Assembly: GCA_955652705.1 (NCBI GenBank)
Contig: CATPBK010000080.1
Location: 1-64,000, forward strand
Length of the DNA: 64,000 nt
Direction: 5' to 3'
DNA from: Candidatus Dormiibacterota bacterium
GTDB taxonomy: Bacteria > Chloroflexota > Dormibacteria > Dormibacterales > Dormibacteraceae
Shown here: piece after piece, positions 1 to 64,000 of the stretch
How the letters are laid out: each line of letters begins with the position of its first letter
Position numbering within the stretch: position 1 is the first letter of the stretch
The notes under the pieces: generated by a model
What the model was told of the DNA's origin: nothing
Database searches by the model: none
The model's input: the letters and a program-made list of their open reading frames with translations, nothing else
Position numbers and translations under genes: made by a program

Positions 1-1004
1 AGCGTGATGAAAAGCAGGCTGAAGCCGAAAAGCGTGGAGCGCTGCGGCAGCAGGCTGGCCAGGATGGGGTTGAGCCAGACGTAGTTGAGGGCCTCGAGGT
101 GGGTGTACTCGCGGGGGAGGTGCAGCAAGACGCCCCAGCCCTTGTCGGCGATGTCGCCGAAGAAGAACACGAAGCCGAGCCCGCCCATCAGCACGAACAC
201 GAAGAAGCCGAGCGCCGCGGCGAGGCGGCCGCCGAGGAAACGCACCGCGGCCAGGTAGATGACCGCCGGTAAGGCCAGCGCGAGGAAGCCGCTGGTCAGC
301 ACCAGCGTGGCCGGCAGCGCCACGCCAAGCGGGACCAGGCTGGCCGCGAAGAAGTCGACCAGGAACGGGTAGGCGAGCGCATGTCCGGGGTCGATCGGGT
401 ACTCGGGTGGAAAGTTGCGGCCGTAGGCGAAGGAGCCGGCGTACGCGAGGTGTGCCGCCCAGTCGCCCCAAACGCTCGGGTTGCCCGCGAAGAGCCCGCC
501 GCCGCGGTAGCTCCAGGCCTGGGAGAGGAGCCGGAAGGTGTACGCCCAGCTGATCGCCAAGACGGCCGCCAGGGGCCACGGATGACCCGCCGAGCGGGGA
601 TCTTGCCACCACCGGTCCCGCGCCGCCTGAAGATCGGCGCTGACCAGGGAGCGGCCTTTGAACCAGCCCGGCGCCGATCCGGCCAGGGCGAGTAGGGCGC
701 CCGCCCAGACGGTGCCGGCGGTGAGCTGGCCGGCGGCGAGAGCAAAGAACAGGAAGCCGCCGCCGGTCACGGCCAGAGCGCCGATCACCGCCCCGAAGAA
801 GAGGCGTTCCTCGAAGAGCAGCTCGATCCCCGCCAGATAGGTGAGGCCAAAGCCGGCCACCACACAGGCAAGCAGGAACACCGCCACCAGGCCGAGCTCC
901 GCCAGTAGGAAGGCGAGCAGCACCGCCAGGATCAGGCCGGCGACGATCCAGCCGGCTCGCGACGGCGCACGCTCGGCTGCCCTGCGCTGTTCAGCTAGAT
1001 CCAC
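1..1004 (-). CDS. Multi-pass membrane protein, GT-C glycosyltransferase-like (partial)
   Basis: The reading frame runs off the left edge, so only about 334 N-terminal residues are seen. It starts with GTG inside the end of the mannosyltransferase gene (10-bp overlap, translational coupling). After a short charged N-terminus (VDLAEQRRAAERAP) come repeated long hydrophobic segments, giving roughly 7-8 membrane spans. A loop with GDWAAHL and YPIDPGHALAYPF resembles the acidic outer loop of polyprenyl-phosphate-sugar-dependent GT-C enzymes. Position after a GT39 enzyme supports a role in surface glycosylation. The exact family is not recognised; the assignment is inference. Confidence 0.6.
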   Translation of the reverse strand, partial: MDLAEQRRAAERAPSRAGWIVAGLILAVLLAFLLAELGLVAVFLLACVVAGFGLTYLAGIELLFEERLFFGAVIGALAVTGGGFLFFALAAGQLTAGTVWAGALLALAGSAPGWFKGRSLVSADLQAARDRWWQDPRSAGHPWPLAAVLAISWAYTFRLLSQAWSYRGGGLFAGNPSVWGDWAAHLAYAGSFAYGRNFPPEYPIDPGHALAYPFLVDFFAASLVPLGVALPATLVLTSGFLALALPAVIYLAAVRFLGGRLAAALGFFVFVLMGGLGFVFFFGDIADKGWGVLLHLPREYTHLEALNYVWLNPILASLLPQRSTLFGFSLLFIT

Positions 1005-2653
1005 GTCCGGACCCACATATGGCCGAGGGGCCAGCCCGACCACCATGGATGCCGCCAGCCCAGCAGGTAGTCACTGGACCCGATCGGGATGGCCGTCCAG
1101 ACGGGATAGAAGTAGATGAAGGCGAGGACCGCGATCGCGAGGTGCGTGTAGGCGATAGCGCGCCAATCCCCCGCTCTCAGCAGCACGCTCTGGCCGATCC
1201 GGAGCTCCCCGAGCTCGCCGATCTTGGCCAGCACGAAGGCAAGCGCCAGGAACATGAAGGGCAGGCTCCCGAACATGTGGTAGAGGAAGAGCACCCGGCT
1301 GATCTGCGACCAGGGCAGGTACTGGGTGAGGAAGGCCAGCAGGATGAACGCCGCCGCGTAGCTCCGGTGCCTGATCGCGAAGTAGGGCATCGCAAGCAGG
1401 CAGGGGATCGCGGTCCACCAGGTCCAGGGGTTGCCGAGGTTGATCAGGCCGGCCACCAGCGGCTGGCCGGTGTTGGCATCGACGCCAAGGCCCTGGCCAT
1501 CCCAGTAGTACGCCACCGGCCGGTAAAGAAAGGGCCAGGAGTACCAGGGCGAGCCGTAGGGATGGCTGGCGGTCAGGGTCGCGTGGTAGACGTAGGCGCT
1601 GACCTGGTAGTTCCAGAAATCGCTGAAGCTCTTGAAGTAGCCGTGCTGGAAAAAGTTCGGCCACCAGCTCGCGTAGTAGATGAGAAATGGGATCACGACG
1701 AAAGCGAGGACGGCGACCGGCAAATAGGTCGCGGCCCTGACCGCGCCCGGCAAAGCCGGCCCAACGGCCTCCGAGCGGCCCCAGGCCCAGGAGCCGCCGG
1801 CCGTAGCTTGGCGGACGTCCACCAGCCGCCGGAGGACGCGGACGGCCAGGATGAGAACCATGGTCGCCAGCGCGGCCAGGGCGATCCACTTGGCGGCGAC
1901 CGCCAGTCCGACCACCACGCCGGTGGCAAGCAGCGAGACGATCGAGCTCCGCGGTGTGGGACTGTCCAGGTGCAGGTGGAACACCCAATAGGCGAGCAGG
2001 ATGAAGAAGATCGGAAAGATGTCGATCATGCCGATCCGCGACTGCACGAAGAACATCCCGTCAAAGCAGGCGAGCAGCGCCGCGGCGGCGGCGAAGAGAC
2101 GGTTCGGCCAGAGGCGGAGAGCGAGCAGGTACAGGAGCGGGATCACGAGCGAGCCGAACAAGACGCCCATGATCCGGAAGCCGAACGGCGTGAACCCGAG
2201 ATCCGCGTAGCTGCCACTCGCGTGCTCGAAGGTGGCCCGCCACCAGCCGTAAAGCCACTCGCCCGAGGCGATGATCAGCTTGCCCAGCGGCGGCTCAGGG
2301 TCGAAGTAGTACTGGCCGACGAGGTCCTGGTGCGCGAAGTCGCCGAAGTAGACCTCGTCGAAGATCTCTCCATGGGCCGGCGCGTAGGAGCCATTGCTCG
2401 GATAGCCACGCTGGTATGGGTAGCCCAGCCCGCAGAGGGAGCCCGTGCTGGCCTGCGAGTTCACCGGCGTGTTGACGACGCAGTTGTCCAGCGCGAAGTG
2501 GTCCTGGGGATGCGCGTAGAGGTCCGGGAAGATCGGGCTGAAAAAGCGCATCACGAAGGCCACGACCGTGAGGGCCGCAAGCGCGACGACGTCGGCTCGC
2601 TGCAGCTGGAGGTAGGCGAGAGCGCGCGGGACGGGCCCGGGCTGGGGCGCTAG
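995..2653 (-). CDS. Dolichyl-phosphate-mannose-protein mannosyltransferase (GT39/PMT family)
   Basis: Membrane enzyme expected to transfer mannose from a polyprenyl-phosphate carrier to Ser/Thr of secreted proteins. About 550 residues with many transmembrane helices. The outer loop around residues 95-125 holds the conserved FDEVYFGDFA and the DPEPPLGK motif, matching the DE and HPPLGK signatures of PMTs. The C-terminal part (SHPYGSPWYSWPF, VAYYWDGQG) matches the 4-TM PMT domain. No ATG, GTG or TTG lies at the expected N-terminus. The call uses a CTA that overlaps the preceding TAG as CTAG, which is a guess; the next canonical codon is GTG at 2563, inside the first helix. GDP-mannose genes lie at 60-63 kb. 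Confidence 0.85.
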   Translation of the reverse strand, partial: LAPQPGPVPRALAYLQLQRADVVALAALTVVAFVMRFFSPIFPDLYAHPQDHFALDNCVVNTPVNSQASTGSLCGLGYPYQRGYPSNGSYAPAHGEIFDEVYFGDFAHQDLVGQYYFDPEPPLGKLIIASGEWLYGWWRATFEHASGSYADLGFTPFGFRIMGVLFGSLVIPLLYLLALRLWPNRLFAAAAALLACFDGMFFVQSRIGMIDIFPIFFILLAYWVFHLHLDSPTPRSSIVSLLATGVVVGLAVAAKWIALAALATMVLILAVRVLRRLVDVRQATAGGSWAWGRSEAVGPALPGAVRAATYLPVAVLAFVVIPFLIYYASWWPNFFQHGYFKSFSDFWNYQVSAYVYHATLTASHPYGSPWYSWPFLYRPVAYYWDGQGLGVDANTGQPLVAGLINLGNPWTWWTAIPCLLAMPYFAIRHRSYAAAFILLAFLTQYLPWSQISRVLFLYHMFGSLPFMFLALAFVLAKIGELGELRIGQSVLLRAGDWRAIAYTHLAIAVLAFIYFYPVWTAIPIGSSDYLLGWRHPWWSGWPLGHMWVRTWI

Positions 2654-3219
2654 CGGCGCCGCTTCCGACGCCGGGCTCCGCCGAGGTTCTGCTGTTGCAG
2701 CCGGTTGGGCAGCCGTCGGGATACCTCCTGGGCAAGGGACTCGGGATCGTCGACCGGAACGGCGATGGTGCTGTCGAATGCGTAACGCTTGCCGAGGCGC
2801 TTGGTGATACGGGCCACGTCCGCCTCGTCGCCGCCGAGTCTCAGAAAAACCGCCGGCTTCTCCAGCAGCGGCTTGGTGATGTTGTTCACGTAGCTCTTGC
2901 GCTCGGGCGGAAAAGCGTTCTTCAGGAGCGCCACCCGGGCAGCCCGGATCCGTTCGTACGGGATCGTGGTGTTCGTCAGCGGAAAGCTCCAGTTGAAACG
3001 TAACCCGTCGTCGCTGGGGCGGACGTAGCTCAGGCGGCGGAAGAGCGCGAAGAAGCCGAGCACGAGGACGGCGCCGATTACGCACTCGGCGATCAGGATG
3101 GGCAGGCCCGGGTCCCGCGGGTTAAAGATCACGAGCGCAGTGCCGACCACGAGCAGGCCGGGACCCATGATCCAGTTTCGACGCCAGAGCTCTCGCGCGT
3201 AGAGGATCGGAAACTTCAC
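2650..3219 (-). CDS. Unknown membrane-anchored protein with PH-like domain
   Basis: About 189 residues. Two hydrophobic segments near the N-terminus (MGPGLLVVGTALVIF and ILIAECVIGAVLVLGFFALF) are followed by a cytosolic beta-rich part (GLRFNWSFPLTNTTIPYERI) resembling bacterial PH/YdbT-type domains. The tail is very basic (GGARRRKRRR). The GTG at 3219 avoids overlap with glpK; a TTG at 3261 would extend it inside glpK. The function is unknown. Its tight position between glpK and the mannosyltransferase, ending in a CTAG overlap, suggests co-transcription. Confidence 0.65.
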   Translation of the reverse strand: MKFPILYARELWRRNWIMGPGLLVVGTALVIFNPRDPGLPILIAECVIGAVLVLGFFALFRRLSYVRPSDDGLRFNWSFPLTNTTIPYERIRAARVALLKNAFPPERKSYVNNITKPLLEKPAVFLRLGGDEADVARITKRLGKRYAFDSTIAVPVDDPESLAQEVSRRLPNRLQQQNLGGARRRKRRR

Positions 3220-3245
3220 CGCGTGTCGAATCGTAGCCCGCGCTT

Positions 3246-4727
3246 CTACGGACGAAACCAATCGCGACTCCGGGCGACGGCCCGCCGCCAGTCGCTGAGG
3301 CGGCTCTGCGCCTCATCACGCGAGAGCCTGGGCTCGAACTCCCGGTCGAGCCGCCAGAGCGCCGCCAGCTCCTCATCTGTCCCCCACACCCCAGCGCCGC
3401 GGCCGGCCAAAAAGGCCGCGCCCAGCCCGGTCGTCTCCGTGTGCCGCGGCCGGCGGACGGGGATTCCGAGGAGATCCGCTTGGAGCTGGCAGAGAACGTC
3501 CATGACGCTGGCGCCGCCGTCCACCCGGAGCTCACTGAGCTCGCGTCCGGCATCGGCGGTCATCGCCTCAACGACGTCGCAGGTCTGGTAGGCCATGGCT
3601 TCTACCGCCGCCCTCACCAGCTGGGCTCGGCTCGAGCCCCGGGTCAGCCCCACTATCGCGCCCCGCGCGTAGGGGTCCCAGTGGGGCGCGCCGAGCCCGA
3701 CGAAAGCCGGCACCAAGAAGACTCCGCCGGCGTCCGGCACCGACTCGGCGAGCGGACCGGCCTCGGCCGCGGATTTGATGAGGCCGAGACCGTCGCGCAG
3801 CCACTGCAGGGCCGCTCCGGTGACGAAGATGGCGCCCTCCAGCGCGTAGCTGAGCTGGCCGTCACGGCGCCAGGCGACCGTCGTCAGCATGCCCGTCTGC
3901 GACTCGACCCGGGCGTCGCCGGTCTGAAGCAGCACGAAGGAGCCGGTGCCGTAGGTGTTCTTCGCCATCCCCGGCTGCAGGCAGGCCTGGCCGAAGAGCG
4001 CCGCCTGCTGGTCTCCGGCGACGCCAGCGATCGGGGCCGCGATCCCGGTGAAAGCCGCCGGGTCGCTGCGGGCCAGCTCGCCACTGGACGGTCCGACCTC
4101 GGGCAGCAGGTCGGTCGGGACGCCGAAGAGGCCGGACATCTCCTGGCTCCAGGCGCCGCGGTCGATGTCGAAGAGCAGCGTCCGGGATGCGTTGGAGGCG
4201 TCCGTCAGGTGAGCCCGCCCGCCGGTCAGGCGGGCGATCAGCCAGCTGTCGATCGTGCCGGCCGCGGCGTCAGGCGGGAGGTCCGCGTGATCGAGAAGCC
4301 AGCGCAGCTTGGTCGCCGTGAAATAGGGGTCGATGACGAGGCCGGTGGTCTTGCGGACCTGCTCCTCCGCGCCGGCCGCCTTCAGGCGATCGCACTCCGC
4401 GGCGGTGCGGCGGTCCTGCCAGACGATGGCGTTGTGGAGCGGCTGGAGGCTCTTGCGGTCCCAGGCGACCACGGTCTCGCGCTGATTCGTGATCCCGATC
4501 GCGCGCACCGCATGCGTCGAACCACCCGCCTGCTCGAGCGCCGTCGCCGCCGACTTCAGCACGCTCTGCCAGATCTCTTCGGGGTCGTGCTCCACCCAGC
4601 CCGGCTGCGGGTAATGCTGCTGGATCTCCTGGTAGCCCCGACCCCTGGGCTCGCCATCCTCGCCGACGGCCAGCACGGAAGTTCCGGTCGTGCCCTGGTC
4701 GATCGCCAGGACCAGGCCGTCAGGCAC
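3246..4727 (-). CDS. glpK: Glycerol kinase
   Basis: FGGY-family sugar kinase of 493 residues, the usual GlpK length, converting glycerol and ATP to sn-glycerol-3-phosphate in the cytosol. The N-terminus has AIDQGTTGTS (phosphate-binding loop), then GITNQRET and IVWQDRRT. The C-terminal half has AMAYQTCDVVEAM and VDGGASVMDVLCQLQADLLG, typical of GlpK. The GTG start overlaps the mtnP stop in GTGCCTGA. No glpF or glpD is nearby. Confidence 0.95.
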   Translation of the reverse strand: MPDGLVLAIDQGTTGTSVLAVGEDGEPRGRGYQEIQQHYPQPGWVEHDPEEIWQSVLKSAATALEQAGGSTHAVRAIGITNQRETVVAWDRKSLQPLHNAIVWQDRRTAAECDRLKAAGAEEQVRKTTGLVIDPYFTATKLRWLLDHADLPPDAAAGTIDSWLIARLTGGRAHLTDASNASRTLLFDIDRGAWSQEMSGLFGVPTDLLPEVGPSSGELARSDPAAFTGIAAPIAGVAGDQQAALFGQACLQPGMAKNTYGTGSFVLLQTGDARVESQTGMLTTVAWRRDGQLSYALEGAIFVTGAALQWLRDGLGLIKSAAEAGPLAESVPDAGGVFLVPAFVGLGAPHWDPYARGAIVGLTRGSSRAQLVRAAVEAMAYQTCDVVEAMTADAGRELSELRVDGGASVMDVLCQLQADLLGIPVRRPRHTETTGLGAAFLAGRGAGVWGTDEELAALWRLDREFEPRLSRDEAQSRLSDWRRAVARSRDWFRP

Positions 4728-5511
4728 CTATGAAGGCACCTTGCATGGCTGTGCCGCAGGGGCAGGACCGCTCGTCAGGGATGCGCGGAATCAGGTCCAG
4801 GATCAGCTGACGCACCCGGGTGATGTTGGCGGCGAAGACGCGCTCGACCTCCGCCACGGTCACCGCGGGGACGTTCGGCGAGCCCTGCAGGCCCGCGTCA
4901 TAGTCGGTGATCAGGGAGAGGTTGATGTAGCAAAGCTCCAGCTCGCGCGCCAGGACCACTTCGGGATACTGCGTCATGTTCACCACCTGCCAGCCCTGCG
5001 CGGCGAACCAGCGGCTCTCAGCGCGCGTCGAAAAGCGAGGGCCCTGGATGACGACCACCGTCCCTGCCTCGTGCATGGTCGCGCCGACCTCGTTGCCGGC
5101 TTCGAGGGCGAGCTCCCGGAGCTGCGGACAGTACGGGTCGGCCGCGCTCGCGTGGGCGACACGGGGACCTGTGTAGTAGGTGTCGGCGCGACCGCGGGTG
5201 CGGTCGACGAACTGGTCGCAGACCACGAAATCTCCAGGTTTGACGTGCGGCTGGAGCGAGCCGGCGGCGCTGGGCGCGATGACGCGCGTCACGCCCAGCT
5301 CCTTGAGCGCCCAGAGGTTGGCGCGGTAGTTGATCTGGGCCGGCGGCAGCGTGTGCTTGACGCCGTGTCGAGGCAGGAAGGCCACCTCCTGGTCCGCGAG
5401 CGAGCCGATCGCCACGTCGCCGCTGGGCTCTCCGTAGGGCGTTTTCAAGTGCTCGCGGCGGACGTCATCCAGGAGCTTGTAAAGACCGGAGCCGCCGATG
5501 ACACCGATCAT
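4720..5511 (-). CDS. mtnP: 5'-methylthioadenosine (or methylthioinosine) phosphorylase
   Basis: Purine nucleoside phosphorylase superfamily, 263 residues. It cleaves 5'-methylthioadenosine with phosphate to methylthioribose-1-phosphate and base, recycling the by-product of polyamine synthesis. Visible motifs: GVIGGSGLY at the N-terminus, RHG with H..PP..I.YRAN, GPRFSTRAES, VNMTQYPEVVLARE and TDYDAG. The MTQYPE form (rather than MTxxPE of the human enzyme) leaves adenosine versus inosine specificity open. The next upstream gene is mtnA, overlapping by ATGA, so both pathway steps are coupled. Confidence 0.93.
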   Translation of the reverse strand: MIGVIGGSGLYKLLDDVRREHLKTPYGEPSGDVAIGSLADQEVAFLPRHGVKHTLPPAQINYRANLWALKELGVTRVIAPSAAGSLQPHVKPGDFVVCDQFVDRTRGRADTYYTGPRVAHASAADPYCPQLRELALEAGNEVGATMHEAGTVVVIQGPRFSTRAESRWFAAQGWQVVNMTQYPEVVLARELELCYINLSLITDYDAGLQGSPNVPAVTVAEVERVFAANITRVRQLILDLIPRIPDERSCPCGTAMQGAFIGA

Positions 5512-6464
5512 CCGGCGGCGACCCGGAGTGCGGCCAGCGCTTCGCGCAATGACGGCCGCAAGACTCCGAGTTGGGTTATCACGGAGGTCACCAGCGCCGC
5601 CGGTGTGATGTCGAACGCCGGGTTGAAGGCGCGCGTCCCTTCGGGCGCGAAGGTGGTCACCTCCCGCTCGTCGCGCTCCTCGATGGGAATGGCCGCGCCA
5701 TCAGGCGCGTGGAAGTCGATGGTGCTGAGCGGCGCCACCACATAGAAGGGCACTCCGTGCTCGCGGCAGAGCAGGGCGAGGGGGTAGGTTCCGACCTTGT
5801 TGGCAACGTCGCCGTTGGCGGCGATCCGGTCGGCGCCCGCGAGCGCCACGTCCACCATTCCCTCCTGCAACGCACGGCCGGCGGCTCCGTCGGCGATCAA
5901 GCGGTGAGGAATCCCCAACCCGCGCAGCTCCCAGGTGGTGAGCCGCGCGCCCTGCGCGCGCGGGCGTGTCTCCATCACGAGAACCGAGGGCTCCTGCCCG
6001 CGTTCCTGCGCGGCGCGGACCACGCCCAGCGCCGTGCCGTAGTCGACGGTCGCCAGAGCTCCCGTGTTGCAGATGGTGAGGATCCGCGGACGGTCCGGCA
6101 GCAGCCCGGCGCCGAGCTGGCCCATGCGCCGGCAGGCGTCGACCGAATCCCGGGCGATCCGGTCCGCCTCGGCAAGCGGGTCGGCCGCGGCCCGCACTCT
6201 ATCCAGCGCCCAGGCGAGGTCGCGGGCCGTGGGACGGCTGGCCCGAAGGGCCGCCAGGCCCGCCTCCGGGTTTGCTTCGCGCAGGGCCAGGACGGCGCCG
6301 TACGCGGCCGCGGCGCCGATGGCCGGCGCCCCGCGCACGATCATCGAGCGGATCGCCTTGGCCACCATGGCGGAGCTCGCGCAGACCACGTAGGACTCCT
6401 CGTCAGGAAGCTTGGTCTGGTCGATCAGCCGCAGAGCCGAGCCGGTCCACTCGAGGGTGGGCAC
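5508..6464 (-). CDS. mtnA: S-methyl-5-thioribose-1-phosphate isomerase
   Basis: 318-residue member of the eIF2B-alpha/MtnA family. It isomerises methylthioribose-1-phosphate to methylthioribulose-1-phosphate in methionine salvage. Family marks: MIVRGAPAIGAAAAYG, catalytic-Cys segment ICNTGALAT, METRPRAQGARLTTWEL, then GADRIAANGDVANKVGTY with the catalytic Asp, and PFYVVAPLSTID. GTG start. It sits between larE and mtnP. Later salvage genes (mtnB, mtnC, mtnD) are not in the window. Confidence 0.94.
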   Translation of the reverse strand: MPTLEWTGSALRLIDQTKLPDEESYVVCASSAMVAKAIRSMIVRGAPAIGAAAAYGAVLALREANPEAGLAALRASRPTARDLAWALDRVRAAADPLAEADRIARDSVDACRRMGQLGAGLLPDRPRILTICNTGALATVDYGTALGVVRAAQERGQEPSVLVMETRPRAQGARLTTWELRGLGIPHRLIADGAAGRALQEGMVDVALAGADRIAANGDVANKVGTYPLALLCREHGVPFYVVAPLSTIDFHAPDGAAIPIEERDEREVTTFAPEGTRAFNPAFDITPAALVTSVITQLGVLRPSLREALAALRVAAG

Positions 6465-6469
6465 GGCTC

Positions 6470-7300
6470 CTATTGTCTGCTCGGCTTCCAGGCGCGATTC
6501 AGGCTGCCGGTCGAATATCCCTCCAGGTCGAGGGCCACGAACGTGTACCCGGCCGCCTTGATCCCGGCGGCGACCTCCTCCCGCCGGGCCGCCAGCGCCG
6601 CGATCTCCTCCGGCTCGACCTCGATCCGGGCCACGTCGCCATGGTGCCGGACTCGGACCTGCGTGAAGCCCAGCGCTTTGACCGCCGCTTCCGCCCGCTC
6701 GATCCGGCGCAGCGCCTCGACGGTCACGGGCGTGCCGTGGGGGATCCGGGAGGAGAGGCAGGCGAAGGATGGCTTATTCCAGTTGGGCAGGCCAAGAGCA
6801 CGGGCGGCGAGCCGGATCTCGGGCTTGCCCAGACCGGCTTCGAGGAGCGGGAAGCGGACACCCCGCCGCACCGCTGAGCCGTGGCCCGGGCGGTGGTCGC
6901 CGGCGTCGTCCGCGGTGGCCCCATAAGCGAGGTGAGTGAGGCCAAGGTCCCGCTGGACGGGCTCGAGGGTGTCGAAGAGCTCCTCCTTGCAGTGGAAGCA
7001 GCGGTCGGGGTTGTTGCGCACGTAGGCGTCCAGCTCGACCTCAGAGGTCTGGACCTCCTGGAGCCGGGCGCCCAGCTCACGCGCCAGCGCACGAGCCGCT
7101 GACTGCTCGGTTTCTGGATACGCCGGCGAGCTGGCCAGGACGGCCACGGCGCGCTCGACGCCGAGCTCGTCGAGCGCAAGCTTGAGCAGCAGGCTCGAGT
7201 CCACACCGCCCGAGTAGGCGACCAGCACGGATCCGAGCTCACGCACGATCTGGCGCGCTCGTTCCACTGCTGCCGGGTTCGAGGTTCCGAGCTGGATCAC
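6470..7300 (-). CDS. larE: ATP-dependent sacrificial sulfur transferase, LarE family
   Basis: 276-residue PP-loop enzyme. The N-terminal SGGVDSSLLLKLAL is the ATP pyrophosphatase loop; RCFHCKEELFD follows. The segment KPSFACLSSRIPHG carries the Cys that in LarE donates its sulfur to the nickel-pincer nucleotide cofactor. The ending (EVEPEEIAAL, VALDLEGYSTGSLN) also fits LarE/TIGR00268. No larA, larB or larC is visible, so the real substrate is uncertain. The GTG start has TAACCT ten bases upstream, consistent with a leaderless transcript. Confidence 0.85.
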   Translation of the reverse strand: MIQLGTSNPAAVERARQIVRELGSVLVAYSGGVDSSLLLKLALDELGVERAVAVLASSPAYPETEQSAARALARELGARLQEVQTSEVELDAYVRNNPDRCFHCKEELFDTLEPVQRDLGLTHLAYGATADDAGDHRPGHGSAVRRGVRFPLLEAGLGKPEIRLAARALGLPNWNKPSFACLSSRIPHGTPVTVEALRRIERAEAAVKALGFTQVRVRHHGDVARIEVEPEEIAALAARREEVAAGIKAAGYTFVALDLEGYSTGSLNRAWKPSRQ

Positions 7301-7329
7301 AGCTCAGAGAAGGTTACGCGGGGCTGTAC

Positions 7330-8175
7330 CTACGCGGAGGCTTGCTCGGAGGGTTCGTACGAGGGCACGCCACAGAACTGCTCGTAGTCGATCAGCTGCG
7401 TCACCGTCGGGTTGTCGCCGCAGAGCACGCACTTCGGATTCTTGCGGAGCTTGAGCTCGCGGAACTCCATTTCGAGGCCGTCGAACAGCAGCAGGCGGCC
7501 GCCCAGCGACTCGCCGATGCCAAGGATCTTCTTGATGGTCTCGAACGCCATCAGGCTGCCCACGATGCCCGGTAGCACCCCGAACACCCCGGCTTCCGCG
7601 CAGCTCGGAGACGCGCCGGGAGGCGGCGGTTCCGGATGCAGGCATCGGTAGCACGCCGTGCCGTGCGCCGAGTCGAAGAGGCTCACCTGGCCCTCGAACC
7701 GGAAGATCGCCCCGTGCACGAGGGGCTTGCCCTGGAAATGGGCGGCGTCGTTGGCCAGATAGCGGGTAGGGAAGTTGTCGGTTCCGTCGACGACGATGTC
7801 GTAGTCCTTGAATATGTCGAGCGCGTTTGTCGAGTTCAAGTGCTGCCGGATGCCGACGACCTCGACGTCCGGGTTCATCGAATGTAGGCGATCGGCCGCC
7901 GACTCGGTCTTGGGCCGGCCGATGTCCTCGACACCGTGCAAGATCTGGCGCTGGAGGTTGGAAGCGTCGACGTTGTCGAAGTCAACGATGCCGATCTTGC
8001 CGATCCCGGCCGCAGCCAGGTAGAGCCCGGCGGGGGAGCCAAGGCCACCAGCGCCCAGCAGGAGCGCGCTCGTGCCCATCAGCTTGCGCTGGCCTTTGCC
8101 GCCCACCTCGGGCAGGATCAGATGCCGCGCGTAGCGGGCGACCTGGTCCGGGGTGAAGCCGTTTGGGGAAGCCAT
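7330..8175 (-). CDS. MoeB/ThiF-family adenylyltransferase (E1-like)
   Basis: 281 residues, starting at ATG in MASPNGFTPDQVARY. It adenylates the C-terminal glycine of a small sulfur-carrier protein (MoaD or ThiS type). Seen: GAGGLGSPAGLYLAAAG (nucleotide fold), DFDNVDASNLQRQILH, TDNFPTRYLAND, two zinc pairs (CYRC and CVLC) and SCAEAGVFGVLPGIVGS. There is no C-terminal rhodanese domain, so it is MoeB-like rather than MoeZ-like. Its position next to larE, a sulfur-insertion enzyme, hints at a shared sulfur-transfer role. A strong -10 (TATAAA) lies 7 nt before ATG. Confidence 0.9.
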   Translation of the reverse strand: MASPNGFTPDQVARYARHLILPEVGGKGQRKLMGTSALLLGAGGLGSPAGLYLAAAGIGKIGIVDFDNVDASNLQRQILHGVEDIGRPKTESAADRLHSMNPDVEVVGIRQHLNSTNALDIFKDYDIVVDGTDNFPTRYLANDAAHFQGKPLVHGAIFRFEGQVSLFDSAHGTACYRCLHPEPPPPGASPSCAEAGVFGVLPGIVGSLMAFETIKKILGIGESLGGRLLLFDGLEMEFRELKLRKNPKCVLCGDNPTVTQLIDYEQFCGVPSYEPSEQASA

Positions 8176-8182
8176 TACGTTC

Positions 8183-8188
8183 TTTATA
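8183..8188 (-). promoter_or_regulatory. -10 element of the moeB-like gene, leaderless
   Basis: On the minus strand TATAAA is followed by 7 bases (GAACGTA) and the ATG at 8175, so transcription would begin at or next to the start codon. Confidence 0.65.
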
Positions 8189-8352
8189 CCCAGGGGCCGC
8201 AGCTTCGAATTCCGGCCATCCGGGTGTGGAAGGCCAAGCATACGGCAGGCCCACGGCAGCGCGACCCAGACCTGGAGCCTTGCGTCGGAGAGGCGAGCCG
8301 CCTGCCTATTCGAGCGCGTAAGCGGGTATCCATAAAATTCAGGGACCGCTAT

Positions 8353-9237
8353 ATGGAAGCCGAATATCTCGACGACGAAGAGGTCATCGCCCTCTACAAC
8401 CAGGTCCGGACCGGCCGCAAGCAATGGCCCACCGGCATCTGGAGCTCGCCGGCCGCCCTCCAGTACGCGGTGACCATCTTCGACTACTGGATCCACAACG
8501 TCATGGGCTGGAAGAGCTGGCCCGAGGCCCGCAAGCGGGTGAACCCGGTCCTGCTCGAAGAGCACCGGCTGGCCGACATCGTCGAGCAGGTGCTGGTCCC
8601 AGAGTTCGGCGAGGATTGGCTCGACTTCGAGGTGGTGCTGAACGAGAGCATGCGGCTCTCCGAGGACCAGGAATGGCAGACAGACCTGGCCGACCGCCAG
8701 GAGCGGGTCGAGGCCGCTTTCGAGCACGCCTTCGAGCAGCTGATCGGCTCTACCCAGAAGGAGCCCCGCCTGCTCTCCACCTACCACCGATTCCGGAACC
8801 ACCTGCTCCGCATGTGGAGCGCCTTCCAGGAAGCGCAGGCCGAGCGCGAGAAGGCGCAGCGCGACGCCGCCACCAAGTTCTGGAAGGACCTCCGGCTGGT
8901 GCGGTCAAGCCGGAGCACGAGTGGGGAGACCTGGTCGATCGTCAACCACGAGGACGAGCGGCTGGGCGAGGTTACGATGGTCTGGGGCGAGCCTCATCCG
9001 TACTGCGTCGTGGTCCTCGACGAGCGGCTGCCGGAGGGCGACTGGGAGCAGGTCGTCTACCGCCTGGAACAGGAGGTCTTCATCGAGGAGCCGGGCCTGA
9101 TCAGCTTCGCCATCTGGCACAAGTCGTTCATCGGTGAGTACTACCGCTGCGTGGACTGCGGCGAGCTGCACAGCCAGTTCGACGATGACACGGCAGCTGA
9201 CCTCCGCCTGGACCTGCCCGACGACGAGAACGACTGA
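8353..9237 (+). CDS. Conserved-looking unknown protein with C-terminal CxxC
   Basis: 294 residues from ATG (MEAEYLDDEEVIALYN), preceded by CAGGGA as a weak ribosome site. Rich in Trp and acidic residues. A helical middle with a probable coiled coil (FQEAQAEREKAQRDAATKFW) is followed by a beta-rich domain (VTMVWGEPHPYCVVVLDE) and a possible zinc hook CVDCGELH near the end. No family recognised. The open frame extends further upstream but overlaps the moeB-like gene and lacks coding character there. Confidence 0.75.
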   Translation: MEAEYLDDEEVIALYNQVRTGRKQWPTGIWSSPAALQYAVTIFDYWIHNVMGWKSWPEARKRVNPVLLEEHRLADIVEQVLVPEFGEDWLDFEVVLNESMRLSEDQEWQTDLADRQERVEAAFEHAFEQLIGSTQKEPRLLSTYHRFRNHLLRMWSAFQEAQAEREKAQRDAATKFWKDLRLVRSSRSTSGETWSIVNHEDERLGEVTMVWGEPHPYCVVVLDERLPEGDWEQVVYRLEQEVFIEEPGLISFAIWHKSFIGEYYRCVDCGELHSQFDDDTAADLRLDLPDDEND

Positions 9238-9243
9238 CCCTTG

Positions 9244-9264
9244 CTCCCCCGCTTGACGGGGGAG
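9244..9264. terminator. Inverted repeat between convergent genes
   Basis: CTCCCCC and GGGGGAG form perfect 7-bp arms around GCTTGAC, followed by GTCAGGAGGGGG. It lies in the 51-bp gap between two convergent genes and probably ends transcription from both sides, or is a REP-like palindrome. There is no T-run. Confidence 0.5.
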
Positions 9265-9288
9265 GTCAGGAGGGGGCATGGTAGGCCT

Positions 9289-11547
9289 CTACCGGCAGGT
9301 CAGCGTGTAGTTGCGACCCTCCCAGCGATCCTTGAAGTGGGCGGTCCAGCCCATCACCGCGCCCGGCCGCATTATCTGCGTCGGGAGCTCGGCGACATGG
9401 AAACCGAGCGTCGTGTCAACGGTTGGGCTCTCCCTCCAGGTGGCCCAGTCGTCGGCGCTCCAACGCACTACGGCGGGTTGCTCGAGCTGGATCTTGAAGC
9501 GGCGACCAGCCGCGAAAGTGCGCACCGCGTGGGCGTGGCTCCAGACAAAAGGCGGGTCCTCGGGCGGATCGATGATGCAGCGCCGGCGGACCTGCTCCAG
9601 CTGGTCGCCGGAGCGACCTGTCGCCAGCGAGTTGAGCGTCTTCAAGTATTCGGCGTGGGCCCAGCCCAGCGGCGCCGCCGAGCCGTTGGCGATCCCCGGC
9701 TGGAGGCCACGTTGCGGGATCGCGGGTCCGTCCCAGATCTGCTCCGGCAGCATCAGGCCCGGCCCGGCGAAGGCCTCGAAGGCCCTCACCAGGGCCGCGA
9801 TTTGCTCACCTCGCAGGAGCTCCAGGTGGGCTCGCTCGCCGATCAGCAGCGGCCAGGGGCGACCGACTCCGCCGGCGCCGGCGACCGGCCAGGGACGGCC
9901 GTCCTCCGCCTCCCCGTAACGATCCCCCACGTAGCGCCGCCAGGCCGGGCCGGCCGGTGTGCGGGAGAGGAGCAAGGCGTCGACGAGGGCCAAGCTCTTG
10001 GCCACGGCTGGATGGTGGGCGTCGCGGACGCCATGCCGGACCAGCTCGATGAAGTCGACGCTCAAGACCCCGTCGGCCGGTGCTCCGGCGTCGGGGTCGG
10101 CGGACAGGCGCACGTAGTGGCCGGCCGTCTCCGAGAAGCACCAGGCCTCGACGCGGTCGGCCCAGTAATCGGCGACCGCGCGCAGGTGGGCCGCGGCTAG
10201 GTGATCTCCGGCCTGGTGGGCGAGCTCGGCGGCGGCGACCAGGGCCGCAACGCTCACCGCCAGCGTGGAAGGTGAGAGGCCGCCTGCGTCCTCCCAGCGG
10301 TCGAGCTGCGTGGTGGGCCCGTTCCTGAGCAAATAGATGGCCGCGGGGCGGACCAGCTCGGGGTAGGGATCCCAGTCCAGCGCCTCGGCGAGGGCTAGCT
10401 TCCAGGCCAGGAGTACCGGCAACGCCACCTCGTCGAGCTCGACCGCGCGCCAGTGCGGCCGGCCGTCCAGCGTCCAGTTCTGAGTCCACTCGCCAGTCGG
10501 CCGCTGCACCCGGGCCAGATGCCGGAGGGCGCGCGCCGCAGGCGCCGTGTCGCCCGCGTCGACGAGAGCGCTGGCCTGGTGGTAGAGGTCGCGCGACCAG
10601 ACCAGGTGGTAGACGTGGTTGCCGTCTCGGTTCAGCTCCCCCCAGGGCGCAGCCGGGGCGGCCACAAAGCCGCCGCGGGCGTCCTTGTCCTCCAGGCAGC
10701 GCAGCACGGCCAGCGAGGCTCGCGCCAAGCTGCCGCCATCCCCGCTGACCTGAGCCAGGCGGGGCGGCAGGTCGGGCAGCGCGCTCCAGGCCTTCTCGAA
10801 GGACTGGGTGACCGCGGCCGAGCCCTTGCGGAGCACCTCCAGTGCGATCTCCTCGGCGTCGGCGCGGGCGTGCGCAAAGGCCACAGCGAGCTGGAAAGCG
10901 CCGGCGTGCAGGGCCAGCTCGGCGCCGAGGGTCACGTTGCCCGGACCGGCCCGCCGGTACGTCGCGGACATGGCGCCGTCGGAGTCGTTGAGGTCGACCC
11001 AGAGGTCCGATGCGTCCCGATAGCCGGCGCTGGCCCGGGCGAAGGGGCCGACCATGGCGATGTGGACGTCCCGCTGTCGGGCCAGGAGGACCGGCGGATC
11101 GAGGGCGAGGACTTCCGCTTCGTTGCCTTCACTCCCCGGGACCACATGAGGGGTGGCCATCAGGTAGAGGCGCAGGTCGGGCAGCTCCGGGTTGAAGGCG
11201 CCGGCGATCAGCAGCGCGCTGCGATCGGGGTCGACGACGAAGTCGAGACTCAGGTGGTATTCGTCGTGGGAGCTGAAGACCGAGAAGGCGGGGACGCCGG
11301 GCCGCAGCCAGCGCAGGCTGTGGTCTGCCTCGGCCGCGTCGTCGACCGGCGGTGCGCCCGGCGCGGCGACCAGGAAGCGGAGCTCGTGGAGGGCCGGGTG
11401 GTCGAGGCTCGGAAAGAAGACCTCACTGAGGTTGCCCTGGGCGAGGGTGAACCAGACCTTGCTGTCCAGGCCCGGAGCGGCCCCGAACGCCTGCTTTAAC
11501 CCCGGTCCCCAGGACGGCGGGGCTCCTGGACTTCCGGGCGCCAGCAT
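9289..11547 (-). CDS. Glucoamylase/glucodextranase, GH15 family
   Basis: 752 residues. An N-terminal beta-sandwich domain (about 1-270, with GLDSKVWFTLAQGNLSEVF) precedes an (alpha/alpha)6 barrel. Catalytic acids are expected in AVELDEVALPVLLAW (about residue 369) and LMLPEQIWD (about 600). NHVYHLVWSRDLYHQ and TGEWTQNWTLDG are typical substrate-site segments. It releases glucose from starch or dextrin ends. No signal peptide is visible, so it may act on intracellular glycogen or maltodextrin. The ATG at 11547 is preferred over GTG at 11556 because a -10-like CATACT sits 10 nt upstream. It is divergent from glucose dehydrogenase. Confidence 0.92.
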   Translation of the reverse strand: MLAPGSPGAPPSWGPGLKQAFGAAPGLDSKVWFTLAQGNLSEVFFPSLDHPALHELRFLVAAPGAPPVDDAAEADHSLRWLRPGVPAFSVFSSHDEYHLSLDFVVDPDRSALLIAGAFNPELPDLRLYLMATPHVVPGSEGNEAEVLALDPPVLLARQRDVHIAMVGPFARASAGYRDASDLWVDLNDSDGAMSATYRRAGPGNVTLGAELALHAGAFQLAVAFAHARADAEEIALEVLRKGSAAVTQSFEKAWSALPDLPPRLAQVSGDGGSLARASLAVLRCLEDKDARGGFVAAPAAPWGELNRDGNHVYHLVWSRDLYHQASALVDAGDTAPAARALRHLARVQRPTGEWTQNWTLDGRPHWRAVELDEVALPVLLAWKLALAEALDWDPYPELVRPAAIYLLRNGPTTQLDRWEDAGGLSPSTLAVSVAALVAAAELAHQAGDHLAAAHLRAVADYWADRVEAWCFSETAGHYVRLSADPDAGAPADGVLSVDFIELVRHGVRDAHHPAVAKSLALVDALLLSRTPAGPAWRRYVGDRYGEAEDGRPWPVAGAGGVGRPWPLLIGERAHLELLRGEQIAALVRAFEAFAGPGLMLPEQIWDGPAIPQRGLQPGIANGSAAPLGWAHAEYLKTLNSLATGRSGDQLEQVRRRCIIDPPEDPPFVWSHAHAVRTFAAGRRFKIQLEQPAVVRWSADDWATWRESPTVDTTLGFHVAELPTQIMRPGAVMGWTAHFKDRWEGRNYTLTCR

Positions 11548-11556
11548 GCGGGACAC

Positions 11557-11563
11557 TAGTATG
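11557..11563. promoter_or_regulatory. Overlapping divergent -10 elements, GH15 and glucose dehydrogenase
   Basis: Plus strand TAGTAT (11557-11562) is 8 nt before the dehydrogenase ATG. On the minus strand CATACT (11558-11563) is 10 nt before the GH15 ATG. One ACTAGTAT core therefore seems to serve both directions within a 23-bp gap. Confidence 0.55.
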
Positions 11564-11570
11564 GGCTGCG

Positions 11571-12713
11571 ATGCGAGCCGTCGCCCTCGACAAGCCGAGC
11601 GGCAAGCCCACGCTCCGAACCGACGTCCCCGAACCCACGATCCAGGCCCCCGACGAGCTCCGCATCCGAGTGCTCGAGGTGGGGATCTGCGGCACCGACC
11701 GAGCGATCGTGCGCGGTGAAGGCGGCGTGCCGCCGGCCGGCTCCGACTACCTGGTCCTCGGCCACGAGATGCTCGGACAGGTGGTCGAAACAGGATCGGA
11801 GGCAGCCTCCGATTACAAGGCCGGCGACCTCGTCGTCTGCACGGTCCGGCGTCCCTGCGGGCTGCCCGAATGCCCCACCTGCGCCCATGGCGAGTCCGAC
11901 CTCTGCTACACGGGCAAGTACACCGAGCGCGGGATCGTGGGCGCGCACGGCTACATGACCTCCCGGATCGTGGAATCGACCGACTTCGCGGTGAAGCTGC
12001 CGCCCGAGCTGCGGCCCTATGGCGTTCTGATCGAACCGACCACGGTGGTGGAGAAGGCGATCCTGGAGTCGGTCCTGATCCAGAACCGCCTGGACTGGGT
12101 GCGCAATCTGACCGACGACCAGGAGGCGAACCGGGATTGGCGCTTCGTGAAGCGGGCGCTGGTGGCGGGAGCCGGACCGATCGGGATCATGGCCGCCTTC
12201 GTCCTCATGCTGCACGGGGTGGAGACGCACGTCTCCGACATCAGGCCGCGTGACGGTTACAAGGGACGGCTGGTGGAGTCGATCGGCGGGACCTACTGGA
12301 ACGTGCAGGAGACACCGGTGGAGGAAATCCCGAGCAGCACCGGGTCCATCGACCTGATCGTAGAAGCCACGGGCGTGGCGCCGGTCGCCTGGCAGCTCCT
12401 GAGCGCGCTGGGCGTCAACGGGGTGCTCGTCTTCACCGGCGTGCCGGGCGACCGCGGCGGTGAGCTGGAGCTGGAGGGCGGCCACCTGATGCGCCAGATG
12501 GTGCTCTGGAACCAGGTGGTGCTGGGGTCGGTCAACGCCAACCGCTCTTACTTCCAGCAGGCCGTCAAAGACCTGGGCGAGATGGCCCAGCGCTGGCCGA
12601 AGCAGCTCGCCGGAGTGATCACGGCGCACGTGCCGATCGAGAACTATGAGACCGCCTTGACAGCGCAGCCGGAGGACGAGGTGAAGGCGGTCTTCGACAT
12701 CCCGGGGGAGTGA
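11571..12713 (+). CDS. gdh: Zinc-dependent glucose 1-dehydrogenase (MDR family)
   Basis: 380-residue medium-chain dehydrogenase. N-terminal catalytic domain: GICGTDRAIVRGEGG and LVLGHEMLGQV, plus CGLPECPTCAHGESDLC as structural zinc lobe. Rossmann loop: VAGAGPIGIMAAFVLM. The segment IEPTTVVEKAI and the C-terminal NRSYFQQAVKDL are typical of Sulfolobus/Thermoplasma-type glucose dehydrogenases, which oxidise glucose to gluconolactone with NAD(P)+. The divergent neighbour is a glucose-releasing GH15 enzyme, which supports glucose as substrate. Confidence 0.88.
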   Translation: MRAVALDKPSGKPTLRTDVPEPTIQAPDELRIRVLEVGICGTDRAIVRGEGGVPPAGSDYLVLGHEMLGQVVETGSEAASDYKAGDLVVCTVRRPCGLPECPTCAHGESDLCYTGKYTERGIVGAHGYMTSRIVESTDFAVKLPPELRPYGVLIEPTTVVEKAILESVLIQNRLDWVRNLTDDQEANRDWRFVKRALVAGAGPIGIMAAFVLMLHGVETHVSDIRPRDGYKGRLVESIGGTYWNVQETPVEEIPSSTGSIDLIVEATGVAPVAWQLLSALGVNGVLVFTGVPGDRGGELELEGGHLMRQMVLWNQVVLGSVNANRSYFQQAVKDLGEMAQRWPKQLAGVITAHVPIENYETALTAQPEDEVKAVFDIPGE

Positions 12714-12714
12714 C

Positions 12715-12897
12715 CTAAGACGGAGCCGGGGGTCGCACGCCTCCCTTGCGGCGGAGGTTGCGCAGCCGGGCGGCGGTCGCCTCCTCTCCGTCGGGTCCGC
12801 CGGGCTCGGGGCGACGGCGACGGGTCGTGACCTGCTTCAAAAGCTCGACCTCCGCGCTGGTCAAGGCAACGATGCGCTCGCCGGTCCGCTTCGTCAT
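12715..12897 (-). CDS. Possible small basic protein (60 residues)
   Basis: ATG start, sequence beginning MTKRTGERIVALTSAEVELL, then an Arg/Pro-rich tail. It ends one base after the glucose dehydrogenase stop on the opposite strand. No family recognised and no clear promoter or ribosome site. It could be a real small protein or chance. Confidence 0.35.
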   Translation of the reverse strand: MTKRTGERIVALTSAEVELLKQVTTRRRRPEPGGPDGEEATAARLRNLRRKGGVRPPAPS

Positions 12898-12950
12898 GAT
12901 CGTGCGCTACATCACAACGAACGAGCGGGATTAAATAACCACCTGCTGGC

Positions 12951-12956
12951 TAGAAT
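12951..12956 (+). promoter_or_regulatory. -10 element of tRNA-Ser(GCT)
   Basis: TAGAAT lies 20 bp before the mature tRNA 5' end. No good -35 is seen at the usual spacing. Confidence 0.5.
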
Positions 12957-12976
12957 CGGTTGGCGACCCCGTGTCC

Positions 12977-13069
12977 GGGGAGGTGGCTGAGTGGTCGAAA
13001 GCGCCCGCCTGCTAAGCGGGTAGGGGGTGTGAAACTCCCTCGAGGGTTCGAATCCCTCCCTTCCCGCCA
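12977..13069 (+). tRNA. tRNA-Ser (anticodon GCT)
   Basis: Acceptor GGGGAGG pairs with CCTTCCC (one G-T wobble). Anticodon stem CCCGC/GCGGG surrounds CTGCTAA with GCT at 13011-13013. A long variable arm (class II) and T-arm GAGGG-TTCGAAT-CCCTC follow, with an encoded CCA. It reads AGC/AGU. Confidence 0.97.
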
Positions 13070-13106
13070 GCCGGCCGCCGGCCGGCTGCCGGAGAGTCTT
13101 TCATTT
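13069..13106 (+). terminator. Hairpin and T-rich tail after tRNA-Ser
   Basis: AGCCGGCCG and CGGCCGGCT form 9-bp arms around a single C immediately after the tRNA, followed by TCTTTCATTT. Probable rho-independent terminator, though the tail is not a clean T-run. Confidence 0.55.
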
Positions 13107-13260
13107 AGCGGGCGTTCGCACCGTCGCTGCGCGACGGCGCCCCGCCGTCACTGCAACCCGCGTCCGCCGGCGAACGGGGGTTTCGGAGGCGTTGGAGGGG
13201 CCGATCCGCCGGCGGATGGGGGCTTTGTGGCCAACCTTGGTGCCGCTCGAGCCCCGGTGG
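13107..13260. repeat. Non-coding spacer with palindrome and imperfect direct repeats
   Basis: No gene seen. It contains hairpin CCGTCGC-tgc-GCGACGG, a perfect 14-bp palindrome ATCCGCCGGCGGAT at 13204-13217, and two imperfect direct repeats TCCGCCGGCG followed by GGGGG and TTT. Could be operator or REP-like DNA. Confidence 0.4.
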
Positions 13261-13272
13261 CGTGTATCCGCC

Positions 13273-13278
13273 CATACT
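13273..13278 (+). promoter_or_regulatory. -10 element of cupin gene, leaderless
   Basis: CATACT, then GGCCCG (6 nt), then ATG at 13285. Confidence 0.5.
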
Positions 13279-13284
13279 GGCCCG

Positions 13285-13737
13285 ATGAGTGAGGGAGACA
13301 GCGGCGGCGGCCACGTCGCCGCTCGCGGCGAGGGGAGAGAGCTGTCCGTCGTCGGGAAGCTGCAGGTGTCGGCCGAGCAGAGCGGCGGCGCGTTTGAGGT
13401 CATCCTGTTGCACCCCGGCCCCGCGGCGCCCGCAGGACCGCCGCCGCACGTCCATCGCGAGCGTGACGAGCTCTTTTACATCATCAAGGGCCGCTTCACC
13501 TTCGTCTTGGGGACTCGCGAGTTCGAGGTTCAGGAGGGCGGGACGGTGTTCGTCCCCCGTGGGACACGCCACGGGTTCAAATCCCATCCCGATTCGCAAG
13601 CCCTGCTGATCATCGCGCCCGCCGGTCTCGAGGGCTTCTTTGCCGAGCTCGGCGACGGCCTCGCCGCCGGCAGATCGAACGAGGAGATCCGCGCCGCGCT
13701 CGCAGGCAAGTACGACTCAACCCCCACCGATTTTTAG
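13285..13737 (+). CDS. Cupin-domain protein
   Basis: 150 residues. A single conserved barrel: PPPHVHRERDELFYIIKGRF (cupin motif 1, two His and Glu) and PRGTRHGFKS (motif 2 His), so probably one metal ion is bound. Small quercetinase/pirin-like cupins have this layout, but the substrate cannot be named. The methyltransferase gene follows after 14 bp, so both are likely co-transcribed. Confidence 0.8.
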   Translation: MSEGDSGGGHVAARGEGRELSVVGKLQVSAEQSGGAFEVILLHPGPAAPAGPPPHVHRERDELFYIIKGRFTFVLGTREFEVQEGGTVFVPRGTRHGFKSHPDSQALLIIAPAGLEGFFAELGDGLAAGRSNEEIRAALAGKYDSTPTDF

Positions 13738-13751
13738 GACTGCTTGGACCG

Positions 13752-14534
13752 ATGGGTTTGGATTGGGGCGTCGGGCGCTACGAAACCACAGCGGAGGAAC
13801 TCTCTCCGGTGGCTGCCGCGGTGGTTGAGCGGGCGGCGATCTCGTCGGGGGACAGGGTTGTCGACGTCGGCTGCGGCACCGGCAATGCCGCGCTCCTGGC
13901 TGCGCAACGAGGCGCCCAGACAACCGGCGTCGACCCGGCGGCCCGCCTCCTCGAGGTTGCGCGTTCCCGAGCCGCGGAGAGCGGCGTCACTGCCACATTC
14001 GTCCAGGGCGACGCCGCATCGATACCCGTCGCAACGGCCGGTGCAGATGTCGTGCTCTCGATATTCGCCGTGATCTTCGCTCCCGATCCTGGGGCGGCTG
14101 CGGCTGAGATGGCACGGGTGACCGCCCCTGGAGGCCGCATCCTGCTGACCGCTTGGATTCCCGAGGGTGCCATCCAGGATTGTGTCGGCATCTTCCAGAA
14201 GGCGGTTGCGGCGGCAATCGGGCGGCCTGCCGGCCCGCCCCCCTTTGCCTGGCACGAACAGAGCGCGCTGGCGAGTCTCTTTGCTCCCCACGGCTTCTCG
14301 GTTGCGGTTGAACCGGAAGAGCTCGTTATCACGGCATCGTCGGCGCGCGAGTACCTGGCGATCCAGGGCCGGGACCATCCCATGTCGATCGCCGGCCGAG
14401 CCCTACTCGAATCGCGCGGCGAGGCGGAAGGAGTCGGGGGGCGTGCGCTTGCCGTCCTGGAAGCGGCCAACGAGGATCCGACGGCTTTCAGGGTGACAAG
14501 CCGCTACGTGGTCGCCACCGCCACTAGAGCCTGA
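13752..14534 (+). CDS. SAM-dependent methyltransferase, class I
   Basis: 260 residues. Rossmann motif I VVDVGCGTGNAALLAAQRG, acidic motif II TGVDPAARLL, then GDAASIPVATAGADVVLSIF and the post-motif APGGRILLTAW. Resembles UbiE/Methyltransf_11 small-molecule methyltransferases. ATG start. Substrate unknown; the upstream cupin may act on the same compound. Confidence 0.85.
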   Translation: MGLDWGVGRYETTAEELSPVAAAVVERAAISSGDRVVDVGCGTGNAALLAAQRGAQTTGVDPAARLLEVARSRAAESGVTATFVQGDAASIPVATAGADVVLSIFAVIFAPDPGAAAAEMARVTAPGGRILLTAWIPEGAIQDCVGIFQKAVAAAIGRPAGPPPFAWHEQSALASLFAPHGFSVAVEPEELVITASSAREYLAIQGRDHPMSIAGRALLESRGEAEGVGGRALAVLEAANEDPTAFRVTSRYVVATATRA

Positions 14535-14585
14535 ATTAAGGAGACTCAGCTCGAACTGAGTGGAAACCGGGCGCACCCCTGAGGG

Positions 14586-14607
14586 TTCGAAAAGTATCCA
14601 CGACACC
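14586..14607 (+). repeat. 22-bp dispersed repeat, copy A
   Basis: Begins TTCGAAAAGTATC. Identical over 22 bp to copy C (16108-16129) and 18/22 to copy B (15351-15372). It is followed at 14613-14645 by a nested inverted repeat: outer arms ATACCGCA/TGCGGTAT, inner arms TGCG-tca-CGCA. Confidence 0.75.
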
Positions 14608-14703
14608 GCGCCATACCGCACCCTGCGTCACGCAAGTTGCGGTATCCGTTCCAAGCAACCACAAAGCGCGACTGAGTCTAGCCACTGGCGCAACGCGCTT
14701 AGC

Positions 14704-14724
14704 GTGGTGTATGGTGGTGTATCC
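14704..14724 (+). promoter_or_regulatory. vapBC promoter with tandem GTGGTGTAT repeats
   Basis: Two tandem GTGGTGTAT units lie just before the antitoxin ATG. The first includes TATGGT (14710-14715), a -10-like element 9 nt before the start. The repeat is a plausible site for VapB autorepression. Confidence 0.5.
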
Positions 14725-14931
14725 ATGCGCACGAATGTGGAGCTCAATGACCGCCTCGTCGCCGAGGTGATGCGCCGGTACCGACTCAGGACAAAGCGCG
14801 AGGCGGTCGACCTGGCCCTGCGGCGACTGATTGATGAGCCACTCGAACCGCACGAGGCACTGGCGTTGGAGGGATCCGGCTGGGATGCCAACCTTGAGGA
14901 GCTGCGCGAATCGCGAACGACCCCGAGCTGA
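14725..14931 (+). CDS. vapB: VapB-type antitoxin (ribbon-helix-helix)
   Basis: 68 residues: MRTNVELNDRLVAEVMRRY, then TKREAVDLALRRLI, the signature of VapB/DUF2191 antitoxins. The N-terminal half binds DNA as a dimer; the C-terminal tail (LEGSGWDANLEELRE) blocks the VapC toxin. It overlaps vapC by four bases (CTGA). Confidence 0.88.
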   Translation: MRTNVELNDRLVAEVMRRYRLRTKREAVDLALRRLIDEPLEPHEALALEGSGWDANLEELRESRTTPS

Positions 14932-15332
14932 CCCTGGTCGATACCTCCGCTTGGGTCGAATTCCTACGTGGCACCGGAAGCCCAGTGGCGATTCAGCTCA
15001 GAGGTCTCCTGAAGGACCGGGCACCGCTTGCCACTACGGAGCCAATCGTGATGGAGGTGCTTGCCGGCGCCCACGACGACAAACATCTCCGCCTTCTCCG
15101 CCAGCTCGTCCTCGGCGGCCAGTTGCTCCCCGTTCGCGGGCTGGCCGACTACGAAGAGGCCGCGGCCGTTTATCGCACCTGCCGCAGAGCCGGGCTCACG
15201 GTCCGGCGATTGGTCGACTGTCTGATAGCCGTCGTCGCGATCGATGCCAACGTGATCCTGCTGCAGGCTGACAGGGACTTTGCGCTCATAGCGCAGCGAA
15301 CCGCGCTTCGTCTCGTGGCGCCGGCCCCCTGA
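14928..15332 (+). CDS. vapC: VapC-type PIN-domain ribonuclease toxin, CTG start
   Basis: 134 residues. PIN acidic residues are visible: Asp in LVDTSAW near residue 4, Glu in IVMEVLAG (about 41), Asp in LVDCLIA (about 97) and QADRDF (about 115). The frame opens only after a TGA at 14895-14897 and holds no ATG, GTG or TTG before the essential first Asp. The first canonical start, GTG at 14982, would delete the catalytic N-terminus. CTG at 14928, overlapping the antitoxin TGA as CTGA, is the only sensible start. Confidence 0.88.
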   Translation: MTLVDTSAWVEFLRGTGSPVAIQLRGLLKDRAPLATTEPIVMEVLAGAHDDKHLRLLRQLVLGGQLLPVRGLADYEEAAAVYRTCRRAGLTVRRLVDCLIAVVAIDANVILLQADRDFALIAQRTALRLVAPAP

Positions 15333-15350
15333 GCTCCGCAATCGCCTGAG

Positions 15351-15372
15351 CTCGAAAAGTATCTACGATGCC
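15351..15372 (+). repeat. 22-bp dispersed repeat, copy B
   Basis: CTCGAAAAGTATC followed by TACGATGCC; 18 of 22 bases match copies A and C. It sits 18 bp after the vapC stop. Confidence 0.65.
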
Positions 15373-15385
15373 CCGCCACCGAGGC

Positions 15386-15530
15386 GGAGCCTCGGGGGCG
15401 GAGACCCTGCGCGAAGCGCAGGGACTCCATTATTTATTGGATGGCTCGCGCCCGAGGATGTCCCTGTGGGACATCGCCTCCACCCTCGGCGCGCCTCGCG
15501 CGCCGGGCCGCGCCGTGCGCGGCCTCAGGG
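15386..15530. repeat. Tandem multi-hairpin element, copy 1
   Basis: Begins GGAGCCTCGGGGGC. Four inverted repeats in order: CCCTGCGC-gaa-GCGCAGGG (15405-15423), GATGTCCC-tgt-GGGACATC (15457-15475), GGCGCGC-ctc-GCGCGCC (15488-15504), GGCCGCGC-cgt-GCGCGGCC (15506-15524). Could be a structured RNA or a REP/MITE-like DNA element. Confidence 0.7.
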
Positions 15531-15549
15531 GAAGGGTCCTTTCAATTTC

Positions 15550-15697
15550 GGAGCCTCGGGGGCCGAGATCCGGCGCTATGCGCCGGGACTCCATTTCCGT
15601 TAGTGGACTCGCGCCCGTGGATGTCCCTGGTGGACATCGCCTCCCCCCTCGGCCCGCCTCGCCGGCCGGCCGCTCCGTGCGCGGCCTGAACTGAGGG
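15550..15697. repeat. Tandem multi-hairpin element, copy 2
   Basis: Same order of hairpins as copy 1. Hairpin 1 is CCGGCGC-tat-GCGCCGG (15570-15586), with a T-A pair of copy 1 replaced by G-C. Hairpin 2 keeps GATGTCC/GGACATC. Hairpin 3 is GGCCCGC-ctc-GCCGGCC, with one G-C pair flipped and one mismatch. Hairpin 4 keeps GGCCGC/GCGGCC. Confidence 0.7.
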
Positions 15698-15747
15698 GTC
15701 GTTCTGAAGTCGCGCTCGACGCGGCTCCGGGAAAACGTCCTCGCGGA

Positions 15748-16056
15748 TCAGGCGTCGGGCTGATGTAGGGCGCCCTCCCGGTCGCGGAAGAAGACCGTCA
15801 CTTCCTCATAGACTCCGCCAGCATTCACCGCACGATGCGGGCGCGCGGTCGGCTCGTCCCAGCCGACCTGGCCCGGGACCACGATCACCTGAACTCTCTC
15901 CGCAGCGTCGCGGTATTGGAGCTCGAGGGCGTCTCCGTGGAGAACGACGGTCACGCGGTGAAAGGGGTCGACGTGCCAGTGCATAGCTTCGCCGGGCTCC
16001 ATTCGGAGACGGCGCACGAGCGTCGTCCCCCTCTCGAAAAGAACCTCCTCACGCAT
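15748..16056 (-). CDS. Small cupin-like protein
   Basis: 102 residues from ATG (MREEVLFERGTTLVRRL). MEPGEAMHWHVDPFHRVTVVLHG is a cupin motif with two His; a later GWDEPTARPHRAVNAG supplies the second half-motif His. Function unknown. The minus-strand CATAAT 7 nt before ATG is a near-consensus leaderless -10. Confidence 0.78.
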   Translation of the reverse strand: MREEVLFERGTTLVRRLRMEPGEAMHWHVDPFHRVTVVLHGDALELQYRDAAERVQVIVVPGQVGWDEPTARPHRAVNAGGVYEEVTVFFRDREGALHQPDA

Positions 16057-16063
16057 GGATCCG

Positions 16064-16069
16064 ATTATG
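16064..16069 (-). promoter_or_regulatory. -10 element of small cupin gene, leaderless
   Basis: Minus strand CATAAT, then CGGATCC (7 nt), then ATG at 16056. Confidence 0.6.
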
Positions 16070-16107
16070 CCCGCCCACACGGGACCAATTTGGAGTCGAA
16101 GCGAGAG

Positions 16108-16129
16108 TTCGAAAAGTATCCACGACACC
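16108..16129 (+). repeat. 22-bp dispersed repeat, copy C
   Basis: Identical over 22 bp to copy A (14586-14607), followed by CCGCCACTCCTGGGGCGG. Copies A and C bracket the vapBC genes and the tandem hairpin elements. Confidence 0.75.
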
Positions 16130-16241
16130 CCGCCACTCCTGGGGCGGTAGCTTGCCGCGGAACGTGCAGCCGCGTACGGATGAACGCTTTGATGGCTGCC
16201 CGATAGGCGCATTCGCCCGCGACAGCACCTATGCCGCGTGG

Positions 16242-16664
16242 TCAGGCCGGCACGGGTGGTTTCACGATCCCGAGCTGCATCATCAGCGTCATCCCGTCGT
16301 TGAGTCCCCAGTGCTCGACGACCTTGTCTCCGGCCACCCGGTAGATGCTGACCGCTTCGATGTTGATCTGCCGGCCGGTGGCCGGCAGGCCCAGGAAAGG
16401 GGCGCCTGTGTGGGTGCCCTGGACGCTCGAGCGGACCGCCACCAGGTCGCCGTCGCCGATGATCTGATGAATCTTCATCGAACGGTCCGGAAACGAGGCC
16501 ATGAACATGGAATGGCCAAATTTGGCCCCCTGGAGCCCGGTCGGGAATCCAGGCGGCGCGTCGTTGTTCTTCACGTCGGCTGCGATGAGCTCGTCGAGGG
16601 CGGCGAGATCGTTGCGGCCCCACGCCTCCTCAACCTTGCGAACGACTTCCTTGGCTTCGGACAT
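16242..16664 (-). CDS. SnoaL-like ester cyclase/NTF2-fold protein
   Basis: 140 residues: VVRKVEEAWGRNDLAALDELI, then MKIHQIIGDGDLVAVRSSVQGTHTG, then IEAVSIYRVAGDKVVEHWG, the standard order of SnoaL-like proteins (polyketide cyclase fold). Probably a small cytosolic protein of unknown ligand. It has a clear ribosome site GGAGG six bases before ATG, unlike its leaderless neighbours. Confidence 0.85.
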   Translation of the reverse strand: MSEAKEVVRKVEEAWGRNDLAALDELIAADVKNNDAPPGFPTGLQGAKFGHSMFMASFPDRSMKIHQIIGDGDLVAVRSSVQGTHTGAPFLGLPATGRQINIEAVSIYRVAGDKVVEHWGLNDGMTLMMQLGIVKPPVPA

Positions 16665-16928
16665 CGTGTGCCTCCTTCGTGTGTCGCGGGCCCAAATGCA
16701 CTTCTACCCATACGACGCGCGGCGCCCCCTGAAAATCGACACGTCAGGTCCGATGAGGTCGGGCCGACGCCGGGCTGAGTTGCGGGCCCCGCTTACTCTG
16801 CTGACCTCCGTCATCACTCCCTGGTGTCGCGGACATTGAGGCCCACCTCACCACACCATTCCGAGCTGCCGGAAAGCGCCGTCTTCTAGGTTAACCGGGC
16901 CGCCGCCCGCATCAAAGTCCCATCGACG

Positions 16929-17279
16929 TCAGGCCCGCATCCCACCGAAGTCGACGAGCACGCAGGGCTCGTCGCCGATGGTCCAAGCATCGTGCCCGGG
17001 CGGGATCACCGCGGCGTCGCCCGGGCCCAGGTCGATCTCACTGCCGTCGTCCATCACAACGTGGTGACGCCCGGCGACGACGTACGGCATGTGAGCGGTC
17101 TGGCATCTCTCGGCGCCGACCACCGGACCCACGTGTTTCGACCATCGCCAGCCGGGCCCAAAGGTCACGAAGCGGACCGTCCCCTCACCAAGCTTGACCG
17201 TCTTCGCTTCACCGGTCCCCTCTGCGAAGACCATCGTGTTTTCGGCCGCCTTCGAATCGACTCTCTGCAGCTTTGCCAT
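16929..17279 (-). CDS. Cupin-domain protein divergent from TetR regulator
   Basis: 116 residues. FGPGWRWSKHVGPVVGAE and CQTAHMPYVVAGRHHVVMDD form one cupin half; PGDAAVIPPGHDAWTIGDEP the other. GGAGGG lies about 10 bases upstream of ATG. It shares an upstream region with the tetR-type gene and its two operator-like repeats, so it is probably the regulated target. The effector and role are unknown. Confidence 0.8.
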   Translation of the reverse strand: MAKLQRVDSKAAENTMVFAEGTGEAKTVKLGEGTVRFVTFGPGWRWSKHVGPVVGAERCQTAHMPYVVAGRHHVVMDDGSEIDLGPGDAAVIPPGHDAWTIGDEPCVLVDFGGMRA

Positions 17280-17316
17280 CCCAGTCAGCCCTCCGCCTTA
17301 GCGGGTCGGCGACCCG

Positions 17317-17333
17317 CTTTACACGATGTAAAG
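17317..17333. promoter_or_regulatory. TetR-type operator O1
   Basis: Perfect 7-3-7 inverted repeat CTTTACA-cga-TGTAAAG between the divergent cupin and tetR-type genes. Confidence 0.65.
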
Positions 17334-17334
17334 A

Positions 17335-17340
17335 TAGGAT
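17335..17340 (+). promoter_or_regulatory. -10 element of tetR-type gene
   Basis: TAGGAT, nine bases before the ATG at 17350, lies exactly between operators O1 and O2. Confidence 0.5.
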
Positions 17341-17343
17341 CTG

Positions 17344-17360
17344 CTTTACATGGTGTCAAG
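17344..17360. promoter_or_regulatory. TetR-type operator O2, over the start codon
   Basis: CTTTACA-tgg-TGTCAAG, one mismatch from O1, 27 bp from it centre to centre. The ATG of the regulator (17350-17352) is inside this site. Confidence 0.6.
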
Positions 17361-17952
17361 CGCGCCTGTCCTGCACACGCGGGCGAGGATCCTGGAAGCC
17401 GCCCGCGCCCTGGCCGAGGACCGGGGGACGAACTTCCGGCTCGAGGACGTCGCCCAGGCCGCGCGGGTATCACGCCAGGCCGTATACCTGCACTTCGGCT
17501 CGCGCAGCGGCCTGCTCCTGGCGCTGGTCGAGCACGTCGACAAGTCCGAAGGTTTGCCGCGCTATTCGCAGCGCGTGCGCAGCGCGCCGACCGGAGTCGA
17601 CGAGCTGCTCGCCTTCATCGACCTGATCGCCGAGTACACGCCGCGGATCTACCTGATCGCCAAGGTGCTGGACGAGGCGCGACGCACCGACCCGGCGGCG
17701 CGGGCGGCGGACGAGAACCGCATGCTCCTGCGGCGCGAGGGCTGCACCCGGCACATCAGGCGCCTTCATGACGAGGGCCGGCTGGCGGCGGGATGGACTG
17801 TCCAGGGAGCGGCCGAAACGCTCTGGGCGCTCACCAACGTGAGCACCTGGGAGGACCTGGTCTTAGACCGGGGCTGGTCGCGGCAAGCTTACGCGCGGCG
17901 GCTGAAGCGGCTCTGCCTGGCCACCTTCGTACGACCCCCGGCGGCCGGCTAG
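17350..17952 (+). CDS. TetR-family transcriptional regulator
   Basis: 200 residues. N-terminal helix-turn-helix: TRARILEAARALAED, FRLEDVAQAARVSRQAVYLHFG. The C-terminal ligand domain is helical (LIAEYTPRIYLIAKVLDEA). It probably represses itself and the divergent cupin gene through O1 and O2. The stop overlaps the end of the convergent gene by four bases. Confidence 0.9.
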   Translation: MVSSAPVLHTRARILEAARALAEDRGTNFRLEDVAQAARVSRQAVYLHFGSRSGLLLALVEHVDKSEGLPRYSQRVRSAPTGVDELLAFIDLIAEYTPRIYLIAKVLDEARRTDPAARAADENRMLLRREGCTRHIRRLHDEGRLAAGWTVQGAAETLWALTNVSTWEDLVLDRGWSRQAYARRLKRLCLATFVRPPAAG

Positions 17953-18224
17953 CGTGACGCGGACTGCCGGAAGAGTAACTTCACCGCGCCGCGCCTCGTT
18001 TGCGTCGAGGCCACGAACTCGTAACCCGACGGCACCCTGTCCCCCGCTCGCAAGAGCAGGAAGTGGGTCTGGCCGCGGTGCCCCGGCCGGATGCACCAGA
18101 GGTGGACACCGTCCACCTCGTAGAGGCCGAGCACGCGCGTGTCCGGCGGAATCGGCAGGATGAAGTCGTCCTTGTCGAGCGGGAGCAGTAAGGCGATGAT
18201 CTCGCCGCTGCCGGGGTTCGCCAC
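17949..18224 (-). CDS. Unknown 91-residue protein
   Basis: GTG start, MANPGSGEIIALLLPLDKDD onward, beta-rich, with GYEFVASTQTRRGAVKLLFR at the end. No family recognised. Expression is well supported: a perfect TATAAT lies 8 nt before the start codon on the minus strand. Confidence 0.7.
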   Translation of the reverse strand: MANPGSGEIIALLLPLDKDDFILPIPPDTRVLGLYEVDGVHLWCIRPGHRGQTHFLLLRAGDRVPSGYEFVASTQTRRGAVKLLFRQSASR

Positions 18225-18232
18225 GGCGCCGA

Positions 18233-18238
18233 ATTATA
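18233..18238 (-). promoter_or_regulatory. Consensus -10 TATAAT, leaderless
   Basis: Minus strand TATAAT, then TCGGCGCC (8 nt), then GTG at 18224. Confidence 0.7.
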
Positions 18239-18264
18239 GGGAGCCGCGGCGCCCCCCGCCCCGC

Positions 18265-20856
18265 TCAGCCCGTGGCGTTTGCGGCGCCCACGGCCGCCGC
18301 TTTCTGGAAGACGATCTCGCCCTCTCGCGCGTCCACCTCGACCGTATCGCCCTCGGCGAAGCGACCCTCCAGGAGGGCCATGGCGAGCGGGTCCTGGACC
18401 AGCCGCTGGATGGTGCGCTTGAGCGGTCTCGCCCCGTACACCGGGTCCCAGCCGCGCTCGGCGAGCAGCTGCCGAGCGGCGTCGCTGACTCGCAGCGTCA
18501 GCTTGCGCTCGGCCAGCCGCGCCTCCAGACGTTGGAGCTGGATGTCCACGATGCGGGCCAGCTGGTCTTTCGTCAGCGGGCGGAAGACCACGACCTCGTC
18601 GACCCGGTTCAGGAACTCGGGCCGGAAACTCTCGCGCAGCACTCCCATCACGGCGTCGCGGACCTCTTCGAAGTCGCGGTTTGACATCTCCTGGATCAGG
18701 CTCGAGCCCAGATTCGAGGTCATGATCAGGACGGTGTTGCGGAAGTCGACGGTGCGACCCTGGCCGTCGGTCAGGCGCCCGTCGTCGAGCACCTGGAGCA
18801 GCACATTGAACACGTCAGGGTGCGCTTTCTCGATCTCGTCGAAGAGGACCACCGAGTAAGGGCGCCGGCGGACCGCCTCGGTCAGCTGGCCGCCCTCGTC
18901 ATAGCCGACGTAGCCGGGCGGCGCGCCGATCAGGCGGGCCACGGTGTGCTTCTCCTGGTACTCGGACATGTCGATCCGGATCAGCGCGTGCTCATCGTCG
19001 AAGAGGAACTCGGCCAGCGCCCGGGCCAACTCGGTCTTCCCCACGCCCGTGGGCCCGAGGAAGATGAACGAGCCCACCGGGCGATTCGGATCGCTGAGGC
19101 CGGAGCGGGCGCGACGGACCGCGTTGGCCACCGCCGAGACAGCCTCGTCCTGGCCGACGACGCGGTCGTGCAGGCGCTCCTCCATCTTGATCAGCTTTTG
19201 GACTTCGCCCTCCAGGAGTCGCGACACCGGGATGCCGGTCCACTTGGCCACGATCGCCGCGATGTCGTCCTCGTCGACCTCCTCCTTCAGGAGCCGGGCG
19301 CCTTCACCGTCTGTGAGCTTGCCGCTCGCCTCCGCGAGCTGGCGCTCGAGCTCGACCGCATCGCCGTACTTGAGACGGGCAGCCCGCTCGAAGTCGGCCT
19401 GGCGCTCGGCCCGCTCGGCCTCGTGCCGGACCTCTTCCAGGCGCCCCTTCAGCTCCCGCACGCGTCCGATCTGTTCTTTCTCCTGCTGCCAGCGTGCGCG
19501 TAGCGCGTCACGGCGCTCGGCCAGCTCGGCGAGCTGCTTGTCGAGGGCCTTGAGGCGGTCCTTGGAGGCCCGGTCGTTCTCCTTCGAGAGCGCCTGCCGC
19601 TCGATCTCGAGCTGGCGGATCGCGCGTTCCAGCTCGTCGAGCTCGGTCGGCATCGAGTCGATCTCCATTCGCAGCCGGGCGGCGGCCTCGTCGATCAGGT
19701 CGATCGCCTTGTCCGGCAGGAAGCGATCGCTGATGTAGCGGTGCGAAAGCACGGCCGCGGCCACCAGCGCCGCGTCCTTGAAGCGAACGCCGTGGTGGAC
19801 CTCGTAGCGGTCGCGGAGCCCGCGCAGGATGCTGATCGTGTCCTCCACGCTGGGCTCGCCTACGAAGATGGGCTGGAAGCGCCGCTCCAGCGCGGCGTCT
19901 TTCTCGATGTGCTTGCGGTATTCATCCAGGGTGGTGGCGCCGATCGCGCGCAGCGTGCCTCGGGCGAGGGCCGGCTTCAACAGGTTGGCGGCGTCGATGG
20001 CGCCTTCGGCGGCGCCGGCGCCGACCAGCGTGTGGAGCTCGTCGATGAACAGGATCACCTGCCCGTTCGACTCCTCGACCTCTTTCAGGACTGCCTTCAG
20101 CCGGTCTTCGAACTCGCCGCGGAACTTTGTGCCCGCGACCAGCGCGCCGAGGTCGAGCGAGATGACGCGCTTGCCTTTCAAGCCCTCGGGAACGTCGTCG
20201 CTGGCGATCCGCTGGGCCAGGCCTTCGGCGATCGCGGTCTTGCCGACGCCGGGCTCGCCGATCAGCACCGGGTTGTTCTTGGTCCGCCGGCTCAGGACCT
20301 GGATCACGCGCCGGATCTCTTCATCCCGGCCGATGACCGGGTCCAGCTTGCCGCTCGCCGCGAGCGCGGTCAGGTCGCGGCCGTAGCGTTCTAGAGCCTG
20401 GTATTTGGACTCGGGGTTGGGGTCGGTCACGCGCTGGTTGCCGCGCACCGCCTTCAGCGCCTGGAGCAGGCCGTCTCGGGTGACTCCGTTGTCCTTCAGG
20501 ACTGTGAGATCGGCCATCGCCAGGAGGAGGTGCTCGGTCGAGATGTACTCGTCCTTCAGCGCCTCGGCCTCCGTCTCAGCGCGTTCGAGCACGGTGGTGA
20601 GCGCATTCGAAATGTGGGTCTGGCCGCCGCGGACGCGGGGCAGCCGCTCGACCAGTGAGACAACGGCGGGCTGGACGGCCTGCGGCGAGGCGCCGGCGGC
20701 CTCTAGAAGGGGACGGGCGAGGCCGCCCTCGTCAGTCAGGAGCGCCAGCAGCAGGTGCTCAGGCTCGATCGCCTGCTGGCCGCGCTCGGAAGCCTCCCGG
20801 GCGGCTGCCTGGAGCGCCTCTTGTGATTTCTCGGTGAACTTTTCAAATCGGGGCAT
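18265..20856 (-). CDS. clpB: ATP-dependent disaggregase ClpB
   Basis: 863 residues, typical for ClpB. Start taken as ATG in [16 protein letters not shown]; a longer frame upstream is not conserved-looking. Clp N-domain repeats ([24 protein letters not shown]); first AAA+ Walker [16 protein letters not shown] near residue 202; long coiled-coil middle domain (IEKD through EERLHDRV region); second AAA+ with [18 protein letters not shown] near 603 and [16 protein letters not shown]. It rescues aggregated proteins together with DnaK. No CIRCE element is seen upstream. Confidence 0.96.
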
Positions 20857-20914
20857 GGTTTTCTGTCGTAGTTCTTTCCTGGTCGCCCGGACACATAAAC
20901 TCCCGAACACGAGC

Positions 20915-22156
20915 ATGCGCGAGGGCTGGGTTCAGAGCGGGGGCGCCGAGCTGCATTACCTGGAATGGAACGACCAGGCAACCGAGCAGCCGGCACTGTT
21001 CCTCCTCCACGGGTTGAGCTCCAACGCCCGGATTTGGGATCGGATGGCGCAGCGCCTGGACCGCCGCCTGGTCGCGCTCGACCAACGCGCGCACGGGCGC
21101 TCGCCGCTGCCTCCGCCCGGCTTCGGAATCGACGGCTTCGCCGCCGACGCCGTGGCCGCGATCACCCGGCTGGAACTGGGCCGTCCGGTTCTCGCCGGCC
21201 ACTCCTGGGGAGGCGCCGTGGCGCTCCAAGTAGCGGCCACCCACCCGGAGCTGGCCTCGGGCCTGGCCATCGTCGACTTCACGGTGCAGCCTCTCTCCGA
21301 CCGGATGAGCTGGACGGAGGCGGCGAAGCTCATGCAGCCTCCTCTCCCCCTCTACGCCGACCTCCAGGCCGCCTATGACGCGCAGCGATCCTACGTGCGG
21401 AACGCTTGGGCCGAGGACCTCGAGGACTTCGTCGAGGCCGGCCTGGTCAAGGACCCGGGGGGCTACCGCCTGCCGCTCACGGCGACCGTCCGGCTGGAAA
21501 TCCTGGAGGCGATGTTTCACCTCCCCTCCGACCTGCTCTGGCCACAGGTCGCGGCGCCATCGCTGCTCGCGATGGCGGAGGGCATGCCCTCGGCGTTCGT
21601 CGAGTTCAAGCGCCGCGCGACAGAGATGGCCAAGCAGCAGGTGCCGGAGACCGCCGTCCACTGGTTCCAGACCGGCCATGACGTTCCGCTCGAGGACCCG
21701 GCCGGGCTGGCGGCGGACCTCGAACGTCTCTGCCTGCGCGCGAGCTTTGACGAGCTCGGGCTGGACTTGAAGGCGCTAGCCGGCGACTGGGCGCGGCCGG
21801 CCGATGGCTACGCCGGCTGGACCGCCAAGGATCTCCTCGCCCATCTCTCCAGCAGCCAGGCGGCGCTCCCCCGCGTGGCAGCGTCGCGAGCCGCCACCGG
21901 CGAGCCGACCGAGCCCTTCGATTCCGACCGCTGGAACGCGTCGCAGCTGCGCAAGCGGCTGGGCTCCTCACCCGAAGCCCTTCGCGAAGAGTTCAACACC
22001 GGGGTGCGGGCCCTCGACCCAGTCCTGAGCGAGCTGCCGCTCGAAGAACCGATCGGGGCCGGCGCCTACCGCGGCCTCGCGGCCCGGGACGCGATGCGGG
22101 CGATGCTGGCCCACCAGCGCGGGCACCTTGACGACCTGACGCGACTGCTCGGCTGA
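20915..22156 (+). CDS. Alpha/beta hydrolase fused to DinB/MDMPI-like domain
   Basis: 413 residues. N-terminal part is an alpha/beta hydrolase: [14 protein letters not shown] (oxyanion), RAHGRSPLP, nucleophile elbow [11 protein letters not shown], and [14 protein letters not shown] near the catalytic His. From about residue 285 a second domain begins ([55 protein letters not shown]) resembling the DinB/maleylpyruvate-isomerase four-helix fold with metal-binding His. The fusion suggests sequential chemistry on one substrate. CATAAACT lies 13 nt upstream. Confidence 0.85.
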
Positions 22157-22195
22157 ATCGGCACCCCCCAGCCGAGGAGGCGCCGTGCCTGGTCT

Positions 22196-23386
22196 TTAGG
22201 CGCCCTTCTCGGGCCGGTCGGGCGGCAGTTGCCTCTCCCCTCGCTCAACGGTCGCCATTCGGCTCACCTCCGATCCTTGGTTCCCAAGTCCTAATTTGAT
22301 AGTCACGCTATCAAATGTGCCTGTCCTGGAACCCAGCGCGGCACGGTAGACGCGGAGGTAGCCTTCGGCCATCGCGCGGGGGCTGAAACGAGCCCTGGCC
22401 CGCGTCGCACAGGCTTTCGGATCGATCTCCGGGACGTGCTTCATGGCCTCCACCACGCCGTCGGTGCCGTGGACCAGCAGCCCGGTCAGGCCGGGCTCCA
22501 CCAATTCGGGCGCCGCCCCCCGCGGGAAGGCGATCACGGGAGTGCCGCTGGCCATCGCCTCGACCATGGCCAGGCCGAAGGGTTCGTCCCACTGGAGCGG
22601 GAAGACCGCCGCGTAAGCCCGCGCCAGGAGGTCGGCCTTCTGCTCGCCCTGGACGTTTTCCTTCCACTCGACGCCCCGCCCGAGCCAGGGCTCGATGTGC
22701 TCGCGGAAGTAGGCCATCGACTGCCGGCTCTCCTCGATCTTGCCCGCCAGCACCAGCGGGCGCCCGGCCCGCCGGGCCGCCTCGACGGTCACGTGCTGCC
22801 CCTTCTCGGGACAGACCCGGGCGATCTGCAGCAGGTAGTCGTCCTTCTCGTTGGAGACGTGCAGTGAATCCACGTCCACCGCGTTGTGCACGACCCCGAC
22901 CCAGTTCAAGTCCTCGACCTGCCGGCGCTGGGAGTGGCTGATCGCCACCAGGTCGACGTCACGGCGCATCTCGCGCAGGAAGGTGGCGGTGGGCTCGGTG
23001 ATCGGTCCGTGGACGGTCGCGACAGTCGGTGTCTCCGGCGCCACGGCCGCAGCCATCAGTATCCCTGTCGCCTCGTTGTGGTCGTGGAGCAGATCGACGT
23101 CAACGCCGCTGAGGTGGTCGTAGATGCGAGCCAGGTAGGTGGCCTCGCGGTAGCGGTGGTCCTGCCCGCCCAGCTCCCGCGCCCAGCCGGCTGGAGCAAG
23201 CGCCACCACCTCGGCGTGCTCCAACCTTGAGCCGTCAGAGGCATAAAGCAGGACCTTGTGACCCATCCGGCCCAGCTCTTCAGCGAGGAGGTAGACGACC
23301 AGCTCGATGCCGCCATAGCCCTTGGGCGGCACGGGGTACCAGGGCGGAGCCACGAGTGCGATACGGAGCCTGTCCGGCGCCTCCAT
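22196..23386 (-). CDS. Glycosyltransferase family 4
   Basis: 396 residues, GT-B fold. N-terminus IALVAPPWYPVPPKGYGG, then DLLHDHNEATG and TVHGPITEPT; C-terminal donor-binding part RVCPEKGQHVTVEAAR, WDEPFGLAMVEAMASGTPVIAF and GAAPELVEPGLTGLL. Members use nucleotide-sugars to make glycolipids or polysaccharides; the acceptor is not deducible. The ATG overlaps the stop of a 32-codon frame as TGATG. The ending (RMATVERGERQLPPDRPEKGA region) is disordered. Confidence 0.9.
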   Translation of the reverse strand: MEAPDRLRIALVAPPWYPVPPKGYGGIELVVYLLAEELGRMGHKVLLYASDGSRLEHAEVVALAPAGWARELGGQDHRYREATYLARIYDHLSGVDVDLLHDHNEATGILMAAAVAPETPTVATVHGPITEPTATFLREMRRDVDLVAISHSQRRQVEDLNWVGVVHNAVDVDSLHVSNEKDDYLLQIARVCPEKGQHVTVEAARRAGRPLVLAGKIEESRQSMAYFREHIEPWLGRGVEWKENVQGEQKADLLARAYAAVFPLQWDEPFGLAMVEAMASGTPVIAFPRGAAPELVEPGLTGLLVHGTDGVVEAMKHVPEIDPKACATRARARFSPRAMAEGYLRVYRAALGSRTGTFDSVTIKLGLGNQGSEVSRMATVERGERQLPPDRPEKGA

Positions 23387-23484
23387 CAGGACCGCGCTTT
23401 CAAGAGTTCCAGGACCGCCCACTCCCCTCCCCGCTCGACCCTGCGCACCCTGCCATCCTCCTCTTTGTAGCGGAAGAGCTTCAC
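23386..23484 (-). CDS. Small ORF coupled to the glycosyltransferase (32 residues)
   Basis: GTG start, VKLFRYKEEDGRVRRVERG and so on to LLKARS. The stop overlaps the glycosyltransferase ATG (TGATG); the start overlaps the stop of a 10-residue leader frame (GTGA). Charged, no family recognised. The double overlap suggests it is translated, either as a protein or to deliver ribosomes. Confidence 0.5.
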   Translation of the reverse strand: MKLFRYKEEDGRVRRVERGGEWAVLELLKARS

Positions 23485-23513
23485 GAGGTCGTCGGTTCGG
23501 TGCCCGATCGCAC
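23481..23513 (-). CDS. Possible leaderless 10-residue leader peptide
   Basis: GTG at 23513 lies 8 nt after a TATAAG -10-like hexamer. Peptide VRSGTEPTTS, stop TGA overlapping the next GTG. It may be a genuine leader or coincidence. Confidence 0.35.
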   Translation of the reverse strand: MRSGTEPTTS

Positions 23514-23520
23514 GGCCGAA

Positions 23521-23541
23521 CCTTATACCAAGAGTATAAGG
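23521..23541. promoter_or_regulatory. Perfect inverted repeat over the glycosyltransferase promoter
   Basis: CCTTATAC-caaga-GTATAAGG, 8-bp arms. The minus-strand arm contains the TATAAG -10-like element, so a dimeric regulator bound here would block the promoter. Confidence 0.6.
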
Positions 23542-23572
23542 AATTGAAACAACGATACCGCTGGAATTGGAG

Positions 23573-24307
23573 CTATGCTTCAGCCGGCCTCAGACGCCGC
23601 CAGGGCTTGAGCCCAGTCAGCTTTGCGAGACCGGCGGCCGCCAACAGCACGGTCCCGTCGATGACGCAGTAGCCGCCGGCGATGACGGACGGCGGGTTGC
23701 CGGTCGGCACCAGCGTGTAGGGAGCGACCGCCTCCCAGCGCCAGTTTCCGAAGCTGGTTCCGAGGATCTCCAGGAGCGACGTGCAGATGAAGATGCCGGT
23801 GAAGAGTCCGGCCCGTGGGGAGCGAAGCACGAACCAGGCGAACGAGGGCAGGCAGAGAGCGCCCGACACGTCGAGGCGCCCGGTCAACGCGGGCAGAACC
23901 GTGAGCCCGGCCAGGGCCCAGCCGGTCGCGGCGGTGAGGGCGAGCCGGTTCAGTAGGCGGCCGTGCCTGGCCATCACTGGCAAGCGGGCCCAGGTCAGGC
24001 CGAAGAGGTAGACCAGGCCGTGGCCCGGCGGCACGTAGAGGGGCACGTTGTGAAAGCGGTAGCGATAGAGGCCCCAGACGAGAGAGCCGAAGATCTCGAA
24101 CCCGGTCGCCACCAAGATGCAGAGCCAGACCTGGCGGCGCTCGGCCGGGGGCGAAAGGCGCCCGGCCAGGAAAAGGACGGCGAACGTCAGCAGGCCGAGG
24201 CCGTACTGCTCGTTGACGGTCGTGATCCGCGCGTCGATGAAGAGGACGAAGGGGATGTAGAGCGAGAAGCCGATCTGGAGGGCGTACGGTCGGAGGGCTC
24301 GGGCCAC
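23573..24307 (-). CDS. Unknown integral membrane protein
   Basis: 244 residues, GTG start, six or seven hydrophobic helices (for example LLTFAVLFLAGRL, WLCILVATGFEIFGSLVWGL, FTGIFICTSLLEILG). Conserved-looking polar points in the helices include FEIFGSLVWG, PPGHGLVYLFG and TSFGNWRWE. No family recognised. It follows the DUF393 gene by 13 bp and may form an operon with it; TAGCAT lies 10 nt before the start. Confidence 0.7.
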   Translation of the reverse strand: MARALRPYALQIGFSLYIPFVLFIDARITTVNEQYGLGLLTFAVLFLAGRLSPPAERRQVWLCILVATGFEIFGSLVWGLYRYRFHNVPLYVPPGHGLVYLFGLTWARLPVMARHGRLLNRLALTAATGWALAGLTVLPALTGRLDVSGALCLPSFAWFVLRSPRAGLFTGIFICTSLLEILGTSFGNWRWEAVAPYTLVPTGNPPSVIAGGYCVIDGTVLLAAAGLAKLTGLKPWRRLRPAEA

Positions 24308-24320
24308 TTGAGCCTAGATG

Positions 24321-24734
24321 CTACGGCGCCCGGACATCGTCGCAGCCGCTTTCAGGGTCGTCGCATTCGGGCCGGCTGCCGAAGCGGTGGAACCGGCTTC
24401 GGTTCCTCGCAAACCAGCGGTAGAGCGCCTCCTCCGCGGCTGCGAGCGGAGGCACTCGGTAAGCGAGGGCAGGCAAAGCCCAGGGCCCGCCGATCACCTC
24501 CAGCACGCGGGTGATCGCGGCCGCGCCTTCCCACCGGCGCCCGTCGGGGCCGATAGCCCAGGCGGCCCGCTCCGTCTCCGCCCGGCTGAGGCCGTACTCG
24601 GCCAGGGCGCCTTTTCGCTGACTCGGGATGGCCAGCACACGGCCGGCCCGGTCGCGCCGGCGGACCCAGCGCGCCAGCCTGGTGCAAACGCCTCAAGTCC
24701 CGTCGAAGAGGAGGACCAGTTCGGTCTCGCTCAT
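24321..24734 (-). CDS. DUF393/DCC thiol-redox protein with in-frame TGA (candidate selenoprotein)
   Basis: Reading through one TGA gives 137 residues: MSETELVLLFDGT, then TGA (codon 14, 24693-24695), then GVCTRLARWVRRRDRAGR. DCC-family proteins carry D-G-x-C-x-x-C here; the TGA replaces exactly the first Cys, giving UxxC. The rest is intact and typical: GPDGRRWEGAAAITRVLEVI, GGPWALPALAYRVP, ALYRWFARNRSRF. The ATG overlaps the stop of a short upstream frame (ATGA). Either selenocysteine is inserted, or this is a one-base nonsense pseudogene. No Sec machinery is in the window. Confidence 0.7.
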
Positions 24735-24772
24735 CGGACGGGGGCCAGCCCGCGCAGGGGTACCGCAAGCAT
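24731..24772 (-). CDS. Possible leaderless 13-residue leader frame
   Basis: ATG 8 nt after a TACGAT -10-like element (24781-24786, minus strand). Peptide MLAVPLRGLAPVR; its TGA overlaps the DUF393 ATG as ATGA. Same arrangement as before the family-4 glycosyltransferase. Confidence 0.35.
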   Translation of the reverse strand: MLAVPLRGLAPVR

Positions 24773-24834
24773 GGTGCTGGATCGTAGACCGAGCGATCGG
24801 GCCGGTGCGAAGTGGACCTAGACCACGCTTGCTC

Positions 24835-24840
24835 TAAGGT
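24835..24840 (+). promoter_or_regulatory. -10 element of MBL hydrolase gene, leaderless
   Basis: TAAGGT, then GGCCCG (6 nt), then GTG at 24847. Confidence 0.55.
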
Positions 24841-24846
24841 GGCCCG

Positions 24847-25554
24847 GTGAGGATCACCCGCCATGGTGCCCATCTGGTCCAGCTGACGCGCTACCCCGCC
24901 GTCTTCCCGATGAACTGCTACCTGGTCCTGGAGGATGACGGGCTGACCCTTGTCGACAGCACGATGTCATCGCCCGCCGCTGACGTCGCGGCGGAGGCAC
25001 AAAACCTGAGGCTCGAGCTCCGGCGCATCGCCTTGACGCACGCCCACGGGGACCACATCGGCGGGGTGGCCGGAGCCCGAGAGCGTTTCCCTGGCGTCGA
25101 GATATCGATCGGCGAGCGCGAGGCGCGACTCCTGGCGGGTGACAAGACGCTGGACAAGGAGGAGCCGCAGACGCCGGTGAAGGGCTGGTTCATGAAGGTC
25201 GAATGGAGGCCCGACCGGCTGCTGAAGCCGGGCGACCGCGTGGGCTCACTCGAGGTGGTGGCGGCGGCAGGTCACACTCCGGGCCAGGTCGCCTTCCTCG
25301 ACGTCCGCGACCGCAGCCTCATCGCCGGGGATGCCATGCAGACGCGAGGCGGCATCGCCGTGTCGGGGCGGGTGGTGCCGCTCTTCCCCTTCCCCGCGCT
25401 GGCCACCTGGCACAAGCCAAGCGCGTTGGCTACCGCCGAAACGCTGCGCCGGCTGGATCCAGCGCGCCTTGCGGTGGGGCATGGCGACGTGCTCGAAGCT
25501 CCGGCGGAGGCGATGGATCGCGCCATCGAGTCAGCTCGCCGGGCATTCGCCTGA
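24847..25554 (+). CDS. Metallo-beta-lactamase-fold hydrolase
   Basis: 235 residues, GTG start. Dinuclear metal motif THAHGDHIGG, later His in AAGHTPGQVAFLD, bridging Asp in LIAGDAMQT and final GHGDVLEAP. Layout of glyoxalase-II/YcbL-like single-domain enzymes. The hydrolysed substrate is not deducible. Divergent from the DUF393 gene. Confidence 0.88.
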   Translation: MRITRHGAHLVQLTRYPAVFPMNCYLVLEDDGLTLVDSTMSSPAADVAAEAQNLRLELRRIALTHAHGDHIGGVAGARERFPGVEISIGEREARLLAGDKTLDKEEPQTPVKGWFMKVEWRPDRLLKPGDRVGSLEVVAAAGHTPGQVAFLDVRDRSLIAGDAMQTRGGIAVSGRVVPLFPFPALATWHKPSALATAETLRRLDPARLAVGHGDVLEAPAEAMDRAIESARRAFA

Positions 25555-25618
25555 CGGGGCGATCTGTCAACGATGTCTCGGGGCATGAAAGTCCATGCGT
25601 CGCCAGCTGAACCACCCT

Positions 25619-25909
25619 CTACGGACGGCGAAGACTACGCCAAACGAGAATGCCAAGTACGCCCAAGAAAATGAAACAAGACGCCCCAACGAGTCCGATG
25701 ACGCCGACTACAACGTTGGTGGTCCCGCCCTTCGCGAGTAGGCTGACACCCATTCCCACAGCAAGGATGGCAACGATCAGCGAACCAACGCCGAAGGCTA
25801 GTGGGTTGACCGGTGGCTTGCCAAGGCTTCTAAAGCGATTCGACGGCAAGTCGTCCTTCCTCCGGGCGTCCGTTCCACGGATACGTCGACGGTGGATGTC
25901 GCGTGCCAT
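25619..25909 (-). CDS. Small unknown membrane protein (96 residues)
   Basis: Basic N-terminus with many Arg, then two hydrophobic helices (FGVGSLIVAILAVGMGVSLL and VVGVIGLVGASCFIFLGVLG) and a basic tail. Lower GC and different codon use from neighbours. No family recognised. Confidence 0.55.
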   Translation of the reverse strand: MARDIHRRRIRGTDARRKDDLPSNRFRSLGKPPVNPLAFGVGSLIVAILAVGMGVSLLAKGGTTNVVVGVIGLVGASCFIFLGVLGILVWRSLRRP

Positions 25910-25971
25910 ACTGGCCGCGGAATGAGGTCCATGATCGGTCTGCCGATGTGTGATATTCAGGAGGCGAAGCC

Positions 25972-26055
25972 TTGAATGCGCGAAACATCGTCGGTATCGT
26001 GGTGGCGGTTATCGTCGTCTACTTGATACTCCACTTCTTGTTCCACGTGATCTGA
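25972..26055 (+). CDS. 27-residue single-pass membrane peptide
   Basis: TTG start 7 bases after a perfect AGGAGG. Peptide MNARNIVGIVVAVIVVYL continuing ILHFLFHVI: a charged N-tip and one hydrophobic helix. TGATAT lies just upstream as a possible -10. The strong ribosome site makes it credible. It may be a membrane microprotein. Confidence 0.6.
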   Translation: MNARNIVGIVVAVIVVYLILHFLFHVI

Positions 26056-26194
26056 AAGCTGAAGCCCTACCTGCGCCCAGTGTGAGAACTGTGCGGACCT
26101 CGCGACGGTGAGGGCAAGTGGAACACGCCACGCTAGCGAGATGTCTAGCGAGACGTCGGCGAGGGGCCGCTGGCGGAAGGATTCCCTCTGAAAC

Positions 26195-26284
26195 TGGCGG
26201 AGCGAGAGGGATTCGAACCCCCGAAGGCTTGCGCCTTAGCGGTTTTCAAGACCGCCGCCATCAACCGGACTCGGCCATCGCTCC
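26195..26284 (-). tRNA. tRNA-Ser (anticodon TGA)
   Basis: Minus strand: acceptor GGAGCGA pairs with TCGCTCC. Anticodon stem GGCGGT/ACCGCT region with loop CTTGAAA, anticodon TGA (26246-26248), a long variable arm, T-loop GTTCGAATC and encoded CCA. It reads UCA codons; this is not tRNA-Sec. Confidence 0.96.
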
Positions 26285-26308
26285 GGCAGGCAGTCTACCG
26301 GCCCGATA

Positions 26309-27415
26309 ATGCTGCCGTTGGCCGTCCTAGACCCTGGTCCTGAGGTCACCGGCGAGGTCACCGTCGACTGGGTGAAGCACGTCCTCCGCAGGGCCGGCGT
26401 GATGCCGGGCTCCGACATCGTGAGCGTCGAGAAGGAGAGCCTGGGCGCCGGAGCTGGCAGCTGGGGCGAGCTCTGGCGGCTGCGTCTGCACTACGGGGCG
26501 GGCGCCGCCCGAGGCCCAGCGTCGGTCGTGCTCAAGCTCGGAACCCGCGTCCCGGCGAACCTCGCGCTGCCCCGCCTCTTGGGTCTTTACGAGCGCGAGT
26601 CCCGCTTCTACGCCGAGGTCGCACCCCAAGGCACGATCCGGACCCCGGCCTGCTACTGGAACCGCTACGAGGCGACCTCCCAACGCTGCGGGCTCCTGCT
26701 CGAGGACTTGAGCCACCTGCGCGCCGTGGACGAGCTGGAGGGGCTAGGCGTCGAGGACGCGCTCGCCATCGTCGACCAGCTGGGGCGATTCCATGCGGCG
26801 AGGTGGCAGCATCCGCAGCTGGACAGGTTTGACTGGGCGCAGGCGCTAAACGGGCCCGCGAACAGTCTCGCGGCCGGCTTCTACAGGGAATACTGGCCGC
26901 AGTTCGTAGCTGGCTATCAAGACGAGCTTCCACCCTCTGCGATCAAGCTGGGGGCGCTGGTGCGGGACCGGTTCCCCGAGGTCCTCGACCGGCTCGCCGA
27001 GCCGCCCGCGACCCTTGTCCATGGCGACGTTCGGCCCAACAACCTGTTCTTCCCGCCCGCCGGTGAGTCGGGTGATGTGGTGTTCGCCGACTGGCAGTTG
27101 GTAGGCCGCGGCCGCGCCGCCTTCGACGTCGCCTCGCTGTTGAGCCGCGCCATGACCGTCGAAGATCGCCGGCGCTACGAGGCCGCGATCGTGCGGCGAT
27201 GGCACCAATCACTGGTCAGCGCCGGCGTGCCCGATTACAGAGCGGAGACCGCCTTCGACGATTACCGGCTGGGGATCCTCTTCTTTTACGTTTTCGCGGT
27301 CCGGGGAGTAGGGGTTGAGCGGGCGAACGAGCGAGCGGTAGCATTCGCGCACGCCGAGGCCAAGCGCATCTTCACGGCTGGTCTGGACCTCGACCTCGGC
27401 TTGCTGCTTGCCTAG
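26309..27415 (+). CDS. Aminoglycoside phosphotransferase/ecdysteroid-kinase-like protein
   Basis: 368 residues with a kinase-like fold. VVLKLGTRV is the ATP-site Lys strand, catalytic loop LVHGDVRPNNLFF, and VVFADWQLVG is the metal-binding DFG equivalent. The long N-terminal lobe and ILFFYVFAVRG near the end resemble DUF1679/EcKL-type kinases. Substrate unknown. The end overlaps the convergent GH42 gene by 44 bases. Confidence 0.8.
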   Translation: MLPLAVLDPGPEVTGEVTVDWVKHVLRRAGVMPGSDIVSVEKESLGAGAGSWGELWRLRLHYGAGAARGPASVVLKLGTRVPANLALPRLLGLYERESRFYAEVAPQGTIRTPACYWNRYEATSQRCGLLLEDLSHLRAVDELEGLGVEDALAIVDQLGRFHAARWQHPQLDRFDWAQALNGPANSLAAGFYREYWPQFVAGYQDELPPSAIKLGALVRDRFPEVLDRLAEPPATLVHGDVRPNNLFFPPAGESGDVVFADWQLVGRGRAAFDVASLLSRAMTVEDRRRYEAAIVRRWHQSLVSAGVPDYRAETAFDDYRLGILFFYVFAVRGVGVERANERAVAFAHAEAKRIFTAGLDLDLGLLLA

Positions 27416-29441
27416 GGAGAGAGTCCTCCTTGATGATGGCCACGCCGTAGTCGGCGATGCGCAGCCGGCCGGCGGCGATGCGCTCACCAGTGAGCGCGTC
27501 CACACCCGGCCCGACCTCAACTTCGACCTCCGCATCGCGGTGGTTGAGCAAGAAGAGGTACGACCCGGCCGCGCCATTGCGGCGAACCGCTTCAACACCG
27601 GACGGCGCGTCCCCAACGGTCGCCACGCCCGCCTCCGTCCAGGCCTTCTCCAGGAGCGCGCCCATCGCGATCGAATCCAGCGTGGTCCCGATGTAGTAGG
27701 CGGCGCCGCGCCCGAACTCATGCCTGGTGACCGCCGGCTCGGCTTCCAGGTCACCGTCGTCAAACCGCGCGAGCACCTCGGCGCCCGCCGGGCGGATCAG
27801 CTCGCTCCAGGTCCGCCCGGTCGCGCGCTGGCCTCCCCCGAAGCGGACCGGAACTGTTTCCGCCTCGGCGAGGGGCGCGAAGTCCTCCACGCGCAGCCCA
27901 AGCATCTCCGCGAAGGGAGCTGGGTAGCCGCCGAGCCGGATCTGGTCCGCGGGGTCGACGATGCCGCTGAAGTAAGACATGACCAGCCTGCCGCCCCCGG
28001 AAACGTAGGCCGTGAGCCCGGCTGCCGCCGCGTCGGAGACCAGGTACAGGTTCGGAACCAGCACCAGTTTGTAGGCCTTGAGGTCGGCCTCCGGATGGGC
28101 GAAGTCGGCAGTGATGTTGGCCCGGTACAGGGGCGCGTAGTAGGCCTGCACCTGTTCCAGCGCGCGGACGTTGGCCGACGGCTTGGATGGCTGCTCCAGC
28201 GCCCACCAGCTCTCCCAGTCGAAGACGATCGCGACCTCGGCCGGCACCCGGCTGCCGCAGAGGGCGTCGAGCCGGCCGAGCTCGGAGCCAACCTGGACCA
28301 CCTCCCGCCAGGTCGGCCAGGACTCGATCGGGCCGTGCGGAACCATGGCGCTGTGGAACTTCTCGGCTCCAGAGCGCGACTGCCGCCACTGGAAGAAGAG
28401 CACGCCGTCGGCGCCGCGCGCGACCGCCTGGAAGCTCCAGAGTCGCATCTGGCCCGGGCTCTTGGGAACGTTGACCGGGCGCCAGTTGACGCGGCTGGTG
28501 GTTTGCTCCATGAGGATCCAGGGCCTCCCCTGCCCGAGCGAACGCATCAAGTCGCCGGCCATGGCAGCGTCGAGGCTGGACGCCTCCGGCTCGCTCGGGT
28601 CCTGGTAGACGTCATCGCTGACGATGTCCTCGTGCGCAGCCCACTTCCAGTAGTCGAGCGGCTTGAAGAACCGCATGAAGTTGGTGGTGATCGGGACGCC
28701 AGGCGTGGCTTTGGCGAGGACCGCCCGCTCGACCTCGTAGCAGGCGAGAAGAGCGTCCGAGCTGAACCGCAGAAAGTCTAAACACTGGCTCGGGTTGGGC
28801 CAGGTCGGCGCCTGGCGAGGCGGCAGGATCTCCTCCCAGTCCGAGTAGCGCTGCGACCAGAAGTCGGTTCCCCAGGCCCTGTTGAGCCCCTCGAGCGAGC
28901 CGTAACGATCCCGCAGCCAGGCGCGGAAATCGCGCGCGGAGACGTCGCAGTAACAGGCCGCCACGTGGCAGCCGTACTCGTTCCCGACGTGCCACATCAC
29001 CAGCGCCGGGTGGTCCTTGTAGCGCGCCGAGAGCCGCTCCACGAGGTTGCGTGCCGCGTCCCGATAGACCGGACTCGACGGGCAGTAGTGCTGGCGCGCT
29101 CCTGGCCAGAGCCGAACGCCGTCCGCCAGCACCGGCAGCATCTCCGGGTGCTGATGCGACAGCCAGGGAGGCGGCGACGCCGTCGCCGTCGCCAGGTCGA
29201 CCTTGATGCCGCCTTCGTTGAGGAGATCCATGACCCGGTCCAACCACTCGAAGTCGAATTCGTCCGGGCCAGGCTGCAGCCGCGACCAGGAGAAGATGCC
29301 GAGGTTGACGAGGTTGACGCCGGCCTCGCGCATCAGGCGAACGTCGTCCGGCCAGACGTCTTCAGGCCACTGGTCCGGGTTGTAGTCGCCGCCGTACAGC
29401 AGGTGCGGCAGCCGGGCTTTCAGGAGCGGGCCGGCGCTCAG
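27372..29441 (-). CDS. Beta-galactosidase, GH42 family, CTG start
   Basis: 689 residues. TIM barrel begins LLYGGDYNPDQWPEDVW. Acid/base Glu in MWHVGNEYGCH (about residue 152), nucleophile Glu in ILMEQTTSRVNW (about 312), then trimerisation and beta domains (ANITADFAHPEADL, TALTGERIAAGRL-like end). It hydrolyses terminal beta-galactosides. No ATG, GTG or TTG precedes the barrel within this frame until well inside the permease gene. CTG at 29441 overlaps the permease TGA (CTGA) behind AAAAGG and is the best start. Encoded with a sugar ABC importer, so it likely splits the imported oligosaccharide. Confidence 0.92.
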   Translation of the reverse strand: MSAGPLLKARLPHLLYGGDYNPDQWPEDVWPDDVRLMREAGVNLVNLGIFSWSRLQPGPDEFDFEWLDRVMDLLNEGGIKVDLATATASPPPWLSHQHPEMLPVLADGVRLWPGARQHYCPSSPVYRDAARNLVERLSARYKDHPALVMWHVGNEYGCHVAACYCDVSARDFRAWLRDRYGSLEGLNRAWGTDFWSQRYSDWEEILPPRQAPTWPNPSQCLDFLRFSSDALLACYEVERAVLAKATPGVPITTNFMRFFKPLDYWKWAAHEDIVSDDVYQDPSEPEASSLDAAMAGDLMRSLGQGRPWILMEQTTSRVNWRPVNVPKSPGQMRLWSFQAVARGADGVLFFQWRQSRSGAEKFHSAMVPHGPIESWPTWREVVQVGSELGRLDALCGSRVPAEVAIVFDWESWWALEQPSKPSANVRALEQVQAYYAPLYRANITADFAHPEADLKAYKLVLVPNLYLVSDAAAAGLTAYVSGGGRLVMSYFSGIVDPADQIRLGGYPAPFAEMLGLRVEDFAPLAEAETVPVRFGGGQRATGRTWSELIRPAGAEVLARFDDGDLEAEPAVTRHEFGRGAAYYIGTTLDSIAMGALLEKAWTEAGVATVGDAPSGVEAVRRNGAAGSYLFLLNHRDAEVEVEVGPGVDALTGERIAAGRLRIADYGVAIIKEDSLPRQAASRGRGPDQP

Positions 29442-30346
29442 CCTTTTGTCGCCCCGAGGGTCAAGCCGCGGACGAAGTGCTTCTGGAAGGCGATGAAGAC
29501 GAGAACCGAGGGCACCGCCGCCAGCAGGGCTCCCGCGGCAAGCAGGTTGTAGTTCGTGAAGAACTCGCCTTGCAGGTTGTTCAACGCCGAAACGATCGGC
29601 CGTTTGTCGCCGGTCTTCATCAGGATCAGCGCCCAGAAGAAGTCGTTGTAGATGAACGTGAACAGCAGCGTCGCCATCGCCGCCAGCGCCGGCCGGCAAA
29701 GCGGCAGGATGATGCTCCACCAGATGCGCAGCACATTGGCCCCGTCGACGAGTGCGGACTCGGTGATCTCCTTGGTGATCGTCTTCATGTAGTTGCTGAG
29801 CACGAAGGTGGCGAAGCCGGTTTGGAAGACGATGTGGATGAGGATCACCCCGATGTACTGGTCGTAGAGGAGCCCGTTGTCGCTAACAAAGTCGGGCAGC
29901 GGAGTGTTCAAGTAGATCCAGTAGAGCGGAATGATGATGACCTGCGCCGGGAGGAGGTTGCCGGCGGTGAAGATCATCAGCACCAGCACGTTGAACTTCC
30001 AGTTGAACTGCGAGATCGAGAAGGCCAGCATCGAGGCGACGAGCAGCGTCACGATCACGCCCGGCACCGCGATGTAGAGCGTGTTGAGGTAGAAGTACGG
30101 CAGGTTCGCCTGCGTCCAGGCGGTGGTGAAGTTGCCGATGCTGAGGCCTTGCGACGGCAGTGACAGATAACCGTTGAGTGTCGTGTCGCTGATCGACCGC
30201 AATGCTTCGTATACCGCCCACGCCAGCGGGAAGAGCCAGACCAAGCTCATCGCGATCAGGACGCCGTGCAGAGAGGCACGGGACAGCTGCCGGCGCCGGG
30301 GCTGGGGCCGACGCCGAGGACGCGTGAGTGCTGCAGCGACGGCCAT
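29438..30346 (-). CDS. Sugar ABC transporter permease, MalG/CUT1 type
   Basis: 302 residues, about six membrane helices. The coupling motif ESALVDGANVLRIWWSIILP is the EAA loop contacting the ATPase. The basic N-terminus is followed by LIAMSLVWLFPLAWAVYEAL. Its start overlaps the partner permease stop (TGATG). No ATPase gene is in the cluster; a shared MsmX-like ATPase elsewhere is likely. Confidence 0.93.
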   Translation of the reverse strand: MAVAAALTRPRRRPQPRRRQLSRASLHGVLIAMSLVWLFPLAWAVYEALRSISDTTLNGYLSLPSQGLSIGNFTTAWTQANLPYFYLNTLYIAVPGVIVTLLVASMLAFSISQFNWKFNVLVLMIFTAGNLLPAQVIIIPLYWIYLNTPLPDFVSDNGLLYDQYIGVILIHIVFQTGFATFVLSNYMKTITKEITESALVDGANVLRIWWSIILPLCRPALAAMATLLFTFIYNDFFWALILMKTGDKRPIVSALNNLQGEFFTNYNLLAAGALLAAVPSVLVFIAFQKHFVRGLTLGATKG

Positions 30347-31320
30347 CAGGTCGGGTTCCGATTGACGCTGACGAGGAACGTCACGATCGGCACCAAAGAG
30401 ATGGTCAGCAGGACGACGGCGATGGCCGAACCGAAGCCGACCAGGCTCGCCTCGCTGATGCTGTTGTTGGTGATCAGCGTCGAGAGCAGCTCGAGCCCGT
30501 TCTTGCCGCGGTTGATGATGTAGGCGATATCGAACGCGCGCAAGGATTCGATGGTCGTGATGACGACGATGATGACGTTGATCGGAGCCATCACGGGGAA
30601 CACCACCCAGAAGAATGTCTGCCGCTCCGTGGCTCCGTCGACCTTAGCCGCTTCGCGCAGCGAGGGATCGACGCTTTTGAGACCAGCCAGGTAGAGGACC
30701 ATCACGTAGCCGACGTGGCGCCAGCTGGCTGCGACCACCGCGGCCAGCAAGTTGATGTTCGGGTTTCCCAGCCAGTCGATGATGTGGTGGCTTTTCACGA
30801 GCCCGAGCGCGTTGTTGATGAACCCGTCCGTGGGCGCGTACTGCAGCTCCCAGATGAAGCCCACGACCACGAGAGGCAGGACGACTGGGATGAAGAAAAT
30901 GCTCTGGTAGATCCGGGTGCCGCGGATCTCGCGATCGAGCAGCACCGCCAGGAAGATCCCGAGCGGCGTCGCGACCAGGGTCAAAAAGGCGAGCCAGATG
31001 ATGTTGTGGTAGAGGGCGGGCCGGAAGAACAGGTAGGAGCCGAAGAGGTTCTCGTAGTTCTTCACCCCGATGAAGTTCTGTGCGGTGACGGACCCGATCC
31101 CGTCCCAGTTCGTGAACGAAAGCACGACCGAAGCGAGAGTGGGCCCCCAGATCAGCGCGAGGTCGAACGCGAGCGGGATGCCGACCATCAGCCCGAGGAT
31201 GAGCTTGTCGTGGCGCGTGAGCAGGCTGAAGCGCCGGCGGCGCCTGGAGACGAGCACCCCCGCCCCGGCCTTCTGGCCGGCCGCGGCGGGGGCAGCGCCC
31301 GTCGTCGTGGTTTCAGCCAC
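30346..31320 (-). CDS. Sugar ABC transporter permease, MalF/CUT1 type
   Basis: 324 residues, GTG start, six helices. EAA loop: LREAAKVDGATERQTFFWVVFP. N-terminus is low-complexity Ala/Thr. Partner of the MalG-type permease downstream and the binding protein upstream. Confidence 0.93.
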   Translation of the reverse strand: MAETTTTGAAPAAAGQKAGAGVLVSRRRRRFSLLTRHDKLILGLMVGIPLAFDLALIWGPTLASVVLSFTNWDGIGSVTAQNFIGVKNYENLFGSYLFFRPALYHNIIWLAFLTLVATPLGIFLAVLLDREIRGTRIYQSIFFIPVVLPLVVVGFIWELQYAPTDGFINNALGLVKSHHIIDWLGNPNINLLAAVVAASWRHVGYVMVLYLAGLKSVDPSLREAAKVDGATERQTFFWVVFPVMAPINVIIVVITTIESLRAFDIAYIINRGKNGLELLSTLITNNSISEASLVGFGSAIAVVLLTISLVPIVTFLVSVNRNPT

Positions 31321-31343
31321 GGCTTAGATTCTGATGCTTGCCG

Positions 31344-32696
31344 CTATGCCTCCGGCGGAAGCGAATCCCAGAACTGCTGCATCTTGCCCTGGAGGGATGT
31401 GATGTTGCCTTTGGGGCTCTGGAGGTAGGAGAGCAGGAAGCTCTGCATCCCGTTGGGGCCGGCGAAGTCTGGCCGCGAGTCGCGGTCGAAGAACTGGGTG
31501 ATCCGCTTCGCGTTCTTGATGATCTCGACCGCCTTCTTCGTTAAGGCGTCGTAGCCGCTGGTGTCGGTGTCGTTAGCGACCGGGATCACGCCCGGTGCGG
31601 CGGTGGAGGCGATCAGCTGGGTCGATCCCTTGGACCAGAACTGCAGATAAGCGTTGGCCTGGCCCCGCTCCTTGCTCAGCGTCGGCGACTTCTTTGTCAT
31701 CATCACGACGTCGATCGGCGCGTCGAGCGCCTTCTCGGCGTCGTACTGGGTCCCAAGGTCCGGAAACGCGAAGAAGTCGAGGTCGGCGAGGTCGGCCGCG
31801 CTGGCCGACGCGAACTGCTGGGACACGAAGAGCCCGAGAACGTACATGCCGGCCTTCTTTTGGACCAGCAGTTGGGCCGCCTGCTGCCAGGTCATCCCGG
31901 CGAGGCCGTCGTTGTAGTAGGGCGCGATCTCGGCCCACTTCGAGAAGACGTTGGCGACCCGCGGGTCGGTGAACTTCTGCTTGCCGGTCAGGAGCTCGAC
32001 GTGGAAGTCGTAGCCGTTCAGCCGCAGGTTCAGGATGTCGAAGGTGCCCTGGGCCGGCCAGCCGTCCTTGTCGCCCATCGCGAGCGGGGTGAGGCCGTCC
32101 TTCTGCATCTGGACGCAGAGCGCCTTGAACGCGTCCCAGGTGGTCGGGACCTTGTACCCCTTGTCGGCGAAAACGCTCTTGCGGTAGAAGACCGCCCACG
32201 GGTAGTAGTCGACGGGGATGCCGTAGAAATGGCCGTCGTTTCCCTTCACCGACGTCGCGAAGGCATCGGTGAAATTGCTCTTCACCTTGTCCCAGACATC
32301 GTCGATCGACGACACCAGCCCCTTGTCGGCAAAGAACCGCATCCGGTGCCCGGAGAACCACGTGAAGACGTCCTCCGGGGTGCCCTGGAGGTAGGAGGTG
32401 ATCTGGTCCTGGAACGTGCCGTGGTCCACAGTGTTCAGCTTGACGACGGTTCCACCGTTGGCCTTCGTGAAAGCTGCGTTGACCATCTCCATGCCCTTCT
32501 TGGGCAAGGGGTCCGATGCGTTGCTGCCCACCGTGACGGTGCCACCGGTCGAGGTGGTGCTCCCGCCGCTCGTGGTTCCGCTCGAGCAGGCGGCCAGAAA
32601 GGCGGCCACGCTGCTGTAGCCCATGATCTTGAGGACGTCGCGCCGCGAGAGATCGAGATCCAGCGCGGACGGCCCAAACGGCGGTTTGTTGCCCAT
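31344..32696 (-). CDS. Sugar ABC transporter substrate-binding lipoprotein
   Basis: 450 residues. Start at ATG (MGNKPPFGPSALDLD) behind a strong AGGAGG. Twin-arginine-like signal SRRDVLKIMGYSSVAAFLAAC with the lipobox Cys, then a Ser/Thr/Gly linker and a family-1 binding fold (YLQGTPEDVFTWFSGHRM, VDYYPWAVFYRKSVFADKGY). Delivers an oligosaccharide to the two permeases. Transcribed from a classic promoter with about 150 nt of leader. Confidence 0.93.
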   Translation of the reverse strand: MGNKPPFGPSALDLDLSRRDVLKIMGYSSVAAFLAACSSGTTSGGSTTSTGGTVTVGSNASDPLPKKGMEMVNAAFTKANGGTVVKLNTVDHGTFQDQITSYLQGTPEDVFTWFSGHRMRFFADKGLVSSIDDVWDKVKSNFTDAFATSVKGNDGHFYGIPVDYYPWAVFYRKSVFADKGYKVPTTWDAFKALCVQMQKDGLTPLAMGDKDGWPAQGTFDILNLRLNGYDFHVELLTGKQKFTDPRVANVFSKWAEIAPYYNDGLAGMTWQQAAQLLVQKKAGMYVLGLFVSQQFASASAADLADLDFFAFPDLGTQYDAEKALDAPIDVVMMTKKSPTLSKERGQANAYLQFWSKGSTQLIASTAAPGVIPVANDTDTSGYDALTKKAVEIIKNAKRITQFFDRDSRPDFAGPNGMQSFLLSYLQSPKGNITSLQGKMQQFWDSLPPEA

Positions 32697-32851
32697 CTGT
32701 TTCCTCCTACACACCGCTGAAGAGAACGGCGGGCCCAGGGGAGCCACCGCGCCCTTGAACACGTACCGACGGGAGAAACCCCGAAGGTTTGGCCTTGGAC
32801 CTCGCCAGAGAACCTGTTCCCCCTCAGCTGGACTCCGTTTCGGGTGCTGAA

Positions 32852-32880
32852 ACTAAAGATCATTTGATCGACTTTGTCAA
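32852..32880 (-). promoter_or_regulatory. Promoter of the sugar ABC/GH42 operon
   Basis: Minus strand: -35 TTGACA (perfect), 17-bp spacer, -10 TTTAGT. The spacer contains one TGATC repeat site, so a bound repressor would block polymerase. Confidence 0.7.
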
Positions 32881-32905
32881 GTCTGAAGCCAATTATCTGA
32901 TCGAC
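32861..32905. promoter_or_regulatory. Likely DeoR operator repeats
   Basis: TGATCGAC occurs twice as a direct repeat (32865-32872 and 32898-32905), 33 bp or three helical turns apart. The first is part of GATCA-tt-TGATC. Both lie between the divergent operon and the deoR-type gene. Confidence 0.55.
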
Positions 32906-32940
32906 CCTGACCGATTCTGTTGTTTTAGCGGTACTTCGGC

Positions 32941-32946
32941 TAGGAT
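32941..32946 (+). promoter_or_regulatory. -10 element of deoR-type gene, leaderless
   Basis: TAGGAT, then TCCGATC (7 nt), then ATG at 32954. Confidence 0.6.
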
Positions 32947-32953
32947 TCCGATC

Positions 32954-33772
32954 ATGCTCATGGCCGAGCGCCGGCGGCTGATCCTGGAGCATGTCCGCCG
33001 CCGAGGCGTCGTCTCCATGCGCGACATGGCCGACCTGCTCGGCACTTCCGAGATCACGGTCAGGCGCGACCTGACGGCGCTGGCAGGCGAGGGACTGGTG
33101 CAGCGCACGCATGGCGGAGCGGTCCTCCCCCACGGGCTGGCGCACGAGCCCACCTACCGCGAGAAGGCGACTCAGGCGGCGGCGGAGAAAGCCGCCATCG
33201 CCCGCCTCGCGGTGCAGCTGGTGCAGCCCGGCGACTCCATCGTCCTGGGGGCGGGCACCACCACGCTGGCGCTCGCGCGCGAGCTGCGCGCGATCCCCGA
33301 GCTCACCGTGGTGACGAACTCGCTTCTTGTGGCCGAGGCGCTGATGGACTCCACCGGCATCGAGCTGCTCCTCACCGGCGGCACGCTCCGGCGCTCCATC
33401 CACGCGTTGGTGGGCCCGCCGGCCGAGCAGTCGCTCCGGGGCCTGCGAGCGTCCCTGGCCTTCCTATCCGGGAATGGCCTCACGGCGCAGCGAGGCTTGA
33501 GCACGCCCAACCTGCTGGTGGCCGCCACCGACCGCGCGCTGGCCGCCGCGGCTCGCCAGATCGTGGTGCTGGCCGACTACACGAAGATCGGCCGCGACAC
33601 CATGTGCCAGACCGTCCCCTCGGCGGCCATTCAGGTCCTGATCACGGACCCGCGCGCCGACCCGGATGAGCTGCGGCTGATCCGGGAGGCCGGCATCGAG
33701 GTCCGCGTGGCGAGCCCCGCCGAGGTGCCCGAGGACGAGTGGGTCGAAGCGCCGGCGATCTCCTCCGGTTAG
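32954..33772 (+). CDS. DeoR-family transcriptional repressor
   Basis: 272 residues. N-terminal winged helix: [45 protein letters not shown]-terminal sugar-phosphate-sensing ISOCOT-like domain ([55 protein letters not shown]). Probably represses the divergent importer/GH42 operon and is relieved by a sugar phosphate. An alternative ATG lies two codons downstream. Confidence 0.92.
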
Positions 33773-34629
33773 ACGAAGAGCGGCGCCAGCCGCGACCGCT
33801 CGACCAGCGCCTGCATCTCCGCGTCCGAAGGCCGCGCTGCGAACCGTTCCGCGGCGTCCAGGACCCGAGGCAGGACGTCGACGTCGCCGACCGAGTTCAG
33901 GAACACGCCGGGACGGCCCAGCACCCACCAGACGGCCAGGTCGATGTCCTCCTGCCGGTCCAGTGGCTCGTACCAAGTGGTGCGGGTCCGCTCGCGGCCG
34001 AGCCAGGGCGAGAGCGCGATCGACTTGATCGTCTGCACCGCGACGTTCCGTTCGCGGCAGGTCGAAGCCAGAGCCTCGAAGTTCTCCGCGTAATAGGGCA
34101 GCTGCATCGTCAGGTAGTTGTAGGGCAGCAGGACGGAGTCGAAGTCGAACCTCTCCAGGCTGCGGCGGTGGGTAGCGGCGATCTGGGAGCCGTGACCGGT
34201 AACCCCGATGAAGCGCACCAGCCCTTCTTCCCTGGCCTGGACCGCCGCTTCGGCGGCGCCGCCCGGGCTCAGCGCGGTGTCCCACTCGCCCGGATCGGCG
34301 AGGTTGTGGAGCTGCCAGAGGTCGACGTGGTCGACGCCAAGCCGATCGAGCGAGCGGTGGAGCTCCTCGCGTGCCTCCGTCGCGGTCCGGCGCCCGGTTT
34401 TGGTGGCCAGGAAGAAGCGGTCTGGCTCGCGCTGGAGCCAGGGGCGGACGCGGAGCTCGGCGTCGCCGTAGCTGGCGGCCAGATCGAGGTGGTTGACTCC
34501 GTGGCTTAGCAGGACTTCGAGGGTGCGGTCAGCCACGTCCTGGGTGACGCTGCCCAAGGCCGCCCCACCGAAGAGCACGCGACTCGACTGGTGCCCGGTG
34601 CGCCCGAACGGTGCGAGAGGCAAGCTCAT
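33769..34629 (-). CDS. Aldo/keto reductase family protein
   Basis: 286 residues. [40 protein letters not shown] (Asp/Tyr of the tetrad), [10 protein letters not shown] (Lys) and [11 protein letters not shown] (the His position is present as QLHN). NAD(P)H-linked carbonyl reductase of the plant-type AKR group. Substrate unknown. Overlaps the convergent deoR end by four bases. Confidence 0.85.
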
Positions 34630-34641
34630 CGAATCCTGACT

Positions 34642-35658
34642 CTACAACTCTGGGATGCCGAGCTCCTCCATCCACTTCTGAAAGCGGATCAGGGGCAGGT
34701 CGGCGGGCCGGATGTAGAGCATGAGGCGCGAGCTCAAGGGCGGCAGCAGCCACGGCCGCTGGCTCTCGACCACGGGCTGGTCCTGGGACTGGATCACGTC
34801 CTCGAACACCAGGTAGCTCTCGTCACGGGCCGGTTCCAAGTCGAAATCGCGCGCGACTTGCAGGTAGATCCGCGTCGACAGGTAGGAGAGCGGCTGCATC
34901 ACCTGGAAGAGCACGAACCTCCCGGCGGGAGCCTCCTTCAGGAGCCGGATGGCGGTCGGGGTGACGGTATTCGTGTAAACGACCTCCTCCCGGCCGCCTG
35001 CACCGACGGCGCTGCCGAGCGAGGGGTTGGCGGGTTGCTGGATCGAGTAGGTGGAGACCAGCCGGTCTCGCTCCACTGAGACCTGGTGGTCGGGCGGCTC
35101 CGGGTGCGCCGGATCGCCGAGCGTGCCGGGGTGCACCCACGGGAAGTGCGTGTCGTCGAGAGCGCCCATCACGATCCGAGTGGCTGTCGCCGCCCAGAGT
35201 GGATAGATGCGGTAAGCCGTCTTGCGGAAGTGCTCGTCACTCCACTCTGGGTATTCGAGCATCGGCGCCCGTTCCTCACCGAGCCGAACCCAGACCAGGC
35301 CGTAGGCCTCACGCACCGCGTAGGGATGGACCTTGGCTTCGCGCGGGATCGGGGCACCACGCCGGGCCGGGATGTCGACCACCCGGCCGGTCCGGTCATA
35401 CGTCCACCCGTGGTAGCGGCAGCGCAGCCGCTCGCCTTCGAGCACCTCGCCGATGGAAAGCGCCGAACCGAGATGCCGGCAGAGGTCGTCGAAGCAGACC
35501 GCCTCGCCTTCCAGCCTGACCACGACCAGGCGGCGGCCGAGGAGCTCGACGGCCACGGGCTCAGCGCCGAGGTCGCTCCCGACCGCGACCGGGTGCCAGT
35601 AGCCCTCCAGCCCGGAGTAGTAGGCGGCGACCGCCTCCGCGCTGGGCGCCTGGATCAC
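34642..35658 (-). CDS. Rieske-type non-haem iron oxygenase
   Basis: 338 residues. Rieske cluster ligands CRHLGSALS (about 61) and CRYHGWTYD (about 80). Mononuclear iron ligands in GALDDTHFPWVHPGTLG (about 170). Layout of vanillate demethylase/pheophorbide-oxygenase-like single-component oxygenases; a separate reductase is needed and is not visible. GTG start overlaps serS stop as GTGA. Confidence 0.9.
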   Translation of the reverse strand: MIQAPSAEAVAAYYSGLEGYWHPVAVGSDLGAEPVAVELLGRRLVVVRLEGEAVCFDDLCRHLGSALSIGEVLEGERLRCRYHGWTYDRTGRVVDIPARRGAPIPREAKVHPYAVREAYGLVWVRLGEERAPMLEYPEWSDEHFRKTAYRIYPLWAATATRIVMGALDDTHFPWVHPGTLGDPAHPEPPDHQVSVERDRLVSTYSIQQPANPSLGSAVGAGGREEVVYTNTVTPTAIRLLKEAPAGRFVLFQVMQPLSYLSTRIYLQVARDFDLEPARDESYLVFEDVIQSQDQPVVESQRPWLLPPLSSRLMLYIRPADLPLIRFQKWMEELGIPEL

Positions 35659-36914
35659 CCCGCGATCCGCTTCAGTCCTCCCATGTAGGGCCGCAGCACC
35701 TCGGGCACCAGTATCGTGCCGTCAGCCTGCTGGAAGGTCTCCATGACGGCGTCGAGCGTCCGCGCCAGCGCCAGCCCGGACCCGTTCATCGTGTGCACGA
35801 AGCGGGGCGGCTGCCCTGGCGCGGGCCGGTAGCGGATGTTGGCGCGCCGGGCCTGGAAGTCCTGGAAGACGGAGCAGGAGCTGACCTCCAGGTATCTCTC
35901 GAGCCCAGGGCACCAGGCCTCCAGGTCGTATTTCTTGTACTGCGCGAATCCCATGTCGCCGGTGCACATGAAGAGGACGCGGTAGTGGAGGCCGAGCCGC
36001 TGCAGGATCGCTTCGGCGTTGGCCATGAGCGCCTCCAGCTCCTCCCCCGAGGTCTCCGGCGAGGTCAGCTTGACCAGCTCGACCTTCTCGAACTGGTGCA
36101 TCCGGATGTAGCCGCGCGTGTCCTTGCCGGCGGCGCCCGCCTCGGATCGCCAGCAGGGTGTGTGCGCGACATAGAGGATCGGCAGCTGAGCCAGGTCCAG
36201 GATCTCGTCGCGGTGCCAGTTCGTGACCGGCACCTCAGCGGTCGGGACCAGCCAGAGGTCGCGGTCCGCGACCCGGAAGGAGTCGCCGCCGAACTTGGGC
36301 AAGTTGGCGGTTCCCACCATCGCCTCGCTATTGACTAGGAAGGGCACGTACATCTCCCGGTAGCCGTGCTCCGCGACGTGCGTATCGAGCATGAACTGGA
36401 CCAGGGCCCGCTGGAGACGGGCCCCGGCGCCGAGCAGGCCGCCGAAGCGCGACCCCGCGATGTGCGCCGGGTGCTCGAAGTCCATGATGCCGAGCGACTC
36501 GCCGAGGTCGTAGTGGGTGCGCGGCTGGAAGTCGAACGTGGGCTTCTCGCCCCATTCCCGGAGGCGGACGTTGTCGGCTTCCGTCTTGCCGATCGGGACG
36601 TCGGGCGCAAAGAGGTTCGGCACCCGCAGCAAGAGATCGTCCAGCCGGCGCTTCAAGTCCTCAGCCTTGGCCAGCTCCCGCTTTGCCTCCTCGCCGATCT
36701 CCTTGACGTTTCGCAGATCCTGGGGGTCGCGCGTCTTCGCGTACTGCTTAGAGAGGTGGTTCTGCTGGGCGCGCGCGTTTTCCGCGACTGTCAGACATTG
36801 GCGCCACTGCCGGTCCAGCTCGAGGAGCTCGTCGACCGGAGCCTCCTCCCCCTTGAGCTCGGCCGCGCGCTTGACCTCGTCCGGGTGGCGCCGGATGAAC
36901 TCGAGCGGCAACAC
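35655..36914 (-). CDS. serS: Seryl-tRNA synthetase
   Basis: 419 residues, usual size. GTG start chosen at LPLEFIRRHPDEVKRA, the normal SerRS N-terminus. Long antiparallel coiled coil (about 30-100) for tRNA variable-arm binding. Class II motifs: motif 2 TPCWRSEAGAAGKDTRGYIRMHQFEKVEL and motif 3 NGSGLALARTLDAVMETFQ. LEVSSCSVFQDFQARR binds serine. Two tRNA-Ser genes are in the window. A terminator-like hairpin lies 17 bp before the start. Confidence 0.96.
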   Translation of the reverse strand: MLPLEFIRRHPDEVKRAAELKGEEAPVDELLELDRQWRQCLTVAENARAQQNHLSKQYAKTRDPQDLRNVKEIGEEAKRELAKAEDLKRRLDDLLLRVPNLFAPDVPIGKTEADNVRLREWGEKPTFDFQPRTHYDLGESLGIMDFEHPAHIAGSRFGGLLGAGARLQRALVQFMLDTHVAEHGYREMYVPFLVNSEAMVGTANLPKFGGDSFRVADRDLWLVPTAEVPVTNWHRDEILDLAQLPILYVAHTPCWRSEAGAAGKDTRGYIRMHQFEKVELVKLTSPETSGEELEALMANAEAILQRLGLHYRVLFMCTGDMGFAQYKKYDLEAWCPGLERYLEVSSCSVFQDFQARRANIRYRPAPGQPPRFVHTMNGSGLALARTLDAVMETFQQADGTILVPEVLRPYMGGLKRIAG

Positions 36915-36930
36915 CTTAGGGGTGCGACCG

Positions 36931-36961
36931 AAAAAGGATCCGCGCCTCGATTTCGAGGCGC
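36931..36961 (-). terminator. Intrinsic terminator or attenuator before serS
   Basis: Minus strand: GCGCCTCGA-aa-TCGAGGCGC (perfect 9-bp stem) then GGATCC and TTTTT. It ends only 17 bp before the serS GTG, so either it closes the lysS transcript or attenuates serS. Confidence 0.65.
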
Positions 36962-37037
36962 CGCCGGCCATCTGGCGCCCTGGCGGCCGATCCGGGTGTC
37001 GGCTCACGCGTATTCACGACTCCACGATGCTCGCTCA

Positions 37038-37053
37038 CGAATCTACTGATTCG
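37038..37053. repeat. Inverted repeat in serS leader
   Basis: CGAATC-tact-GATTCG, 6-bp perfect arms, within the lysS-serS spacer. No T-box sequence is recognisable nearby. Confidence 0.35.
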
Positions 37054-37127
37054 CTCGCTGCGCCTCCTCCTACGGCTCGGCTCGCCAGGATCGCCACCTG
37101 GCTCGGCCCCCCTTTTCGGCCCCACCC

Positions 37128-38596
<1,469 letters not shown>

Positions 38597-38597
<1 letters not shown>

Positions 38598-38612
38598 AGG
38601 TCCTTAGACCTC
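38597..38612 (-). promoter_or_regulatory. Hairpin abutting the lysS start codon
   Basis: Minus strand GAGGTC-taag-GACCTC; its last C is the first base of the CTG start and the AAGGA ribosome-site-like run spans loop and stem. It could hide the translation start. Confidence 0.45.
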
Positions 38613-38618
38613 GGTGAG

Positions 38619-41491
<2,873 letters not shown>

Positions 41492-41510
41492 CGCGGGACG
41501 CCCCTTTGTA

Positions 41511-42284
41511 TCACCCTCCAGGCGAGTTTTGGAGATAGATGAGCCGCAGTCCGTCGAGTGTCAGCTGGGGCTCCACGGCCTCGATCACGTGCGTCAGGCC
41601 GGCCACCAGCTCCGCCTGACCGCCGGTCGCCACCACATGCGCGTCGCCGCCGAGCTCCTCAGACATGCGCCTCACCATCCCCTCAATCTGGCCCACGAAG
41701 CCCCAGAAGAGCCCGGACTGGATCGCCGCCACGGTGGTCTTCCCGATGACCGAGTCAGGCGGTGTCAGCTCGACCCGGAAGAGGCGGGCGGTGTGCTCGA
41801 TCAGCGCCTCCAGGGAGATCTCCACTCCGGGGGCGATGGCGCCCCCGACGTACTCGCCGCCGGCCGAGATCGCGTCATAGGTGACGGCGGTCCCGAAGTC
41901 GATCACGATCACGGGTCCGCCGAACTTCCGAAAAGCGGCGAGCGAGTTGGCGATCCGGTCGGCCCCCACCTCTTTCGGATTCTCATAGAGGATCCGGACG
42001 CCGGTCTTGACGCCCGGCCCGACCATGACCGGCGCCACCTTCAGGTGGGTCTCGGCCGCCTCGAGGAGGCCCTGATTCAGGTTGGGGACGACGCTTCCGA
42101 TGACTACTCCGTCGACCTTGCGCAGGTCGAGGTCGCGCAGCGCGAAGAGGTCGCGCAGGAGCATGGCGACCTCGTCGCCAGTCCACCTAGCAGGCGTGGA
42201 CACGCGCCAGCTGGCCTCCAGGCGGTCCGCTTCGTAGATGCCGAAGACCACGTGCGTGTTGCCGGCGTCGATCGCCAGGAGCAC
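41511..42284 (-). CDS. coaX: Type III pantothenate kinase
   Basis: 257 residues, GTG start. LLAIDAGNTHVVFGIY (phosphate loop), VMVGPGVKTG, ENPKEVGADRIANSLA, VIDFGTAVTYDAI and GGAIAPGVEISLEAL are the CoaX signatures. First step of coenzyme A synthesis. TATCCT stands 6 nt before the start codon. Confidence 0.94.
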   Translation of the reverse strand: MLLAIDAGNTHVVFGIYEADRLEASWRVSTPARWTGDEVAMLLRDLFALRDLDLRKVDGVVIGSVVPNLNQGLLEAAETHLKVAPVMVGPGVKTGVRILYENPKEVGADRIANSLAAFRKFGGPVIVIDFGTAVTYDAISAGGEYVGGAIAPGVEISLEALIEHTARLFRVELTPPDSVIGKTTVAAIQSGLFWGFVGQIEGMVRRMSEELGGDAHVVATGGQAELVAGLTHVIEAVEPQLTLDGLRLIYLQNSPGG

Positions 42285-42289
42285 TCGCG

Positions 42290-42298
42290 TAGGATACT
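42290..42298. promoter_or_regulatory. Overlapping divergent -10 elements, coaX and arsR-type gene
   Basis: Minus strand TATCCT (42291-42296) is 6 nt before the coaX GTG; plus strand GATACT (42293-42298) is 6 nt before the arsR-type ATG. The whole intergenic gap is 20 bp. Confidence 0.6.
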
Positions 42299-42304
42299 AG
42301 TTAG

Positions 42305-42859
42305 ATGGATATCGAAGTATTGCCGTTCCTGAAGGCCCTCGCCGACGAGAGCCGGCTCAAGATCCTCGGCCTTCTCGCCGAGCGGGAGCGAAGCGTCGAA
42401 GAGTTGGCGACATTGCTGGGCCTGCGGGCGCCGACCGTGTCCCACCATCTGGCGGCGCTGCGCGAGGTCGGCCTGGCCTCGATGCGCTCGGAAGGGACGA
42501 CCCATGTCTACCACTTCAACCCGGCGCCGCTGCGGTCGCTGAACCGCCAGTTGGCCCCGGAGCGGCTGGCGGAGATTCCGGACGACCTGGAGGCGGACGC
42601 CTGGGAGCGCAAGGTGCTCGGCGACTACCTGGAAAACGGCCGCCTGAAGCAGATCCCGGCCACGCATCGGAAGCGGCTTGTGGTTCTGAAATGGCTGGCC
42701 GGCAAGTTCGAGCCGGACCGGCGCTATGTCGAGCTGGAGGTGAACGCCATCCTGGCGGAGTTCCACGACGACTACGCGTCGTTGCGGCGCTACCTGGTCG
42801 ACGAGGGCTTCATGGACCGGCGCGCCGGCGTCTACTGGCGGACGGAGAGCGCCGAATAG
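42305..42859 (+). CDS. ArsR-family regulator with DUF2087 domain
   Basis: 184 residues. Winged helix: FLKALADESRLKILGLLAE, EELATLLGLRAPTVSHHLAAL, EGTTHVYHFN. No Cys metal site is seen. From about 105 a DUF2087 module (RKRLVVLKWLAGKFEPDRRY, EVNAILAEFHDDYASLRRYL). Fusion is known in regulators of unknown ligand. The end overlaps the convergent methyltransferase by 28 bases. Confidence 0.9.
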   Translation: MDIEVLPFLKALADESRLKILGLLAERERSVEELATLLGLRAPTVSHHLAALREVGLASMRSEGTTHVYHFNPAPLRSLNRQLAPERLAEIPDDLEADAWERKVLGDYLENGRLKQIPATHRKRLVVLKWLAGKFEPDRRYVELEVNAILAEFHDDYASLRRYLVDEGFMDRRAGVYWRTESAE

Positions 42860-43362
42860 ATCCCGTTCAACCAGCGGCTCGGGTGCTGCCCGAGCTGCTG
42901 CGGCTCGCTGAAGCCTGCCGCCACCGCGACCAGCTTCCAGGTCTCGAACGACATCGGGTATGGCACCCACGGGTTGCCGCGGTCGGCGGCGTACTCGACG
43001 AGCAGAAGCCGGCCGCCGGGTTTCAGGTAGCCACGGACGTGACGTAGCGTCTCCTCCTTCCGGCGGACGAAGTGGAGCGAGTTCGCCATCAGCACCCCGT
43101 CGAGGGGCGGCAGGTCCAGGGGCTTTGTGAAGTCGGCCTCCAGGAACTTGAAGCCGACGCGGTCGAGGTGAGCCTGGTCGACCCGCTGCCGCTGGCGCCG
43201 CAGGGCCGCCCCGACGCGGTCGACCGAGTAGACGTTGCCGCCCGGCTGCAGCAGTTCGGCCAGCGCAAGCGTGAAGTTGCCGTCGCCCGAGCCGAGCTCG
43301 GCCCACGAGCCAGGGCCCGTGACGCCGGGCCGGATCAGCCCGAGGAGATCTGCTTGGTCCAC
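42832..43362 (-). CDS. SAM-dependent methyltransferase
   Basis: 176 residues, GTG start within the end of argH (28-base overlap). Motif I WAELGSGDGNFTLALAELL, acidic VYSVDRVG, DFTKPLDLPPLDGVLMANSL and post-motif LKPGGRLLLVEY. Small-molecule type. Substrate unknown. Confidence 0.85.
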   Translation of the reverse strand: MDQADLLGLIRPGVTGPGSWAELGSGDGNFTLALAELLQPGGNVYSVDRVGAALRRQRQRVDQAHLDRVGFKFLEADFTKPLDLPPLDGVLMANSLHFVRRKEETLRHVRGYLKPGGRLLLVEYAADRGNPWVPYPMSFETWKLVAVAAGFSEPQQLGQHPSRWLNGIYSALSVRQ

Positions 43363-44681
43363 CGTCTGAGCCCCTCGGCCTGGCGCCGGGCTCGGCCGGC
43401 CGCCTGGGCCACCCGGCGCGGGTGCGGCGCACCTTCCTGGTCGCGCATCTGCAGCGAGCGGGCCGCCACCCACGGCGGCTCATGGCTTCCCTCCAGGACC
43501 GAGCGGCCGACCTCGAGATGGGCTTCGCGAAAGGGCCGGCCCGCCGCCACCAGGCGCTCGGCGGTGTCGGTGGCAAGCAGGTCGGGGTCGGCCACCGCGG
43601 CCTCCAACCGGGCGCGGTCAAACTCCAGTCGGCTCACCAGCAGCGCGGCCGCCTCCAGGCATTCGAGGCAGTTGGCGACGGTGTCAAAGAGCGCCCGCTT
43701 GTCTTCCTGGAGGTCGCGGTCATAGGCCAGCGGCAGGCCTTTCAACACGGTCGCCAAAGCGACGAGGCTGCCGAGTGCCCGCCCGGACCGGCCCCGAAGC
43801 AGCTCGGCCACGTCTGGGTTGCGCTTGTGCGGCATCAAGCTCGAGCCGGTCGCCACCTCATCGGCCAGCCGCACGAAGCCGAATTCGGCGCTCGCCCAGA
43901 GGACCACGTCCTCGCCGAGGCGGCTCAGATGGATCCCGACCGAGAGGCAGGCGTAGGCGAGGTCGAGGGCGAAGTCGCGGTCCGAAACGGCGTCGACGCT
44001 GTTCCGCGTCAGCCGTTTGAAGCCGAGCTCGCGCGCCGCTGTCATTCGGTCCAGCGGCAGCGTCGAGCCGGCGAGGGCTCCCGCGCCGAGAGGCAGCTCA
44101 CCGGCCGCCTCATGGGCGTTGATCACCCGGCCGGCGTCGCGCAGGAGGGGCTCGGCGTGGGCGAGGAGGTGGTGGCCGACGGTGATCGGCTGCGCCCGCT
44201 GCAAGTGCGTGTAGCCAGGCATCGGCCAGGCGGCATGACTGCGCGCCTGGGCTGCCAGTGCCTCGACTACGAAGGCCAGGCCCTCGACGATCGCGCCGGC
44301 GGCGGCCCGGCAATAGAGCCGCAGGTCGAGGGCGACCTGATCGTTCCGGGAGCGGCCTGTGTGCAGCCGGGCAGCGGCATCCGCGTCGAGCTCGCCGAGG
44401 CGGCGCTCGACCGCGGTGTGGATGTCCTCGTCGGAGTCCGCGAACGCAAACTTGCCGGACTGAAGTTCGCGGCCGACCGTTTTGAGACCCTTTTCGACGC
44501 GCCGGAGCTGCTCCTTGGTCAGGAGGCCGGCCGCCTGCAGCGCGTGGGCGTGGGCCAGGCTGCCGAGCACGTCGTACTCGGCCAGCTCGACGTCCACGTC
44601 GAGCGAGCTGGTGAACCTCTCCAGCTCGGGCAGGAGAGGCTTCTTGAACCTACCTCCCCAAAGCTTTCCGCTCTTGTCTAT
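43335..44681 (-). CDS. argH: Argininosuccinate lyase, apparent ATA start
   Basis: 448 residues. DKSGKLWGGRFKKPL is the canonical N-terminus, and GSSLMPHKRNPDVAELLRG is the family signature loop. TGRSRNDQVALDLRLY and GYTHLQRAQPIT also match. The natural start position (before DKSGKLWGG) is an ATA that overlaps the argG TAG as ATAG; no ATG, GTG or TTG is near. Splits argininosuccinate to arginine and fumarate. Confidence 0.95.
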   Translation of the reverse strand: MDKSGKLWGGRFKKPLLPELERFTSSLDVDVELAEYDVLGSLAHAHALQAAGLLTKEQLRRVEKGLKTVGRELQSGKFAFADSDEDIHTAVERRLGELDADAAARLHTGRSRNDQVALDLRLYCRAAAGAIVEGLAFVVEALAAQARSHAAWPMPGYTHLQRAQPITVGHHLLAHAEPLLRDAGRVINAHEAAGELPLGAGALAGSTLPLDRMTAARELGFKRLTRNSVDAVSDRDFALDLAYACLSVGIHLSRLGEDVVLWASAEFGFVRLADEVATGSSLMPHKRNPDVAELLRGRSGRALGSLVALATVLKGLPLAYDRDLQEDKRALFDTVANCLECLEAAALLVSRLEFDRARLEAAVADPDLLATDTAERLVAAGRPFREAHLEVGRSVLEGSHEPPWVAARSLQMRDQEGAPHPRRVAQAAGRARRQAEGLRRWTKQISSG

Positions 44682-45937
44682 GGCGCCAGCCTCTTGACCT
44701 CGCCGAGCATCGCCGTCAGGTCGCGCTCGTGGAGCCGGCCCTGGACCTGGGCCGCGGTCCGCACCCCCATGCCCCAGAGCTTGATGAAGCCCGCCGCCGC
44801 GCCCTGGTCGAAGGTGTCGCCCTTGCCATAGGTGGCGAGCTGCAGCTGGTAGAGCTGCTCGGGAGACTTCCTCCCCACCACCGTGCACGTGCCCTTGAAG
44901 AGCTTGAGCCGCACCTCGCCGGTCACGTGGCGTTGGGTCTCTGCCACGAACGCGTAAAGAGCGTCGCGCAGGGGGCTGAACCAGAGCCCGTCGTAGACCA
45001 TCTGCGCCCACTCGCGCGCAACCAGGTCCTTGAAGCGGGCCACGTCCTTGGGCAGGGTGATGTCCTCCAGCGCCTGGTGGGCCCGGAGCAGGACCACCGC
45101 GGCCGGGGCCTCGTACACCTCCCGCGACTTGATGCCGATCAGGCGGTTCTCCAGGTGGTCGATCCGGCCCACGCCGTGCTCGCCGCCAAGACGGTTGAGC
45201 GTGGTGACGATCTCGAGAGCCTCCTGGGGCCGGCCGTCGAGCGAGACCGGCAGGCCTTCTTTGAACCCGACTTCGACGTAAGCCGGTTCGTCGGGACACT
45301 GACGCGGGTCGCGCGTCCACTCGAAGACCTCGCGCGGCGGCTCCTCCCACGGGTCTTCCAGGATCCCCGCCTCGATCGAGCGTCCCCAGAGGTTCTCGTC
45401 TGTCGAGTAGGGCGACTCGGAGGTGGCCGGGACGGGGATGCCATGCCGCCGCGCGTACTCGATCTCGTCGTCGCGGTTCATCCCCCACTCGCGGACGGGC
45501 GCGACCACTTTCAGCTCGGGCGCCAGAGCCGCCGTGGAGACGTCGAACCGGACCTGGTCGTTGCCTTTGCCGGTACAGCCGTGGGCGATGCCGGTCGCCC
45601 CTTCGCGGCGCGCGATCACGACCTGCATGGCTGCGATCAGGGGCCGGCCGAGGGCGGTCGCCAGCGGGTACTCCTTCTCGTAGACCGCGCCCGCCTGGAG
45701 GCTCGGCCAGACGAAGTGGCGGAGGAAGGGCACCTTGCCGTCGACCACGTAGGCAGCCGAGGCGCCGATCTTCAGGGCCCGCTCCTGGATGGCGTCGAGG
45801 TCCTTCTTCTCGCCCAGGTCGATGGTCAGCGCGACCACGTCGTAGCCCGTCTCCTTGAGCCAGCGGATGGCGACCGAGGTGTCGAGCCCGCCCGAGTAGG
45901 CGAGCACGAGCTTCCCGAGAGAGGCTCCGTCAGCCAC
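44678..45937 (-). CDS. argG: Argininosuccinate synthase
   Basis: 419 residues. LAYSGGLDTSVAIRWL (ATP pyrophosphatase loop), IAHGCTGKGNDQVRFD, SPYSTDENLWGRSIEAGILED and GVGRIDHLENRLIGIKSREVYE. GTG start overlaps argR stop in GTGGCTGA. Joins citrulline and aspartate. Confidence 0.97.
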   Translation of the reverse strand: MADGASLGKLVLAYSGGLDTSVAIRWLKETGYDVVALTIDLGEKKDLDAIQERALKIGASAAYVVDGKVPFLRHFVWPSLQAGAVYEKEYPLATALGRPLIAAMQVVIARREGATGIAHGCTGKGNDQVRFDVSTAALAPELKVVAPVREWGMNRDDEIEYARRHGIPVPATSESPYSTDENLWGRSIEAGILEDPWEEPPREVFEWTRDPRQCPDEPAYVEVGFKEGLPVSLDGRPQEALEIVTTLNRLGGEHGVGRIDHLENRLIGIKSREVYEAPAAVVLLRAHQALEDITLPKDVARFKDLVAREWAQMVYDGLWFSPLRDALYAFVAETQRHVTGEVRLKLFKGTCTVVGRKSPEQLYQLQLATYGKGDTFDQGAAAGFIKLWGMGVRTAAQVQGRLHERDLTAMLGEVKRLAP

Positions 45938-46316
45938 TCAGAAATCCTTTGAAGGCGGCCGCAGCCTGGCGGTTGGGATGGACCACGATAATCGTGTCGT
46001 CGCCGGCCAGCGTGCCCACTACGCCGGGCAGCTCGCGCTCGTCGATGGCGCGCGCGACCAGGTTGGCGCAGCCGGGATTGGTGTGAACCACGGTCAGGAA
46101 CTCGACCGCCTGAACACCTGTCACGTACTCGGTGAAAACCACCGGGCTGTAGCCGCCCCTGGACCGGACCAGGCCCAGCTCCTGGATGTCGCGCGACACC
46201 GTCGCCTGGGTGGTCTCCAGGCCTTCGCGCGCGAGCGCGTCCGTCAACTCCTGCTGGGTGTGGATCGGCCGTGCCCGGATCAGGTTCAAGATCGCGACCT
46301 GCCGCTTCTGCTTCAA
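45930..46316 (-). CDS. argR: Arginine repressor
   Basis: 128 residues, shorter than E. coli ArgR. TTG start overlaps argD stop as TTGA. Winged helix IHTQQELTDALA, TTQATVSRDIQELGLV; C-terminal hexamer domain with VVHTNPGCANLVARAID and the arginine-binding Asp pair in GTLAGDDTIIVV. It sits inside the cluster it should regulate; two operator-like sites lie before argC. Confidence 0.95.
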   Translation of the reverse strand: MKQKRQVAILNLIRARPIHTQQELTDALAREGLETTQATVSRDIQELGLVRSRGGYSPVVFTEYVTGVQAVEFLTVVHTNPGCANLVARAIDERELPGVVGTLAGDDTIIVVHPNRQAAAAFKGFLSG

Positions 46317-47509
46317 GCCAGGGCCTTCTTCAACAGCTCGGCGGCCTGGTCGACGTCGGTGGCCGAGAGGATGAGCGGCGGCTCCACGCGAATGCTGTAG
46401 TCGTCCACCGCGTTGACGATCACGCCCGCCTCCATGGCTTTCACCTGGTAGTCCTTGGCGCGCGCCTCGGCGAACGTGAACGCGCGCATCATCCCGATGC
46501 CGCGGGCGTCGGTCTGCCCGAGGTCCTCGAGGGCTGCCTGGAGCAGGTCGCCCACCTCGACCGCGTGCTCGAGCAGATGGTCGCGCTCGACCACATCGAT
46601 GGTCGCCAGGGCGGCCGCCGCCACGACGGGGTTGCCGCCGAAGGTCGTCCCATGGTCGCCGGGTTCCAGCACGTCGGCGCGCGGCTTGGCCAGGCAGGCG
46701 CCGATGGGCAGGCCGCCGCCGAGCGCCTTGGCCAGCGTCATGATGTCCGGCTCGACGCCGACGAGCTGGTGGGCGAACCAGCGACCGGTCCTGCCCATGC
46801 CCGTCTGAACCTCGTCCAGGATCAGGAGTAGGTTCTGCTCGTCGCACCACTGCCGAACGCCCTTCAGGTAGTCGGGCGAGGGCACGATGATCCCGATCTC
46901 GCCCATGATCGGCTCCAGCATCACGGCCACGGTCCGCTCGTTGGTGGCCGCCTTGATCGCCTTGAGGTCGTCATAGGGAACGTGAACGAACCCGTCCGGC
47001 ATGGGCGTGAAGGGCTTCTGGTACTTCTCCTGTCCGGTGGCGGCGATCGTCGCCAGCGTGCGGCCGTGGAAGGAGCCGAGCGCGGTGATGATCTCGTAAG
47101 CGCCGTCGCGGTTTCGCTTGCCCCACTTGCGCGCGATCTTGATCGCCACTTCGTTGGACTCCGCGCCGCTGTTGTTGAGGAACACGCGCGAGGGAAAGGC
47201 GAGCTGCACGAGGCGCCGCGCCAGCAACACGGCGTTGTGCTGGTAGTAGAGGCCGGAGGTGTGGATCAGCTGGCGCGACTGTTCGGCGACCGCTTCCACG
47301 ATCGCGGGGTGGCAGTGGCCGAGGATGTTGACGGCGATGCCAGCCATCAGATCGAGGTATTCCTTGCCCCGATCGTCATATAGGTGCACGCCTTCGCCAC
47401 GCACGAATGTGACCGGCAAGCGCTTGCCGGTCTGCATCAAGTACTCGTGGTCGAGCTCGACGACCTCATCGTGCGTCAGGTGGCCGTGCGTCATCTCGTC
47501 GCGCGTCAT
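46313..47509 (-). CDS. argD: Acetylornithine aminotransferase
   Basis: 398-residue class III PLP enzyme. NSGAESNEVAIKIARKW, GSFHGRT, LLILDEVQTGMGRTG and TLAKALGGGLPIGACLA with the PLP Lys. ATG start overlaps argB stop (ATGA). Converts N-acetylglutamate semialdehyde to N-acetylornithine. Confidence 0.95.
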   Translation of the reverse strand: MTRDEMTHGHLTHDEVVELDHEYLMQTGKRLPVTFVRGEGVHLYDDRGKEYLDLMAGIAVNILGHCHPAIVEAVAEQSRQLIHTSGLYYQHNAVLLARRLVQLAFPSRVFLNNSGAESNEVAIKIARKWGKRNRDGAYEIITALGSFHGRTLATIAATGQEKYQKPFTPMPDGFVHVPYDDLKAIKAATNERTVAVMLEPIMGEIGIIVPSPDYLKGVRQWCDEQNLLLILDEVQTGMGRTGRWFAHQLVGVEPDIMTLAKALGGGLPIGACLAKPRADVLEPGDHGTTFGGNPVVAAAALATIDVVERDHLLEHAVEVGDLLQAALEDLGQTDARGIGMMRAFTFAEARAKDYQVKAMEAGVIVNAVDDYSIRVEPPLILSATDVDQAAELLKKALA

Positions 47510-48339
47510 GGTGTGACCATGGTGCCTATGCCTGCCTCCGTGAACAGCTCCAACAAGAGCGCGTGGGCGGTACGGCCGTCGATGATGTGCGTTTGCGACA
47601 CTGCGTCAAGGGCGCGCAAGCAGGCCTTGACCTTGGGGATCATGCCGCCGCTGACCTTGCCGGTCGTGAGCAGCCGTTCGGCGTCGGCGCGGCTCAGCTG
47701 GCTCACGACCTTGTCCTCCTCGCCGACCACACCCTCGACGTCGGTGAGCAGGATCAGCTTGGCGGCGCCGAGCCCGACCGCGACCTCGGCCGCCACCGTG
47801 TCGGCGTTGATGTTGTACGAGTGCCCGTCGTAGCCAAGGCCGATCGAAGCGATGACCGGTATGTAGCCGCGATTGATCAGCGCCTGGATCGGCTCCGGAT
47901 TGATCTGGGTCACGCGACCGACGAAGCCCAAGCTCGGGTCGGAGGCCTCGGCGATGATGCTGGGGCCGTCCTCGCCGCTCATGCCGACCGCCTGGCCGCC
48001 GAGCCTGTTGATGGTCGCCACCAGGTCCGGGTTGATCTTCCCGGTCAAGACCATCTTCACCACGTCCATGGTCTCGGCGTCGGTGACACGGAGCCCCTCC
48101 AGGAACTCGGCTTTCAAACCGAGCCGCTCGCTCATCGCGGTGATCTCCGGACCGCCCCCGTGGACCAGGACCGGGTAAAGGCCGACGTACCGCAGAAGCA
48201 CGACATCCAGCAGCGTTTCCTGCTTGGAGTTCATCGCGCTGCCGCCCAGCTTCACAACGACCGTCTGGCCGTGGAAGCGCTTGATGTACGGCAGCGCCTC
48301 GACCAGCACGCGGGCGCGGTCTTCAGCAGTCAGCGTCAT
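47506..48339 (-). CDS. argB: Acetylglutamate kinase
   Basis: 277 residues from ATG (MTLTAEDRARVLVEALPYI). VVVKLGGSAM, PVLVHGGGPEI, NINADTVAAEVAVGLGAAKLI and the late KVSGGMIPKVKACL. An N-terminal helix before the kinase core suggests the arginine-sensitive hexameric type. A GTG 15 bases upstream is a less likely start. Confidence 0.95.
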   Translation of the reverse strand: MTLTAEDRARVLVEALPYIKRFHGQTVVVKLGGSAMNSKQETLLDVVLLRYVGLYPVLVHGGGPEITAMSERLGLKAEFLEGLRVTDAETMDVVKMVLTGKINPDLVATINRLGGQAVGMSGEDGPSIIAEASDPSLGFVGRVTQINPEPIQALINRGYIPVIASIGLGYDGHSYNINADTVAAEVAVGLGAAKLILLTDVEGVVGEEDKVVSQLSRADAERLLTTGKVSGGMIPKVKACLRALDAVSQTHIIDGRTAHALLLELFTEAGIGTMVTP

Positions 48340-48387
48340 GTCGTCCCACCCCACGAAATCTTCGATATCGCGGGGATCCCGGCGTTC

Positions 48388-49605
48388 TCAGGTCGTGTAA
48401 TCAGCATTTATCTGCACGTACTCCTCCGATAGGTCGCAGCCCCAGGCTTCAGCCTCGCCGTCGCCCAGTCCGAGTTCGGCGGCAATCTCGATCTCCGGTG
48501 TTCTGAAGGCCTGCTGGACCGCTTCCAGGTCGACAGGCTGGCCCGTTCCGGCCGTGAACACGGTCAGGCCGCCGACCCGCACCGTGAGCCGGTCGATGGC
48601 GAGCTCCGAGCCACTGTAACCGAGCGCGCACACGATCCGGCCCCAGTTCGGGTCGCCACCGTGGACGGCGGTCTTGACGAGGCTGGAAGAGGCGACCGCC
48701 CGCGCCGCCTGCCGCGCCTGGCCATGATCGGGGGCGCCCTTCACCCGTACGGTGATCAGCTTCGTGGCGCCCTCGCCGTCCTGGGCGATGGCTCGGGCCA
48801 GCTGGCGCGCGACGAGCAGGATGGCGTCCTCGAGCACTTCCGCTTCCGGTGAGGCGGGACCGATCGGCCGGTTGCCGGCCGCGCCGTTGGCGAGCAGGAG
48901 AAAGGTGTCGTTGGTGGAGCTGTCGCCGTCGACGGTGACCTGGTTGAAGCTGCGGTCGGCGACGCGCCTCACGAGCGCAGCCATCAGGCCCGGCTCGACC
49001 GCGGCGTCGGTCGTGACGTAGGCGAGCATGGTCGCCAGGTTCGGGTGGATCATCCCAGCGCCCTTGCACATACCGCCGACCCGCACGTTGGCGCCCGCCA
49101 CCTCGACCTCGGTGGTGGCGGTCTTCGGCTTGGTGTCGGTGGTCATGATGGCTCGCGCGGCCGCGGGGCCGTTCTCTGCCGAGAGCCCCTCGCAGGCGGC
49201 CGCAATGCCGCGCTTCACCGCCTCCATCGGCAGGTAGCGGCCGATCACGCCGGTCGACCCGATCAAGACCTGAGGCGGGTCGAGGTCCAGGCGATCCGCC
49301 GTCAGCTTCGCCATCAGGAGAGCGTCCTTGTAGCCCTGGGCGCCGGTGCAGGCGTTGGCGTTCCCGGAGTTGATGACCAGCGCCTGGACCCGATTTTGCC
49401 GGAGGTGGAGCTGGTCGATCACGACCGGCGCCGCCTTCACCTTGTTGGTCGTGAACACGCCGCCGGCGTCGCACTTCCGCTCGCTCTGGATCACGCAGAG
49501 GTCATCACGCTGATCCTCCGGAATCGCACCCGCGCCGGCCGTGAAGGCTTTGATGCCGCAGGCGGCGGTGCCCGCCCGCCAGTCGCGCGGGAAGGTCAGG
49601 GCCAC
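48388..49605 (-). CDS. argJ: Bifunctional ornithine acetyltransferase/N-acetylglutamate synthase
   Basis: 405 residues. Autocleavage site HPNLATMLAY with the nucleophilic Thr near residue 192, preceded by GGMCKGAGMI. VQALVINSGNANACTG and HGGDPNWGRIVCALGYSG are conserved. GTG start lies within the end of argC behind a strong GGAGG. Recycles the acetyl group, making argA/argE unnecessary. Confidence 0.96.
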   Translation of the reverse strand: MALTFPRDWRAGTAACGIKAFTAGAGAIPEDQRDDLCVIQSERKCDAGGVFTTNKVKAAPVVIDQLHLRQNRVQALVINSGNANACTGAQGYKDALLMAKLTADRLDLDPPQVLIGSTGVIGRYLPMEAVKRGIAAACEGLSAENGPAAARAIMTTDTKPKTATTEVEVAGANVRVGGMCKGAGMIHPNLATMLAYVTTDAAVEPGLMAALVRRVADRSFNQVTVDGDSSTNDTFLLLANGAAGNRPIGPASPEAEVLEDAILLVARQLARAIAQDGEGATKLITVRVKGAPDHGQARQAARAVASSSLVKTAVHGGDPNWGRIVCALGYSGSELAIDRLTVRVGGLTVFTAGTGQPVDLEAVQQAFRTPEIEIAAELGLGDGEAEAWGCDLSEEYVQINADYTT

Positions 49606-50609
49606 TGGAGCGCCTCCTCGAGTCCGAGCCGGCGATCGAGGCCGAAGGCGATGTTGAAGCACTCGACCCCTTGCCCGGAGGCGCCCTTGACGAGGTTGTC
49701 GAGGGCCGCGGTCACCACCGCCTTGTGGCCCTGCGCCGACACGTTGACCAGGCAGAGGTTGGTGTGGCTCGCCAGCTTGGTCGTCGGCGTCCGCTCGACG
49801 ACGCGCGTGAAGGGCTGCTCGCTGTAGAACTCGCGGTAGGCCTCTTCGAGCTGGGCGAGCGGGCCGGCCAGATCGAAATAGCAGGTGACGAGGATGCCGC
49901 GGGTCATCGGGACCAGATGCGGCACGAAGGTCACCTCCGGTGGCTTGCCGGCCAGGCCGGCCAGCTCCTGGAGCACCTCGGGCAGGTGGCGGTGGCCGGT
50001 GATCGCATAAGCGCCCAGGGTCTCGTTGACCTCGGCGAAATGCACCCCCAGGCCCGGCGACCGGCCGGCCCCGCTCACGCCGGACTTCGCATCCACGATC
50101 ACGTCCGACGCGACCAGGCCCGCCGCCACGGCCGGCGCCAGCCCCAGTATGGCTGCCGTCGAGTAGCACCCGGGGACCGCCACCAGCCGGGCGTCGGGGA
50201 GGTCCGCGGCGTGCAGCTCGGGGAGCCCGAAGACGGCGCTGGCAAGCAGGTCGCGGGCGGGGTGCTCCTGCCGGTACCAGACCGGATAGAGCGCCGGGTC
50301 TTTGAGCCGGAAGTCGGCGCTCATGTCGACCACGCGCGCGCCTGCCTCCAACCACGCTTCCGCCTTGGCCGCGCCGACGTTGTGGGGCAGGCAGCTGAAG
50401 ACCACGTCGACCTGCGAAGCGTCCGGCTCCGGCCGGAACTCGCCTTCCAGGTCGTGGAGCGGGAAGACCTCCGAATAGGGCCGGCCGGCCAAGGAGCGCG
50501 AGGTGAGCTGGACCAGTTCCACCGCCGGGTGGCGGGACAGGAGGTGGACCAGCGTCATGCCCGCATAGCCATTGGCGCCGGCCACCGCGGCCCGGGTCTT
50601 CCCACTCAT
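49596..50609 (-). CDS. argC: N-acetyl-gamma-glutamyl-phosphate reductase
   Basis: 337 residues. AVAGANGYAGMTLVHLL (NADP fold), SCLPHNV, catalytic Cys in VAVPGCYSTAAILGL near 148, and PHLVPMTRGILVT. First gene of argC-J-B-D-R-G-H. TATGTT lies 9 nt before ATG and is overlapped by an ArgR-box-like site. Confidence 0.96.
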   Translation of the reverse strand: MSGKTRAAVAGANGYAGMTLVHLLSRHPAVELVQLTSRSLAGRPYSEVFPLHDLEGEFRPEPDASQVDVVFSCLPHNVGAAKAEAWLEAGARVVDMSADFRLKDPALYPVWYRQEHPARDLLASAVFGLPELHAADLPDARLVAVPGCYSTAAILGLAPAVAAGLVASDVIVDAKSGVSGAGRSPGLGVHFAEVNETLGAYAITGHRHLPEVLQELAGLAGKPPEVTFVPHLVPMTRGILVTCYFDLAGPLAQLEEAYREFYSEQPFTRVVERTPTTKLASHTNLCLVNVSAQGHKAVVTAALDNLVKGASGQGVECFNIAFGLDRRLGLEEALQWP

Positions 50610-50610
50610 G

Positions 50611-50649
50611 AGTGCATAAACATACAGGCCTTACGCATAAGCATGCAGG
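50611..50649. promoter_or_regulatory. Tandem ArgR-box-like operators and argC promoter
   Basis: Two similar sites, TGCATAAACATACAGG (from 50613) and CGCATAAGCATGCAGG (from 50634), are spaced exactly 21 bp, the usual spacing of paired ARG boxes. The first overlaps the minus-strand -10 TATGTT (50619-50624). They resemble the GCAT-rich ARG boxes of actinobacteria. Confidence 0.65.
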
Positions 50650-50661
50650 TCGCTCCGGAGG

Positions 50662-50973
50662 TCAGGCTTCGTTGAAGAAGCAGCTCGTCGCGCCCGTGTG
50701 GCAGGCCGGCCCGTGCGCGTGGACGCGGAGCAGGATTGCGTCCAGGTCGCAGTCGAGGCGGCGCTCGACCACGTCCATCCGGTTGCCGGAAGTGCCGCCT
50801 TTCTCCCAGAGCCCACGGGTCCGGGAGTGGAACCAGGCCTGCCCGGTCTCGACTGTTTTGCGCCAGGCCTCGGCGTCCATCCAGGCCAGCATCAGGACGT
50901 GGCCGGTGTCCGCATCCTGCACGACAGCTGGAAGGAGGCCGCCGGTGAAATCCGGTTCACCCTGCTCGCTCAT
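50662..50973 (-). CDS. hisI: Phosphoribosyl-AMP cyclohydrolase
   Basis: 103 residues from ATG ([20 protein letters not shown]), HisI domain only, no HisE fusion. [32 protein letters not shown], metal site [13 protein letters not shown], zinc Cys/His in [13 protein letters not shown]. Opens the ring of PR-AMP in histidine synthesis. Confidence 0.95.
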
Positions 50974-51190
50974 CTGAGGCAATCCCGGGGCCCCGGCAGA
51001 AGGCCAGGGGCGGCCGCGAGTGCGGCCGAAGGGGGGCAGGGCTGTGCCCCGCACAGCCCGCCGCCGGTGTCAAGACCGCCGAAGGCGGGCGAGCGCAGGC
51101 GAGCCGGAGTCTTGACGCCGGTGTTGCCGGGGGGGCGGAGCCCCCCAGTTAAGGCGCGCGGGGAGCTTGCTCTGGGCATGGTGACCGCGT
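50974..51190. repeat. Hairpin-dense spacer between hisF and hisI
   Basis: No gene. In order: palindrome CCGGGGCCCCGG; CGGCCGC-gagt-GCGGCCG (51011-51028); GGGCTGTGC-ccc-GCACAGCCC (51039-51059); a long stem GTGTCAAGAC/GTCTTGACGC (51064-51121); GGGGGGC-gga-GCCCCCC (51130-51146). Fragments resemble the hisZ upstream spacer. Confidence 0.55.
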
Positions 51191-51952
51191 TCACAGCCTA
51201 ATCTCCAGTCCGAGGGCTGCGAGGTCTTGCTTGACCTGCCCGATCGTCAGCTCGCCGAAGTGGAACACCGACGCCGCCAGGGCTGCCTCGGCCCCCCCGG
51301 CCGTGAGCGCCTCGTACATGTGCGCCGCGGTGCCCGCCCCGCCCGAGGCGATCACCGGCAGCCGCACCGCCCGGCTCACCGCGGCGGTCAGCTCCAGGTC
51401 GTAGCCGCTCTTGGTCCCGTCCCGGTCCATCGAGGTCAGCAGGATCTCCCCCGCCCCCCGGTCCTCAGCTTCGCGAGCCCAGGCCACCGCGTCGCGGCCC
51501 GCTTCGCGCCGGCCGCCGTGGCTGAACACCTCCCAGCCCGCGGCCTCCGGGCGGCGCCGGGCATCGATCGCGACGACGACGCACTGGGAGCCGAAGATTT
51601 CCGCTCCTCGCGTGATCAGCTCTGGATCCTCGAGGGCGGCGGTGTTCACGGCCACCTTGTCGGCCCCGTGCGAGAGCAATTGCTGCATGTCCTCAGTGCT
51701 GCGCACGCCGCCCCCCACCGTGAGCGGGATGAAGACCTGGTCGGCCGTGCGCGAGACCGCGTCAAGGAGGATGTCCCGTTCCTCCGCGGAAGCGGTGATG
51801 TCCAGGAAGACGAGCTCGTCGGCGCCCGCCTGGTCGTAGGCGGCGGCCAGCTCGGCCGGGTCGCCTGCGTCGCGCAGCTCGACGAACCGAACGCCTTTTA
51901 CGACGCGGCCCGCGTCAACGTCCAGGCACGGTATGACGCGCTTGGCTGGCAT
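51191..51952 (-). CDS. hisF: Imidazole glycerol phosphate synthase cyclase subunit
   Basis: 253-residue TIM barrel. [17 protein letters not shown] (catalytic Asp), [51 protein letters not shown] (second catalytic Asp), VIASGGAGT. Uses ammonia from HisH. Confidence 0.96.
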
Positions 51953-51962
51953 GGCGATTCAG

Positions 51963-52289
51963 TCAGCCGACCTTGAAGAGAGGTTCGCCGCCGAACACGA
52001 ACGGTTCTTCCGGTTGAAAGGCGTCGGCCTTGCTGTTGAATTCCTTGAAGCCAGGATCGTTGTCGTGCACGTGGTGCCCCTCGCCCTCCGACTCGACAGC
52101 GATCACGTAGTTGGCGATGCCTTCCTTCTCGTGGGTGCCGAAGGCCGAGCGGAAGATGCGAGCCCGCTTGAAGAGTCCCCGCTTGTGATAGTCGCGCCAG
52201 CGCGGGAGCTCGCTCGACTCGAAGAGCCGCTCGTACTCGTGTGCCTGCTCGGCCCGGATCCTGATCACCAGAACAGCCATCTCGCTCAT
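51963..52289 (-). CDS. Unknown 108-residue protein between hisH and hisF
   Basis: ATG directly follows the hisH stop. MAVLVIRIRAEQAHEYERLF, LFKRARIFRSAFGTHEKEG, GHHVHDNDPGFKEFN, EPEEPFVFGGEP-like end. Alternating strands and helices suggest a ferredoxin-like alpha/beta barrel fold (EthD/ABM style). hisA usually sits here and is absent from the window; this protein is too short to replace it. Confidence 0.75.
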   Translation of the reverse strand: MSEMAVLVIRIRAEQAHEYERLFESSELPRWRDYHKRGLFKRARIFRSAFGTHEKEGIANYVIAVESEGEGHHVHDNDPGFKEFNSKADAFQPEEPFVFGGEPLFKVG

Positions 52290-52889
52290 TCAGCCCTCCC
52301 CGCAAACGCCCAGAAAGTTGGCATAGACCCGAAGCCCAGCAGTGCCGCTCTTCTCCGGGTGGAACTGGGTGCCCATCACGTTAAGGCGCGCGGCGGCGGC
52401 GGCCGGCGCCGTCTCGGTGCTGCCGATCACGCAGTCAGTCGCAGCTGGCGTGTAGGAGTGCACGAAGTAAAAGTAGGACGCGTCCGGGATGCCGTCCCAG
52501 AGCGGCGACCAGTCGACCTGGCGCAGCCGGCACCAGCCGATCACCGGCAGGCGCTCGCTGTCGGCGACCAGCTCGACCGAGCCCTTGAGCAACCCGAGGC
52601 CCTCATGGTGGCCGTGCTCGGAGGACTCGTCGAAGAGCAGCTGGTAGCCGAGGCAGACGCCGAGCAGCGGCTTACCGCGCCGGGCCAGGTCCACCACTTC
52701 CCGGCCCAGGTTGCCCTGCTCCAGCTTCTTCAAAGCCGGCGCGAAAGCCCCGACGCCTGGCAGGACCAGACCGTTGGCTCGGCGCAGGTCCTCCTTGTCC
52801 GCGGTGATCGTCGGATGGGCGCCCGCGTTGAGCAGCGCGCGCTCGACCGAGCGCAGGTTGCCAACGCCATAGTCGACGATGGCGATCAA
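52290..52889 (-). CDS. hisH: Imidazole glycerol phosphate synthase glutaminase subunit
   Basis: 199-residue class I glutaminase. IAIVDYGVGNLRSVERAL, nucleophile Cys in LLGVCLGYQLL, and His/Glu in GTQFHPEKSG. TTG start. Supplies ammonia to HisF. Confidence 0.96.
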   Translation of the reverse strand: MIAIVDYGVGNLRSVERALLNAGAHPTITADKEDLRRANGLVLPGVGAFAPALKKLEQGNLGREVVDLARRGKPLLGVCLGYQLLFDESSEHGHHEGLGLLKGSVELVADSERLPVIGWCRLRQVDWSPLWDGIPDASYFYFVHSYTPAATDCVIGSTETAPAAAAARLNVMGTQFHPEKSGTAGLRVYANFLGVCGEG

Positions 52890-52941
52890 CCGGTGAGGCC
52901 GTCCCGGGCCGGCGCAGATCCCCCGTTGGTCCCGGGCGCTC

Positions 52942-53523
52942 TCAACCTAGTACGCCTTTCGAGGAAGGGACGCCGCGGCCGCGCACGGACATCGAATCGC
53001 GCAGGGCCAGACCCAATGCCTTGAACGTCGATTCCGCGATGTGGTGCCGGTTGCGGCCCCGGATCAGGTCAACGTGGATGGTCGCCCCGAGGTGCAGCGA
53101 GAAGGCTCGCCAGAACTCCTCTAGCACCTCGCTTTCGAGTGTTCCGATCCGCCCTTTGAGAGGCACGTTGTAGGAGAGGTAAGGCCGCTTCCCGAGGTCG
53201 ACCACCACGCGCGCCAGCGACTCGTCGAGGGGCGCGTAGGCGGCGGCGAAGCGGGCAATTCCGTCGCGGTCGCCAAGCACCTTGGCGAGGACCTGCCCGA
53301 GCACGATCCCGGAATCCTCCACGAGGTGGTGCGGGTCGACCTGGACGTCGCCCTGCCCCCGCAGCCGCAGATCGAACGCTCCGTAGCGGGCGACCTGCTC
53401 CAGCATGTGATCCAGGAAGGCCAGGCCCGTGCCGACCTCAACCTGGCTGCCCGCGTCCAGCGTGACCTCGGCGACCAGGCGGGTCTCCTTGGAGTCCCGC
53501 TCCAGGCGCGCGCTCCTACTCAA
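52942..53523 (-). CDS. hisB: Imidazoleglycerol-phosphate dehydratase
   Basis: 193 residues, monofunctional. GLAFLDHMLEQVARYG, DPHHLVEDSGIVLGQ and RGRNRHHIAESTFKALG provide the metal-binding His clusters. TTG start overlaps hisD stop. Confidence 0.96.
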   Translation of the reverse strand: MSRSARLERDSKETRLVAEVTLDAGSQVEVGTGLAFLDHMLEQVARYGAFDLRLRGQGDVQVDPHHLVEDSGIVLGQVLAKVLGDRDGIARFAAAYAPLDESLARVVVDLGKRPYLSYNVPLKGRIGTLESEVLEEFWRAFSLHLGATIHVDLIRGRNRHHIAESTFKALGLALRDSMSVRGRGVPSSKGVLG

Positions 53524-54784
53524 AGCGCACCTCCACAGCGTGGGCGTGGGCGGTCAGCCCCTCCAGGCGGGCCAGGGCGACGCAAGCTTCACGCAGCAGG
53601 TCGAGGTCGCCCCGATTCAGGCTGGCGACGCTGGTGCGCTTCAAGAACGTGTACACGCCCAGGGGCGAGCTGAACCGGGCGGCGCCGGCCGTCGGCAGCG
53701 TGTGATTGGGGCCGGCGACGTAGTCGCCCAGCGCCACCGGAGCAAACGGCCCCAGGAAGACCGCCCCTGCGTTCTCGACCTTGGCCGAGAGCGCGCCCGG
53801 GTCGGCGACGATCAACTCCAGGTGCTCGGGGGCGAAGTCGTTGGCCACCTCCATCGCCTGCTCCAGGTCCTTCACGACGACCGTGCAGCAGTGCGCGGCG
53901 CCGATCACCTCGGCCCGCTCCAACCCTCGGACCAGGCTCGACAGCTCCTCCTCGACGCGGTCGGCGAGCTGGGCGGAGTCGGTCACCAGGACCGCCCAGG
54001 CCATCGGGTCGTGCTCCAGCTGGGAGGCCAGGTCGGCGGCTATGTAGTCCGCTCGAGCGCCGGCGTCGGCCACGATCAGCACCTCGGTGGGGCCGGCGAG
54101 AGAATCGATGCCGACCGCGCCGAAGACCTCCTTTTTGGCCAGCACCACGTAGACGTTCCCCGGCCCGGCAACGACGTCCACGCGGGGCACAGCCGCGGTG
54201 CCGTAGGCGAGCGCGGCGATCGCCTGGGCGCCCCCCATCCGGTAGACCTCGTCGACGCCCGCGATGGCGGCCGCGGCCAGGATGGCCACCGGCACCGACC
54301 CGTCGGGCGCCGGCGGGGTCGCCACGACCACCTCCGTCACGCCCGCGACCCGGGCTGGGATTGCCCCCATCAGCACTGTTGACGGGTAGGCGGCGCGGCC
54401 GCCGGGCACATAGAGCCCGGCGCGACGCACCGGGCGCGTGAGCAGCTTTAAGCCCGGCTTGCCCACCACCGGGTCGAAAACCTGCGTCTCGTGGAACTCG
54501 CGAATCCGGCGGGCCGCGAACTCGAGCGCGTCGCGGTTGGCGGGCGAGAGGCGTTTCAGCGCGTGGCGGAGCTCCTCTCCGGACACCCGGGCGCCGGCGT
54601 CGCCGGGGTCCCACCCGTCGAACCTTTTGGTGTATTCGCGGAGGGCCGCGTCGCCCTCAGTGCGGACGCGCTCGCAGATCTCGCGAACCGTCGCCCTCTC
54701 CTCGGCCAGCTCCCCCAGATCGAGCCTGCGCCGGCTGAGCGGCGAGTCGAACCAGGAGCCGGCGTCGAAGCGCTTCACTTTCAA
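53516..54784 (-). CDS. hisD: Histidinol dehydrogenase
   Basis: 422 residues. GLYVPGGRAAYPSTVLM, MGGAQAIAALAYGT, GPGNVYVVLAKKEVFG, DSLAGPTEVL, LEHDPMAWAVL and GPNHTLPTAGAARF (zinc and catalytic His). Catalyses the last two oxidations. TTG start overlaps hisG stop as TTGA. Confidence 0.97.
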   Translation of the reverse strand: MKVKRFDAGSWFDSPLSRRRLDLGELAEERATVREICERVRTEGDAALREYTKRFDGWDPGDAGARVSGEELRHALKRLSPANRDALEFAARRIREFHETQVFDPVVGKPGLKLLTRPVRRAGLYVPGGRAAYPSTVLMGAIPARVAGVTEVVVATPPAPDGSVPVAILAAAAIAGVDEVYRMGGAQAIAALAYGTAAVPRVDVVAGPGNVYVVLAKKEVFGAVGIDSLAGPTEVLIVADAGARADYIAADLASQLEHDPMAWAVLVTDSAQLADRVEEELSSLVRGLERAEVIGAAHCCTVVVKDLEQAMEVANDFAPEHLELIVADPGALSAKVENAGAVFLGPFAPVALGDYVAGPNHTLPTAGAARFSSPLGVYTFLKRTSVASLNRGDLDLLREACVALARLEGLTAHAHAVEVRFE

Positions 54785-55410
54785 CTCACCGCGCTCCTGA
54801 GCTTCGTCACCAGCGCCTGGACCTCGCCACTGCGCGTCTTGAGGCTGGCCTGGTTGGCGATCAGCCGGGCCGTCGAGTGCCCCACCTCGGCCACCACCCG
54901 GAGATGGTTCTCGCGCAGCGTGGCGCCGGTTGCGGTGAGGTCGGCGATCGCGTCGGCGAGGCCGACCTGGGGCGCCAGCTCGACCGCGCCGTGGAGGCGA
55001 ACGATGTCCACCGCATGGCCGGTGCGCCGAAAGAACTCGGCGGTCGCGATCGGGTACTTGGTGGCCACCCGCAGGAGCGGCGGCCAGGTCTCGGGCCCCG
55101 CGATCGGCGACGCCTCGGGCACCGCCAGGATCAGGCGGCAGGCGCCGAATCCGAGGTCGACCAGCTCATAGTGGTCGCCGCGGTTCTCCCAGAGCTGGTC
55201 CTTGCCGACCACGCCGAGGTCGGCGGCTCCGTGGTCGACGTACGCCGCCACGTCGGCCGGCCGTACCAGGACCAGCCTAAGGCCATCACGTTCCAGGAAG
55301 AGCCGCCGGCCGAGCTGCGCGGCGGTGACGCGGGCCACTCCCGCGCGCTCCAGCAAGCTCAGGCTGCCTTCCAGGAGGACGCCGGTCGGAATGGCCAGCG
55401 AGACTTTCAC
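54781..55410 (-). CDS. hisG: ATP phosphoribosyltransferase, short form
   Basis: 209 residues, lacking the C-terminal regulatory domain, so it needs HisZ, encoded just upstream. SLAIPTGVLLEGSLSLLE, VRPADVAAYVDHGAADLGVVG, VATKYPIATAEFF, LHGAVELAPQVGLADAIADL (PRPP loop). First step of histidine synthesis. GTG start overlaps hisZ stop. Confidence 0.96.
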   Translation of the reverse strand: MKVSLAIPTGVLLEGSLSLLERAGVARVTAAQLGRRLFLERDGLRLVLVRPADVAAYVDHGAADLGVVGKDQLWENRGDHYELVDLGFGACRLILAVPEASPIAGPETWPPLLRVATKYPIATAEFFRRTGHAVDIVRLHGAVELAPQVGLADAIADLTATGATLRENHLRVVAEVGHSTARLIANQASLKTRSGEVQALVTKLRSAVS

Positions 55411-56702
55411 CGGAGAGCTCCGACAATTTGGGCCACCACCTGCTCGGGGGGGAGCCGGCGGGTGCGCGAGCCCGAAGCCCAGGTCACCGGTCCAGGGCCG
55501 CCGCAGTGAACCAAGCTCTGGGCGCCGACCTGCCCCCGCCAGCGCCTGGCTGCCGCCAGAGAGCGTGACTCGGTATCGACGACCGCTCGCATCCCGAAGA
55601 GGCGCAGCGAGGAGCCCAGCTTGAGCGCCACGGGCACGCCGGCGGCCGACCAGGCCACCGCCGCGTCCAGCTGGGGCAGCGCGGGCCGGCCGCCCGCTCG
55701 GGCGATCGCCTCCGCCACCAGGTCCAGGTGGACCACGAAGCCGGTAGCCGGCGCCGGCCGCCCGAACCGCTCCAGCAGGCGATCGTAGCGGCCGCCTACG
55801 GCCAGGGGGCGGCCGAGATCGGCGCCGTACCCCTCGAAGATCACGCCGGTGTAGTAGTCGAAGTCGCGGATGGCGCCGAGGTCGAGGTTGACCTGGCCGC
55901 CGAGCCCGTGCTCGCGCAGCAGCTCTTCGACGCGGGCCAGGTCGGCCAGGGCTCGCTCGGACCGGCGGTTGGCGACCAGGCGGCCCGCGGCGTCGAGGAT
56001 CTCGCGGCCGCCGCGCAGCGCCGGGAAACGGAGCAGCAGCTCCCGTTCGGCCGAACGCAGCGGTGTGGTCTCCAGAAGGCGCTCGAGTGCCACGAAGTCG
56101 CGCGCCGCGAGCGCCGCCCGAACCCCCGTCTCAACCTCTGCCGGCAGCTTGAGCCCGGCCAGGAGGCCGTGGAAGAACTCGGAGTGGCCGACGTCGACCT
56201 GGTAGCGCTTCAGCCCCGCCGCGTCGAGGCAGTGGACCGCCAGCGCGATGACCTCGGCGTCGGCTGCAGGCCCCGCCGCGCCGACCAGCTCAGCGCCGAC
56301 CTGGTGCGTCTCGCGCCGGTTGGCGAAGCGACCGCCGTCGTTGGAGACGACGGACGCCGCGTAGCAGAGGCGCAGCGGCAGCGGCGCCGACCGCAGCTGC
56401 CCGGCCGCCAGCCGGGCCACCGGAATCGTCTTCTCGCCGACCAGGGCGACCAGCGAGCCGTCAGCGTCGGCGAACTTGAAGAGGCGCCGCTGCTGTTCAG
56501 GGCCGAGCCCGAGAGCGAGCGCTTCGACCGACTCCAGGGTCGGAGTGACGACGAACCGGTAGCCCCAGCGGCGCATCTCGGCGAGGATCGCCTCCTGGCC
56601 GGCCCGAAGCGACTCGGCCTCGTCGGGCAGCAGGTCCCGGAATCCCGGAACAGTGCCAGGAGCGGCGTTACTAGTCGGCGGCAAGGGAGGAATGGGTCGC
56701 AT
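55407..56702 (-). CDS. hisZ: ATP phosphoribosyltransferase regulatory subunit
   Basis: 431 residues, histidyl-tRNA-synthetase-like fold without the anticodon function. PGFRDLLPDEAESLRAGQE, LFKFADADGSLVALVGEKTIPVARL region (degenerate motif 2 RR.THQVGAELVG), and DFDYYTGVIFEGYGADLGRPLAVGGRYD region (motif near the histidine pocket). ATG chosen at RPIPPLPPTSNA. Regulates HisG. Confidence 0.92.
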   Translation of the reverse strand: MRPIPPLPPTSNAAPGTVPGFRDLLPDEAESLRAGQEAILAEMRRWGYRFVVTPTLESVEALALGLGPEQQRRLFKFADADGSLVALVGEKTIPVARLAAGQLRSAPLPLRLCYAASVVSNDGGRFANRRETHQVGAELVGAAGPAADAEVIALAVHCLDAAGLKRYQVDVGHSEFFHGLLAGLKLPAEVETGVRAALAARDFVALERLLETTPLRSAERELLLRFPALRGGREILDAAGRLVANRRSERALADLARVEELLREHGLGGQVNLDLGAIRDFDYYTGVIFEGYGADLGRPLAVGGRYDRLLERFGRPAPATGFVVHLDLVAEAIARAGGRPALPQLDAAVAWSAAGVPVALKLGSSLRLFGMRAVVDTESRSLAAARRWRGQVGAQSLVHCGGPGPVTWASGSRTRRLPPEQVVAQIVGALR

Positions 56703-56919
56703 CCGACCGCTCTGATCCACCGGGCGCCTACGGCGCTGATGCCGGTGTTGCGGGGCCCGGCGCGCGGCGTCGCGCATCTTCGGATGCGCTGCCTAGCGCG
56801 CCACCCGCGCCTGGGCACCGTCGGCCAGAGCGGCAGGGCTTTGCCCCTTCGGGCTGCTTGGCATTCCCCCCTTGCCGCCGACTAACTGAAGGTGTGAAAG
56901 GGCTCCCCGGAGGCGGTCG
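56703..56919. other. Upstream spacer of the his cluster
   Basis: No gene or clear promoter seen. It shares short sequences with the hisF-hisI spacer: GCCGGTGTTGC and GGCAGGGCT followed by TGCCCC. Probably remnants of the same repeat. Confidence 0.4.
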
Positions 56920-57804
56920 TCATTCTTCCTCGTCCTCGTCGTCCTTGTCGTCCTCGTCGGCGTCCTCGGAGAAGTCGATGGTCTCCTCGTCCTCCGCCGC
57001 GCCGCCGCCGTCATCGAGGTCGTCGATGCGCTGGCCCCCGACGGCGCCTTCCTCGTCCTCGTCCCCCTCCTCCTCCTCGGTCTCGATCGGGAATTCGAGG
57101 TCGCGGGCGAGCAGGCTCTCTTTGGCGTAAGGCCGGAACTCGGCCGCCGCCCGCTGGCGGCGCACGGGGAAGCTGGGCTTGCCGACGAACTTGGGATCCT
57201 GATAGGTCTCGCGGATGATCAGCCTGACGCTGCCCGGCTCAGCCGCGGTGACCGCCGCCAGATAGCGGTTCCCGCCCTGCATGAACTTGATCAGGCGGCG
57301 GGCGAGGCGTGGCTCGATCAGCCCCAGCCGCACCCCGCGGACACTCTCCGCAACTATCGTGTCGCCCTCGATGCGGAGCTCCGCGATGTCGCCGGGCGCC
57401 ACCTTGTTGTGCACGTCGGGGTCGGCGACGTCCTCCAGCGTGGTGGAGACCGTCTTGCCCATCTCTTCCACGAAGAGGTTCAGGTCGACCTTGGCCGGAC
57501 CACTGCGCAGCTCGCCCTTGGTCTGGACCAGCACGTCCAGCTTGGCCCGGTTCTTCTGCGCGATGAGGTTGAGCGGGTTGAGCTGGAGGGTCTTCTCGTA
57601 GGACTCCTTGGCCTCCTTCAGCTTCCCGAGCTCCGTCAGCGCCTTGCCGATCCGGTTCAAGGTTTCCTCATCCGGCCCGAACTTCTCGAGGATGAATTTG
57701 TTCAGGTCAGCTGCTTCCTCCCAACGGCCGGCGATGGCCATCTGGATCGCCTCGTCCACGTACTGGGACCGGGGCTTTAAGTGTTCACTGAACTCCGTCT
57801 TCAA
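56920..57804 (-). CDS. TPR-like protein with acidic tail
   Basis: 294 residues. TTG start 8 bases after CGGAG. Residues about 10-80 form two TPR-like helical hairpins (GRWEEAADLNKFILEKFGPD, LTELGKLKEAKESYEKTLQL). A middle beta domain (VAPGDIAELRIEGDTIVAE, NRYLAAVTAAEPGSVRLIIR) follows, and the last 60 residues are mostly Asp/Glu. Possibly a chaperone- or RNA-associated protein; not recognised. Confidence 0.7.
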   Translation of the reverse strand: MKTEFSEHLKPRSQYVDEAIQMAIAGRWEEAADLNKFILEKFGPDEETLNRIGKALTELGKLKEAKESYEKTLQLNPLNLIAQKNRAKLDVLVQTKGELRSGPAKVDLNLFVEEMGKTVSTTLEDVADPDVHNKVAPGDIAELRIEGDTIVAESVRGVRLGLIEPRLARRLIKFMQGGNRYLAAVTAAEPGSVRLIIRETYQDPKFVGKPSFPVRRQRAAAEFRPYAKESLLARDLEFPIETEEEEGDEDEEGAVGGQRIDDLDDGGGAAEDEETIDFSEDADEDDKDDEDEEE

Positions 57805-57863
57805 TACACGTGCTCCGATTGTCGGGCGGGGTGAGCGCGGTTGAGTATAGCCACCGACTCGGA

Positions 57864-57893
57864 TTGACTTCGAACACCCCATTCGGATATACC
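57864..57893 (+). promoter_or_regulatory. Possible sigma70-type promoter
   Basis: TTGACT, 18-bp spacer, TATACC, upstream of the binding-protein gene at 58022. A second, leaderless candidate TAACCT (58006-58011) lies 10 nt before its GTG. Confidence 0.45.
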
Positions 57894-58021
57894 CTTTGCC
57901 TCCGAGCGGGTGGGGAGACTCGCTTCCGACCGAGGGGCGAGGGGAAGAAGAAAAGCCAACCACAATTCCCACCCAGCCTGAGTAGGAGGAGATAGGAAGT
58001 CCGAATAACCTACCTCGGCAG

Positions 58022-59242
58022 GTGAGACGCGTCCTGACCGCGCTGCTGGGACTGCTGCTGGCGGCCTGCAGCGCCGGGCCCCCCGCGCCCCGCTCCGCCT
58101 TCACCATCGAGATCGGGGTCGCCGTGCCGCAGACCGGTCCCGATCGGGTCGTCGGCCTCTCCGTCCTGGACGGCGTCCGCTACGAGGTGAACAACGTCTG
58201 GCACGGTCGGGTCGAAGGCGTGCCCGTCAACCTGCGCGACTTCGACAGCACGCCGGGCGGCGTCCGCGACCCGGTGGCGGGAGCCGACAACATCGGGCGC
58301 CTGGCGAACGACTCCAGGGTGCTGGGAGTGATCGGTCCCCTGTTCTCGAGCGAGGCCGAGCATGAGATCCCGATCGCCAACGCGTCCAACCTCGCCATGG
58401 TCTCGCCAGCCGCTTCGAACGAGTGTCTGACGAGAGAAGCGCCGGGCTGCTCCGGCCTGGCCAACGACCTGCGGCCGGCCGGCCCCAACAACTTCTTCCG
58501 CGTCGTGGCGGCCGACGACCTGGCCGCGCCGGCGATGGCGGCCTACGCGAGCGGGACGCTCAAGCTCTCGGGCTTCGCGGTGGCGTCCGACGGCCAGGCC
58601 TACGGCAAAGCCCTCGCCGACGCCTTCGAGGCCGAGCTCCGTAAACGTTCGGGCCCGCCCGTGCTGCGCAACGACTTCGACCCTCGCACCAGCACCGATC
58701 TGGACGCCTTCCTGCACGCGGCTGCCGGCAAGGGCGCCAAGGCCGTGTACTTCGGCGGCCGGGACACCGGCGGCGCGTGCCTGGCCAGATCGAAGATGAC
58801 CGGCGTATTCGACGCCTCGGTCCCCTTTCTCGGCGGCGATGCCATCCTCACGCCGGTCTGCCTGCGCGACGCCGCGCCGAGCGCGGTCGGCATGCAGGCG
58901 ACGCTGAACGGCGTTGACCCTGACCACCTCACGAGCGGTATGGCGACGGCAGACGCCTTCAAGGCGGCCTACCAGGACATGTTCGGCCGCTACACCCTGC
59001 CGGCCATCGACGCCAGCGGGGTGCTGCTGGCCGCCATCTCGCGGGCGGTCAAGGCAGCGGGCGGCAACCTGCCGAGCAAGGAGGACGTGCGAGCTCAGGT
59101 GGCGTCAACGCGGGATTACAAGGGGGCGCTGGGCGCGACGACCTTCGACGCTCGGGGCGATACCACGCTCAAGATCTTCTCCGTCTACACGACGTCAGGC
59201 ACGCCCGTCGCCTGGTCGTGGGCGGCGGAAGAACGGCTTTAG
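58022..59242 (+). CDS. Periplasmic binding lipoprotein, branched-chain amino acid type
   Basis: 406 residues, GTG start. Lipoprotein signal RRVLTALLGLLLAAC. Two-lobe Peripla_BP_6 fold: IEIGVAVPQTGPDR, VLGVIGPLFSSEAEHEIPIAN, MVSPAASNECLT, VYFGGRDTGGACL, LPAIDASGVLLAAISRAVKA. No permease or ATPase genes adjoin, so it may be an orphan sensor or share a transporter. Confidence 0.88.
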   Translation: MRRVLTALLGLLLAACSAGPPAPRSAFTIEIGVAVPQTGPDRVVGLSVLDGVRYEVNNVWHGRVEGVPVNLRDFDSTPGGVRDPVAGADNIGRLANDSRVLGVIGPLFSSEAEHEIPIANASNLAMVSPAASNECLTREAPGCSGLANDLRPAGPNNFFRVVAADDLAAPAMAAYASGTLKLSGFAVASDGQAYGKALADAFEAELRKRSGPPVLRNDFDPRTSTDLDAFLHAAAGKGAKAVYFGGRDTGGACLARSKMTGVFDASVPFLGGDAILTPVCLRDAAPSAVGMQATLNGVDPDHLTSGMATADAFKAAYQDMFGRYTLPAIDASGVLLAAISRAVKAAGGNLPSKEDVRAQVASTRDYKGALGATTFDARGDTTLKIFSVYTTSGTPVAWSWAAEERL

Positions 59243-59257
59243 CCGGGCGCCAGCCGA

Positions 59258-60085
59258 TCAGCCGCCTGGCCTGTAGCTGGAGAAGAAAAGGAAGGCCAGC
59301 AGCACGGCGAAGAGCCCGTACTCCATCACCACGTGGCGGTTCAGGCTCTCTTCGGCCGTGTGCCGGATCACGCCCCGGTTGATGTACCAGGCCAGCAGCA
59401 GCATCCCGGCGAACACGCCCTCGGCGACGCCCTGCAGGTAGAAGAAGATCGCCCACGCGAAGAAGGTCACTACCTGGGCCACGATCAATGCGAACAGGAA
59501 GGCTCGGCGGGGCGGAATCGGGTCGCCGGAAATGCGGAAGCTGCGGAAGGCCGCCAGGACCGAGATGATCCCGATCCAGGCCAGCTTCAGGGCCAGGTTG
59601 AAAGGCGAGCTCAGGACCGCGACGAAGCCCCCCACCATGGCCACCGCCAGGATCGACTCCTGCATGAAGTGGTGGCCGCGCTTGGCCTGGTCTGCCAGGC
59701 GGATGAAGTCCAGCCGCGAGGAGACCAGGAAGCAGGTGCCGAACACCAGCACGGCCAGCCCGTAGCGCCACCACTCGGGAATGATCAGCGAGAGGCCGGC
59801 CAGGGCCAGGGCGCCCAGGACAGCGGGCACGTAGTACTCGACCGCGGGCAGGCTCGCGCCGCTCTCGGAGCGCAAGTAGCCGAACAGCGCGGGGGCGGCG
59901 ACCGCGAGCAGCCCGGCGGCCAGGAACCAGACCCGCCCGGGCGACACCAGCTCGGACTTGAAGCCGAGCGCCAGTGCCACCAGGACCAGCGAGGCGAACA
60001 CCAGGAACCGGGGATCCCGCTCGACAGGCACGACGGCTGCCGTCGTACGCCGAACGTGCTCGTCGACAGGAGGCGGGGTTTTCAT
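59258..60085 (-). CDS. Unknown integral membrane protein
   Basis: 275 residues, about eight hydrophobic helices after a polar N-terminus. LDFIRLADQAKRGHHFMQES is a distinctive cytosolic loop. Coupled to the upstream cupin gene by ATGA. Given the GDP-mannose genes in the same run, a role in envelope assembly is possible. Confidence 0.7.
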   Translation of the reverse strand: MKTPPPVDEHVRRTTAAVVPVERDPRFLVFASLVLVALALGFKSELVSPGRVWFLAAGLLAVAAPALFGYLRSESGASLPAVEYYVPAVLGALALAGLSLIIPEWWRYGLAVLVFGTCFLVSSRLDFIRLADQAKRGHHFMQESILAVAMVGGFVAVLSSPFNLALKLAWIGIISVLAAFRSFRISGDPIPPRRAFLFALIVAQVVTFFAWAIFFYLQGVAEGVFAGMLLLAWYINRGVIRHTAEESLNRHVVMEYGLFAVLLAFLFFSSYRPGG

Positions 60086-60465
60086 GGCTCGGGTGTGCCC
60101 CCGGGAACCCTACCGTATCGGTCTTCCAGCCGGACGACGTCGTCGATCTCCCCGGTGGAGACCTCGAATACGTCGCAGTCCTCGACCGCCGTCATCCGGT
60201 GCCGGCGGCCGGGCGGAACGTGGATGGTGTCGCCCGCCTTCAGGTGGAGGCGCTGGAGGGCGCCGGACTCGTCGCCGACGTCGAAGTCGAGCCGGCCCGA
60301 CATCACCAGCAAGGTCTCGTCCTTGCGCTCGTGGTACTGGAGGGAGAGGGCCTCGCCTCGGTTGATGTGGAGGATCTTGCCGAGATAGCGGTCGGTGACT
60401 GCCCAGCGGATCTCGTAGCCCCAGGGCTTGTCGACCCGAGTGTCCTCGGCCCGCTTAACCTCCAC
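60082..60465 (-). CDS. Mannose-6-phosphate isomerase, type II cupin
   Basis: 127 residues: DTRVDKPWGYEIRWAVTDRY, ILHINRGEALSLQYHERKDE, VMSGRLDF, HVPPGRRHRM. This is the stand-alone C-terminal cupin of ManC-type bifunctional enzymes. Interconverts fructose-6-P and mannose-6-P. It overlaps the phosphomannomutase gene by 11 bases. Confidence 0.9.
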   Translation of the reverse strand: MEVKRAEDTRVDKPWGYEIRWAVTDRYLGKILHINRGEALSLQYHERKDETLLVMSGRLDFDVGDESGALQRLHLKAGDTIHVPPGRRHRMTAVEDCDVFEVSTGEIDDVVRLEDRYGRVPGGTPEP

Positions 60466-61885
60466 TTCCCGCTCCCACCCCGATCACCTCTGACATCTCG
60501 TCCAGCCGCCGGGTGACGTCCTCCTTGGTGGCCGCCTCGGAGTAGATCCGAATCAGGGGCTCGGTCCCGCTGGTCCGGACCAGCACCCAGGACCCGTCCG
60601 CCAGATAGAACTTGAAGCCGTCGTCGTCGCGCACCCGTTCGACCTTCTGGCCGGCCACCTGTTTGGGCGCCTTCTCGGCGAGCGTCTTCAGGATCACCTG
60701 CCGGTCGCGGTCGTAAGTCTCACGGCGCATGGGCACGTCGCGACGCTCGTACGCATGCGGCCCCACCCGCTTCTGGAGGTCGGCCAGAACCTCGCTGATC
60801 GGCTTGCGGTAACGGACGATCATGTCGGCGAAGAAGAGGCCCGCCAGGAGGCCGTCGCGCTCCGGGATATGGCCGCGGATGCCGAAGCCGCCGCTCTCCT
60901 CTCCGCCAAGCACCGCGTCGGTCTCCATCATCTTCGGCGCCACGAACTTGAAACCGACCGGCACCTCGTAGACGGGGACCTTGAACTCCTTGGCGAGCTG
61001 GTCGGCCATCGACGTCATATTCACGGTCTTGACTACCGGACCCAGCCAGCCCTTGATCTCGAAGAGGTAGAGCATGAGCAGGGCGTAGACCTGGAGCTGG
61101 GTGATGAACCTGCCCTTCTCGTCGATGATCCCAACCCGGTCGGCGTCGCCGTCTGTCGCGACGCAGAGGTCGTAGCCGCCCGACTTCATGGTCGCCAGGG
61201 CGGACTGCAGGTTCCGCGGGATCGGCTCTGGGTTGATCCCTCCGAAGTACGGGTTCCGCTCAGCGTGGAGCTCGGTCAGCTGGGTGGAGCCGCCGGCCAA
61301 GAGCCCGCCCAAGTACCCGTAGCCCGAACCGAACATGCACTCGTGCAGGACCTTCAAGCCGGAGCCGCGCAGAGCCGGGAGGTCCACCATGCGGCCGACC
61401 TGCTCGAAGTACGCGGGCAGCGGCTCGTAGGTCTCCACTCCGTCCTCGGCCCGCTTGACCGAGCCGGCGTCGATGTCCGCGATCCGGCGCTCGAGGTCAC
61501 GGATCACCTCGGTCGGGGCCGAGCTGCCGGTTTCCGGCTTGTACTTGACCCCATTGAAAAGCCACGGGTTGTGGCTGGCGGTGATGACGGCCGCGCCGTC
61601 CGCCTTGCGGTCGATGACCGTCCAGGAGGCGACCTGGGTCGGCGAGGGCCGATCGAAGATCAGCACCTTGATGCCGTTGCCGGCGAAAACCCGAGCCACT
61701 TCGCGGGCGAATTCCTCGGAAGCGAAGCGGCAGTCATAGCCGACCACCGCGAGTGGAGTGGCGCCTTTCCGTCTGTCCTTGAGGAAGTCGGCGATCCCCT
61801 GAGCGACACGGCGGACGTTGTCGTAGGTGAAGTCGTCGGCGATGATGCCCCGCCAGCCGTCGGTGCCGAACTTGATCTCGGCCAA
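60455..61885 (-). CDS. Phosphomannomutase/phosphoglucomutase
   Basis: 476 residues from TTG at AEIKFGTDGWRG, the usual N-terminus of this alpha-phosphohexomutase group. Phosphoserine loop VITASHNPWLFNG (about 104), metal loop ATDGDADRVG (about 244), sugar loop GGEESGGFG (about 328), phosphate loop RTSGTEPLIRIY (about 436). Makes mannose-1-P for ManC. A longer frame upstream is not family-like. Confidence 0.92.
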   Translation of the reverse strand: MAEIKFGTDGWRGIIADDFTYDNVRRVAQGIADFLKDRRKGATPLAVVGYDCRFASEEFAREVARVFAGNGIKVLIFDRPSPTQVASWTVIDRKADGAAVITASHNPWLFNGVKYKPETGSSAPTEVIRDLERRIADIDAGSVKRAEDGVETYEPLPAYFEQVGRMVDLPALRGSGLKVLHECMFGSGYGYLGGLLAGGSTQLTELHAERNPYFGGINPEPIPRNLQSALATMKSGGYDLCVATDGDADRVGIIDEKGRFITQLQVYALLMLYLFEIKGWLGPVVKTVNMTSMADQLAKEFKVPVYEVPVGFKFVAPKMMETDAVLGGEESGGFGIRGHIPERDGLLAGLFFADMIVRYRKPISEVLADLQKRVGPHAYERRDVPMRRETYDRDRQVILKTLAEKAPKQVAGQKVERVRDDDGFKFYLADGSWVLVRTSGTEPLIRIYSEAATKEDVTRRLDEMSEVIGVGAGSGG

Positions 61886-62089
61886 GATCAGCGAGGGGGT
61901 GAAGAGGGGCGTCGAGCGATCCGGCGATCCTGTCGAGCCGAGCCCGAGGAGGCGCCGGAGGACCGGAGGGAGCGCATCCAACGACTCCGTGACCGAGGAC
62001 CGGACGAGCCGACATGGGGATCGGCCGGCAGGGCGTCGCAGCGCCGACGCCGACCGCGAAGCGGTTGGGAACCCCTCTTCCTCACCTCG
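61886..62089. other. Spacer between manC and phosphomannomutase
   Basis: No convincing gene, promoter or terminator seen. An open frame continues upstream of the phosphomannomutase start but does not resemble the family. Confidence 0.4.
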
Positions 62090-63151
62090 CTAAAGGTACT
62101 TCGTCTTGCCGCGGGTCTTGAGACGGTCGACCACGCTCTTCACCTCCTGGGCACGGTCCCTCGGCACCACCAGTAGGGCTTCCTCGGTGTCGATCACCAC
62201 GAGGTCCTTCACGCCGATGACAGCGATCGCCTTGCCTGGAGCGGAGATGAAGGAGCCCGCGGCGTCGACCAGGATCGGGTCGCCGCGCAGCACGTTCCCG
62301 GCCGCATCCTTCGGCAGCAGTGAGTGCAGCTCGGACCAGGACCCGATGTCCACCCATTCGAAGCCGCCGGGCACCAGGAGCAGCCGGTCGGTGCGCTCCA
62401 TGATCGTGTTGTCGACGGCGTCCGCAGGCAGCCGCGCATAGAGCCTCGCCGCCCGGGCCTCATCGCCGGCGCGCCGGGCCGCGAGTACGCGATGCAAACC
62501 GCGGAAGTGGCGCGGCGAGTAGCGGGCCAGCTCCTCGAGGAAGACGCCCACCCGCCAAGAGAACATCGCCAGGTTCCAGTAGTGGTCGCCCTCCGCCAGG
62601 TACTCCCGTGCCTTCGCCAGGGACGGCTTCTCCACGAACCGGTCCACCTTGAGCGCCGTGACGCCCCCGCCGCGAAACCTGCCCGCCGTCCTGATGTAGC
62701 CGAACCCGGTGGCCGGGTAAGTGGGCCGGAGCCCGATCGTCACCAGGCGGTCGGTGCCGGCCGCCAGGCGCGCCGAGCGCTTGATAGCCGCGCCGAAAGC
62801 GCGGCGCCCCTTGACGACGTGGTCCGCCGGGAGGCTGAGCATCACCGCCTCCGGGTCCCGCTCGGCCAGCGTCAAGGCGGCCAGGCCGAGGGCGCTGGTG
62901 GTGCCCCGGGCGACGGGCTCGATGATCATCCGGTCCCGCCGGAGCAGTGGCAGCTGGGCCAGGATCGGCTCAACCTGGCGGGCCTCGGTCAGCACGTACA
63001 CCTCCTCGGCCAGGGGGCGGACGCGGTCGTAGGTCTCCTGCAGAAGGGAGCGGCCGCTGCCCGTCAGGTCCAGAAGGTGCTTCGGCCGGGCGCGGTTGGA
63101 CCACGGCCAGAGGCGTGACCCCGCCCCGCCGGCGGGGATGACCGCGATCAG
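62090..63151 (-). CDS. manC: Mannose-1-phosphate guanylyltransferase, CTG start
   Basis: 353 residues. Nucleotidyltransferase loop [18 protein letters not shown] with RARPKH, then [36 protein letters not shown] and [10 protein letters not shown]. Makes GDP-mannose from GTP and mannose-1-P. The only fitting start is CTG (LIAVIPAGG), overlapping metK TGA as CTGA; no ATG, GTG or TTG is near. The C-terminal isomerase cupin is encoded separately. Confidence 0.95.
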
Positions 63152-64000
63152 TCCCTTACCTCGGCCAGGAGGTCCGGGGCGCGCGTGGTGTCCTCCCAGG
63201 GCGCCTCGATGTCGGTCCGTCCGAAGTGGCCGTAGCAGGCCGTCGGCCGGAAGAGCGGCCGCCGCAGGTTGAGCTCCTTGATGATTCCGAGCGGGCTCAG
63301 GTCGAACTGCCGCTCGACGGCCCGCTTGATCTCGGAGTCGGGAACCTTGCCCGTACCGAAGGTCTGGACGGCGATTGCCACCGGCTTGACGACGCCGATG
63401 GCGTAGGCCAGCTGGACCTCGCAGCGGCTGGCCAGTCCCGCCGCCACGATGTTCTTGGCGACGTACCTGGCGCCGTAGGCGCCTGCCCGGTCGACCTTGG
63501 TCGGGTCCTTGCCGGAGAAGCAGCCGCCGCCCTGGCGGGCGTACCCGCCATAGCTGTCGACCTGCGTTTTGCGTCCGGTCAGCCCGACGTCGGCGGCGGG
63601 ACCGCCGATCACGAACCGCCCGGTTGGGTTGACCAGGCAGCGGAAGCCGTCCTTGCGGAGCGCCTTCGGGATGACCTTGTCGACGACCTGCTCTTCGAGA
63701 TCTTTCCGGATCTCGTCCGGGGTGGCCTCCTCGTGGTGCTGCGCCGAGATCACGACGGTGTCGACGCGAGCCGGCTTGCCCTCGACGCCGTACTCCACAG
63801 TGACCTGGCATTTGCCGTCGGGCCGCAGGTAGCCGACGGTCTTCGAGCGGCGCACCTCCGCCAGCCGCCTGGCGAGCGCGTGGGCGAGGCTGATGGGCAG
63901 CGGCATCAGCTCCGGGGTCTCGTCGCAGGCGAAACCGAACATCATCCCGGAGTCGCCGGCGCCGCCCACGTCCACGCCCTGGGCGATGTCGGGCGACTGC
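63148..64000 (-). CDS. metK: S-adenosylmethionine synthetase (partial, N-terminus outside)
   Basis: About 283 C-terminal residues are present. [88 protein letters not shown] and [11 protein letters not shown]. Makes SAM from methionine and ATP. SAM-derived methylthioadenosine is handled by mtnP/mtnA at 4.7-6.5 kb. Confidence 0.97.

Follow-up and report, generated by a model that had tools for sequence, protein, structure and literature searches.

Is the TGA at a catalytic position of a redox motif in this locus a stop codon or a codon for selenocysteine (Sec)? The window, i.e., the whole stretch of 64,000 nucleotides that was analyzed, comes from the draft genome (166 contigs) of a soil bacterium. 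The gene under study consists of the following elements:

24321-24734, minus strand: CDS of the putative Sec-containing DCC1-like (PF04134/DUF393) thiol-redox protein, Sec-DCC (ATG to TAG; PF04134 match; orthologues)
24693-24695, minus strand: in-frame UGA, candidate U14, first catalytic position of UxxC (congener G001; UxxU relatives; Sec machinery)
24684-24686, minus strand: TGC codon of the second catalytic residue, C17 (TGA in UxxU relatives)

The reading frame and its in-frame TGA

The frame opens with the ATG at 24734 and closes with the TAG at 24321-24323, and when read through it would yield a product of 137 aa with U14, starting with MSETELVLLFDGT-U-GVCTRLARW. The TGA (24693-24695) is codon 14 of this frame and is followed by 123 open codons without any other stop, just as the first-pass annotation had described. 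With C written for U, Pfam assigned PF04134 (DCC1-like) to residues 8-116 with an E-value of 3.6e-20 and a score of 73.7 bits against a gathering cut-off of 27.8, covering positions 1-111 of the 113 in the profile, which confirms the earlier assignment to the DCC/DUF393 family. The D-x-x-C-x-x-C motif of PF04134 corresponds here to DGT-U-GV-C and is complete only when the UGA is decoded as Sec at the position of the first Cys, so the TGA does stand where the earlier D-G-x-C-x-x-C comparison had put it. This is the only DCC1-like protein found in the genome.

A pipeline unaware of Sec would annotate the 105-aa ORF starting from the GTG at 24638, i.e., a truncated DCC protein lacking the active site, with the TGA as the genuine stop of a short leader peptide. 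Such a start would discard the conserved LLFDGT before the TGA together with the catalytic motif, although the orthologues conserve the LLFDGT codons, which align with the beginning of the Pfam domain, and in-frame TGAs occur only at the two catalytic positions. We consider this internal start very improbable and regard the full-length frame as the gene.

Recurrence of the TGA and the selenocysteine machinery

Profile searches of the genome revealed selB (344.6 bits), the adjoining selA on the same contig (493.3 bits) and selD (360.2 bits), each over its curated cut-off, as well as tRNA-Sec with the anticodon TCA (67.5 bits). All four genes selA, selB, selC and selD are thus present. The selD gene (L038) has an in-frame TGA in its GUACK motif, a Sec variant already known for this enzyme; selD is therefore itself a selenoprotein gene, and together with Sec-DCC the genome would encode at least two selenoproteins.

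Orthologues were searched with the protein in 61 genomes of relatives, then in 110 genomes from the class and 400 from the phylum, nearly all of them draft or metagenome assemblies; the close matches that carry names are Dormibacterota and Chloroflexi MAGs. Altogether 33 readable Sec loci were obtained (20 UxxU, five UxxC and eight CxxU) versus 35 Cys forms. In the translated orthologues the TGAs, terminal stops apart, fall on the two catalytic positions. Besides the congener, the TGA forms occur in relatives belonging to at least seven family-level groups within the phylum. The UGVC form is shared by the window, the congener G001, G009 and G031, while most other members of the clade have UGVU, UGFU or UGLU. 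A second subclade carries CEFU, CDFU, CGFU or CQFU (G002, G003, G010, G015, G022, G025, G027 and G029). Outside the class, Sec forms were found in five other family-level groups (UGLU in G293, UGFU in G387 and G397, UAFU in G195 and UPFC in G286). Homologues with CGPC, CGIC or CGVC lie in or beside the same clade, and the in-frame UGA aligns with their redox Cys. The proposal of a TGA at the first Cys thus holds for the window and its UxxC form, and the same codon is TGA in the congener and other relatives; beyond the window, however, most relatives are UxxU and another subclade is CxxU. Two genomes carry more than one copy: G006 has both CGPC and UGFU paralogues (L022 and L057), and in G025 a second, partly masked DCC copy adjoins the CGFU gene (L028/L074, contig C133).

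The first-pass annotation had named a recent nonsense mutation or a base error as alternatives, in which the TGA would have arisen from TGC by mutation or artefact. The two codons are indeed one base apart, and the genome is a draft. On the other hand, the congener and dozens of assemblies obtained independently have TGA at this very codon, which makes a base error very unlikely, and a second TGA is often found exactly at the other catalytic Cys. Nor are decayed copies seen in the close relatives: their genes are intact, and the dN/dS ratio against the congener was 0.22 overall and about 0.24 after the TGA (0.110/0.459), with values of about 0.15-0.5 after the TGA in seven pairs. Ratios well below 1 in a stretch free of other stops indicate purifying selection on the read-through part. 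These results contradict both alternatives, and we give a pseudogene or sequencing error hardly any credence.

In a maximum-likelihood tree of 68 sequences, in which U was written as C to keep the trait out of the data, at least seven changes between Sec and Cys are required, and 11 when all four patterns are distinguished. The well-supported branches alone force four changes between Cys and the rest. The UxxC pair that includes the window sits beside UxxU sequences (support 92/65), a placement suggesting that this lineage may have changed its second Sec to Cys.

At least one of selB, selA and tRNA-Sec scored over the curated cut-off in 34 of 34 genomes with a Sec form, a number that includes G035, whose gene is split over two contigs. 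Some of these sets are partial: tRNA-Sec is present without selA and selB in G019, G033 and G106, and without selA in G397, while G032 has selA and G027 has tRNA-Sec. All of these assemblies are incomplete. No tRNA-Sec match was obtained in eleven genomes with CxxC forms only. In the ten CxxC-only genomes of family f2 (G043, G067-G073, G076 and G077) neither tRNA-Sec nor SelB was found over the cut-off, and G272 (CGVC) gave no selA and no tRNA-Sec match. Cys forms are also present in machinery-bearing genomes, e.g., G004, G007 and G023, as expected if Sec was changed to Cys there. In G029, three tRNA-Sec matches were over the cut-off (67.2, 65.7 and 53.2 bits); the contamination estimate of this assembly is 6%.

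The RNA downstream of the TGA

A bacterial SECIS (bSECIS) is expected within the coding region shortly after the UGA. The first-pass annotation had drawn a CCAG/CTGG hairpin at +10 to +28, but it is not conserved. A different hairpin (H1) is, and in the main Sec clade it is followed by a second one (H2); apical loops are given in single brackets:

24653-24673, minus strand: bSECIS-like hairpin H1, CGCGCUGG[GUCCG]CCGGCGCG (Sec-versus-Cys contrast; published bSECIS constraints)
24631-24647, minus strand: hairpin H2, GCCGGC[CGUGU]GCUGGC (near-invariance in the main Sec clade)

The published limits for a bSECIS are an apical loop of 3-9 nt with a G in the first two places, a stem of 4-16 bp, a distance of 16-37 nt from the UGA and a minimum free energy of −7.5 kcal/mol or lower (PMC13188914). 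The H1 of the window falls within all of them, with a 5-nt loop (GUCCG, beginning with G and then U) located 27 nt after the UGA, a stem of 8 bp and an energy of −21.5 kcal/mol. The fold energy, however, was no better than that of shuffled sequences and is uninformative for a SECIS, because this DNA has a GC content of 68%.

More telling was the comparison of Sec and Cys forms. A hairpin that places the Trp codon UGG at the apical loop and has a contiguous stem of at least 6 bp was present in 28 of 33 Sec forms versus three of 34 Cys forms. The stem contrast gave p=4e-8 in a Mann-Whitney test that treats relatives as independent and scores one Cys locus (L085) mistakenly among the Sec rows. 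The fractions from synonymous-codon shuffles combine to p of about 5e-5 with one sequence per lineage from ten lineages of our choice. Among the Sec forms, synonymous identity averaged 0.77 at codons 4-20 after the first U versus 0.48 further downstream (p=1e-4), reaching 0.9-1.0 at codons 7, 8 and 16-20, while it was 0.14-0.57 at the comparable codons of the Cys homologues. The lineages build H1 in differing registers: in addition to that of the window, we found CGUGCGCU[GGAUUCG]GGCGCACG in G293, GUCGUCUG[GGU]CAGGCGAC in G195 and GCGCUG[GGUC]CAGCGC in the CxxU subclade. In the UxxU genes, the H1 loop lies 27 and 18 nt from the two UGAs, both within 16-37 nt. The case for a SECIS rests on this freezing of the sequence, on the contrast between Sec and Cys forms and on hairpins that were formed anew in differing registers across lineages. 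When covariation of H1 and H2 was assessed in the main clade, 184 of 500 shuffles reached the observed value with one H1 register and 25 of 500, a marginal result, with the other. At this position no hairpin resembling H1 is seen in G286, a Sec form with UPFC. Some UxxU sequences seemed by eye to have a lower stem between columns 18-23 and 53-58, but the pairing fails when compared across lineages.

H2 retains five or all six of its six pairs in 22 of 22 main-clade Sec sequences, versus at most four in the CxxU subclade, in G195 and G397 and in the majority of Cys forms; five pairs are also found in a few Cys forms. It is a possible accessory part of the SECIS. We also entertain, with considerable doubt, that the UxxC/UxxU clade possesses a two-part SECIS composed of H1 and the near-invariant H2 45 nt after the first UGA. 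It would represent a new bSECIS class, through which SelB might in a single pass decode a UGA at the first position, or two that are nine bases apart. As DNA, the H2 block GCC GGC CGT GTG CTG is nearly invariant in the window and in loci L009-L025, L047-L057, L079 and L080, whereas most Cys homologues lack it.

Like the SECIS of E. coli fdhF, H1 is a hairpin within the coding region with a small apical loop. In the CxxU subclade this loop is GGUC and lies about 17-18 nt after the UGA, as in fdhF, whereas the window differs in its spacing of 27 nt, its loop GUCCG and the conserved H2 that follows.

Finally, the UGA could be decoded as a residue other than Sec, by near-cognate suppression or in a reassigned code, and low-level readthrough of UGA is common in bacteria. 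In the window, however, TGA is a normal stop, ending 20 of 44 long non-overlapping ORFs, so the UGA is not the product of a changed genetic code. In addition, the Sec forms are confined to genomes with Sec machinery, every TGA stands for a redox Cys, and the downstream RNA constraint is specific to the Sec forms. We therefore deem a non-Sec residue extremely unlikely.

Proposed function and relation to known families

Considering the UGA, the protein family, the machinery, the recurrence at two catalytic positions, the purifying selection and the Sec-specific RNA constraint, we conclude that this is very probably a genuine selenoprotein gene encoding a stand-alone DCC oxidoreductase. The selenocysteine first suspected from the open frame is thus supported by the Sec machinery, the intact relatives and the recurrent TGA. 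The nucleophilic Cys position would be encoded by UGA14, at which Sec would be inserted by SelA, SelB, SelC and SelD of the same genome, directed by the putative SECIS 27 nt downstream.

To get an idea of the fold, the protein was modeled with AF2. The model, of moderate confidence (pLDDT 70.8), has a strand at residues 6-10 and a helix at 16-27 followed by strands and helices, with U14xxC17 at the head of the helix; as modeled, this is the layout of a thioredoxin-like redox site. The sequence search against PDB found no relative, and Foldseek returned no significant match, the best being the glutaredoxin Mrx1 with an E-value of 0.17. The protein is probably cytosolic, and it most likely reduces disulfides or peroxides, using Sec as the nucleophile. 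In the mechanism that we propose, U14 would attack the oxidised substrate (a disulfide or peroxide) and then pair with C17 in a selenenyl-sulfide, which would be reduced again by a thiol system of the cell. In the UxxU relatives, the catalytic pair would form a diselenide, and one hairpin may serve both UGAs.

Members of the DCC1-like family (PF04134, DUF393; B. subtilis YuxK type) resemble Sec-DCC in the domain that spans almost the whole length, in the F/Y-D-G-x-C/U-x-x-C/U motif, in a conserved W and in the Y-R-x-x-A-x-x-R region. The curated family has Cys at the catalytic positions, unlike the proteins described here, which would carry Sec at one of them, either the first or the second, or at both. 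Sec-containing thioredoxins, glutaredoxins and DsbA-like proteins (UxxC) similarly have a helix that begins with the redox motif and use Sec as the nucleophile, but they have no sequence match to Sec-DCC in Pfam or PDB, and the fold match is weak (Mrx1, see above). The Prx-like thiol:disulfide oxidoreductase selenoprotein (PF00578) is listed with UxxC and UxxU forms in a 2026 inventory (PMC13188914). It is likewise a thiol-redox selenoprotein having both forms, but it belongs to another protein family and no CxxU form is listed for it (PMC13188914).

That review tabulates 119 families of prokaryotic selenoproteins without a PF04134 or DCC entry (PMC13188914), and no model of NCBIfam release 20 matches the Sec-DCC protein. 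A literature search, whose scope excluded bioRxiv and most subscription papers, found no mention of a DCC selenoprotein. The comparative genomics strongly supports a new Sec variant within a family of thiol-redox proteins that is already known. A family with largely unknown biochemistry would thereby join the selenoproteins, and because Sec is seen at either position of CxxC or at both, the exchange of Cys and Sec can be compared position by position in close relatives. The UxxU genes also allow one to ask, in a natural setting, whether a single SECIS suffices for decoding two UGAs that lie close together. Pipelines that treat TGA as a stop would truncate or lose such genes in Dormibacterota and other Chloroflexota-related bacteria.

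The neighbourhood of the gene in the window comprises:

23573-24307, minus strand: gene of a hydrophobic 244-aa protein, co-directional and downstream; possible operon partner in the subclade
24847-25554, plus strand: gene of a metallo-beta-lactamase-fold hydrolase, divergent; context, outside the system

The start of the gene had been described as coupled to an upstream frame by ATGA. These letters are present, but no listed upstream ORF of at least 20 aa ends there and the upstream neighbour is divergent, so translational coupling is unsupported. Across families, there was no conserved neighbourhood that could hint at the substrate; only genus-level neighbours were seen. Downstream, the gene of the 244-aa protein starts 13 nt past the Sec-DCC stop; the protein has no match in Pfam or NCBIfam, and relatives of it are encoded beside DCC genes in G001, G006 and G013. 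In genus g9, Sec-DCC is followed, apparently via an ATGA overlap, by the gene of a TMEM164-related integral membrane acyltransferase (TIGR02206, 150.7 bits). This gene lies at about 356-1052 past the motif at locus L017, and it was also found at 13 further loci.
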